Source: an uncultured Gemmiger sp. (lineage in GTDB: Bacteria > Bacillota > Clostridia > Oscillospirales > Ruminococcaceae). Taken from it: a stretch of DNA of 35,553 nucleotides. The translations under genes were made by a program, and so were the position numbers. Each line of letters begins with the position of its first letter. The first letter of the stretch is position 1. The stretch spans positions 1 to 35,553 of the forward strand of contig CALXHS010000009.1 in NCBI GenBank assembly GCA_944388165.1, read 5' to 3'. Shown in pieces: positions 1 to 35,553 of this stretch. Under the pieces are notes generated by a model, which made no database searches, was not told where the DNA came from, and saw nothing but the letters and a program-made list of their open reading frames with translations.

Positions 1-1490
1 GCGTGACCGGGCTCAACGGTTATCCGGTCACGGTGGAGACGGATATTTCCGGCGGGCTGCCCGCCTTTGCCCTGGTGGGCCTGCCGGATTCCGCCGTGAA
101 GGAATGCAGCGAGCGGGTGCGCAGCGCGGTGAAAAACCTGCGTTATCCCTGGCCCCCCAGCCACATCACGGTGAATCTGGCCCCCGCCGACGTGCGCAAG
201 ACCGGGTCACTGTATGATCTGCCGGTGTTTCTGGGCATTCTGGCCGCCCAGGGACAGCTGAACGCCCCCGCGCCCCATCAGGCTTTTCTGGGAGAACTGG
301 GTCTGGACGGCACCCTGCGGCCCATTCCCGGCGTGCTGCCCATGTCCCTGGCGGCGCAGAAAGCCGGCGTAACCGAACTGTTCCTGCCTGCGGAAAACGC
401 TGCCGAAGCCGCCGTGGCCAAAGGGCTGACCGTCTACCCCGCCCGCACCGCCCGGGAGGTGGTGGAACACCTTTGCGGTACCGCAAAGCTCTCCCCCGCC
501 CGGCCCGACGGATACGACGCCGAGGGCGGCTGGCTGGGGCCGGATTTTGCGGATGTGCGCGGCCAGTCGGAAGCCCGCCGGGCCCTGGAAGTAGCCGCCG
601 CAGGCGGGCACAATCTTTTGATGGTGGGCCCGCCGGGCACCGGCAAAAGCATGCTGGCCAAGCGGCTGCCGGGGATCTTGCCCCCCATGAGTTACGACGA
701 AGCCCTGGAGACCACCGCCATCTACTCGGTGGCTGGGCTGGTGCGGTCCGGGCAAGGGCTTCTGAAGGCACGGCCTTTCCGCAGCCCCCACCACAGCGTC
801 AGCGCCACCGCCATCGCGGGGGGCGGCAGCAGCGCCCGCCCCGGCGAGGTGAGCCTGGCACACAATGGGGTGCTGTTTCTGGATGAACTGCCGGAGTTTT
901 CCCGGGACACGCTGGAGGTTTTGCGCCAGCCCCTGGAGGACGGGCGCATCACGGTGAGCCGGGTCCATGCCAGCGCCACCTACCCCTGCCGGTTCATGCT
1001 GGTGGCAGCCATGAACCCCTGTAAGTGCGGGTATCACGGCTGTCCCGGCCACGAGTGCACCTGTACCCCCAGCGCTATCGAACGGTACCGGCAGCGCATT
1101 TCCGGGCCGCTTCTGGACCGCATCGACCTGCATGTGGAGGTGCGGCCGGTGGAGTATGATGCCCTGGCCGCCGAAGCGGGCGGTGAACCCAGCGCCGCCA
1201 TCCTGACCCGGGTGAGCGCAGCCCGCGCCCTGCAGCAACAGCGGTATACGGGGCTGGGCTTTGCCTGCAACGCTCAGCTGCCCAGCGGCCTTTTGCGCCG
1301 GTACTGTCCCCTGGCCCCCTCCGCCCAAACTATGCTGCGCACCGCCTTTGAGCGGATGGGTTACAGCGCCCGGGCTTATGACCGCATTTTGCGGGTGGCC
1401 CGCACCGTGGCCGACCTGAACGGCAGTGAGATCATCGGCACTGCCGAACTGATGGAGGCCCTGCAATACCGCAGCATGGACCGCCGCTGA
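1..1490 (+). CDS. YifB/ComM-type Mg-chelatase-like AAA+ ATPase, 5'-truncated by window edge
   Basis: Hexameric AAA+ ATPase of the YifB/ComM family. ComM is a branch-migration helicase for natural transformation, and most other members are annotated only as Mg-chelatase-like. The visible protein runs from a ChlI-like N-terminal domain (GLPDSAVKE near residue 27) through Walker A GPPGTGKS (residues 209-216) and Walker B LFLDELPEF (291-299) to a cysteine cluster C340, C342, C347, C352, C354 typical of the Mg_chelatase C-terminal region. A GTG at position 3 could serve as a start, but family members have about 10-12 residues before the conserved GLxGYPVxVE segment, and no ribosome site is visible. 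I therefore read the gene as continuing left of the window. It ends at a TGA and is followed at once by a terminator. The family is clear; a role in DNA uptake is inference. Confidence 0.95.
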   Translation, partial: VTGLNGYPVTVETDISGGLPAFALVGLPDSAVKECSERVRSAVKNLRYPWPPSHITVNLAPADVRKTGSLYDLPVFLGILAAQGQLNAPAPHQAFLGELGLDGTLRPIPGVLPMSLAAQKAGVTELFLPAENAAEAAVAKGLTVYPARTAREVVEHLCGTAKLSPARPDGYDAEGGWLGPDFADVRGQSEARRALEVAAAGGHNLLMVGPPGTGKSMLAKRLPGILPPMSYDEALETTAIYSVAGLVRSGQGLLKARPFRSPHHSVSATAIAGGGSSARPGEVSLAHNGVLFLDELPEFSRDTLEVLRQPLEDGRITVSRVHASATYPCRFMLVAAMNPCKCGYHGCPGHECTCTPSAIERYRQRISGPLLDRIDLHVEVRPVEYDALAAEAGGEPSAAILTRVSAARALQQQRYTGLGFACNAQLPSGLLRRYCPLAPSAQTMLRTAFERMGYSARAYDRILRVARTVADLNGSEIIGTAELMEALQYRSMDRR

Positions 1491-1492
1491 AC

Positions 1493-1551
1493 AAAACAAA
1501 AGCCGCCCGGCCCCGACGTGCATCATGGCACGAACGGGGCCGGGCGGTTTG
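1493..1551. terminator. bidirectional intrinsic terminator between converging genes
   Basis: A 13-bp perfect GC-rich stem (1503-1515 with 1535-1547) is topped by a second 5-bp hairpin (1517-1521 with 1528-1532). The T-rich flank is better on the minus strand (A-rich 1493-1502), so it serves mainly the glycosyltransferase gene, with a weaker T stretch for the ATPase gene. Confidence 0.85.
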
Positions 1552-1567
1552 CTGTGTGGGATGATGT

Positions 1568-2734
1568 TCAGAACAAGAGTCCGGCTAGGCGGCGGGCGCT
1601 TTCGGCCCAGGAATACTTAGCCAGCAGTTCCGCCGGGTCGGTGGCGGGCGGGGTGACGCGGGTAACATCCCCGTGGTTGACGGCCAGATCGATGTATCCG
1701 GCACAGGGGCCATATACCTCCCGCATGCAGGGGGTGTCGCTGACCAGCACTTCGGGGGCGCCGCAGGCCACCGCCTCCAGGGGCGGGATGCCGAAGCCCT
1801 CGTACAAGGTCGGGAACAAAAAGGCCTTGCAGTGGGCCATGAGGGTCTTGGCTTCGCCGTCGGTGACATACCCCAAGTAGACCACATTGGGCAGGTCGGC
1901 CAGACCAAGTTCTTCGGCCTGGGCCTGCAAGCTGCCGCCACCCGCAATGGCAAAGACTTCTTTGGGGGCGTTTTTGGCCGCCCGCAGCACCCAGGGGAAG
2001 TTTTTGTTTTTCAGCAGATTGGCCATGGAGAAGTAATATTCTCCCTTATGCAAAGCAGGCCACTTGCCCGCCCCCTCAAACACATCCGGGTCGGCCTGGA
2101 CCCGCTGCATATGCTGCCAGGCGTTGCCGATGACGGTGATGCGCCCAGGGTCCACCTTATAATACTTGACGATCTCGTTTTTGGAAAATTCCGACACCGT
2201 GACGATGCCGCAGCACTGGCGGGCCATGGCCCGGTACTGCAGACGGTGCCATGCCGCCGAGGCTCGGCCCCGGGGATCGCGGTAAAAATCCGGCCGGGCG
2301 CGGTAGCACACATCATGCCAGACGGCAATGCCCGCATGGCTGCGGGCGGTAAGGGGGATCACGTTGCACATGCACAGCCAGCGGCGGCCCGCCTTGGCCA
2401 GGTATTGGGGGTAATCCCGCTGTTCCCACAGCGGTCCCGCCTTGCCGTACACCACCACCCGCAGGTTTTCGTAAGCGGGAAGGGCCGCACCTTCCGGCAC
2501 CACCACTTCCAGCACACCGGGGGCTGCGATTTTATCCAGTTCGGCCAGCACTTCGGTGGCATAACGCTGGATACCCGAAAGCCGCTGGGTGAAAAACCAG
2601 CCGTCCACCGCATACAGAGGTTTGGCGGCGGGTTTGCCTCCGCAGTCCCGCACCTGCCAGGAACGGGTACGCCCTCCGCAGGTGCCGGCCAGGGTATTCT
2701 GCGCCGGTTTGGCGGTCATATCTTGTTTCTTCAT
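1568..2734 (-). CDS. GT4-family glycosyltransferase (GT-B fold)
   Basis: Retaining glycosyltransferase that would move a sugar from a nucleotide-sugar donor onto a glycan or lipid acceptor; acceptor and donor cannot be read from sequence. 388 residues. The C-terminal donor-binding half holds the family E-x7-E motif EGFGIPPLE (E312, E320), preceded by AIAGGGS (263-269) and followed by CGAPEVLVSDTPCMREV. The N-terminal half contains QRLSGIQRY (50-58), which occurs in rhamnosyl/mannosyl transferases of polysaccharide clusters. The first 40 residues look like an extension. The ATG is kept because an AGGAGG lies 7 nt upstream and the start overlaps the stop of the preceding glycosidase gene by four bases (ATGA), a sign of translational coupling. 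No membrane segment is visible, so it is probably cytosolic. Confidence 0.9.
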   Translation of the reverse strand: MKKQDMTAKPAQNTLAGTCGGRTRSWQVRDCGGKPAAKPLYAVDGWFFTQRLSGIQRYATEVLAELDKIAAPGVLEVVVPEGAALPAYENLRVVVYGKAGPLWEQRDYPQYLAKAGRRWLCMCNVIPLTARSHAGIAVWHDVCYRARPDFYRDPRGRASAAWHRLQYRAMARQCCGIVTVSEFSKNEIVKYYKVDPGRITVIGNAWQHMQRVQADPDVFEGAGKWPALHKGEYYFSMANLLKNKNFPWVLRAAKNAPKEVFAIAGGGSLQAQAEELGLADLPNVVYLGYVTDGEAKTLMAHCKAFLFPTLYEGFGIPPLEAVACGAPEVLVSDTPCMREVYGPCAGYIDLAVNHGDVTRVTPPATDPAELLAKYSWAESARRLAGLLF

Positions 2735-3981
2735 CCCTCATCCTCCTGTCGGGCATCGGACACATTCAAAAGTCCCGCCTGCTGTTTCAGCGCCATAATC
2801 CGCGCCACGCTCTCATCAATGCGTTCTTCGCTCAGGCGGCCATCCTCCACAGCCGCCAGCACTTCGTCATAAGCCTGGGCCAGACCGGCGGGCATGAGCA
2901 AAAGGTCCGCCCCGGCCTGCAGGGCCAGCACGGCGGCTTCGCCGGGGGTATAGGTTTCGGTGACTGCTCCCATGGCCAGGGAGTCGGTGACCACCACCCC
3001 CGTAAAGCCCAGTTCGTCCCGCAGCACATCGGTGATGATGGTGTGGGAGAAGGTGGCGGGCAGCTGCCCGTCCTCCCCTTCCACAGCGTTGGGGGCGGCG
3101 ATATGCCCCACCATGACCAGCGGAGCCCCTGCCTGTATGCCCGCTTCAAAAGGCAGGAACTCGCAGGCGCAGAGTTCGTCCATGGTTTTTTCGGTGTACA
3201 CAGCACCGTCATGGCTGTCGCTGGCGGTATCGCCGTGGCCGGGGAAATGCTTCAGGCAGCACAGAACTCCTGCCTGGGAAAAACCGTCCACCGCAGCAGC
3301 CACACAATCGGCCGCCGTCTGCGGGTCTGTTGAAAAAGCCCGGTCCCCGATGACCGGATTGTCCGGGTTGGTGTTCACGTCCGTCACCGGGGCAAAGTCC
3401 AGGCTGATGCCGTACCCCGCCAGATAGGCACCGATCGCAGCGGACATATCATACACCGCCTGCGGCCCCTGTTCCCCCGCTGCCGCCGCACTCTCGTATC
3501 GGGGCAGATCAAACCCGGGGCTGTTGGCCAGGCGGGCAACGGTGCCGCCTTCTTCGTCCACGCCGATGAGCATGGGCACTGCCGAAGCCTGCTGCAGCTG
3601 TGCAATCAGTTCCCGCAGCTGGGCTTCATCGGTGATGTTCTTGCCGAAAAGCACCACGCCCCCCACCGGATACTGTGCCAGAAACGCCGCCATGGCATCG
3701 GACACCTCGGTCACCCCGGTGGCGTCGGCGTCATCAATGGTCTGCTGGGAGAGGGACGGGTCCAGGGCATCCGGCCGCACCAGAAAGAGTTGCCCCACCT
3801 TTTCCCGCAGGGTCATCCCCGCCAGAAGGTCCTCCGCATCAGCGGCAGGTTCCTGGGCGGGCACAGCGGACGGTGCCGGGGAAACCACAGCGGAAGAGAT
3901 ATCCCCGGCGGAAGCGCAGCCCGTCAGCAGGCAGCCGGCCAGGCCCAAAGCTGCCGCACGGCGGACAAGACTTTTCTTCAT
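2731..3981 (-). CDS. NagZ-like beta-N-acetylhexosaminidase (GH3), lipoprotein
   Basis: Glycoside hydrolase family 3 enzyme, most like NagZ-type beta-N-acetylglucosaminidases that cleave GlcNAc from peptidoglycan fragments or glycans. 416 residues. A lipoprotein signal starts at MKKSLVRR with lipobox LLTGC (Cys22), then a Ser/Pro/Ala-rich linker. The catalytic domain has KHFPGHGDTASDSH (244-257), the NagZ loop with its general-acid His/Asp pair, and nucleophile region VVTDSLAMG (Asp333). The open frame extends 55 codons further upstream, but the ATG at 3981 fits because it begins a proper signal peptide behind a purine-rich ribosome site. It is the first gene of a two-gene operon with the glycosyltransferase. 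As a lipoprotein it would act on the outer face of the membrane, unlike cytosolic E. coli NagZ. Substrate is inferred. Confidence 0.9.
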   Translation of the reverse strand: MKKSLVRRAAALGLAGCLLTGCASAGDISSAVVSPAPSAVPAQEPAADAEDLLAGMTLREKVGQLFLVRPDALDPSLSQQTIDDADATGVTEVSDAMAAFLAQYPVGGVVLFGKNITDEAQLRELIAQLQQASAVPMLIGVDEEGGTVARLANSPGFDLPRYESAAAAGEQGPQAVYDMSAAIGAYLAGYGISLDFAPVTDVNTNPDNPVIGDRAFSTDPQTAADCVAAAVDGFSQAGVLCCLKHFPGHGDTASDSHDGAVYTEKTMDELCACEFLPFEAGIQAGAPLVMVGHIAAPNAVEGEDGQLPATFSHTIITDVLRDELGFTGVVVTDSLAMGAVTETYTPGEAAVLALQAGADLLLMPAGLAQAYDEVLAAVEDGRLSEERIDESVARIMALKQQAGLLNVSDARQEDEG

Positions 3982-4027
3982 CAGCGCTTCCCTCCCCCGG
4001 GGCGGCCCGGACCGCAAGTATGCCTGT

Positions 4028-4056
4028 ATTATACCACGGCTGCCCGCAAAAGAAAA
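4028..4056 (-). promoter_or_regulatory. candidate promoter of glycosidase-glycosyltransferase operon
   Basis: A perfect -10 TATAAT (plus-strand ATTATA, 4028-4033) lies about 47 nt before the ATG. The -35 region (TTTTCT-like, 4051-4056) is poor, so the promoter may be weak or activator-dependent. Confidence 0.45.
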
Positions 4057-4062
4057 CGCCGG

Positions 4063-4098
4063 GCAAAACAAAAGAGCACGGTCCCCGCAAAGGGACCG
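4063..4098 (-). terminator. terminator of the Crp/Fnr-type gene
   Basis: A 7-bp stem CGGTCCC/GGGACCG (4079-4085 with 4092-4098) is followed in the minus direction by a T-rich run (CTTTTGTTTTG), just downstream of the regulator stop. Confidence 0.75.
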
Positions 4099-4123
4099 CG
4101 CCCAAAAACATCGTCCCCTCCTC

Positions 4124-4720
4124 TCAGGGAGTGGGCCAGTTGGCAAAGCGAGCCTTTTTCAGCGCGCTCTTCATCCGGCTGAGGGTTTCCGGCGTCATGT
4201 TCAAAAAACTGGCAATGTGCCGGTTGTTCACATCAAAAATCAGACCGGGATATTCCTCCAGAAACCATTCAAACCTCTGCCGGGCGGTCATGCTGCAGAT
4301 CACGTGCCGGGTATGGTTGTGCATACGCATGGCATCGGTGAGAAAACGGGCATACAATTCCGTCAGCTGGGGATAGGCATGCACCAGGCACACCGTTTCC
4401 TGCAAAGGCAGAACCACCATTTCGCAGTCGGTCAGTGCCGCCACATTTTCCGGAGACGGCTCATCAAAGGCACAAGGGGGCATAGCAGGTGTGCCGCAGC
4501 GGAAGCAGAAGCAGTCGGTATGTTCGACGCCGTCCACATCCACAAAATACCCCCGGGCCACACCTCTGAACAAAAGGAACACCTTTGACTGAATTTCCCC
4601 CGTGCGCAGAAACACCGTGCCCCGGGGCAGGTGCCGCACTTCCGTAATAGCGCACAGTGCCTCCACCGCCTTTTGGTCGGTCAGGCCATACTGGCGGGTA
4701 AACAATTCCATTGCATCCAT
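4124..4720 (-). CDS. Crp/Fnr-family transcriptional regulator
   Basis: Transcription factor with an N-terminal cyclic-nucleotide-binding-like beta-barrel and a C-terminal winged helix. 198 residues. The barrel starts near residue 30 (LPRGTVFLRTGE). The DNA-binding helices are in RHIASFLNMTPETLSRMKS (about 167-185), close to the short Crp-like regulators of Firmicutes and Bacteroidetes. The ATG at 4720 is preferred over upstream in-frame starts because GGAG sits 7 nt before it and the earlier residues are low-complexity. A CxCxxC...C group (C70, C72, C75, C83) lies in the barrel, not at the N-terminus as in FNR. It may bind metal or sense redox, which is inference. The gene is divergent from the hybrid kinase and could control it. 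The effector is unknown. Confidence 0.85.
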   Translation of the reverse strand: MDAMELFTRQYGLTDQKAVEALCAITEVRHLPRGTVFLRTGEIQSKVFLLFRGVARGYFVDVDGVEHTDCFCFRCGTPAMPPCAFDEPSPENVAALTDCEMVVLPLQETVCLVHAYPQLTELYARFLTDAMRMHNHTRHVICSMTARQRFEWFLEEYPGLIFDVNNRHIASFLNMTPETLSRMKSALKKARFANWPTP

Positions 4721-4932
4721 AGGATAACTCCAAACACCCTTCCCCTGCTGCAGCGCAGGCATTTCCGCACAGCCTGACGCCGCAACCGTGCACCGCAGGC
4801 ACCCGTATATCGCCGCAACGCACAAGACAATTTGTTATAATATATCATACTAGGCCGGTGCAGGCATGTCAATAATCATCACCATTTTTGACAAGATCAA
4901 AAGCAAAGTCCGCAGAAGGTATTTCTGGTGCC

Positions 4933-4961
4933 TTGCCCCGAAGCCGGTCATGCACTATAAT
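4933..4961 (+). promoter_or_regulatory. sigma-A promoter of the hybrid histidine kinase
   Basis: TTGCCC (4933-4938), 17-nt spacer, TATAAT (4956-4961). This places the transcript start near 4968, downstream of the longest possible ORF start and upstream of the ATG at 5046, supporting the shorter protein. Confidence 0.75.
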
Positions 4962-5045
4962 GTAGGAGAAAAAAGAAGCGATCACCGCCGACGACCGAGG
5001 TCTGCCGGGCGGCCGGTATGCATGCTAAGGAAAGGTATCCTCCCC

Positions 5046-7604
5046 ATGAAGAAAAACAAGGTCAAAAGACACGGCAGCCTGCGGCGGGTGCTGGGCGATA
5101 TACGGTTAAGCCTTCTGGCTTTTTTCGTACTGGTCTGTCTGGTGCTGTTCGGGGTATTGATGATCCGGCGTTCCCTGCTGAAAAACGCCCAGGAATCCGG
5201 CTCCGCTCTGGCCCGCAGCTACGCGGAGGAAGCCCGCAGCAACCTGACGGTATACGAAACGCTGCTCAGCTACGGCACCGCCTTTCTGGAGGACCGCCTC
5301 AACACCGGATACACCAAGGAAGAGCTGTTTGCCTCTGCCGAGATGTATTTTGACCGGGTGACCGGTGTTCTGGGTGATCTTGTCATCAGTCCCTTCCTGT
5401 TTTTGGACGGCGAGATGCTGACCACCACCGAACTTGCCCCCAGCGACATTGATCCCGACTATGACCCCACCCAGCGGCCGTGGTACCAGGCAGCCGTCGA
5501 AGCCGACGGCACCATCGTCTTCACCGGCCTGTACACCGACATCGTATCCGGACAGCCTGCCATCACGGTGGTACAGTCCATCAATAACGGATACGCAGTG
5601 CTGGGGTTTGACATCTTCACCGAAAACTTCCATTTTCAGGCAACCCCCTTGAGTCTGGCCCACGCGGATTCCTTCTTCCTGTGCGATGCCGCCGGTTCTG
5701 TTCTGTATGCCCGCACAGGACTGCCCCTGGGAGACGCGGAACTGCAGGACTACTGCAACTTCCTGCTGGACAAGATCTCCGCCGGGGAGCTGGGCGAATA
5801 CAACGACTATATCACCGACCTGGACGGCAACCGCCGTGGTGTCTACTATGCCCGGATGGACAACGGCTGGTACACCATCGTGACGGTCCCCTACTACACC
5901 ATCCTGGGCGACCTGAAACCTTTCGGCAGTGTGTCGGCCCTGATCCTGGCCATCTCTCTGCTGGTGCTGGCTGTGACCGTCTGGCGGGCCAAAAAATACC
6001 ACGACCGCATCGGACGCGCCAATGAAACAGTCCAGGTACTGGGCAATTCCTATTACGCTTTGTACCGCGTGGACTGTTCTGACGGAACTTATGAGATGAT
6101 CAAGAGCGCCCCGCCTGTACAGGGGCGCCTGGCGGAAAAAGGCAGCTACGCCGACCTGCTGCAGATGGTGCAGGATGTGATGGAACCGGGCACCTACACC
6201 GAATTCCGGGAGAGTTTTTCCCTGGAAAACATCCGCCGGCTGATTTGCAATCATACCCCGGATTTCGGCGGGGATTTTCAGCGGCGGTTCGGGGACGAAT
6301 ACCACTGGGTCAACGTGCGGGTGCTGTTTGACGAGACCCTGCCTCCTGAGGAAGTCGTTCTCTGTTTCCGGGAGATCGGCCAGGAACGGCAGCGCCAGAT
6401 GGAGGAACGCCGGGTGCTGGAAGACGCCCTGGAACTGGCCCGCCGCAACGAAACCGCCAAGCAGACCTTCTTCAGCAGCATGTCCCACGATATGCGCACC
6501 CCGCTGAACGCCATTGTGGGACTGAGCGAGCTGTCCGCCCAGTATGAAGATACGGACCGTCTGAAAGACTGCCTGCGCAAGATCAACAACGCCAGCCGTC
6601 AGCTGCTGAACCTGATAAACGACATTCTGGATATGTCCCGCATGGAACAGGGCAAGGTCATGCTGAACAACCGGGAGTTCGATCTGCGGGCGTGCCTGGA
6701 GGAATGCCTGGACGCCTTCCGGTTCCAGGCCCAGGCCCAGCAAAAGACCTTTGATGTAGGACTGGAACTGAACAACACCCACCTGCTGGGCGACCCTGCC
6801 CGCATCAGTCAGATTCTGAACAATCTTCTTTCCAACGCCTTCAAGTTCACCCCCGAAGGCGGCACCATCCGCTTTCATGTTTCCCAGATCGACAAGGGAG
6901 ATTTCGCCAAGTACAAGATCGTGGTGGCGGATACCGGCATCGGCATGTCGGCGGACTTCCTGCCCCACCTGTTTGAACCTTACAGCCGGGAGATGCGCTT
7001 TACCGCCAAACAGAGCGTGGGGACCGGACTGGGCATGTCCATCACCAAGAATCTTGTCAGCCAGATGAACGGCGAACTGCAGGTGGAAAGCGAACAGGGC
7101 AAGGGCACCACCTTCACCCTGGTACTGCCCTTTGCGGTGGTGGCCGATTCGGAGCCCCACGCCGAAGCCGCCCCCGCCGCCGAAAGTTACAGTCTGGAGG
7201 GGCGGCGCATCCTGCTGGCGGAGGACAACGAGGTGAACATGGAGATCGCCACCGAGCTGCTGCAGATGCACGGTGTGGAGGTCACCCAGGCATGGACCGG
7301 ACGGGAGGCCCTGGAACAGTTTGAAAAGAGCGAGCCTTTCCACTTTGATGCAGTGCTGATGGATATGCAGATGCCCGAGATGGACGGCTGCGAAGCGGCC
7401 CGGCGCATCCGGGCGCTGGACCGTCCCGACGCGGGCACGGTGCCCATCATTGCGGTGACCGCCAACGCCTTTGCGGAGGATATTGCCGCCACGGCCGCCG
7501 CCGGAATGAACGCCCATGTTTCCAAGCCCATCGACTTTGCCCACCTTTGCCGAACCCTGGCCCGGCTGACAGCGGGCACGGAACCTTCCGCCCCCCATTC
7601 CTGA
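5046..7604 (+). CDS. membrane hybrid sensor histidine kinase/response regulator
   Basis: Hybrid two-component sensor, 852 residues. Order: a basic N-terminus, a first membrane helix (about 18-40), a dCache-like extracytoplasmic sensor with the DPTQRPWYQAA motif, a second helix (about 295-315), a PAS-like segment, HisKA with SHDMRTPLNAIVG (phospho-His481), HATPase with NNLLSNAFKF, ADTGIGM and GTGLGMSI, and a C-terminal receiver with acidic pair E726/D727, phospho-Asp773 and Lys827. All catalytic residues are present. dCache domains usually bind small molecules outside the cell; the ligand here is unknown. The ATG at 5046 is chosen because the promoter ends at 4961 and the residues after it give a normal membrane-anchor start; the ribosome site (AAGGAAAGG) is rather far. 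No output domain is fused, so phosphate must pass to a separate protein. The nearest regulator is the divergent Crp-like protein. Confidence 0.93.
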   Translation: MKKNKVKRHGSLRRVLGDIRLSLLAFFVLVCLVLFGVLMIRRSLLKNAQESGSALARSYAEEARSNLTVYETLLSYGTAFLEDRLNTGYTKEELFASAEMYFDRVTGVLGDLVISPFLFLDGEMLTTTELAPSDIDPDYDPTQRPWYQAAVEADGTIVFTGLYTDIVSGQPAITVVQSINNGYAVLGFDIFTENFHFQATPLSLAHADSFFLCDAAGSVLYARTGLPLGDAELQDYCNFLLDKISAGELGEYNDYITDLDGNRRGVYYARMDNGWYTIVTVPYYTILGDLKPFGSVSALILAISLLVLAVTVWRAKKYHDRIGRANETVQVLGNSYYALYRVDCSDGTYEMIKSAPPVQGRLAEKGSYADLLQMVQDVMEPGTYTEFRESFSLENIRRLICNHTPDFGGDFQRRFGDEYHWVNVRVLFDETLPPEEVVLCFREIGQERQRQMEERRVLEDALELARRNETAKQTFFSSMSHDMRTPLNAIVGLSELSAQYEDTDRLKDCLRKINNASRQLLNLINDILDMSRMEQGKVMLNNREFDLRACLEECLDAFRFQAQAQQKTFDVGLELNNTHLLGDPARISQILNNLLSNAFKFTPEGGTIRFHVSQIDKGDFAKYKIVVADTGIGMSADFLPHLFEPYSREMRFTAKQSVGTGLGMSITKNLVSQMNGELQVESEQGKGTTFTLVLPFAVVADSEPHAEAAPAAESYSLEGRRILLAEDNEVNMEIATELLQMHGVEVTQAWTGREALEQFEKSEPFHFDAVLMDMQMPEMDGCEAARRIRALDRPDAGTVPIIAVTANAFAEDIAATAAAGMNAHVSKPIDFAHLCRTLARLTAGTEPSAPHS

Positions 7605-7609
7605 GAAAA

Positions 7610-7660
7610 AACAAAGCAGGCGCCGAAACGGAACCTTCCGATTCGGCGCCTGCTATTTAC
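7610..7660. terminator. bidirectional terminator between kinase and CDF genes
   Basis: A 13-bp perfect stem (7615-7627 with 7642-7654) has an inner CGGA/TCCG hairpin. The minus-strand exit runs into TTTGTTTTTTC, so it is strongest for the cation transporter gene. Confidence 0.85.
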
Positions 7661-7667
7661 ATTCACT

Positions 7668-8565
7668 TCATTCTGCCGGGTTGAGATGGACCATCACATG
7701 CTTGATGTCCGGGAACTGCCGTTCCAGTTCATTATGCACCCGCCCTGCCACGGCGTGGGCTTCCTGGAGCGTTTTGCTGCCGTCCACCTCGATTTCCAGG
7801 TCCACATACACCTTGCTGCCAAACATGCGGGAATGAAGGGTATCCACACACACAACGTCCTGCTGGGCACTGACAAAGCGCTGCAGTTCCGCTTCGTACT
7901 GTTCCCCGCAGGAGGTATCCAGCATCTTGACCACGGCGTCCTTCAGGATGTCGTATGCCACCTTGAGGATGAACAGACAGATGACCACACTGGCCACCGA
8001 GTCCATCACCGGGAAGCCCAGCATGGCGCCCCCGATACCAATGAGGGAACCGACGGAGGAGAATGCATCCGAACGGTGATGCCAAGCACCCGCCAGGAAC
8101 GCATCGGAACGGATGAGTTTGGCGTAATAGCGGGTGTACCAGTACATGGCCCCCTTGGAGATGATGGACAGCACTGCCGCTGCCAGGGCAATGGCACCCG
8201 GCGGGGTGATGTTGTCGTATTGGCCGGAGAGAACGGTCTCCAGCCCGGCACGGCCCACACCGATGCTTGCCCATAAGCACAATGCCCAGGATGAGGGACG
8301 CCACACATTCCAGCCGTTCGTGGCCGTAAGGGTGGGAGGCATCGGCGGCACGGCGGGACACCTTGACGCCGAACCAGGCGATGAAGGTGGTGAGCACATC
8401 CGAGAAAGAGTGGATGGCGTCGGAAATCATGGCCCCGGAACGGCCCCACACACCGGCCAGCCGTTTGAAGGCCGAAAGCAGGGCGTTGCCGATCAGGCTG
8501 ACCAGGGAAAGGCGGCGGATGACGGCGTTTTCATCCAGGGAACGAGGGGCTGCGCGGTTTGACAT
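7668..8565 (-). pseudogene. cation diffusion facilitator (CzcD-like) gene, split by a +1 frameshift
   Basis: Divalent-metal efflux transporter of the CDF family in two frames. Frame 1 from ATG 8565 (AGGAGG 8 nt upstream) encodes residues 1-98, with the first transport metal site H52-x3-D56 (IHSFSD) and HPYGHERLE. The rest, in another frame ending at 7668, has the second site HHRSD, the last membrane helices and the cytosolic C-terminal dimerisation domain. The join is at the plus-strand CCC run 8270-8272. Removing one C gives ...GIVLMASIGVG... and a single 298-residue protein, the normal CDF length, with no other lesion. It is therefore a very recent mutation, a phase-variable run or a sequencing error. 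The leader has a NiCo riboswitch, which points to Ni/Co or Fe(II) export. Without a frame correction only a truncated, inactive protein would be made. Confidence 0.88.
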
Positions 8566-8583
8566 AAAAGAAACCTCCTGTGG

Positions 8584-8601
8584 GGGCCGACTGTACGGCC
8601 C
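8584..8601 (-). promoter_or_regulatory. hairpin next to the CDF ribosome-binding site
   Basis: A 6-bp perfect stem GGGCCG/CGGCCC (8584-8589 with 8596-8601) ends 5 nt upstream of the AGGAGG at 8574-8579. It may affect translation initiation or just insulate the site. Confidence 0.4.
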
Positions 8602-8658
8602 TGTTGTATTCTCTTATGCGCACTCCCTTTTTTGAGATACGGTTCCGCCGGGAAATAG

Positions 8659-8699
8659 AAAAAGGCACCCGTGGAACATACAACTGTCCCACAGATGCC
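8659..8699 (-). terminator. riboswitch expression platform: intrinsic terminator
   Basis: On the minus strand, arm GGCATCTGTGGGA (8699-8687) pairs over all 13 positions, counting G-U pairs, with TTCCACGGGTGCC (8676-8664), followed by TTTTT (8663-8659). Its 5' arm reuses the 3' strand of aptamer helix P4 and abuts the 3' strand of P1. Aptamer and terminator are therefore mutually exclusive, which predicts an ON switch when metal is bound. Confidence 0.88.
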
Positions 8700-8766
8700 G
8701 TCGTTCACATCTGCTGCCGCTGCCACGGCCCCACGCCCCCTTGCAAGGGCATCGCCTGCTCAGTTT
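8681..8766 (-). promoter_or_regulatory. NiCo (czcD-motif) metal riboswitch aptamer
   Basis: The minus-strand leader shows the czcD/NiCo architecture. P1 is AACTG/CAGTT (8765-8761 with 8686-8682). It is followed by the conserved GAGCAGGC, a P2-like hairpin with a GGGC-rich stem, GGCAGCGGCAGCAGATG, P4 CAGATG/CATCTG (8713-8708 with 8697-8692), and the conserved CTGTGGGACAGTT closing segment. These conserved blocks match my memory of the structurally solved Erysipelotrichaceae NiCo riboswitch. Known members bind Co(II)/Ni(II) cooperatively, and an Fe(II) response has also been reported for the class. They typically control CDF exporters, as here. The class and strand are certain to my reading; which metal is used in vivo is not. 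Confidence 0.92.
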
Positions 8767-8827
8767 GTACTGTTGATCTCGCATCCGTTTTTGGTAAGGA
8801 TGTAATGCAGTGCAAAGAGTTTCTGGT

Positions 8828-8856
8828 ATCATACCATATTCTATGGGCCTTGGCAA
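8828..8856 (-). promoter_or_regulatory. promoter of the riboswitch-CDF transcript
   Basis: TTGCCA (8856-8851), 17-nt spacer, TATGAT (8833-8828). The transcript would start near 8821, with a leader of about 255 nt containing the aptamer and terminator. A 13-bp palindrome TGGTATCATACCA (8824-8836) overlaps the -10. Confidence 0.75.
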
Positions 8857-8862
8857 GAGGAA

Positions 8863-8900
8863 ATTCCGCCTGCCTTGAAAAATTCCGCCTGCCTTGAAAA
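8863..8900. repeat. two perfect tandem copies of a 19-bp unit
   Basis: ATTCCGCCTGCCTTGAAAA occurs at 8863-8881 and 8882-8900. The second copy supplies the -35 (TTGAAA) of the rightward promoter. The first copy carries a duplicate -35 without a -10. Confidence 0.9.
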
Positions 8901-8922
8901 AGCCCCTTCTTTGTAGTAAGAT
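8894..8922 (+). promoter_or_regulatory. promoter of the DUF6056-like gene
   Basis: TTGAAA (8894-8899), 17-nt spacer, TAAGAT (8917-8922). It diverges from the riboswitch promoter 37 bp away and reads through a structured leader of about 135 nt before the ATG at 9065. Confidence 0.72.
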
Positions 8923-8940
8923 ACAGGTAAACGGCGGCGC

Positions 8941-9017
8941 GTGCCCGGCCGGGCACTGTGTGCCCCGGCTTTGTCTGTGCAAAGATCATTGCGGCCCGGC
9001 AATGGTCTTTCTTTTTT
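8941..9017 (+). promoter_or_regulatory. structured leader with internal intrinsic terminator
   Basis: Between promoter and gene lie a perfect 16-nt palindrome GTGCCCGGCCGGGCAC (8941-8956), an overlapping alternative stem (GCCGGGCAC with GTGCCCCGGC, 8948-8969), a small CTTTG/CAAAG stem, and a 12-bp terminator stem (8981-8992 with 8999-9010) ending in C plus six T. CTTTG/CAAAG takes bases from the 5' arm of the terminator and could act as an antiterminator. This is the layout of an attenuator or riboswitch, but I do not recognise a known class. Confidence 0.6.
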
Positions 9018-9064
9018 GGTCCGGCGCCGGTTTTGCCAACCTTTTCTTCAGGAGGACCCTGCCT

Positions 9065-10501
9065 ATGCAACGCATCGCCTCTGCGGTTCAAAAGAGAGCT
9101 TTCATCGCCATGGCGGCGGTGGTGTTTTTGTGGATGTTTCTGCTCAACTGCCTGACGCCTTACATTGCCGACGATTTCCCCTTTGCTTACGCCTTTGACA
9201 CAGGACTGCGGCTGCAAAGCCTGCCCCAGTTGCTGCAAAGTCTGGCTTATCATTATTATGAATGGAGCGGCCGGGTGGTGGTAAAGTTCTTCGCCCAGGG
9301 CTTTACCATGTTCCCCAAGATTCTGTTCAACCTGTGCAACGCCGCCGCGTATGTGGGGCTGGCGCTGGTCATTTACCGTCTGGCCTGCGGGCGGCGTACC
9401 GGGCGGTATGATCTGGTCACCTTCGCCCTGATCCTGGCCGCCCTGTGGGAAATCAGCCCGGCTTTCGGCCAGACCAACCTGTGGATGTGCGGCGCCTGCA
9501 ACTATCTGTGGGCCAGCCTGGGCTGCCTGGCCTATCTCCTGCCCTGGCGCTATTATCTGCAGGCCCCCTTTGCCGGCGGAAAGCGCTGGGCTGTGGGCAT
9601 GGCCCTGGGCGGGGTTCTGGCAGGCTGGCTGAGCGAAAACACCAGCGCCGGTATGCTGGTCTGCCTGGTGCTCTGCATGGCTGTGCCGGGCTTCCAACGC
9701 CGGAAGATCCCTGTGTGGATGTGGACCGGGCTGGCGGGGTCTTTGGCGGGTTTTTTCATTCTCATTGCGGCCCGTGGCAACTACAACCGGGCTTCGGTGT
9801 ACGGCGACTATGAATCCCTGCTGACCCGGTATGCGGTGCGTTTTTTCAACTGCCTAAACATGCTGAAAGACTACGCCATGCCCCTTTTGTTCCTCTTTGT
9901 CATTCTTTTTGTGCTGCTCTGCTTCCAGTACAAGGCACTGGGCGGCGGATACGAAGCCCTGATCTGGCCGGTGATCCTGCTGCTGGGCGGGCTGGGCGCC
10001 AACTTCGCCATGATTCTGAGCCCCGACTACTACGAGCGTTCCACACACGGTCCCTTCACCCTTCTGACTGCCGCCTGCGCGGCCTGTCTGGTGCTGATCA
10101 CCGGTCAGACACTGCGCAAGGCCCTGGCCTGCGCTGCGGCCTGTGCCGGGCTTGTGTGTGCCTTCCACGGGCTGGAAACCGGGTATGACATCGCCAGCTA
10201 TTACGTGATGTACCAGACCCGCGACGCTATCCTGCGCGCCGACGCGGCAGCCCTGGGGGAGGATGCGCCCCAGGCTGAACTGGTCAGCTACGCCATTGAG
10301 CCTTATACCCACTGGTGTGCCGCCTACGGCCTGCCGGATATCCGGGAGGACAGCGGCGATTCCATCGGCCTGTGCCGGGCCCGCTGGTACGGCGTGGGTG
10401 CCATCACCGCCACCGAAACACGTACCTATCCCTTCCCCGGGCACATGAACGAAGCCTATGCCGCCGGGGAGGCTGCCGCCCTGGAAAACGAAACCGAATA
10501 A
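9065..10501 (+). CDS. polytopic membrane protein, DUF6056-like (possible GT-C fold)
   Basis: 478-residue integral membrane protein with roughly ten hydrophobic segments. After helix 1 (about 13-31) come an ADDF acidic pair and, near residue 63, HYYEWSGRVV, the pattern I associate with DUF6056-type proteins, which resemble GT-C glycosyltransferases with an acidic pair on the first outer loop. The C-terminal 100 residues are soluble and probably extracytoplasmic. Transfer of a sugar from a lipid carrier is a family-level guess, and the substrate is unknown. The ATG at 9065 is chosen because AGGAGG is 9 nt upstream; upstream in-frame codons lie in the leader and encode nothing membrane-like. It is transcribed alone and flanked by terminators. 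Confidence 0.8.
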   Translation: MQRIASAVQKRAFIAMAAVVFLWMFLLNCLTPYIADDFPFAYAFDTGLRLQSLPQLLQSLAYHYYEWSGRVVVKFFAQGFTMFPKILFNLCNAAAYVGLALVIYRLACGRRTGRYDLVTFALILAALWEISPAFGQTNLWMCGACNYLWASLGCLAYLLPWRYYLQAPFAGGKRWAVGMALGGVLAGWLSENTSAGMLVCLVLCMAVPGFQRRKIPVWMWTGLAGSLAGFFILIAARGNYNRASVYGDYESLLTRYAVRFFNCLNMLKDYAMPLLFLFVILFVLLCFQYKALGGGYEALIWPVILLLGGLGANFAMILSPDYYERSTHGPFTLLTAACAACLVLITGQTLRKALACAAACAGLVCAFHGLETGYDIASYYVMYQTRDAILRADAAALGEDAPQAELVSYAIEPYTHWCAAYGLPDIREDSGDSIGLCRARWYGVGAITATETRTYPFPGHMNEAYAAGEAAALENETE

Positions 10502-10504
10502 AGC

Positions 10505-10549
10505 AAACCACCGGAACCTCCTTGCAAAAAGGTTCCGGTGGTTTTGTTT
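10505..10549 (+). terminator. terminator of the DUF6056-like gene
   Basis: 14-bp perfect stem AAACCACCGGAACC with GGTTCCGGTGGTTT (10505-10518 with 10531-10544), followed by a T-rich run. It separates the gene from the converging one. Confidence 0.9.
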
Positions 10550-10566
10550 TGTATTTTGTTTACCGC

Positions 10567-11331
10567 TTACGCCGCCGTACCGTCCCGGGTGTTGCGGTCG
10601 TTCCGGCTTTCGGAGCGCAGTTTCTGGCAATATTGGGTGCAGAGCTTATCGGTGCACTGTGAGCATTGCAGCGCCGCGTTGGAGTGGTCCCAGAAGCGTT
10701 CGGGGTACATCATCACACACAGTTCCCACACCAGCCAGGCAGCCGCCGACATCACCACCAGCGAGACCGCAAAGAACCCGCCCATAAAGATCAGGGGCGA
10801 AAACATCATCAGGTGGTCCCAGTTGAAGATGCGGCAGGTGGTGCAGCAGCGGTTCTTCATGATCAGGCGGAAGGGGCACCAGATCAGCACGCAGATCAGG
10901 TCGCACACATAGAAAAACACCGAGATCATGAACAGGGCGATCTTGCCGATGAAGCCGAAAGCATACAGCACGCCGATCACCGCGATAAGGGCACACCAGA
11001 GCAAAAACACCTTGTAAGCCGCTTTGGTGGTGGCGATGATATAACTTTTCAGGGCTTCGTAGTTGATCTTATCCCGGATGGGACGGAAGCGGTTGGCAAA
11101 AAGTTTCTGGGACCCCAGAGGCACCTTGTTCTTGATGGGAAAGATCTGCAGGACCATATCCGCCACCCAGATGCACCACAAGAAATGCAGGGGCGACAGC
11201 ATTTTGAAAAAGTTCATGCCGTTGAGCACATCAAACCCACCGGGCCAATAGATGCACATAGCGGCGCACAAAACCAGGATCAGGCAGCGGCCGGCCAGCC
11301 GGGTCACATAGATCTTTCTTGTGGGTGACAT
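10567..11331 (-). CDS. conserved-type membrane protein with cysteine motifs, function unknown
   Basis: 254 residues with about five membrane helices: an N-terminal one (about 12-30), one near MLSPLHFLWCIWVADMVL, a pair around 105-145, and one near 190-215. Cysteines cluster at the cytosolic edges: CPFRLIMKNRCCTTCRIF in the middle and CSQCTDKLCTQYC close to the C-terminus, suggesting a metal site split across the protein. The start at 11331 is preferred over an in-frame ATG 10 codons upstream because AAGGA lies 5 nt before it. I recognise no named family. The gene stands alone between a terminator and the tRNA-Leu pair, with no functional clue from neighbours. Confidence 0.75.
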   Translation of the reverse strand: MSPTRKIYVTRLAGRCLILVLCAAMCIYWPGGFDVLNGMNFFKMLSPLHFLWCIWVADMVLQIFPIKNKVPLGSQKLFANRFRPIRDKINYEALKSYIIATTKAAYKVFLLWCALIAVIGVLYAFGFIGKIALFMISVFFYVCDLICVLIWCPFRLIMKNRCCTTCRIFNWDHLMMFSPLIFMGGFFAVSLVVMSAAAWLVWELCVMMYPERFWDHSNAALQCSQCTDKLCTQYCQKLRSESRNDRNTRDGTAA

Positions 11332-11386
11332 GGTATCCTTCTTTCTATGGGGATCGGACAATTCTGAACATGCCCGCAGGATGGGT

Positions 11387-11423
11387 AAAAGAAAATCCCG
11401 AACGCTGTCGCGTTCGGGATTTT
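11387..11423 (-). terminator. terminator of tRNA-Leu copy 1
   Basis: 14-bp perfect stem AAAATCCCGAACGC/GCGTTCGGGATTTT (11392-11405 with 11410-11423), then CTTTTAC on the minus strand. It starts at the tRNA CCA end. Confidence 0.9.
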
Positions 11424-11509
11424 GGTGCGGATGAAGGGATTTGAACCCACACTCTTTTAAGGGAACTAGAACCTGAATCTAGCGCGTCTGCCAGTTCCGC
11501 CACATCCGC
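11423..11509 (-). tRNA. tRNA-Leu(CAG), copy 1
   Basis: 87-nt class II tRNA with encoded CCA. Acceptor GCGGATG/CATCCGC, anticodon stem CTAGA/TCTAG with loop TTCAGGT giving anticodon CAG (codon CUG), long variable arm TTCCCTTAAAAGAGT, T-loop GTTCAAATC. It has its own promoter and terminator. Confidence 0.97.
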
Positions 11510-11547
11510 ATATTGATTGTCAGCCGGTTTTCCGGGCGACAAGTGTT

Positions 11548-11576
11548 ATTATACACAAGATAAGCGGGTTTGTCAA
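11548..11576 (-). promoter_or_regulatory. consensus promoter of tRNA-Leu copy 1
   Basis: TTGACA (11576-11571), 17-nt spacer, TATAAT (11553-11548): a perfect sigma-A consensus, as expected for a stable RNA. Confidence 0.93.
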
Positions 11577-11627
11577 CACTTTTATGAAAACCTTCTGCCA
11601 TAAATTTTCAGGCAGGAAATACCGGGT

Positions 11628-11664
11628 AAAAGAAAATCCCGAACGCTGCTGCGTCCGGGATTTT
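11628..11664 (-). terminator. terminator of tRNA-Leu copy 2
   Basis: 14-nt arms (11633-11646 with 11651-11664) with one A-C mismatch, otherwise the same as the terminator of copy 1, followed by CTTTTAC. Confidence 0.85.
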
Positions 11665-11750
11665 GGTGCGGATGAAGGGATTTGAACCCACACTCTTTTA
11701 AGGGAACTAGAACCTGAATCTAGCGCGTCTGCCAGTTCCGCCACATCCGC
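11664..11750 (-). tRNA. tRNA-Leu(CAG), copy 2
   Basis: Identical in sequence to copy 1, 241 bp upstream in transcription order, with encoded CCA and anticodon CAG. The two are separate transcription units, since each has its own consensus promoter and terminator. Confidence 0.97.
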
Positions 11751-11790
11751 ATATTCTGTTTGTCAGCCCGTTGCCCGAGCGACGAATATT

Positions 11791-11819
11791 ATTATACACA
11801 CAGGCATCGGCTTTGTCAA
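11791..11819 (-). promoter_or_regulatory. consensus promoter of tRNA-Leu copy 2
   Basis: TTGACA (11819-11814), 17-nt spacer, TATAAT (11796-11791). Confidence 0.93.
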
Positions 11820-11909
11820 CACTTTTTTGAAAAAAATTGCATTTTTCAGTCACTTTTTTCTTTTTGTACGAATAGGCGCACTTTTACAATTCCGAAACAG
11901 GAAGACGGG

Positions 11910-11938
11910 TTGGCCTGGGGATGTTTCCATGGTATAAT
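11910..11938 (+). promoter_or_regulatory. promoter of the DUF975 gene
   Basis: TTGGCC (11910-11915), 17-nt spacer, TATAAT (11933-11938), 48 nt before the ATG. Confidence 0.7.
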
Positions 11939-11986
11939 AAAGAAAATTTTCAGCCCGCTGCGGGCTGTCCCCCAGGAGGACTTTGT

Positions 11987-12775
11987 ATGTGGACTTGTTC
12001 CCTTTTGAAGCAGAATGCCAAACGGGCCCTTTCCGGTACCTACTGGCACGCTTTCGGCCTTTGCCTGCTGCTGACCGTGGTGGGCGTGGGCAGCTATTCC
12101 ACCAACACCGTGTACCAGTTTGAGCAGGGTGTAGACCGCATTGATACTACCCTTCATGGCGAAGTATGGACCGGCAACGCCCCGCAGACCGATGTGCTGG
12201 ATATCCTGTGGTCCATACCGGCTTTGGTGTGGGGCATCGTGCTGGTGTGCCTGCTCATCGGGCTTGCCATTGGAATGGCGTGGTCCGCTTTCATTACCTC
12301 GCCGCTGACCATTGGCCGTAACCGTTATTTTATGGAAAACCGCCAGAGCCCCGCTCCCCTGCGCACTGTGACCACCGTATTCCGCACCCCCTACCTGAAT
12401 CTGGTCAAGGTCAGCTTTCTGGTAAACCTGAAAATCATACTTGGGTATTTCCTGCTGATCGTGCCCGGTGTCTACTGGAGTTACTGCTACATGATGGTCC
12501 CTTATCTGCTGGCAGAAAATCCCTACATGAGCACCCGCCGCGCCATGGAACTGAGCCGGGAGATGATGTACGGCGAGAAATGGCATGCCTTTGTGCTGGG
12601 GCTTTCCTTCCTGGGATGGATCATTCTGGGCATGGTGACCCTGGGGATCGGGCTGCTGTTCCTGGAACCTTATTATCAGGCCACCATGGCGGAACTGTAT
12701 GCCGCTTTGCGCAGCAAGGCTCTGGCCATGAACCTGACCGATACCAGCGAACTGGGCGGCTTTGTGCGGCACTGA
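11987..12775 (+). CDS. DUF975-family membrane protein
   Basis: 262-residue membrane protein. The opening MWTCSLLKQNAKRALSGTYW is typical of DUF975 proteins of Firmicutes, which begin with a short helix containing LKxNAK before the first membrane segment. About five or six hydrophobic helices follow, with VPGVYWSYCYMMVPYLLAEN (the conserved G-x3-Y-x6-P-x-L core) near residue 160 and RAMELSREMM just after. The function of the family is unknown. The ATG at 11987 has AGGAGG 7 nt upstream. No terminator is seen after the stop, so some transcription may run into the tRNA-Ser gene. Confidence 0.88.
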   Translation: MWTCSLLKQNAKRALSGTYWHAFGLCLLLTVVGVGSYSTNTVYQFEQGVDRIDTTLHGEVWTGNAPQTDVLDILWSIPALVWGIVLVCLLIGLAIGMAWSAFITSPLTIGRNRYFMENRQSPAPLRTVTTVFRTPYLNLVKVSFLVNLKIILGYFLLIVPGVYWSYCYMMVPYLLAENPYMSTRRAMELSREMMYGEKWHAFVLGLSFLGWIILGMVTLGIGLLFLEPYYQATMAELYAALRSKALAMNLTDTSELGGFVRH

Positions 12776-12803
12776 AAAAAGTTCGGAAAAGTCAAAAAAG
12801 TGC

Positions 12804-12832
12804 TTGACAGATACCTGTTCTCTTGCTATAAT
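12804..12832 (+). promoter_or_regulatory. consensus promoter of tRNA-Ser
   Basis: TTGACA (12804-12809), 17-nt spacer, TATAAT (12827-12832). Confidence 0.93.
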
Positions 12833-12865
12833 ATCTCTTGCAGTTCGGCGCTGCCGAGCTGCTAT

Positions 12866-12957
12866 GGAAAGATGGCTGAGCTGGTCTAAGGCGCACGACT
12901 GGAAATCGTGTAGGGCCCTGAAAGCCCTCGAGGGTTCGAATCCCTCTCTTTCCGCCA
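12866..12957 (+). tRNA. tRNA-Ser(GGA)
   Basis: 92-nt class II tRNA with encoded CCA. Acceptor GGAAAGA/TCTTTCC, discriminator G, anticodon stem CACGA/TCGTG with loop CTGGAAA giving anticodon GGA (codons UCC/UCU), long variable arm (TAGGGCCCTGAAAGCCCTC), T-loop GTTCGAATC. Confidence 0.97.
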
Positions 12958-12958
12958 G

Positions 12959-12990
12959 AAAACCTTCCGGAACTTCCGGAAGGTTTTTTT
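12959..12990 (+). terminator. terminator of tRNA-Ser
   Basis: 12-bp perfect stem AAAACCTTCCGG/CCGGAAGGTTTT (12959-12970 with 12976-12987) running into a T tract. Confidence 0.92.
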
Positions 12991-13024
12991 GTTTGTTCTT
13001 TCCCCTGCTCTTCCGGGCAGGCAG

Positions 13025-13077
13025 AAAAAAGGCGCCGCCTTCCCTTTTCACACGGGGAAAGCGGCGCTTGTTTTTTT
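13025..13077. terminator. bidirectional terminator downstream of rnr
   Basis: Strong stem GCGCCGC(C)TTCCC paired with GGGGAAAGCGGCGC (13032-13044 with 13054-13067). Minus exit gives TTTTTTC, plus exit gives TTGTTTTTTT. It ends the rnr transcript and backs up the tRNA-Ser terminator. Confidence 0.85.
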
Positions 13078-13083
13078 ATGGTT

Positions 13084-15204
13084 TTACTGGGGCATGAATT
13101 CGAAGTCGATACGGCCCAAGGCTACATCGGCACCGGCCACCTTGACCTGGATGGGGGTACCCATCATCCAGGTGCGTCCGGTGAGCGGGTCGGTCAGGCT
13201 GACGCCCTCGGTAACGGCGGCTTCGCCCTTGCACAGCTGGGCGGCGGGCACAAAGCCTTCCACCGTGTTGTCCAGGGCCACAAAGACCCCCCGGGCGGTG
13301 ATACCGGAGACAGTGCCGGTGTACACCTCGCCCAGATGGCCGTGCATATACTCGGCCTTGTACAGGTCCTCCACGTCGCGCTCGATGCGCACGGCGGCGG
13401 TCTCCTTCTGGCTTGACTGCTCGCTGGAACGGGCGGCAAAGTCGGTGTAGTTCTTGACCAGCCGTTCATGGGGCGCGCCCACCAGCATATCGGTGAGGAT
13501 GCGGTGAATGGCCAGGTCGGGATACCGGCGGATAGGGCTGGTGAAGTGGGCGTAGTCCTTGAGCACCAGGCCGTAGTGGCCCAGAGGTTCAGGGCTGTAA
13601 CGGGCTTTCTGCATGCTGCGCAGCACGCCGGTGTGCACCGGGATGCGCACGGGGGTGTCCCGGGCTTCATCCAGCAGAGCGGAGAGTTCCAGCTGGGTGG
13701 GGATCTCGCCCTTGAACACGGGATGCAGGCCGCAGGCTCTCAGGGTGGCCCGCAGCTTTTCCATCTTCTCGGCATCAGGAGCTTCGTGCACACGGTAGAC
13801 GAAGGGCACCCGATGGGTGCGCCCGGCGTTGGCGGCACACTGGTTGGCCAGCAGCATGAATTCTTCGATCATGCACTCGGACACGCCGCGGCTGCGCTTG
13901 ACGATGTCCACGCAGCGGCCGTTCTCGTCCATGACCAGCTTGGCTTCGTCGGATTCGATCTCCATGGCACCCCGTTCCCGGCGCAGAGCCAGGCGCTTCT
14001 CGTACAGTTCATTCATCACCGGCAGCTGGGCCAGCACCTCGCTGTACTTGTCCTGCAGTTCCTGGCCGGCGGTGCCGTCCAGCAGGGCGTTGATCTCCTT
14101 GTACACGCCCTTGACCCGGCTGCGGATCACCGTCTTGACGAACTGGTAACCGTGAATGTTGCCTTTCTCGTCCAGGCGCATCAGACAGGAGAAGGCCAGC
14201 CGGTCCTCCCCTTCGTTCAGGCTGCAGATGCCGTTGGACAGCTGCTGGGGCAGCATGGGGATGACTTTGTCGGCATAGTAGATGCTGGTGGCGCGCTCAA
14301 ACGCTTCGCCGTCCAGGGCGGTGTCCGGGCGGACATAGTGGCTGACGTCGGCGATGTGGACGCCCAGCTCATAGCCGCCGGACTGCAGGCGCATCAGGCT
14401 GATGGCGTCGTCGATATCCTTGGTCTCAGCGCTGTCGATGGTGAAGATGGGCAGGCCGCGCAGGTCCATGCGGTGGGCGGCTTCGGCGGGGTCGATCTGG
14501 GCGTTGTCGTAGGCGGAAGCCTCCTGCAGCACCTCATCGGGGAATTCCTGGCGGACATCCCGGCCATAGAGGATGGCCTTGGCGCACTCGCAGGCATAAT
14601 CGGAAGAACCGAACCGCTCGGTGACGGCGGCGCGGTGGTCCATGTGGCGGCCGCCGCGGCCGGTGAGCACAGCGCCCACCTTATCGCCGAACTGGGCGCC
14701 GTTCAGCTGGCCCTTATCCAGAATGATGCGCACGTCCCGGCAGCCGTCCGGCTCCACGGCCAGGCGGCCGTCATCGGTCATGGTGACGGTACCGGCAAAG
14801 CTGTTGTGGGGGGTGGTGACCTCGATCACTTCGCCTTCGGCACTGCCCTCCACGCGGGGGCGCTCAAACAGCTTGACCAGGATCTTGTCGTGGGGCATGG
14901 CGCCGTGCAGCGCCCGGCCAGGGATGAAGATATCCCCGGTGCCGTCGTCCCGGGCGGCAAAGCCGAAGCGGGCCGCCAGCTTGACCAGGGTGCAGGGAAT
15001 GCCTGCGGGGGCGGATTCGTTTTCGATAGTGGCAAGACCGGGGGCATACTGGCCGTCGCGCACGGTCAGCAGACCGGTGGCCACCATGGCGGACACGGTG
15101 CTGCGCAGGCGGGTGTTGTCTACCTGCAGGTTGTTCTGCAGGTCCCGCAGCGTGTGAGGACGCCGCTTGACGGCGTTGAGAATGTTTTTCTGCAATGGTG
15201 TCAT
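13084..15204 (-). CDS. rnr: ribonuclease R (3'-5' exoribonuclease)
   Basis: RNase R/VacB of the RNB family degrades structured RNA processively from the 3' end and takes part in mRNA turnover, rRNA quality control and, with tmRNA-SmpB, non-stop mRNA decay. 706 residues: N-terminal winged helix (1-55), two cold-shock-type OB domains (about 65-215), RNB catalytic domain with IDSAETKDIDDA (metal-binding D257, D263, D265, D266) and HFTSPIRRYPDLAIHR, and a C-terminal S1 domain (about 625-706, GEVYTGTVSGITARGVFVAL). Start ATG 15204 has GGAGGAG 10 nt upstream. It follows secG in the usual Firmicute order secG-rnr, but smpB is not next to it. A terminator and a perfect 18-nt palindrome (15231-15248) separate it from secG, so its expression is at least partly independent. 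Confidence 0.97.
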   Translation of the reverse strand: MTPLQKNILNAVKRRPHTLRDLQNNLQVDNTRLRSTVSAMVATGLLTVRDGQYAPGLATIENESAPAGIPCTLVKLAARFGFAARDDGTGDIFIPGRALHGAMPHDKILVKLFERPRVEGSAEGEVIEVTTPHNSFAGTVTMTDDGRLAVEPDGCRDVRIILDKGQLNGAQFGDKVGAVLTGRGGRHMDHRAAVTERFGSSDYACECAKAILYGRDVRQEFPDEVLQEASAYDNAQIDPAEAAHRMDLRGLPIFTIDSAETKDIDDAISLMRLQSGGYELGVHIADVSHYVRPDTALDGEAFERATSIYYADKVIPMLPQQLSNGICSLNEGEDRLAFSCLMRLDEKGNIHGYQFVKTVIRSRVKGVYKEINALLDGTAGQELQDKYSEVLAQLPVMNELYEKRLALRRERGAMEIESDEAKLVMDENGRCVDIVKRSRGVSECMIEEFMLLANQCAANAGRTHRVPFVYRVHEAPDAEKMEKLRATLRACGLHPVFKGEIPTQLELSALLDEARDTPVRIPVHTGVLRSMQKARYSPEPLGHYGLVLKDYAHFTSPIRRYPDLAIHRILTDMLVGAPHERLVKNYTDFAARSSEQSSQKETAAVRIERDVEDLYKAEYMHGHLGEVYTGTVSGITARGVFVALDNTVEGFVPAAQLCKGEAAVTEGVSLTDPLTGRTWMMGTPIQVKVAGADVALGRIDFEFMPQ

Positions 15205-15230
15205 CTGGTATTTACTCCTCCCTGACGTCG

Positions 15231-15248
15231 CCCCGCCGGCCGGCGGGG
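15231..15248 (-). promoter_or_regulatory. perfect 18-nt GC palindrome in the rnr leader
   Basis: CCCCGCCGGCCGGCGGGG ends 9 nt upstream of the rnr GGAGGAG. As RNA it would form a very stable hairpin. A smaller TGCGGGC/GCCCGCA hairpin lies just upstream of it. It may be a stability or feedback element for RNase R mRNA. Confidence 0.5.
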
Positions 15249-15300
15249 CCCTTCCCTGCGGGCCGTGCCCGCAAAAACCTTATACGTTATACTTTTTCCC

Positions 15301-15337
15301 ATAAAAAACGGCCCGCATGATTCGGCGGGCCGTTTTT
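15301..15337. terminator. terminator downstream of secG
   Basis: 13-bp perfect stem AAAAACGGCCCGC/GCGGGCCGTTTTT (15304-15316 with 15325-15337), continuing into more T on the minus strand. Confidence 0.88.
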
Positions 15338-15348
15338 CGTCAAATGGA

Positions 15349-15594
15349 TTACAGGCGGGCGCTCACAACGTTGACGACCAGCGCAGCGATCAGGAACACA
15401 GCGCCCAGGATCTTGGTGAACTTGGCCAGCTTGGCATCCAGACCGCGCTCACGGCCGGCAGCCATAAAGCTGTTGTCGCCCATGATGGCGCTGGACAGGC
15501 CGCGGCCCTTCTGCTCCTGGGCCAGGGTGAACACAATGATCAGCAGGCAGGCAATGATCAGGATCACGCCGAACACGATTTCATAGATTCCCAT
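15349..15594 (-). CDS. secG: preprotein translocase subunit SecG
   Basis: Small non-essential subunit of the SecYEG protein-export channel. 81 residues, two membrane helices (about 4-25 and 55-76) joined by a cytosolic loop with LAQEQKGRGLSSAIMG, the conserved SecG loop pattern (QxxKGxGL...G). The ATG at 15594 is used because AAGGAG lies 8 nt upstream; an in-frame GTG three codons earlier would overlap that ribosome site. It has its own promoter and a terminator, upstream of rnr. Confidence 0.95.
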   Translation of the reverse strand: MGIYEIVFGVILIIACLLIIVFTLAQEQKGRGLSSAIMGDNSFMAAGRERGLDAKLAKFTKILGAVFLIAALVVNVVSARL

Positions 15595-15628
15595 TTGTAG
15601 CACTCCTTCAAAGTCTCATGCAGGATAT

Positions 15629-15657
15629 ACTATACCATACCCCGCTTTGAATTGCAA
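15629..15657 (-). promoter_or_regulatory. promoter of secG
   Basis: TTGCAA (15657-15652), 17-nt spacer, TATAGT (15634-15629), 35 nt before the ATG. Confidence 0.7.
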
Positions 15658-15699
15658 GCTAAATTTTTGCGTGGTTTCTGCAAAAACAGGCTTTTGCCG

Positions 15700-17955
15700 T
15701 TACAGGGTCATCTGTTCCAAGCTGTCGGTCTCTTTGAGCAGGGCGCCGGCGGCGGGCAGAGTGCGCACGCGGTAGCGGTGGGGGTCGGCCAGCTCCAGCC
15801 CGGCAGCAGGCCGCACCCGCTGGATGCGGGCGTTCTTTTTCAGGTTGACCACATTGACACCGGCGGTATCGCGGGTGGTCTTTTCGGGAATGAGGGCGCT
15901 GCCTGCCAGCAGCAGACGGGTGGTGGCGGGCCCGGCGTTGACAAAGATGGCCAGTTCCTGCTCCTCGGTAAGGTGGAGGATGGCAGCTAGTTCCGCCTTG
16001 TCGCTGTACGCCTTGAGCAGCTTGCGGCGGTTCTGCTTGGTCTGGTAGCTGGTCAGGGGCACCTTGGCGCACTTGCCGTTCTGGAAGAAGAAGAACATGT
16101 GGCCGCTGTAATCGGTGGTGACCGTCATGAAGATGGGCACTTCCCCATCGTCCATGCCCAGGGTGGAAGCCACATAATCCCCCAGCACGCTGGCCTTGGA
16201 ATCGGAAAAGTCCGCAGCGCGGGTCTTGTAGACCTGGGCGTGGTTGGTGAAGAAGAGCAGCTCGGCGCTGTTGGTGGATTCGCAGGTGAAGGCCACCTCG
16301 TCGCCATCCTTGAGCTTCTGTTCCCCGGACATGCGCAGGCTCTGGGGGGTGATCTTCTTGAAGTAGCCTTCCCGGGTGAAGAAGAGATGCACAGGGTAAT
16401 CGGGAATCTCCTCCTGCACATCCTCGGCGGATTCTTCGGGCAGGTCGTAGAGGATCTCGCACCGGCGGGGTTTGCCGTACTTCTTGGCAGCCTCGGACAG
16501 TTCGTTCATGATGATCTTGTTGATGCGGGCGGGACGCTTGAGGATGTCCTCCAGGTCGGCGATGGCTTTTTCCAGTTCCTCGATCTCCTCGGTGCGCTTG
16601 AGGATGTATTCCCGGTTGAGGTGGCGCAGCTTGATCTCGGCCACATACTCGGCCTGGACCTCGTCGATGCCGAAGCCGATCATCAGGTTGGGGACGACCT
16701 CGCTCTCTTCGGCGGTCTCCCGTACGATGCGGATGGCTTTGTCGATGTCCAGCAGGATGGCGGAAAGGCCCCGCAGCAGATGCAGGCGCTTCTGCTTGCC
16801 CTGCAGGTCGTAGTAAGTGCGGCGGCGGACACACTCGGCGCGGAAAGCCGCCCACTCCAGCAAAATGCCCCGCACGCCCAACACACGGGGCTGGCCGCCG
16901 ATAAGCAGGTTGAAGTTGCAGGCGAAGGAGTCTTCCAGCGGGGTGGCCTTGAACAGCCGGGCCATGAGTTTGTCCGGGTCCTGGCCGCGCTTGAGGTCGA
17001 TGGTCAGCTTGAGACCGTTGAGGTCGGTCTCGTCGCGCATATCGTTGATTTCCCGGATCTTGCCAGCCTTGACCAGCTCGGTGATTTTGTCCATGATGGC
17101 TTCCACCGTGGTAGTGGGCGGGATGCGGGTGATATCGATGCAGTTGTTTTCCTTGTCGTAGGCCCAGACCGCCCGGACGCGGATGCTGCCCCGGCCGTTT
17201 TCCAGCACATTGCGCATTTCGGCGGCGTCGTACAGAATGCTGCCGCCGCCCACAAAGTCGGGGGCAGGCAGAAGCTGCATCAGGTCGGCGTTTTCGTCCT
17301 TCATCAGGGCGATGGTGGCGTTGCACAGCTCGGTCAGGTTGAAGGAGCAGATGTTGGAGGCCATGCCGACGGCGATGCCCAGGGTGTTGTTGGCCAGGAT
17401 GGTGGGGAAAGTCACCGGCAGCAAGGTGGGTTCGGTGGTGGTGCCGTCGTAGTTGGGCACGAAGTCCACGGTGTCCTTGTCGATGTCCCGGAAGAGTTCC
17501 TCGCACACCGGTTCCAGCTTGGCTTCGGTGTAACGGGCGGCGGCGTAGGCCATGTCACGGCTGTACGCCTTACCAAAGTTACCCTTGGAGTCCACGAAAG
17601 GCACCAGCAGGCTTTCGTTGGAGCGGCCCATACGCACCATGGTGTCGTAGATGGCGGCGTCGCCGTGGGGGTTCAGGTGCATAGTGCTGCCCACGATGTT
17701 GGCGCTCTTGGTGCGGGCGCCCTTGAGCAGGCCCATGCCGTACATGGTGTACAGCAGTTTGCGGTGGGCGGGCTTGAAGCCGTCGATCTCCGGCAGAGCG
17801 CGGGAGACGATAACGCTCATCGCGTAGGGCATATAATTGGTTTCCAGCGTCTGGGTGATCGGGCTTTCGATCACCTCGCCCGCCGAGAGGATCTCGACGT
17901 TGTCGCCCAGCTGGGGGCGGGCAGGCGCCTGTTTCTTTTCACGTTTCTTTGCCAT
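15700..17955 (-). CDS. type IIA DNA topoisomerase subunit A, ParC/GyrA-like paralogue
   Basis: DNA cleavage-rejoining subunit of a gyrase/topoisomerase IV-type enzyme, paired with the ATPase subunit 14 bp upstream. 751 residues: winged-helix/tower breakage domain with catalytic Tyr142 (AARYTEAKL), a long coiled-coil (VAEIKLRHLNREYILKR) and a C-terminal beta-pinwheel-like region. No GyrA box (QRRGGKG) is visible, which argues for ParC-like decatenation rather than supercoiling. It is divergent: the loop before the DNA-binding helix reads GSTMHLNPHGDAAIYD where GyrA has GKYHPHGDSAVYD, so it is three residues longer and has Ala100 at the position of the quinolone-contact Ser83. Second type IIA pairs like this occur in Clostridia besides true GyrBA. 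Start ATG 17955 has GGGGAGG just upstream. Confidence 0.92.
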   Translation of the reverse strand: MAKKREKKQAPARPQLGDNVEILSAGEVIESPITQTLETNYMPYAMSVIVSRALPEIDGFKPAHRKLLYTMYGMGLLKGARTKSANIVGSTMHLNPHGDAAIYDTMVRMGRSNESLLVPFVDSKGNFGKAYSRDMAYAAARYTEAKLEPVCEELFRDIDKDTVDFVPNYDGTTTEPTLLPVTFPTILANNTLGIAVGMASNICSFNLTELCNATIALMKDENADLMQLLPAPDFVGGGSILYDAAEMRNVLENGRGSIRVRAVWAYDKENNCIDITRIPPTTTVEAIMDKITELVKAGKIREINDMRDETDLNGLKLTIDLKRGQDPDKLMARLFKATPLEDSFACNFNLLIGGQPRVLGVRGILLEWAAFRAECVRRRTYYDLQGKQKRLHLLRGLSAILLDIDKAIRIVRETAEESEVVPNLMIGFGIDEVQAEYVAEIKLRHLNREYILKRTEEIEELEKAIADLEDILKRPARINKIIMNELSEAAKKYGKPRRCEILYDLPEESAEDVQEEIPDYPVHLFFTREGYFKKITPQSLRMSGEQKLKDGDEVAFTCESTNSAELLFFTNHAQVYKTRAADFSDSKASVLGDYVASTLGMDDGEVPIFMTVTTDYSGHMFFFFQNGKCAKVPLTSYQTKQNRRKLLKAYSDKAELAAILHLTEEQELAIFVNAGPATTRLLLAGSALIPEKTTRDTAGVNVVNLKKNARIQRVRPAAGLELADPHRYRVRTLPAAGALLKETDSLEQMTL

Positions 17956-17969
17956 GGTTCCTCCCCTTG

Positions 17970-19946
17970 TCAGGACACATCCAGATCATCCAGATACTCA
18001 GCGCCGTGCTCCGCAATATGGTCCTTGCGGCCCTGGAGGTTATCACCCAGAAGCAGGTCGAACACTTCGGCGGTCTGCTGGGCGTCGGTGGGCAGCACCT
18101 TGATCAGGCGGCGGCTCTCCGGGCTCATGGTGGTCAGCCACATCATTTCGGGGTCGTTCTCACCCAGACCTTTGGAGCGCTGAATGGTGTATTTCTGGCC
18201 TTCGATGCGGCGCAGGATATCCGCCTTTTCCGGCTCGGTGTAGGCAAAGTAGGTCTTTGCCTTGGTGTTGATCTCATACAGCGGGCTTTCGGCGATATAG
18301 ACGTAGCCTTCGTTGATGAGGGTGGGGGTCAGACGATAGAGCATGGTCAGCACCAGGGTACGGATCTGGTAGCCGTCCACGTCGGCGTCGGTACAGATAA
18401 CGATCTTATTGAAGCGCAGATTGTCCAGGTTAAAGGTGGCCAGGTCCTTGTTGTGGGACCCGCCCAGCTCCACGCCGCAGCCCATGACCCGGATCAGGTC
18501 GGTGATGATCTCCGACTTGAAGATGCGGGAGTAATCGGCTTTCAGGCAGTTCAGGATCTTGCCGCGGATGGGCATGATGGCCTGGAATTCGGAGTCGCGG
18601 CTCTGCTTGACCGCACCCATAGCGGAATCACCCTCCACGATGTACAGTTCCCGGCGTGAGGCATCCTTGGTGCGGCAGTCCACGAACTTCTGCACCCGGT
18701 TGGCGATGTCCATCTGCTGGGTGATGTTCTTCTTGATGGAGATGCGGGCCTTTTCGGCGTGTTCCCGGCTCTGCTTGTTGATGAGCACCTGCTTGCAGGC
18801 TTTTTCCGCTTCGTCGGGGTTTTCGATGAAGTAGACTTCCAGCTGATGTTTGAGGAAGTCGGTCATGGCCTGGGCCACAAACTTGTTGGTGATAGCCTTC
18901 TTGGTCTGGTTCTCGTAGCTGGTACGGGTGGAGAAGCTAGAAGAAACCAGGATCAGGCAGTCCTGCACGTCGGCAAAGGTGATGGCGCTCTCGTTCTTTT
19001 TATACAGGCCCTTGTTCTTCAGCCAGGCGTTGATCTGGTTGACGAAAGCCAGGCGCACCGCGCGGTCGGGGCTGCCGCTGTGTTCCAGCCAGCTGGAGGT
19101 GTGGCAGTATTCCAGGGCCTGGCTCTGGTTGGAGAAGCAGAAGGCCACGTTCATCTTGACCTGGTATTCGGGCTGGTCTTCCCGGTCGCGGCCCACAGCG
19201 GAACCGGCGCAGGCGTGCACAGGGGTCAGGGCCTTGTCCCCTGCCAGCTCAGCGGCGTGGTCCACGATGCCGTTTTCGTAATAGTAGGAGATTTTCTCCG
19301 CCCGTTCCCCCGAACGGTCGTTGAACACCAGGGTCACCCCGGCGTTGACCACCGCCTGCCGCTTGAGCATATCCCGGAAGGTTTCGGGAGAAACATTGAT
19401 ATCAGTGAAAACATCGGTGTCGGGCATCCAGCGGATGACAGAACCGGTGCGGCGGCCGCTGAAGGGTTCCTTTTTCAGGCCGCCCACGTTCTCGCCTTTT
19501 TTGAAGTCCAGGTGATAGTGGAAGCCGTCACGGTAGATATCGGCGGTCATCCAGGCGCTGGCATACTGAGTGGCGCACAGGCCCAGACCGTTGAGACCCA
19601 GGGAGAAGTCATAGGTGCCGCCGCCCTCGCCGTATTTGCCGCCGGCGTAGAGTTCGCAGAAAACCAGATCCCAGTTCCAGCGCTGTTCGGCCTTGTTATA
19701 GTCCACCGGAATGCCGCGGCCGAAGTCCTCCACTTCCACACTGTGGTCCGGGTAGAGGGTGACGTTGATCTTATCGCCGTAACCGTCCCGGGCTTCGTCG
19801 ATGGAGTTGGAGACGATCTCGAAGATGGAATGGGCGCAGCCTTCCACACCGTCGGAACCAAAAATAACGGCGGGACGCTTGCGGACGCGGTCGGCGCCTT
19901 TCAGACTTTTAATGCTTTCGTTGCCGTAAACCTGTTTTTTTGCCAT
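17970..19946 (-). CDS. type IIA DNA topoisomerase subunit B, ParE/GyrB-like paralogue
   Basis: ATPase subunit of the same topoisomerase, 658 residues. GHKL domain with EIVSNSIDEARDG (E43, N47, D50) and EDFGRGIP (D74, G76, G78), transducer, then TOPRIM with YIVEGDSAMG (catalytic E438) and CTDADVDG (D520, D522, D524). All catalytic residues are kept, but two usually invariant stretches differ: VEGDSAGG is VEGDSAMG, and DADVDGxHIRTL has Gln in place of His. That marks a divergent paralogue, not the main GyrB. Length is that of ParE-type subunits, without the Gram-negative GyrB insertion. Start ATG 19946 follows GGGGGA. It is first in the operon, with two candidate promoters upstream. Confidence 0.93.
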   Translation of the reverse strand: MAKKQVYGNESIKSLKGADRVRKRPAVIFGSDGVEGCAHSIFEIVSNSIDEARDGYGDKINVTLYPDHSVEVEDFGRGIPVDYNKAEQRWNWDLVFCELYAGGKYGEGGGTYDFSLGLNGLGLCATQYASAWMTADIYRDGFHYHLDFKKGENVGGLKKEPFSGRRTGSVIRWMPDTDVFTDINVSPETFRDMLKRQAVVNAGVTLVFNDRSGERAEKISYYYENGIVDHAAELAGDKALTPVHACAGSAVGRDREDQPEYQVKMNVAFCFSNQSQALEYCHTSSWLEHSGSPDRAVRLAFVNQINAWLKNKGLYKKNESAITFADVQDCLILVSSSFSTRTSYENQTKKAITNKFVAQAMTDFLKHQLEVYFIENPDEAEKACKQVLINKQSREHAEKARISIKKNITQQMDIANRVQKFVDCRTKDASRRELYIVEGDSAMGAVKQSRDSEFQAIMPIRGKILNCLKADYSRIFKSEIITDLIRVMGCGVELGGSHNKDLATFNLDNLRFNKIVICTDADVDGYQIRTLVLTMLYRLTPTLINEGYVYIAESPLYEINTKAKTYFAYTEPEKADILRRIEGQKYTIQRSKGLGENDPEMMWLTTMSPESRRLIKVLPTDAQQTAEVFDLLLGDNLQGRKDHIAEHGAEYLDDLDVS

Positions 19947-20005
19947 GCGGCTTCCCCCTGAAATTGCGTTGTAACGAGTTGGTGCGTATTTGGCGCGTAT
20001 TTATT

Positions 20006-20035
20006 ATTTAACCATGAAATGGAAGGGTTTGTCAA
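20006..20035 (-). promoter_or_regulatory. proximal promoter of the topoisomerase operon
   Basis: TTGACA (20035-20030), 18-nt spacer, TTAAAT (20011-20006), in an AT-rich stretch about 60 nt before the ATG. Confidence 0.55.
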
Positions 20036-20046
20036 ATGACAGCCTT

Positions 20047-20076
20047 ATTATATCACAACCCATGGTTGTATTGCAA
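20047..20076 (-). promoter_or_regulatory. distal promoter with inverted repeat in its spacer
   Basis: TTGCAA (20076-20071), 18-nt spacer, TATAAT (20052-20047). The spacer holds ACAACC-N3-GGTTGT (20055-20069), a possible operator. Confidence 0.55.
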
Positions 20077-20077
20077 G

Positions 20078-20118
20078 ACAAAAACAGCCGCCGGGGCACG
20101 GGGCTCCGGCGGCTGTTT
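20078..20118 (-). terminator. terminator of the acidic lipoprotein gene
   Basis: 13-bp perfect stem AAACAGCCGCCGG/CCGGCGGCTGTTT (20082-20094 with 20106-20118), then TTTTTGTC on the minus strand. Confidence 0.88.
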
Positions 20119-20142
20119 GCGCGCAAAGGCAGGCGGGACAGG

Positions 20143-20532
20143 TCAGTTGCCGCTGCCTTCCGCCTCTTCCTTCAGATAGGCATCCAGTTCATCGGCGGCC
20201 TTGTTCAGTTCTTCCTGCGCTTCGGTATTTCCTTCCGCCGCGCTGTTCTCTTCCAGCTGCGCGGCCTGTTCCTGGACGGCTTCGAGCTGTTCTTCCACCT
20301 GCTCGGTCACGGCCTGTTTATCTTCTTCGGTGGGCTGGGATTCGGTGCTGTCGTCCGCATCATCCTTGGCATCGTCCTTGGAATCATCGGAATCCTCCGG
20401 AGTCTGGGCGGTGGAGACCGGTTCCGAAGCGGGCTGGGACTCATCGGTCTTGGAGGCACAGCCGAACAGGGACAGCACCAGGCAGGCGGCAATCAAAAGA
20501 GTAAGCAGGCGGGTAACGGCACAACGTCTCAT
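20143..20532 (-). CDS. small acidic lipoprotein, function unknown
   Basis: 129 residues. A signal peptide with a short basic start (MRRCAVTRLL) and lipobox SLFGC (Cys25) is followed by a Ser/Asp/Glu/Lys-rich low-complexity linker (SDDSKDDAKDDADDS) and an acidic, probably coiled-coil C-terminal half rich in Gln, Glu and Ala (about 70-125). It would be anchored to the outer face of the membrane. No enzymatic motif and no named family. Start ATG 20532 has AAGGAG 9-10 nt upstream. It is transcribed alone from a good promoter and ended by a strong terminator. Confidence 0.85.
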   Translation of the reverse strand: MRRCAVTRLLTLLIAACLVLSLFGCASKTDESQPASEPVSTAQTPEDSDDSKDDAKDDADDSTESQPTEEDKQAVTEQVEEQLEAVQEQAAQLEENSAAEGNTEAQEELNKAADELDAYLKEEAEGSGN

Positions 20533-20623
20533 ATCGGTTCTCTCCTTTTTTCAGCCCTGTTGACAGGGGGTTATTCTTCCCTCTCCCCCGTGCATGCCCG
20601 AAGGGAAAAGTCTTTCTGTTTTT

Positions 20624-20652
20624 ATTGTAACACGGACAGGACCCTCATTCAA
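20624..20652 (-). promoter_or_regulatory. promoter of the acidic lipoprotein gene
   Basis: TTGAAT (20652-20647), 17-nt spacer, TACAAT (20629-20624). Confidence 0.72.
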
Positions 20653-20686
20653 GGCAGTTTTCAACGATACAACCGTAAAAGTTTGT

Positions 20687-21112
20687 TTACATCTCCTTAT
20701 CATAACGGACATAATAGTAAACACTGATGCCTACTACCAGCAGATACGCTCCCACCAGCAGCAGGATGGCCGTCAGTTCCACATCCATCAGAACGAAGGA
20801 GAGCATCAAAGCGCCGAACACATACAGCATGCAGTCATAGGCTCTGGCTTTGGCCCGGTTGGCCAGGGCTACGTTGCGCTCATCGTTGGCTTCGATGTCT
20901 ATGCGCTTCTGCAGTTCCGGTTCCCCTTTCAGCGCTCTCTGTTTCAGCAGTTCTCCCCCGCCCCAGCCGAAAGCCCCGGTCCCCACGCCCAGGCAAAGGT
21001 AAGGCAGCGGGCCGCCCCATGCCTGGGGCATCAGGCGCAGCATCGCCAGCCCGGCTGCAGCCAGCGCAAGACCCGCAACCACAAACAAAATCTCTTTATA
21101 ACTGGATTTCAC
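20687..21112 (-). CDS. small membrane protein paired with XRE regulator (DUF2178-like)
   Basis: 141 residues with about four hydrophobic helices in two pairs (about 7-25, 32-48, then 91-110, 113-133). The cytosolic loop between them carries the charged motif IDIEANDERNVALANRAKA. A DERN motif before the third helix is typical of small proteins encoded next to short XRE regulators in Firmicutes (DUF2178-like; this is resemblance, not a confirmed match). Start: GTG at 21112 with a perfect AAGGAGG 8 nt upstream. An in-frame ATG at 21148 lacks a ribosome site. It sits 25 bp after the regulator gene, so the two form one operon. The function of such pairs is unknown. Confidence 0.75.
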   Translation of the reverse strand: MKSSYKEILFVVAGLALAAAGLAMLRLMPQAWGGPLPYLCLGVGTGAFGWGGGELLKQRALKGEPELQKRIDIEANDERNVALANRAKARAYDCMLYVFGALMLSFVLMDVELTAILLLVGAYLLVVGISVYYYVRYDKEM

Positions 21113-21137
21113 GGCGTTTTCCTCCTTATTGTCCAGG

Positions 21138-21332
21138 TTATTCCTCATACAGAAAAATTTCTTCAATGGGCAGGCCGAAGTAGCGGGAGATCTTGAATGC
21201 CAGCAGGATAGACGGGTTATAGCGCCCGTTTTCCAGCGAGCCAATGGTCTGGCGGGACACTTCCAGAGCTTCGGCCAGTTCCTCCTGGCGGATGCCCCGC
21301 TGTTTGCGCAGCTCTTCCAATCTGTTTTTCAG
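21138..21332 (-). CDS. short XRE/Cro-type HTH regulator, probable CTG start
   Basis: Single-domain DNA-binding protein of about 64 residues. Helix-turn-helix core RQEELAEALEVSRQTIGSLE, then NGRYNPSILLAFKISRYFG and IEEIFLYEE, the usual pattern of autoregulatory Firmicute XRE proteins, which normally begin MKNRLxELR. The frame is open to an ATG at 21368, but that codon is only 6 nt from the predicted transcript start and has no ribosome site. A perfect AAAGGAGG lies 8 nt before a CTG (21332), exactly where family members start (L-K-N-R-L-E-E-L). I therefore choose CTG, with ATG 21368 (76 residues) as the alternative. Two inverted-repeat operators at the promoter suggest autorepression. Confidence 0.85.
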   Translation of the reverse strand: MKNRLEELRKQRGIRQEELAEALEVSRQTIGSLENGRYNPSILLAFKISRYFGLPIEEIFLYEE

Positions 21333-21350
21333 AACCGGCACCTCCTTTTT

Positions 21351-21366
21351 GGAAAGTTTACTTTCC
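21351..21366. promoter_or_regulatory. operator-like inverted repeat, leader site
   Basis: GGAAAGT-TT-ACTTTCC, perfect 7-bp arms with a 2-nt centre, between the -10 and the ribosome site of the XRE gene. It shares the AAGT-x2-ACTTTCC pattern with a second site at the -35. Confidence 0.7.
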
Positions 21367-21380
21367 ATTTCTGTATTTCC

Positions 21381-21408
21381 AGTATACCACGCCCGCTCAA
21401 AATGTCAA
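21381..21408 (-). promoter_or_regulatory. promoter of the XRE-membrane protein operon
   Basis: TTGACA (21408-21403), 16-nt spacer, TATACT (21386-21381). Confidence 0.82.
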
Positions 21409-21419
21409 GTGTACTTTCC
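21407..21419. promoter_or_regulatory. operator-like site at the -35
   Basis: AAGTGTACTTTCC (plus strand) touches the -35 hexamer of the XRE promoter and shares 11 of 13 positions with the leader site at 21354-21366. Binding would block RNA polymerase. Confidence 0.62.
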
Positions 21420-21431
21420 ATTTCCGCGCAG

Positions 21432-21467
21432 AAAAAGAGCCTTCCCTCCAAAACAGCGGAAAGGCTC
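21432..21467 (-). terminator. terminator of the polC operon
   Basis: Stem GAGCCTTCC with GGAAAGGCTC (21437-21445 with 21458-21467, one bulge), followed by TTTTTC on the minus strand, 30 nt after the polC stop. Confidence 0.8.
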
Positions 21468-21496
21468 TCGAAAAGGGTCCAGGTTTTTGAGGCAGT

Positions 21497-24400
21497 TCAC
21501 CCCATCATGCTGAAGAAGTCCACCTGGCTGGTCTCGGGCAGTTTGCCCAGCGCACCCACATCCCGCAGCTTGTCCAGAATAGACTGCGCCACACCGGACG
21601 CCTGCTGCAGTTCTTCGATGGAGATATACTCCTGACCGTGGATGGTGGCCTGTTCCAGGGCGATGGCGGCGTTTTCGCCCAGGCCGCGCAGAGCGGTGAA
21701 GGGCAGACGAACCTTGCCGGCCTCCACGATATACTTGCTGGCATAGCTCTTGCCCAGTTCGATGGGCAGGAACTGGCAGCCCCGCTGCAGCATCTCGTTG
21801 ACCAGCTGCAGACTGACCAGGGCGTCATCGTCCTTGGCGGTACGCTCGTCCTTGGGGATGCGTTCATTGTCCCGCAGGTGTTCCTTGGCCACCCGCACAC
21901 CGCCCACAGCGGCTTCATAGTCGATATCGGCGCCGCGAACGGTAAAGTACACCGCGTAGAAGATAGCGGGGTGATAGACCTTGAACCACATCAGGCGGAT
22001 GGCCGCCATGAGGTAGGCCACGGCGTGGGCTTTGGGGAACATATACTTGATCTTGCGGCAGGATTCGATATACCAGTCGGGCACATCATGTTCCCGCATG
22101 GCTTCTTCCCAGCCGGGCTTGAAACCGCCTTTGGCCACCTTGCCTTTACGCACGGCCTCCATGATGTCGAAGGACATCTTGGGTTCCAGGCCCTTGCGCA
22201 GCAGGTAGAGCATGATACTGTCACGGCAGCCGATCACTTCGGCGATGGTGCAGGTGTTGGAGCGGATCAGTTCGTCGGCGTTGTTGGTCCACACGTCGGT
22301 GCCGTGGGACAGCCCGGAGATCTGGATCAGCTCCGAGAAGTTCTTGGGCTGGGCGTCCAGCAGCATCTGGCGCACGAAGTTGGTACCCATTTCGGGGATA
22401 CCGAAGGTACCAGTCTGGCTGCCGATCTGTTCCGGGGTGACGCCCAACGCCTCGGTGGAAGTGAGCAGGCTGTACACCTTGGGGTCGTTCATGGGCACCG
22501 AGTCGATGGGGATGCCGGAGTATTCTTCAAAGAACTTATAGAAGGTAGGAACATCATGGCCCAGCTCGTCCAGCTTGAGCAGGGTATCGTGAAGGTATTT
22601 GAATTCGAAGTGGGTGGTCAGAAGGCCGCCCTTCACGTCATCCGCCGGGTGCTGGATGGCACAGAAGTCGTAGATGTCGAAGGTATCCGGCACAACGACC
22701 ATGCCGCCGGGGTGCTGGCCGGTGGTGCGCTTGACGCCGGTGCAGCCGATGCACAGGCGGTTTTCCTCTGCACGGTTGACGGTACGGCCCCTCTCTTCCA
22801 GATACTTTTTCACGTAACCGAAAGCGGTCTTGTCCTGCAGACCGGAGACGGTGCCCGCCTTGAACACGTTTTCTTTGCCGAAGAGTTCCTCGGTGTAGCG
22901 GTGGACGCTGGACTGGTACATGCCGGAGAAGTTTAGGTCGATATCGGGTTCCTTGTCGCCGTAGAAGCCCAGGAAGGTTTCGAAGGGGATGTCGTGGCCT
23001 TCCATGATCATGGCAGTGCCGCAGACCGGGCACTTTTTATCCGGCAGGTCGAAGCCGTCCATGGTATGGCCGTCGTCGATCCACTCGCTGTGCTGGCATT
23101 CGGGGCACAGGTAATGGGGCGGCATGCTGTTGACTTCGGAAATACCGGCAAAGTGGGCCACAGCGGAGGAACCGACGGAACCACGGCTGCCCACCTGGTA
23201 ACCGCCCGCGTTGGAGTAAGCCACCAGCTTGACGGCAATGACGTACAGAACGGCATAGCCATGGCCGCAGATGGAATCCAGTTCCTTCTTCAAGCGCTTT
23301 TGCAGGATATCGGGAACAGGGTCACCGTAGCCTTTGCGGGCGTGTTCCCAGGTGCCGCTGCGCAGCTGTTCCTCGGCGCCCTGAATGGAAGGCGGATAGG
23401 TGCCTTTGGGGATGGCGCGGAGGTTGCCGTCGATGGTGGCGGCGATCTTGTTGGGGTTGGTGACCACCACTTCGTAGGCTTTTTCCTTACCCAGGTAGCT
23501 GAATTCCTCCAGCATATCCTGGGTGGTGCGGTAGAACAGCGGGGCCTGGTTGTCGGCATCCTTGAAGCCGTTGCCCGCCTGGAGAATGGCGCGGTAAGCA
23601 GCATCCTCCGGTTCCTGGAAATGCACGTCCCCCGTAGCCACCACAGGCTTGTGCAGTTCTTCGGCCAGGGCAATGACGGTGCGGTTGAAGTTCTTCACCG
23701 CCTCGATGGAATCCACCTGGCCGTTGCGCACCATGAACTCATTGTTGCCCAGGGGCTGGATCTCCAGCACATCGTAATAGTCGGCGATACGCAGAAGATC
23801 CTCGTGACTGCGTCCTGCCACAATGGCACGGTAGAGTTCCCCTGCTTCGCAGGCGGAGGAAAGGATCAGACCTTCCCGATACTGGTTGAGCAGGCTGCGG
23901 GGCACCCGGGGCTTCTTGAAGAAATACTTGGTGTGAGCAGCACTGACGATGCGGTACAGGTTTTTCAGGCCCGTCTGGTTCTGCACCCAGATGATGAGGT
24001 GGTGGTATTTCTTTTTCAGCACCTCTTTGTTGCCGCCCAGACCGGTATTGATCTCCTCAACGTTGTAGATTTCCTTCTCGTTCAGGTCCTCCAGCATCTT
24101 CTCGAAGATACGGGCCAGGGCCATGGCGTCATCCACCGCCCGGTGGTGGTTGAAGGGCGGGATCTCCAGGTGCTTGTTGATGGTATCCAGCTTATAGTTC
24201 CGCAGGCCCGGGAACAATGCTTGGGCCATGGGAACGGTATCGATATACGGATTATTGAAGGTAATACCCGCCCGTTCCGCCGCCTTGTGCAGGATCAGCA
24301 TATCAAAGCTGCTGGCGTTGTGGGCAATGACGATGTTATCCCCGCAGAATTCCTTGAAGCGGCGGATGGCTTCGTCGGGGCCGGGGGCGTCCGCCACCAT

Positions 24401-25804
24401 GGCGTCGTTGATGCCGGTGAGTTCCACCACCCTGGCGGGAATAGGACGGCCCGGATTAACAAAAGTGCCGAAACTCTTTTCCTCGTTGATCTTGCCGTTT
24501 TCCACGTAGACGGCGCCGATCTCGGTCATGATATCGTTGTTGGTATCCAGGCCGGTGGTCTCGGTATCAAAGACCACAAAGCTGCCGGTGAGAGGCATCT
24601 GCACCTTACCGTAGACGGTGGGGATCATATCGTCCACAAAGTAGGCTTCGCAGCCGTAGATCAGCTTGAAGTCCGGGTCGGAGCCATGGATGTCATCCGT
24701 TGCCAGCATGGCTTCGGGGTAGCCCTGGCAGACACCGTGGTCGGTGATGGCAATGGCACGGTGGCCCATACGATGGGCCAGACGGACGATCTTGCCGGGG
24801 TCACAGAAGCCGTCCATGGAGCTGGACTTGGTATGCAGATGCAGTTCCACACGCTTCTGGCCTTCGGGGGCGGTATCCTGGCGGGGTTCCCGCTCCACCT
24901 GGAGCACATCGTAGGGCAGCAGAACGTAGTCACGCTCGTATTTGTCGTAGGTATAGTTGCCCCGCACGATAAGGGTGGTACCGGGCTTGAGACCCTCCCA
25001 CTTGGACATATATTCCCCGTCGTCCCCCAGCACCTTGAGGTTGATGGAACCGTTGTAATCGGTGATGGAGGTGAAGTAGATCTTGCGGCGGCTGCCCTTG
25101 ATCTCGGTGGCAAAAACATCGCCCCAGACGGTGACCTTGCCGCCGTCGCCCAGATCGTTGAGGGGGCGCAAATCCGCCGGTTTGAAGGACTTGCCGTGGA
25201 ACAGCTTGGGCGCCTTGGGACTGAGAGCCAGACCTTCGATGGTGAAGGGCGCAATCTCTTCCTTGGCCTTGAACTGCACAGCGGGGGTCTTTTCGGCCAC
25301 ACGGCGCTCCAGGGCATCGGCGTCCAGCGGCGCGGCCACATCCTGCATGCGCACCACCGGCAAGGCCCCGGTGCGTTCCTGGATCAGTTCGGCCAGATGC
25401 CGGGGGAAGTCCACACTTTCCAGAATGGTACGCCCGGCGTTGACCCGCACGGTCAGACCGTCAGGTTCAAAAGCCACCGGGCGGTCTTTATCCAGAAAAC
25501 CGTTCACCGGCATCCCCTGCTGTTTCAGTTCCTGGATGAGGATGGTCACGGCATCCGGGGTGATGGCGTTGTAATTAAAGTAATTGCGCAGGGAAAGTTC
25601 ATAGCCCGCAAACACCGGCTCCAGCGACGCCAGCAGGCGGCCGCAGAGCCCTGCGTCCAGAGGCTCGGCACTGCGCAGGCTGATGATGACTCTGCGGGAA
25701 GTGCGGAACAGTTCCACTTTTTCCACAACAACGCTGCCGAAGCAGGCGCTGAACTGAGCGTCGGCCGTGAACTGCGGCCAGACCTGAGTGACAAAAGGTT
25801 TCAA
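21497..25804 (-). CDS. polC: DNA polymerase III PolC-type alpha subunit
   Basis: Replicative DNA polymerase of low-GC-type Firmicutes, with 3'-5' proofreading built in. 1435 residues: N-terminal domain, OB fold (about 215-300, VTVWGDVFATEI), PHP domain starting VELHLHTKSS (H322, H324), an inserted DnaQ-type exonuclease with VFDTETTGLD (D413, E415) and later HHRAVDDA, PHP remainder, then the polymerase palm with PDIDLNFSG (catalytic D954, D956) and a zinc-binding segment (CPECQHSEW ... KKCPVCGTAM) before it. All key residues are intact. The start is TTG at 25804, with AAGGAG 5 nt upstream and the family-length N-terminus. It is the last gene of the long operon from pyrH and is followed by a terminator. 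Confidence 0.98.
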   Translation of the reverse strand: MKPFVTQVWPQFTADAQFSACFGSVVVEKVELFRTSRRVIISLRSAEPLDAGLCGRLLASLEPVFAGYELSLRNYFNYNAITPDAVTILIQELKQQGMPVNGFLDKDRPVAFEPDGLTVRVNAGRTILESVDFPRHLAELIQERTGALPVVRMQDVAAPLDADALERRVAEKTPAVQFKAKEEIAPFTIEGLALSPKAPKLFHGKSFKPADLRPLNDLGDGGKVTVWGDVFATEIKGSRRKIYFTSITDYNGSINLKVLGDDGEYMSKWEGLKPGTTLIVRGNYTYDKYERDYVLLPYDVLQVEREPRQDTAPEGQKRVELHLHTKSSSMDGFCDPGKIVRLAHRMGHRAIAITDHGVCQGYPEAMLATDDIHGSDPDFKLIYGCEAYFVDDMIPTVYGKVQMPLTGSFVVFDTETTGLDTNNDIMTEIGAVYVENGKINEEKSFGTFVNPGRPIPARVVELTGINDAMVADAPGPDEAIRRFKEFCGDNIVIAHNASSFDMLILHKAAERAGITFNNPYIDTVPMAQALFPGLRNYKLDTINKHLEIPPFNHHRAVDDAMALARIFEKMLEDLNEKEIYNVEEINTGLGGNKEVLKKKYHHLIIWVQNQTGLKNLYRIVSAAHTKYFFKKPRVPRSLLNQYREGLILSSACEAGELYRAIVAGRSHEDLLRIADYYDVLEIQPLGNNEFMVRNGQVDSIEAVKNFNRTVIALAEELHKPVVATGDVHFQEPEDAAYRAILQAGNGFKDADNQAPLFYRTTQDMLEEFSYLGKEKAYEVVVTNPNKIAATIDGNLRAIPKGTYPPSIQGAEEQLRSGTWEHARKGYGDPVPDILQKRLKKELDSICGHGYAVLYVIAVKLVAYSNAGGYQVGSRGSVGSSAVAHFAGISEVNSMPPHYLCPECQHSEWIDDGHTMDGFDLPDKKCPVCGTAMIMEGHDIPFETFLGFYGDKEPDIDLNFSGMYQSSVHRYTEELFGKENVFKAGTVSGLQDKTAFGYVKKYLEERGRTVNRAEENRLCIGCTGVKRTTGQHPGGMVVVPDTFDIYDFCAIQHPADDVKGGLLTTHFEFKYLHDTLLKLDELGHDVPTFYKFFEEYSGIPIDSVPMNDPKVYSLLTSTEALGVTPEQIGSQTGTFGIPEMGTNFVRQMLLDAQPKNFSELIQISGLSHGTDVWTNNADELIRSNTCTIAEVIGCRDSIMLYLLRKGLEPKMSFDIMEAVRKGKVAKGGFKPGWEEAMREHDVPDWYIESCRKIKYMFPKAHAVAYLMAAIRLMWFKVYHPAIFYAVYFTVRGADIDYEAAVGGVRVAKEHLRDNERIPKDERTAKDDDALVSLQLVNEMLQRGCQFLPIELGKSYASKYIVEAGKVRLPFTALRGLGENAAIALEQATIHGQEYISIEELQQASGVAQSILDKLRDVGALGKLPETSQVDFFSMMG

Positions 25805-25859
25805 GGCTTCTCCTTTTTATTTCCGGGTCCGATTGGAAAGGTAAAAACAGGCGGCAGAA

Positions 25860-26102
25860 TCAGCGTTTGGGGCCTTTTCTTCCGGAATTGCGGCGGAATT
25901 CTCCGCTGCGAAGCATCCACACGAAGAACACCGCCGTGGCCACCGCCAGCACCAGAAAGACAATACCACCCGCCCATTGTGCCGTATCAAAGAAAACATA
26001 GGCACAAAAGCCGAACAGTGCTGCGGCAAACACCAGCAGCACTGCGGTAAAACGCGGGCAAGTGGCCACCAAAAAATCAACAACAAGTTGCAGCAGTTCC
26101 AC
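25860..26102 (-). CDS. small two-helix membrane protein between ispG and polC
   Basis: 80-residue protein starting at GTG 26102, with AAGGAG 5 nt upstream: (M)ELLQLVVDFLVATCP, two membrane helices (about 17-35 and 42-63), and a very basic tail RRNSGRKGPKR. It lies 25 bp after ispG and 55 bp before polC in the same direction, so it is co-transcribed. In B. subtilis this position holds proS. It is not a proS remnant and resembles nothing I can name. Its hydrophobic pattern, ribosome site and fit between two core genes make it real; its function is unknown. Confidence 0.72.
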   Translation of the reverse strand: MELLQLVVDFLVATCPRFTAVLLVFAAALFGFCAYVFFDTAQWAGGIVFLVLAVATAVFFVWMLRSGEFRRNSGRKGPKR

Positions 26103-26127
26103 GGGGTCTCCTTCCGCGTATGGGTTT

Positions 26128-27177
26128 TTACAGTTTATAGATCTCCTCGATGAACTGGTCCACGATGTTGTCCTTGAGCATGCGGACCTTTTCGCCGCGG
26201 ATGAAGAGCAAGGCGCAGTCCTTGCCGCCGGCAATGCCGATGTCGGCATCGGAGGCTTCGCCGGGGCCGTTGACGATGCACCCCATAATGGCGATCTTGA
26301 TGGGCTTCTTGAAGCCGTCGGCACGCAGGCGGTCTTCCACCTGGCGGGCAATGTCCATCATGGGATACTGGGTACGGCCGCAGGTGGGGCAGCTGATGAT
26401 CTCGGGACCTGCCACGGCGTAGCCCACCGCACGCAGGATATCATACCCGGCCAGGACTTCGTTTTCGGGCTCGTCGGTGAGGGAAACACGCAGGGTATCA
26501 CCGATGCCTTCCAGCAGCAGGCCGCCGATGCCCATACCGGACTTGATGAGGCCCATGCGGTTGCCGCCCGCTTCGGTAACGCCCACATGCAGAGGATAGT
26601 CGGTCTTGGCGCTGAGCATGCGGTAGGCGGCCATCATGCGGGGCACATTGGAGGACTTGATGGAGATGACGATATTATTGAAATCGTGCTTTTCCAGCAG
26701 GCGCACATGGTACATGGCGCTTTCCACCATAGCTTCGGGCACCGGGGCGCCGTACTGGGCCAGGATGTGCTTTTCCAGGCTGCCGCCGTTGACGCCGATG
26801 CGGATGGGCACGTTCTTGGCGTTGCAGGCATCCGCCACCGCCTTGACCCGGTCGTCGTTCCCGATGTTGCCGGGGTTGATGCGGATCTTGTCGGCACCGG
26901 CGTCCAGAGCTGCCAGCGCGGCCTTATAGTCAAAATGGATATCGGCCACCACGGGGATGTCCACCGCTTCCTTGATGGCGAAAACCACCGCCGCATCCTT
27001 GGGGGTGGGCACGGTGACACGTACGATCTGGCAGCCTGCGGCAGCCACACGGCGGGCCTGGGCCACGTTGCCGGCGATGTCCTCCACCGGAACGTTGAGC
27101 ATGGTCTGCACCGCGATGGGGTTGTTGCCGCCGATGGTGATGTTGCCGATCTTGACCGTTCGTTTGAGCTGGCGCAT
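26128..27177 (-). CDS. ispG: 4-hydroxy-3-methylbut-2-enyl diphosphate synthase (flavodoxin/ferredoxin)
   Basis: IspG (GcpE) converts MEcPP to HMBPP, the sixth step of the MEP isoprenoid pathway, with a [4Fe-4S] cluster. 349 residues: N-terminal TIM barrel (VQTMLNVP, RVTVPT, VADIHFDY, RINPGNIG) and C-terminal cluster domain with CPTCGR (C263, C266) and MGCIVNGPGE (C300, E307). These are the three Cys and one Glu that bind the cluster. It is complete and of bacterial single-piece length. Start ATG 27177 has AAGGAG 9 nt upstream. Its operon partner dxr makes the pathway's committed intermediate, so two MEP enzymes are co-expressed here. Confidence 0.98.
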   Translation of the reverse strand: MRQLKRTVKIGNITIGGNNPIAVQTMLNVPVEDIAGNVAQARRVAAAGCQIVRVTVPTPKDAAVVFAIKEAVDIPVVADIHFDYKAALAALDAGADKIRINPGNIGNDDRVKAVADACNAKNVPIRIGVNGGSLEKHILAQYGAPVPEAMVESAMYHVRLLEKHDFNNIVISIKSSNVPRMMAAYRMLSAKTDYPLHVGVTEAGGNRMGLIKSGMGIGGLLLEGIGDTLRVSLTDEPENEVLAGYDILRAVGYAVAGPEIISCPTCGRTQYPMMDIARQVEDRLRADGFKKPIKIAIMGCIVNGPGEASDADIGIAGGKDCALLFIRGEKVRMLKDNIVDQFIEEIYKL

Positions 27178-27190
27178 ACAAAGACACTCC

Positions 27191-28312
27191 TTATATAAAT
27201 TTCGTGATATCCTGGAAGGTGACCAGCACCATCAAAGCCAGCAGGGCCACGATGCCTGCGGCGTTGAGGGCCGCCTGCACCCGGGCCGGGACCGTTTTGC
27301 CGGACACGGATTCCACCGCAAGGAACAGCAGCTTGAAGCCGTCCAGGCCGGGAATGGGCAGCAGGTTGAAGATGCCCAGGTTCACCGAGATCAGGGCTGC
27401 CAGGCTGACCACGTCTTTCCAGCCGTAGCGCACGGCCTGGCTCACGGCGCTGACCACTCCCACCGGACCGGACAGCTGGTTGATGCTGACGCGGCCGGTG
27501 AACATATCCACAAATCCACGCAGGATGGCCCGGGCATAGTAGAGGAAATACCGTCCTGCCCAGCTGGCCACGCTGCGGGGCGTTTTGGCAATGCCGTAGA
27601 CCTGAAAATCCAGCACCATGGAGGTGGTGCCGTCTTCCGACGTGGTGGAGGCAAAGTGCACCGCAGGCAGTTCCACGATCTTGCCGTCGCGCAGCACCGT
27701 CATGGAAGCGGTATAGTCCGGGGTGCGCTGCAGTTCATACACGATATCCTCAGCCACGAAGCAGACCCGGCCATTCACCGCCAGGATCTCGTCTTCCGCC
27801 TGCAGGCCGCTGGCCTGGCTGGCGGGATTATCACCCAGGAAATCGTAGATGATGCAGCTGGTGATGGCGTCCTGCCCGCAAAGCAGGACCACCAGCAGAA
27901 AATACCCCAGCACAAAGTTCATCATGGCGCCGCAGAGGATAACGAAAAAGCGATGGGTGGGCGGCGCCTCATCGAAATACTTGGCCTTGATCGCCGCAGG
28001 CAACAGCGGACGGCGGCGGTCATAGGACTCGTGGGGACGGTAGATCCGGGCGGTATCATCCTCCGGGATCTGCTCCCCTTCCGCCGGGTTTTCCCCAGGC
28101 AGAAGATTGTATCCGCCCAAAGGCAGCAGGCGGATGCTGTACCGGGTGCCGTTTTTCACCCGCGACCACAGCGCGGGACCGAACCCGATGGAAAATTCCT
28201 CGACCCACATCCCCACACGCCGGGCCGCCAGAAAGTGACCGGCCTCGTGCACCAGCACGACCAAACCAAACACCACGATCACCGCAATGGTTGTGAGAAG
28301 GACGTTTGTCAT
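27191..28312 (-). CDS. rseP: RseP/RasP-type site-2 zinc metalloprotease
   Basis: Intramembrane zinc protease of the M50 family. It cleaves membrane-embedded substrates such as anti-sigma factors and leftover signal peptides. 373 residues: helix 1 with the zinc motif HEAGH (H22, E23, H26), FSIGFGPALW and LLPLGGY after it, helix 2 (about 125-145), a PDZ domain (about 155-230; DNPASQASGLQAEDEILAVNG), then the third conserved element NLLPIPGLDG with the third zinc ligand Asp. Start ATG 28312 has GAGGTG 4 nt upstream; an in-frame ATG four codons earlier lacks a site. The place between dxr and ispG is the usual Clostridial order. Its substrate cannot be told from the window. Confidence 0.96.
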   Translation of the reverse strand: MTNVLLTTIAVIVVFGLVVLVHEAGHFLAARRVGMWVEEFSIGFGPALWSRVKNGTRYSIRLLPLGGYNLLPGENPAEGEQIPEDDTARIYRPHESYDRRRPLLPAAIKAKYFDEAPPTHRFFVILCGAMMNFVLGYFLLVVLLCGQDAITSCIIYDFLGDNPASQASGLQAEDEILAVNGRVCFVAEDIVYELQRTPDYTASMTVLRDGKIVELPAVHFASTTSEDGTTSMVLDFQVYGIAKTPRSVASWAGRYFLYYARAILRGFVDMFTGRVSINQLSGPVGVVSAVSQAVRYGWKDVVSLAALISVNLGIFNLLPIPGLDGFKLLFLAVESVSGKTVPARVQAALNAAGIVALLALMVLVTFQDITKFI

Positions 28313-28322
28313 TGAACACCTC

Positions 28323-28353
28323 AAAAAAGACAGGGCAGCCGGGCAGGCTGCCC
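28323..28353 (-). terminator. internal terminator/attenuator between dxr and rseP
   Basis: On the minus strand GGGCAGC/GCTGCCC (28353-28347 with 28339-28333), then TGTCTTTTTT. It is only 7 bp and inside an operon, so it more likely lowers downstream expression than stops it. Confidence 0.55.
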
Positions 28354-28369
28354 GTGCTGCGGGGGTTGC

Positions 28370-29521
28370 TTACAGATGCGCGCGGACGTAGGCACGGGCC
28401 ATGGCGTCGCAGTCGTACACATCCTGCAGCGTATAGTCGCCGCCGAAGGCCTGGCTGTCTACCACGCCTTCCACCAGGCGGCCGATATCCAGGAAGCCGA
28501 TCTTATCCTGCAGGAACAGGCGCACCGCTTCCTCGTTGGCGCCGTTGGCGGCACAGGGCGCCAGACCACCCTTGCGGATGGCCTTTTTGCAGGCGGCCAG
28601 GCAGCGGAAGGTCTCCTCGTCCGCCACGTCGAAGCTCAGGGACTTGAGGGCGGCGAAGTCCAGTTCCGGCACCGGGCTGGGCAGACGGTCCGGCCAGGTC
28701 AGGGCGTACTGGATGGGGATGCGCATATCCGGCACGCCCATCTGGGCAATGACCGAGTTATCCGCAAACTGCACCGCCGAGTGAATGATGCTTTCCCGCT
28801 GGACCACGATCTGGACCTTGTCTTCGGGCAGGCCGAAGAGCCAGACCGCTTCGATCAGCTCCAGGCCCTTGTTCATGAGAGTGGCGGAGTCGATGGTGAT
28901 CTTGGCACCCATATTCCAGTTGGGATGCTTGAGGGCGTCGGCCTTGGTCTTGCCGGCCAGCTCTTCCCTCTTCATGCCGAAGAAGGGACCGCCGGAAGCT
29001 GTGAGCAGGATCTTGGTCAGACGCTTGGCCGAGTGCTGGTCCTGCAGGCACTGGAAGATGGCGGAATGTTCGCTGTCCACCGGCAGCAGCCGCACGCCGT
29101 GGCGGCGCACCGCATCGGTGACCAGGTGGCCGCCGGTGACAAGGCTTTCCTTGTTGGCCAGGGCCAGGTCATGGCCGCTTTCGATGGCGGCCAGGGAGGC
29201 AGGCAAGCCCGCAATGCCCACCACCGCGTTGAGCACCACGTCCGGGCCGTCCATGGCGGCCAGGGTGCGCAGGCCTTCGGGGCCTTTCAGCAGGCGGGGG
29301 GCATCGGCCATACCGGCCAGTTCCCCTTCCAGGCGGTCACAGGCAGCTTCGTCCACCACTGCCACGTAGCGGGGGTGGAACTCGGCGATCTGTTTTTGCA
29401 GGATCTCGATACGGGAATGGGCCGCCAGACCAAAGACGGTATACCCGTGCATGCGGGCCACGTCCAGGCTCTGCACGCCGATGGAACCGGTAGAGCCCAG
29501 CAGTGTGATGGTCTTGCTCAT
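28370..29521 (-). CDS. dxr: 1-deoxy-D-xylulose 5-phosphate reductoisomerase
   Basis: DXR (IspC) makes MEP from DXP with NADPH, the committed step of the MEP pathway and the target of fosmidomycin. 383 residues: Rossmann fold GSTGSIGVQSLDV (9-21), ALANKES (120-126), the metal and substrate motif PVDSEHSAIFQ (D149, E151), SGGPFF, the flexible-loop region WNMGAKITIDSATLMNKGLE, and the C-terminal four-helix bundle. All are complete. Start ATG 29521 follows AGGAAGTGA, and 19 bp separate it from cdsA, so it is the same operon. Confidence 0.98.
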   Translation of the reverse strand: MSKTITLLGSTGSIGVQSLDVARMHGYTVFGLAAHSRIEILQKQIAEFHPRYVAVVDEAACDRLEGELAGMADAPRLLKGPEGLRTLAAMDGPDVVLNAVVGIAGLPASLAAIESGHDLALANKESLVTGGHLVTDAVRRHGVRLLPVDSEHSAIFQCLQDQHSAKRLTKILLTASGGPFFGMKREELAGKTKADALKHPNWNMGAKITIDSATLMNKGLELIEAVWLFGLPEDKVQIVVQRESIIHSAVQFADNSVIAQMGVPDMRIPIQYALTWPDRLPSPVPELDFAALKSLSFDVADEETFRCLAACKKAIRKGGLAPCAANGANEEAVRLFLQDKIGFLDIGRLVEGVVDSQAFGGDYTLQDVYDCDAMARAYVRAHL

Positions 29522-29540
29522 AGAGTCACTTCCTGTTCAA

Positions 29541-30407
29541 TCAAAAAGCGTAAAGATAGAAGAAATACCGCACCGCGATGGAGACAAAGGGCGCGATGAA
29601 CATCACGCTGTCGAAGCGGTCCAGAATGCCCCCGTGGCCGGGGAAGATGGTACCATAATCCTTGATGCCCACCTGGCGCTTGACCGCCGAGGCGAACAGG
29701 TCACCCAGAATGCCCAGCACCGAAGCCACGGCGCCCAGGCCCAGGATGATCAGGTAATGGCGGGGGGTGATGTTCACGGTGAACATCTGCAGATGGCCGG
29801 AGAGCATGCCGTACACGAAAGTGACCAGCACACCGGCCAGCATGCTGCCGATGACGCCGCCGATGGCGCCTTCCACCGTCTTGTGAGGGCTGACGATGGG
29901 GGCCAGCTTGTGGCGCCCGAAGGCACGCCCTGCAAAGTAGGCGGAGGTATCGCCGCCCCAGGCAAAGCAGAGGATCAGCAGGATGAAATACACCGCATCA
30001 TAGCTGAAAACATCCACCGGCAGCTGCCGTTTGAGGTAGATCAGCGAGTAGAAACAGAACAGAATCACACCGCCGAAGTAGACAAACCCAGCCAGACGCC
30101 CGAAGTCCAGGGTCCCGTGGTTGACGATGAGGCAGATGTTGTAATACAGCACCACCAGAAAACTGGCCGGCAGGATCAGAGCACTAACGGCAGCACGGCT
30201 GGAAAGCATGATCAGCAGGGTGTAAGGCACGGCAGCGGCAAACAGATACCACTGCTTGCGGCCGAACCCCATGGCGGAGTACACCTCATGCATGCCGATC
30301 AGGCAAATCAGCGCCAGGACCAGGTCAAAGAGCACGGTGTCGAAGAAAGCCAGTACAACAGCCAGCAGGCACAGGCCCACCACAGCGGTTATGATTCGTG
30401 TTTTCAT
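29541..30407 (-). CDS. cdsA: phosphatidate cytidylyltransferase (CDP-DAG synthase)
   Basis: Integral membrane enzyme that makes CDP-diacylglycerol from CTP and phosphatidic acid, the precursor of phosphatidylglycerol and other phospholipids. 288 residues with about eight membrane helices. The C-terminal signature is intact: WGGDTSAYFAGRAFGRHKL, SPHKTVEGAIGG, LGDLFASAVKRQ, then IKDYGTIFPGHGGILDRFDS with the two catalytic Asp. Start ATG 30407; the nearest ribosome-like AAAGGA is 12-13 nt upstream, a weak spacing, so translation may be moderate. Upstream is a 144-bp gap to frr where most Firmicutes have uppS. Confidence 0.97.
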   Translation of the reverse strand: MKTRIITAVVGLCLLAVVLAFFDTVLFDLVLALICLIGMHEVYSAMGFGRKQWYLFAAAVPYTLLIMLSSRAAVSALILPASFLVVLYYNICLIVNHGTLDFGRLAGFVYFGGVILFCFYSLIYLKRQLPVDVFSYDAVYFILLILCFAWGGDTSAYFAGRAFGRHKLAPIVSPHKTVEGAIGGVIGSMLAGVLVTFVYGMLSGHLQMFTVNITPRHYLIILGLGAVASVLGILGDLFASAVKRQVGIKDYGTIFPGHGGILDRFDSVMFIAPFVSIAVRYFFYLYAF

Positions 30408-30551
30408 ATGGGAGGTAATTCCTTTCGGAGGCAGAGGTGTGCGGGCACGGCTTGGGGAATGGTTTCAGTATATGCACACATCTGCCGGACTTTGCCAGAT
30501 ATGACGTATGCCGCGCAGAGCGCGGCACACGCAGCAGAAAGTCTGTTATGA
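30408..30551. other. gap between frr and cdsA; uppS absent
   Basis: No ORF of note is seen in this 144-bp gap. It contains a perfect 8-bp hairpin TGCCGCGC-TCT-GCGCGGCA on the minus strand without a T run, and a TATACT (30472-30467) with no convincing -35. It may hold a weak internal promoter for cdsA. Confidence 0.5.
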
Positions 30552-31106
30552 TCAGACTTCCATGATCTCCTGATTTTTGGCCGCGCAGGTCTCGTCGATC
30601 TTCTTGACGAACTTGTCGGTCATCTTCTGGATCTCTTCTTCCAGATTCTTCTGGTCGTCCTCGGTCAGTTCGCCAGCCTTCTTCATGGCCTTGAACTTAT
30701 CCATGGCATCGCGGCGGACGTTGCGCACCGCCACCTTGGCTTCCTCGCCCTGCTTCTGCACATCCTTGGTCAGCTGCTTGCGGCGCTCTTCGGTGGGCGC
30801 GGGGAACACCAGGCGGATGGTGTGACCGTCATCAATGGGGTTGATGCCGATGTCGCTGGTCTGGATGGCCTTGGAAATGTCCTTCACCATCTTGCCGTCC
30901 CAGGGGGTGATGGTCAGGATGCGGGCTTCGGCCACAGCCACAGCCGCGATCTGGTTGATCGGGGTAGGGGCACCGTAATAATCCACCGCCACCTTGTCCA
31001 GGATGGCCGGGTTGGCACGGCCGGCGCGGATGGTGGCCAGCTCACGGGAAAGGTGGTTGAGGCAGTTGGTCATTTTTTCTTCGTAGATCTTGGTCGTGCT
31101 GCTCAT
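30552..31106 (-). CDS. frr: ribosome recycling factor
   Basis: RRF splits the post-termination ribosome with EF-G. 184 residues, the standard length. Conserved features: ELATIRAGRANPAILDKV near the N-terminus with the tip Arg residues, YYGAPTPINQIA, ITPWD, SDIGINPIDDGHTIRL, LTEERRKQL-like PTEERRKQLTK, and RNVRRDAMDKFK in the C-terminal helix. Start ATG 31106 has AAGGAG 8 nt upstream. It follows pyrH by 72 bp in the usual order. Confidence 0.98.
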   Translation of the reverse strand: MSSTTKIYEEKMTNCLNHLSRELATIRAGRANPAILDKVAVDYYGAPTPINQIAAVAVAEARILTITPWDGKMVKDISKAIQTSDIGINPIDDGHTIRLVFPAPTEERRKQLTKDVQKQGEEAKVAVRNVRRDAMDKFKAMKKAGELTEDDQKNLEEEIQKMTDKFVKKIDETCAAKNQEIMEV

Positions 31107-31178
31107 ACAAGTGTCTCCTTTTATTAAACGGTCGGAATAGGACCGCGTTTTTTCTTTCCGGGTTTCGGCCCGCTGCGC

Positions 31179-31886
31179 TTATTCGCGGACCAGGGTGCCG
31201 ATGTTCTCGCCGCGCACGGCGCGGGCGATGTTGCTGCCGTCGCCCATATCAAACACCAGAATGGGCAGGCCGTTGTCGCGGCAGAGGCTGGCGGCGGTGG
31301 AATCCATCACGGCCAGGCGCTCATCCAGCACACGGGTGAAGGTCAGGGTCTCGTAACGCACCGCATCGGGGTACTTGTGGGGGTCCTTGTCGTAGACGCC
31401 GTCCACCATGGTGGCCTTGAGCATGGCGTCGGCGCCGATCTCCAGCGCACGCAGGGCCGAGGCCGTATCGGTGGAGAAGATGGGGTTGCCGGTGCCGCCG
31501 CCGAACACAACCACGGTGCCCGCTTCCAGGGCGGCAATGGCCTTGTCGCTGGTGAAGGTTTCGGCCACTTGAGGCATGACGGCGCTGGTCATGACCACGG
31601 CGGGCACACCCTGCTGGCGCAGAGCGTCCTTGACGGCCAGGGCATTCATCACCGTGGCCAGCATACCGATCTTGTCGGCATCCATGCGGTCCATCTTGCC
31701 GCTGGAACGGCCGCGCCAGAAGTTGCCGCCGCCCACAACGATACCGATCTGCACGCCCATGTCATGGGCTTCCTTGATGCCGGCGCAGATGGAAGCGATG
31801 GTCGCTTCGTCAAAGCCGGCGCCCTTGCTGCCGGCCAGGGCTTCGCCGCTGAGTTTCAGCAAAATACGATTATAACGGTTGTCCAT
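31179..31886 (-). CDS. pyrH: uridylate kinase (UMP kinase)
   Basis: Hexameric bacterial UMP kinase of the amino-acid kinase fold; UMP + ATP gives UDP, feeding nucleotide, peptidoglycan and glycan precursor pools. 235 residues: RILLKLSGEAL at the N-terminus, IGIVVGGGNFWRG (UMP/phosphate binding), VFGGGTGNPIFSTDTAS, DGVYDKDP and the C-terminal GTLV. The start at 31886 is used because AGGTGG is 7 nt upstream. The ORF extends 8 codons further to another ATG (31910), but that leaves no ribosome site. It is the first gene of the long operon, right behind its promoter. Confidence 0.98.
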   Translation of the reverse strand: MDNRYNRILLKLSGEALAGSKGAGFDEATIASICAGIKEAHDMGVQIGIVVGGGNFWRGRSSGKMDRMDADKIGMLATVMNALAVKDALRQQGVPAVVMTSAVMPQVAETFTSDKAIAALEAGTVVVFGGGTGNPIFSTDTASALRALEIGADAMLKATMVDGVYDKDPHKYPDAVRYETLTFTRVLDERLAVMDSTAASLCRDNGLPILVFDMGDGSNIARAVRGENIGTLVRE

Positions 31887-31918
31887 ACTTACACCACCTG
31901 ATTTTGTCATGTATAGTT

Positions 31919-31947
31919 ATTTTACAATAGATTGCCCACAAAGTAAA
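31919..31947 (-). promoter_or_regulatory. promoter of the pyrH-polC operon
   Basis: TTTACT (31947-31942), 17-nt spacer, TAAAAT (31924-31919), about 33 nt before the pyrH ATG. Confidence 0.65.
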
Positions 31948-31968
31948 TAAGGCTTCGGAAAAAGGCAT

Positions 31969-32000
31969 AAAAAATTCACACCGTCCGGGCGGGCGGTGTG
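31969..32000 (-). terminator. terminator of the GHKL ATPase gene
   Basis: 10-bp stem CACACCGTCC/GGGCGGTGTG (31977-31986 with 31991-32000, one G-U), then AATTTTTTATG on the minus strand, ending the regulator unit just before the pyrH promoter. Confidence 0.85.
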
Positions 32001-32017
32001 GAAAAGAAGATTCATTC

Positions 32018-32830
32018 TTAAGCAAGCACGGCAAATTCCCGGCGCAAACGGCGGCGGCAAAGCGCGGCGGCCTGTTCCCGACGGTTGGTGTCGTCGGCCA
32101 GAACCAGATGAGAGGGTTCCGGGCGGTACTGCGGCAGTGCGAAGTCCAGCGAAAACCCGGTACTTCCCTGCCCCGGCTGCAGGGTCCAGCCCAGGGCTGC
32201 GGCATATTCCCGCACCAGAAGCAGGCCTGTGCCCCCCTGGGCCAGCAGGTCCCCGCTGACCGTTCCCCCGGTGAGCAGTTCCGTCACCGCCGGGTCCGCA
32301 CCGGGGCCGTTATCCCGGTAAAGGAGATGCCGCTGTGCCGTGCAGGTCAGTTCCACCTCGTCGGCACCGGCACGTACCGAGTTGGAGAGCAGGTTGGCCA
32401 GAAGGTTGTTGATGAGAGAATCGTCCGCTTCCACCCAGAGACCATCCGCCGATTCCTGCTGCAGGCTTACCCGGGCGGGATGCCCGCAGGCGGCCAGTTC
32501 CTCCCCGGCGCAGGCGCAGAAGGTGCGCAGCTGTTCGGTGAGCTCCAGGGCAACGGGTTCACGCAGGCGGCGCAGCTGCGCCCCCAAGGCCAGATCGGCG
32601 GCGTTGTCCGCCAGACGTTCCAGGCGCCGGATGCGGCTGGTCATTTCCCGCAAAGTATCCATCCCGGTGCTGCGCGCCGGTTCCGGGGCCTGCTGTTCCA
32701 GAAAGCGGGCCAGGGCATCCACCGTGCCCCGCAAAACACAAAAATCCTCCGCTAGCCGGCCTTTCAGCCCGCCGCGAAGGGGATCGGCATTTTCCGGCCA
32801 CTGACGGCCGGTGGGGATTTGGGGGTTCAT
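32018..32830 (-). CDS. soluble histidine-kinase-like GHKL ATPase lacking a phospho-histidine
   Basis: 270 residues, no membrane helix. An N-terminal helical region (about 15-100), where a kinase would have its dimerisation/phosphotransfer helices, is followed by a HATPase domain: NNLLANLLSNSV (N box, 141-152), YRDNGPGAD (D173, G175, G177) and GGTGLLLVREY (G199-G202). The ATP site looks functional, but there is no His before residue 117, so there is no H-box. It may act as a kinase on a partner, a phosphatase, or a Spo0B-like or anti-sigma-like factor. Start ATG 32830 has AAGGAG 9 nt upstream. It follows the Spo0A-like receiver gene by 44 bp, so that protein is the likely partner. The basic tail RRRLRREF is unusual. 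Confidence 0.82.
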   Translation of the reverse strand: MNPQIPTGRQWPENADPLRGGLKGRLAEDFCVLRGTVDALARFLEQQAPEPARSTGMDTLREMTSRIRRLERLADNAADLALGAQLRRLREPVALELTEQLRTFCACAGEELAACGHPARVSLQQESADGLWVEADDSLINNLLANLLSNSVRAGADEVELTCTAQRHLLYRDNGPGADPAVTELLTGGTVSGDLLAQGGTGLLLVREYAAALGWTLQPGQGSTGFSLDFALPQYRPEPSHLVLADDTNRREQAAALCRRRLRREFAVLA

Positions 32831-32874
32831 CGCTAGAAACTCCTTTTTATACAGGTGCCGCAGGGGCCGTCGGG

Positions 32875-33639
32875 TCACCGGCCCATAGCACGGCGGATCA
32901 GCTCGGTCAGGCTGCGGATCAGTTCCAGGTTGCTCAAACGGCTGCCGGCAGGCTTGTTCACCGTCCGGCACAGGCGGTCATAGCCCTGGGGACCGGTGCG
33001 GCGCAGGGATTCGTTGATGCGCTGGATGGCGGAGCCTACCGTTTCCGGGCGGATGTGCTGGCCGTCCGCCGCATACTGGTACAGTTCCTTGGCGATATAA
33101 TCCTGCGACCCCAGCACGGTGCGCAGCAGGATGCGTTCCAGATAGCTCCACCCGCCCAGACGGCGGTTATAATGCATGCCGCAGAGCAGTTCGTGCAGGT
33201 ATTCCCGCACGCGGTAAGCATCCCAGCCCTCGTTACTGCTGCCGCAGCGGTAGATCGCCGAGAACAGTTCCGACATAGAATACGGTTTAAAAATAATACA
33301 ATCGGCGCCCATTGTCAAGAAACGGGCCGCCGACTGCTGGGTGCAGGGCATGGCGGTGACCAGTACCCGCGGCCGCCGGGAAAGTTCCAGTGTGCCCAGG
33401 CGCCACAACAGTTCCCCGATGCCGGGCCCCTGCAGTAGGGTGTCCACCACCAGCACCTGGGGACACAGCCCGCCCTGCAGGATCTGCAGTACCTGCTGCC
33501 CCGTAGTGACAGCGGCGCAGAGTTCCACCCCGTTCTGGGCACCGGCATACAGCCGCACCGCGCTGCATTGGCCGCGGTCACTGTCTGCGAACAGCGCGCT
33601 GACCCATTCCTGTTTGTCTGAATTAGGCATTTCCTTCAT
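32875..33639 (-). CDS. response regulator with Spo0A-like C-terminal DNA-binding domain
   Basis: 254 residues. Receiver domain (about 13-125) with acidic pair D19/D21, phospho-acceptor D66 (VLVVDTLLQ), T95 and K118 (IFKPYS), so phosphorylation should be possible. The C-terminal half (about 145-254) follows the Spo0A effector fold: YLHELLCGMHYN, GGWSYLERILLRTVL, ELYQYAADGQHIRPETVGSA aligned with the recognition-helix region, then IRRAMG at the end. It is much diverged from Spo0A (no clear TASRVERAIRHAIE match), so it is a paralogue or family relative, not the sporulation regulator. Start: ATG 33639 or the ATG three codons later (33630), which sits better (9 nt) behind AAAGGA. The adjacent GHKL ATPase is its probable partner. 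Targets are unknown. Confidence 0.8.
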   Translation of the reverse strand: MKEMPNSDKQEWVSALFADSDRGQCSAVRLYAGAQNGVELCAAVTTGQQVLQILQGGLCPQVLVVDTLLQGPGIGELLWRLGTLELSRRPRVLVTAMPCTQQSAARFLTMGADCIIFKPYSMSELFSAIYRCGSSNEGWDAYRVREYLHELLCGMHYNRRLGGWSYLERILLRTVLGSQDYIAKELYQYAADGQHIRPETVGSAIQRINESLRRTGPQGYDRLCRTVNKPAGSRLSNLELIRSLTELIRRAMGR

Positions 33640-33699
33640 TCCTTTGCGTACCCGGCCGTTCCCCTGCCGTGCCTGTCATTTGCCATTCCGGCGGACGTG

Positions 33700-34002
33700 T
33701 CAGGCTTTGCTTTCCGGCCACGCGCCGCAGATATCCTGAATCACATCACAGGCCTGTTCGGGCGGCACAGCGTTTTCGTACAAAAAGCGCAGCAGACCCC
33801 GGCCCGCGTCTTCGTCCACGCCGCTCAAGGGGCACCGCGCCGCCCGGGGTGTTCCCTGCTGCATTTCACGGCAGACCGCCACCCACAGATGCCCTGCCTG
33901 ACCATACAAGGCATAGCCGATGCGATGGGCTGTCTGCAATGCCGGGATTTCTGAAAAATCCCGTGCGTATGACTCGAGCAATTCCGCCTGTGTCGGATTC
34001 AT
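33700..34002 (-). CDS. protein of unknown function upstream of the Spo0A-like regulator
   Basis: About 100 residues from ATG 34002 (MNPTQAELLESYARDF), with AGGATAAGG in front; an ATG at 34080 would add 26 residues but has no ribosome site. Soluble and mixed helical, with no signal peptide, membrane helix or recognised motif; the C-terminal part LRFLYENAVPPEQACDVIQDI looks like a folded helix pair. It lies 60 bp upstream of the regulator gene in the same direction behind a good promoter, so it may be the first gene of the regulator operon. It is real by strand, position and ribosome site, but moderately certain only. Confidence 0.6.
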   Translation of the reverse strand: MNPTQAELLESYARDFSEIPALQTAHRIGYALYGQAGHLWVAVCREMQQGTPRAARCPLSGVDEDAGRGLLRFLYENAVPPEQACDVIQDICGAWPESKA

Positions 34003-34138
34003 CCTTATCCTGTCTCCCCACAATACAAATTCAGCCCGGGCAGCCGCCGCCTTTGCTTCGGGATCGCGGACGGCGGGCATACCCCGCCGGAGGGCCTGCC
34101 CTTAAACCGCAACGGGCAAGCATCCTTCTTGATAAACA

Positions 34139-34167
34139 ATCATACCGATTTATTGCTATAAAATCAA
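34139..34167 (-). promoter_or_regulatory. promoter of the regulator operon
   Basis: TTGATT (34167-34162), 17-nt spacer, TATGAT (34144-34139). The leader contains an imperfect hairpin (GCTTGCCC with GGGCAGGC, 34094-34121). Confidence 0.6.
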
Positions 34168-34417
34168 TGGCTGCGGGCTATCCGGAGATTTACGATTTTA
34201 TACGCCGGGTGCAATTTTTGTGCGATGTTTTTTATTTCTTCATGACATCATACTTTTTGTTCGCATTTTTGGTTCGTGCAAAAACTCCGCCTGCAACGTT
34301 ACTGCAAGAAAAAGCGAAGATATCAATACAGAATATTGTATTTATAGTTCAATTTTCCCCGCAAGGCGCACCGGATCGGGGAATTCCAGGGCACACAATG
34401 ATTTTCCGGCGGAAGGC
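34168..34417. other. AT-rich intergenic stretch
   Basis: About 250 bp, much more AT-rich than the rest, without a supportable ORF. It holds one perfect inverted repeat AATACA-GAATAT-TGTATT (34325-34342). I see no gene and no known RNA in it. Confidence 0.6.
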
Positions 34418-34446
34418 TTGACTTTTTTCCGCAAATGGAGTATAGT
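34418..34446 (+). promoter_or_regulatory. promoter of tRNA-Ala
   Basis: TTGACT (34418-34423), 17-nt spacer, TATAGT (34441-34446), 19 nt before the tRNA. Confidence 0.88.
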
Positions 34447-34465
34447 AACTTGGTCAGATAAATAT

Positions 34466-34541
34466 GGGCCTGTAGCTCAGTTGGGAGAGCGTTCGGTTCG
34501 CATCCGAGAGGTCAAGGGTTCGAATCCCTCCAGGTCCACCA
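34466..34541 (+). tRNA. tRNA-Ala(CGC)
   Basis: 76-nt tRNA with encoded CCA. Acceptor GGGCCTG/CAGGTCC has the alanine identity pair G3-U70. D-loop AGCTCAGTTGGGAGAGC, anticodon loop TTCGCAT giving anticodon CGC (codon GCG), T-loop GTTCGAATC. Confidence 0.96.
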
Positions 34542-34544
34542 AAT

Positions 34545-34597
34545 AAGAACCGCAATTTTGATACAATGCGTATCAAGGTTGCGGTTCTTTCTTTTTG
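34545..34597 (+). terminator. terminator of tRNA-Ala
   Basis: Long two-part hairpin: 11 bp AAGAACCGCAA/TTGCGGTTCTT (34545-34555 with 34579-34589) with an inner 7-bp TTGATAC/GTATCAA (34558-34564 with 34570-34576), then TTCTTTTTG. Confidence 0.9.
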
Positions 34598-34633
34598 CCA
34601 GAAAGCCCTGATTTCAAGGGGTTTCTGGCTTTT
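34597..34633 (+). terminator. second hairpin/terminator after tRNA-Ala
   Basis: GCCAGAAA/TTTCTGGC (34597-34604 with 34622-34629), plus 3 bp after a mismatch, followed by TTTT. Tandem with the first terminator. Confidence 0.6.
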
Positions 34634-34663
34634 ATCGGCCCAGCCGTCGCCAGACAAAGCGAA

Positions 34664-34710
34664 AGCCTGCCGCCAGCCCAGTACGCAAAGGCGCTGGGGA
34701 GCAGCAGGCT
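34664..34710 (-). terminator. weak candidate terminator of the GIY-YIG gene
   Basis: AGCCTGC/GCAGGCT (34664-34670 with 34704-34710) with an inner CAGCCC/GGGG-type pairing. On the minus strand it runs into TTTCGCTTTGTC. Low certainty. Confidence 0.35.
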
Positions 34711-34765
34711 ATCGTTTGATTTATGGGTATCGTTTAACTTGTGGGCTATCGTTTACTTTTAGACT
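34710..34765. repeat. three-copy octamer repeat (TATCGTTT / AAACGATA)
   Basis: TATCGTTT at 34710-34717, 34728-34735 and 34747-34754, with similar flanks (GATTTATGGG, AACTTGTGGG, ACTTTTAG) and a spacing of 18-19 bp. The last copy reaches the stop region of the GIY-YIG gene. The spacing is iteron-like. Confidence 0.8.
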
Positions 34766-35418
34766 CCAATCCTATGGCGGATGTCGTTAAGCCACTCTCC
34801 CTTGTATTTGAAAAACTTTGGTCCAGCTATGGAATACTGCTTGCCGGTCAAGAGCTTTGCCAGAGCGGTTAAAGACATGGTTTCTCCGTTGTATTCCACG
34901 CTCCTATCCCCAACAACAGTGGCGGTGATATTGGGATTCTCTCCGAATTCGATTTTTGCTCCCAGGGGGATTTGACAGGCACTAAAAGAAAAGTTTGTGG
35001 CGCGTTCTGTGCTTTCGGAATCGATCTCCTGTGCCTCACGTTCGGCAACCTGCTCCTCCTCGGAAGGCGCCACTCGTTTTAATTTGTCCACACAGCCGTG
35101 GATTTCGGCAATGGCCTCCAGAATTGAGTAAGCGTCCTCCGGGGACATGGCATAGAATTCACGCACCCTCTGCTTGCCGTTAAAACTCTCAACGGCGCGT
35201 AAATTAGGATTCAGCCTATCTATAATCGAGTGAATTTTCAAATCTGATAGCCTGGAGGAAACCTCGTATGTAGCATAGATTCGAAAGGCATATGGGATAC
35301 ATTCACTCCGGTTCAGCTGTTTCAGACGCTTATCTATATCATCCGCATACCCGATTTTCACATAATCCGGGAAAGACGGATTTGTTAGGATATAGATTAC
35401 TCCGTTTTTATTATCCAT
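34759..35418 (-). CDS. GIY-YIG (T5orf172-like) protein with RAMA-like C-terminal domain
   Basis: 219 residues. N-terminal GIY-YIG-type domain: GVIYILTNPSFPDYVKIGYA (6-25; the paired IYILTN and VKIGYA strands), DDIDKRLKQLN, then REFYAMSPEDA with the catalytic-type Glu near residue 87. A charged linker (EEEQVAEREAQEIDSES) leads to a C-terminal domain (about 145-219; LGAKIEFGENPN, YNGETMSLTALAKLL, GPKFFKYKGEWLNDIR), which resembles RAMA domains found with restriction and modification enzymes. A nuclease role in defence or mobile DNA is inference. Start ATG 35418 has GGGAGG 8 nt upstream. Base composition is clearly more AT-rich than the core genes, which fits horizontal transfer. Confidence 0.8.
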   Translation of the reverse strand: MDNKNGVIYILTNPSFPDYVKIGYADDIDKRLKQLNRSECIPYAFRIYATYEVSSRLSDLKIHSIIDRLNPNLRAVESFNGKQRVREFYAMSPEDAYSILEAIAEIHGCVDKLKRVAPSEEEQVAEREAQEIDSESTERATNFSFSACQIPLGAKIEFGENPNITATVVGDRSVEYNGETMSLTALAKLLTGKQYSIAGPKFFKYKGEWLNDIRHRIGV

Positions 35419-35461
35419 GTTGGTTACCTCCCAATTACCCAGCAACAAATAACTCCGGCAT

Positions 35462-35467
35462 ATTATA
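35462..35467 (-). promoter_or_regulatory. -10 element of the GIY-YIG gene
   Basis: Perfect TATAAT on the minus strand, 44 nt before the ATG. No -35 match at 16-18 nt; that position falls inside the adjoining inverted repeat, so transcription may depend on a bound regulator. Confidence 0.55.
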
Positions 35468-35472
35468 GCGTA

Positions 35473-35531
35473 CACTTAATGCCTCTGTTCGAGCATTAGT
35501 GTTTGAGCACTTAAGCAAAGCAGTGCTCAAA
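35473..35531. repeat. two adjacent inverted repeats with equal 10-nt centres
   Basis: First: CACTTAATGC (35473-35482) with GCATTAGTG (35493-35501), one bulge. Second: TTTGAGCACT (35502-35511) with AGTGCTCAAA (35522-35531), perfect. Each has a 10-nt centre, and they touch end to end. It may be an operator pair or a recombination site; the window ends just after. Confidence 0.75.
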
Positions 35532-35553
35532 TGCCATTTTCCATCTAAACCTT

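Follow-up and report, generated by a model that had tools for sequence, protein, structure and literature searches.

The locus described here raises the question of whether a riboswitch with a good match to its family model, and with promoter, terminator and ribosome binding site all in place, can be assumed to work. It lies on the reverse strand of the window (the whole stretch analyzed, 35,553 bp of contig CALXHS010000009.1 from an uncultured Gemmiger sp., to which all positions refer), and a sequence-only reading had taken it to be a complete regulatory unit in which a NiCo (czcD) riboswitch mediates metal-induced antitermination of a cation diffusion facilitator (CDF) exporter gene.

The class assignment is borne out by the Rfam covariance model for NiCo (RF02683), which matches positions 8773-8682 (-) with 64.5 bits and an E value of 8.2e-13, against a gathering score of 37; a model built from relatives, with the window excluded, gives 73.1 bits. 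This is the sole NiCo match in the genome (2.38 Mb searched). The metal-transporter gene expected downstream of such an aptamer is also there, and the proposed gene family is right, as it is a CDF homolog with Cation_efflux and ZT_dimer domains, albeit with a broken reading frame. The features of the unit are collected in Table 1.

Table 1. Features of the NiCo-CDF unit in the window, in the order of transcription
Feature	Position	Strand	Remarks
Sigma-70-type promoter, TTGCCA-17-TATGAT	8828..8856	(-)	TG ahead of -10; 10/12 matches
5'-terminal leader, CTCTTTGCACTGCAT	8805..8819	(-)	15 nt, outside the Rfam model
Leader hairpin, CATCC...GGATG	8782..8802	(-)	Between the 15-nt leader and the aptamer
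NiCo aptamer, degenerate	8682..8773	(-)	P1, P2 and P4 can form, P3 cannot; 64.5 / 73.1 bits
P3 region	8716..8729	(-)	5' strand lost; alternative GCCGU/GCGGC pairing uses the base of helix P2 (minimum-energy fold, weak evidence)
J2/3, GUG for GGG	8724..8726	(-)	GGG in 67/67 relatives
Intrinsic terminator	8664..8699	(-)	15 pairs, loop GTTGTA
T tract, TTTTTCT	8657..8663	(-)	Directly 3' of the terminator stem
GGAAC, complementary to GTTCC of the terminator 3' arm	8642..8646	(-)	Possible post-terminator lock; suggestive only
GTGCGCATAAGAG, complementary to the 5' leader	8611..8623	(-)	p 0.033, 60 shuffles; suggestive only
Ribosome binding site, AGGAGG	8574..8579	(-)	Precedes ATG 8565
CDF gene, first frame	8272..8565	(-)	ATG 8565; Cation_efflux (PF01545) positions 2-79
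CDF gene, remainder, another frame	7668..8264	(-)	Cation_efflux 83-197 and ZT_dimer (PF16916)

For comparison we assembled a set of 80 loci, retrieved by the similarity of their CDF proteins, together with the window. A search model built from 22 relatives, with the window left out (the 22 and the 80 loci have some units in common), matched 68 units, namely 67 of the 80 loci and the window; the remaining 13 CDF loci gave no NiCo match at E 0.01 and none above the Rfam gathering score. The loci nearest by CDF protein come from uncultured Gemmiger genomes. Two Gemmiger relatives, G215 (loci L037/L057) and G212 (L038/L058), share leader, aptamer, terminator and gene with the window and, judged by eye, have a similar convergent neighbor.

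The expression platform of the window is ordinary for the class. Its intrinsic terminator competes with the aptamer: the stem pairs 8699-8685 with 8678-8664. Three aptamer elements fall within its 5' arm, namely the 3' strand of P4 (8696-8691), both guanines of J4/1 (8690-8689) and, from the 3' strand of P1, two bases (8686-8685). The sharing of the P4 3' strand, near P1, had been seen correctly by the sequence-only reading, although the 13 positions that it counted (8699-8687) stop two pairs short of the full stem. Four terminator-like sites are present in the region where shuffles give 1.2, and this stem is the longest of them. A stem starting at the P4 3' strand occurs in all 68 NiCo-CDF units, window included, in a scan that allowed loops of 4-35 and at most one mismatch and fixed the start at that strand, so that the overlap is built in; as a control, shuffling the sequence behind the aptamer gave a score as high as that of the unit's own stem in 0 of 1360 cases. 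An earlier scan with a free start and loops of 12 or less found the overlapping stem in 44 of the 68 units, while 18 had other stems and 6 had no stem. Thus the switch geometry that had been singled out as exact is laid out as claimed and is the usual one. Metal-induced escape from an intrinsic terminator is, moreover, the known NiCo mechanism (PMC7689651, section 5.3.2), and passages of PMC7917058 likewise give it for the class; structure and mechanism are also treated in parts of PMC9294342.

The proposed promoter and ribosome binding site also held up, the former being one of two promoter-like sites in the region where 0.1 were expected. Judging from the distance to the -10 hexamer, transcription would start at about 8821, just upstream of the leader. 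Four bases upstream of the -35 hexamer there is a perfect 19-base tandem duplication (8861-8898).

It is in the metal-binding core that the window departs from its relatives. J2/3 reads GUG in the window vs GGG in every one of the 67 relatives, and one of the five P3 pairs is kept, where 62 relatives have all five, four have four and one has three; in the 22-relative alignment P3 is paired in 99.1% of cells. The four-way junction P1-P4 is therefore incomplete at P3, the other helices being able to form, and of the junction guanines only the J4/1 pair is retained intact. Unlike the window, both G215 and G212 keep GGG and P3, and relative to G215 the aptamer lesion consists of a hairpin that is about 5 bases shorter plus one substitution. 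In the NiCo structure G46, G47, G87 and G88 coordinate two Co ions and a third site is contacted by G45 (PMC7689651, section 5.3.2); G45-G47 would correspond to the J2/3 GGG here, since both are runs of three conserved guanines. Folded for minimum energy, the window aptamer contains a GCCGU/GCGGC hairpin (8729-8716) that takes up the base of helix P2 and J2/3, but such single-sequence folds are weak evidence, as the canonical four helices are the minimum in only one of three relatives' aptamers (L034). In the same kind of folding, equally weak, the terminator fold also wins in the intact G215 RNA.

The second lesion lies in the exporter gene. Its frame changes near 8266 (the codon-frame scan, which is not strand-specific, served only for this break), and the transporter and dimerization domains (PF01545/PF16916), which belong in one frame, are spread over two. 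Both pieces fall within one open frame in 66 of the 67 relatives, G215 among them; the exception, in G212, has an in-frame stop. This locus (L058, from Gemmiger BRZ_EE bin65, the same unit as L038) carries its stop behind an aptamer with GGG and P3. In another relative, L113, the leader and aptamer start are fused straight to apparent CDF coding sequence (2223-2300), and aptamer, terminator and ribosome site are missing. Open reading frame length alone is not a valid test of an intact frame, and we rejected it; the window passes with a 293-aa frame that holds part of the CDF.

Compared with RF02683, then, the window has P1, P2, P4, the J4/1 guanines, the overlapping terminator and a CDF gene downstream, and it differs in the missing P3 5' strand, in GUG for GGG and in a target gene that is out of frame. 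The class is further marked by cooperative binding of Co/Ni (or Fe) and by read-through that depends on metal, a response that the window RNA is predicted to have lost. The unit is accordingly not the complete one of the sequence-only reading, as P3 is absent, one J2/3 guanine is U and the CDF is split between two frames. Nor can the proposed metal-induced antitermination of a CDF exporter be upheld for the window, which lacks P3 as well as a guanine shared by all 67 relatives, and has no one-frame exporter behind the switch.

We lean, by a modest preference, toward the view that the window holds a real NiCo-CDF unit that is being lost in a Gemmiger-like gut bacterium and is predicted to terminate transcription with or without metal. 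Its RNA is probably no longer a functioning switch but a relic that stays off. The ancestor would have been a NiCo riboswitch in which bound metal allowed RNA polymerase to get through the overlapping terminator. From it the 5' strand of P3 and one putative metal-site guanine would have disappeared, with terminator, promoter and leader remaining. With the core broken and the terminator whole, termination is expected at all metal levels, and because the exporter frame is broken, any read-through would not give a whole CDF protein. Covariance scores within the genus support decay, six relatives scoring 81.6-87.4 bits vs 64.5 for the window. In all, NiCo is present in 9 of 35 genus genomes, the other two scoring 45.0 and 40.2.

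Tests of selection on the coding pieces bear on how such a loss should be viewed. Between the window pieces and G215 and G212, dN/dS is 0.09-0.17 (0.02-0.05 between G215 and G212 themselves), and the window lies inside the range of the other 28 comparisons among relatives (0.08-0.33), with dS near saturation. We have for this reason withdrawn dN/dS as evidence of decay, and because it gave no support our confidence in decay was lowered slightly. Measured against four outgroups, the window and G215 are about equally distant at nonsynonymous sites in the later piece, and the window is slightly more distant in the earlier piece. None of 27 near-invariant columns is changed in the earlier CDF piece, and 3 of 66 are changed in the later piece (L to I, E to G and D to G, the last two radical, which counts in favor of decay); six of the 68 sequences, the window and five others, have at least three such changes in the later piece. 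Relaxed constraint on the CDF pieces is thus not clearly seen by dN/dS, outgroup distance or near-invariant sites, which implies that the loss is either recent or not real.

The latter possibility is the main rival, namely that the lesions arose in the sequencing or assembly of a draft genome and that the organism itself carries a normal, working NiCo-CDF switch of the kind proposed by the sequence-only reading. We regard this as unlikely, though by no means negligible. The species is represented by one assembly (2.38 Mb in 138 contigs, 94% complete, 3.3% contamination), errors would agree with the lack of clear relaxation of selection, and other draft relatives are broken too, by the in-frame stop in L058 and by the loss from aptamer start to gene in L113. 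Errors would, however, have to account for two separate lesions about 460 bases apart, of which the one in the aptamer combines the shortened hairpin and the substitution relative to G215. Other genes of the contig also speak against errors: when eight chosen ones were compared with NCBIfam, seven matched known families, six of them above a curated cut-off (PolC, IspG, RseP, Dxr, UMP kinase and an RNase R-like protein, the last by a superfamily model only). The seventh, a GyrA/ParC-type protein, matches below its cut-offs, and a protein that looks like Spo0A by eye has no NCBIfam match at 1e-10. The window also carries two tRNA-Leu(cag) genes (11423-11509 and 11664-11750, -), about 150 bases apart.

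Two other explanations would leave the unit functional. It might be a working variant with a remodelled junction (the GCCGU/GCGGC hairpin) that still binds metal, perhaps with altered specificity, and allows part of the CDF to be made. The retention of P1, P4, terminator, promoter and leader, together with the appearance of the alternative hairpin in the minimum-energy fold, would fit such a variant; we nevertheless think it improbable, as the hairpin consumes the base of helix P2 and J2/3, which is changed in none of the 67 relatives, and the exporter is split regardless. Translation of the CDF across the break by programmed frameshifting seems to us very improbable indeed. Each frame is open and conserved on its own side of the break, as frameshifting would demand, yet the CDF is in one frame in 66 of 67 relatives and by eye there is no slippery heptamer at the break, and on these grounds we set it aside.

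Whichever reading of the core is taken, the window keeps its leader and the parts beyond the terminator even though its metal core looks broken. The leader is a feature of these units at large, being exact in 60 of the 68 NiCo-CDF units and recognizable in 66. In the 35 genus genomes the 15-mer has 7 sites, which shortly precede the seven NiCo matches scoring at least 64 bits, one site to each match. Among 197 family genomes there are 19 copies, 18 of them just upstream of NiCo; the 15-mer read backward, as a control, matched in none of the genomes listed in the family search. Against its generality, the exact 15-mer is missing at 20 of 38 NiCo sites in that search. The single family copy without NiCo (L159 1501-1565, no match up to E 1) is about what chance would give (estimate 0.9). 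This copy faces a complementary GTGCAAAGGGAG just ahead of an ATG. A role of the leader as DNA operator of a wider regulon is unsupported, the sites being nearly all just upstream of NiCo. The leader is not mentioned in the titles and abstract openings of the literature searched, which do not include the text of the primary NiCo papers.

The leader may, very tentatively, point to a second regulatory layer, in which leader ACUCUUUGCACUGCAU pairs with GUGC...AAGAG (or GUGCCAUAGAG) past the terminator and a post-terminator lock holds the terminator 3' arm; we consider this possible but doubtful. Only a transcript that has passed the terminator could form such pairings, whose effect might be to expose the start codon or to render read-through irreversible. 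GTGC followed by GAG within seven bases, which can pair with the leader, lies beyond the terminator in 47 of 66 units. Mean leader duplex energies are -10.5 kcal/mol in 44 units of one terminator type (vs -8.4 for shuffles and -8.6 for the reversed leader) and -11.3 kcal/mol in 22 units of the other (vs -7.3 and -7.9); the shuffles were made with our own routine, and in individual units p is 0.05 or less in only 20 of 66. In 34 of 45 units of one type, but in only 8 of 21 of the other, the 3' arm of the terminator forms a better duplex with the post-terminator stretch of its own unit than with those of other units. The region bounds in this comparison are blurred, because ribosome-site parsing found no site in 2 of the 68 units and a wrong one in at least L057 and L058. 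These leader and terminator-arm pairings are suggestive only. Should the conserved leader be functional, the NiCo expression platform would have to be drawn wider to include it.

The wider meaning of the locus is that a switch may be dead even where the Rfam match is clear and terminator, promoter and ribosome site are present, and that checking the ligand-contact bases and the target frame against relatives alters the verdict. If the decay of the unit is real, the window would provide a natural loss-of-function mutant of NiCo for testing what the metal-site guanine and P3 do, and it would show the loss of an exporter unit caught within one genus.
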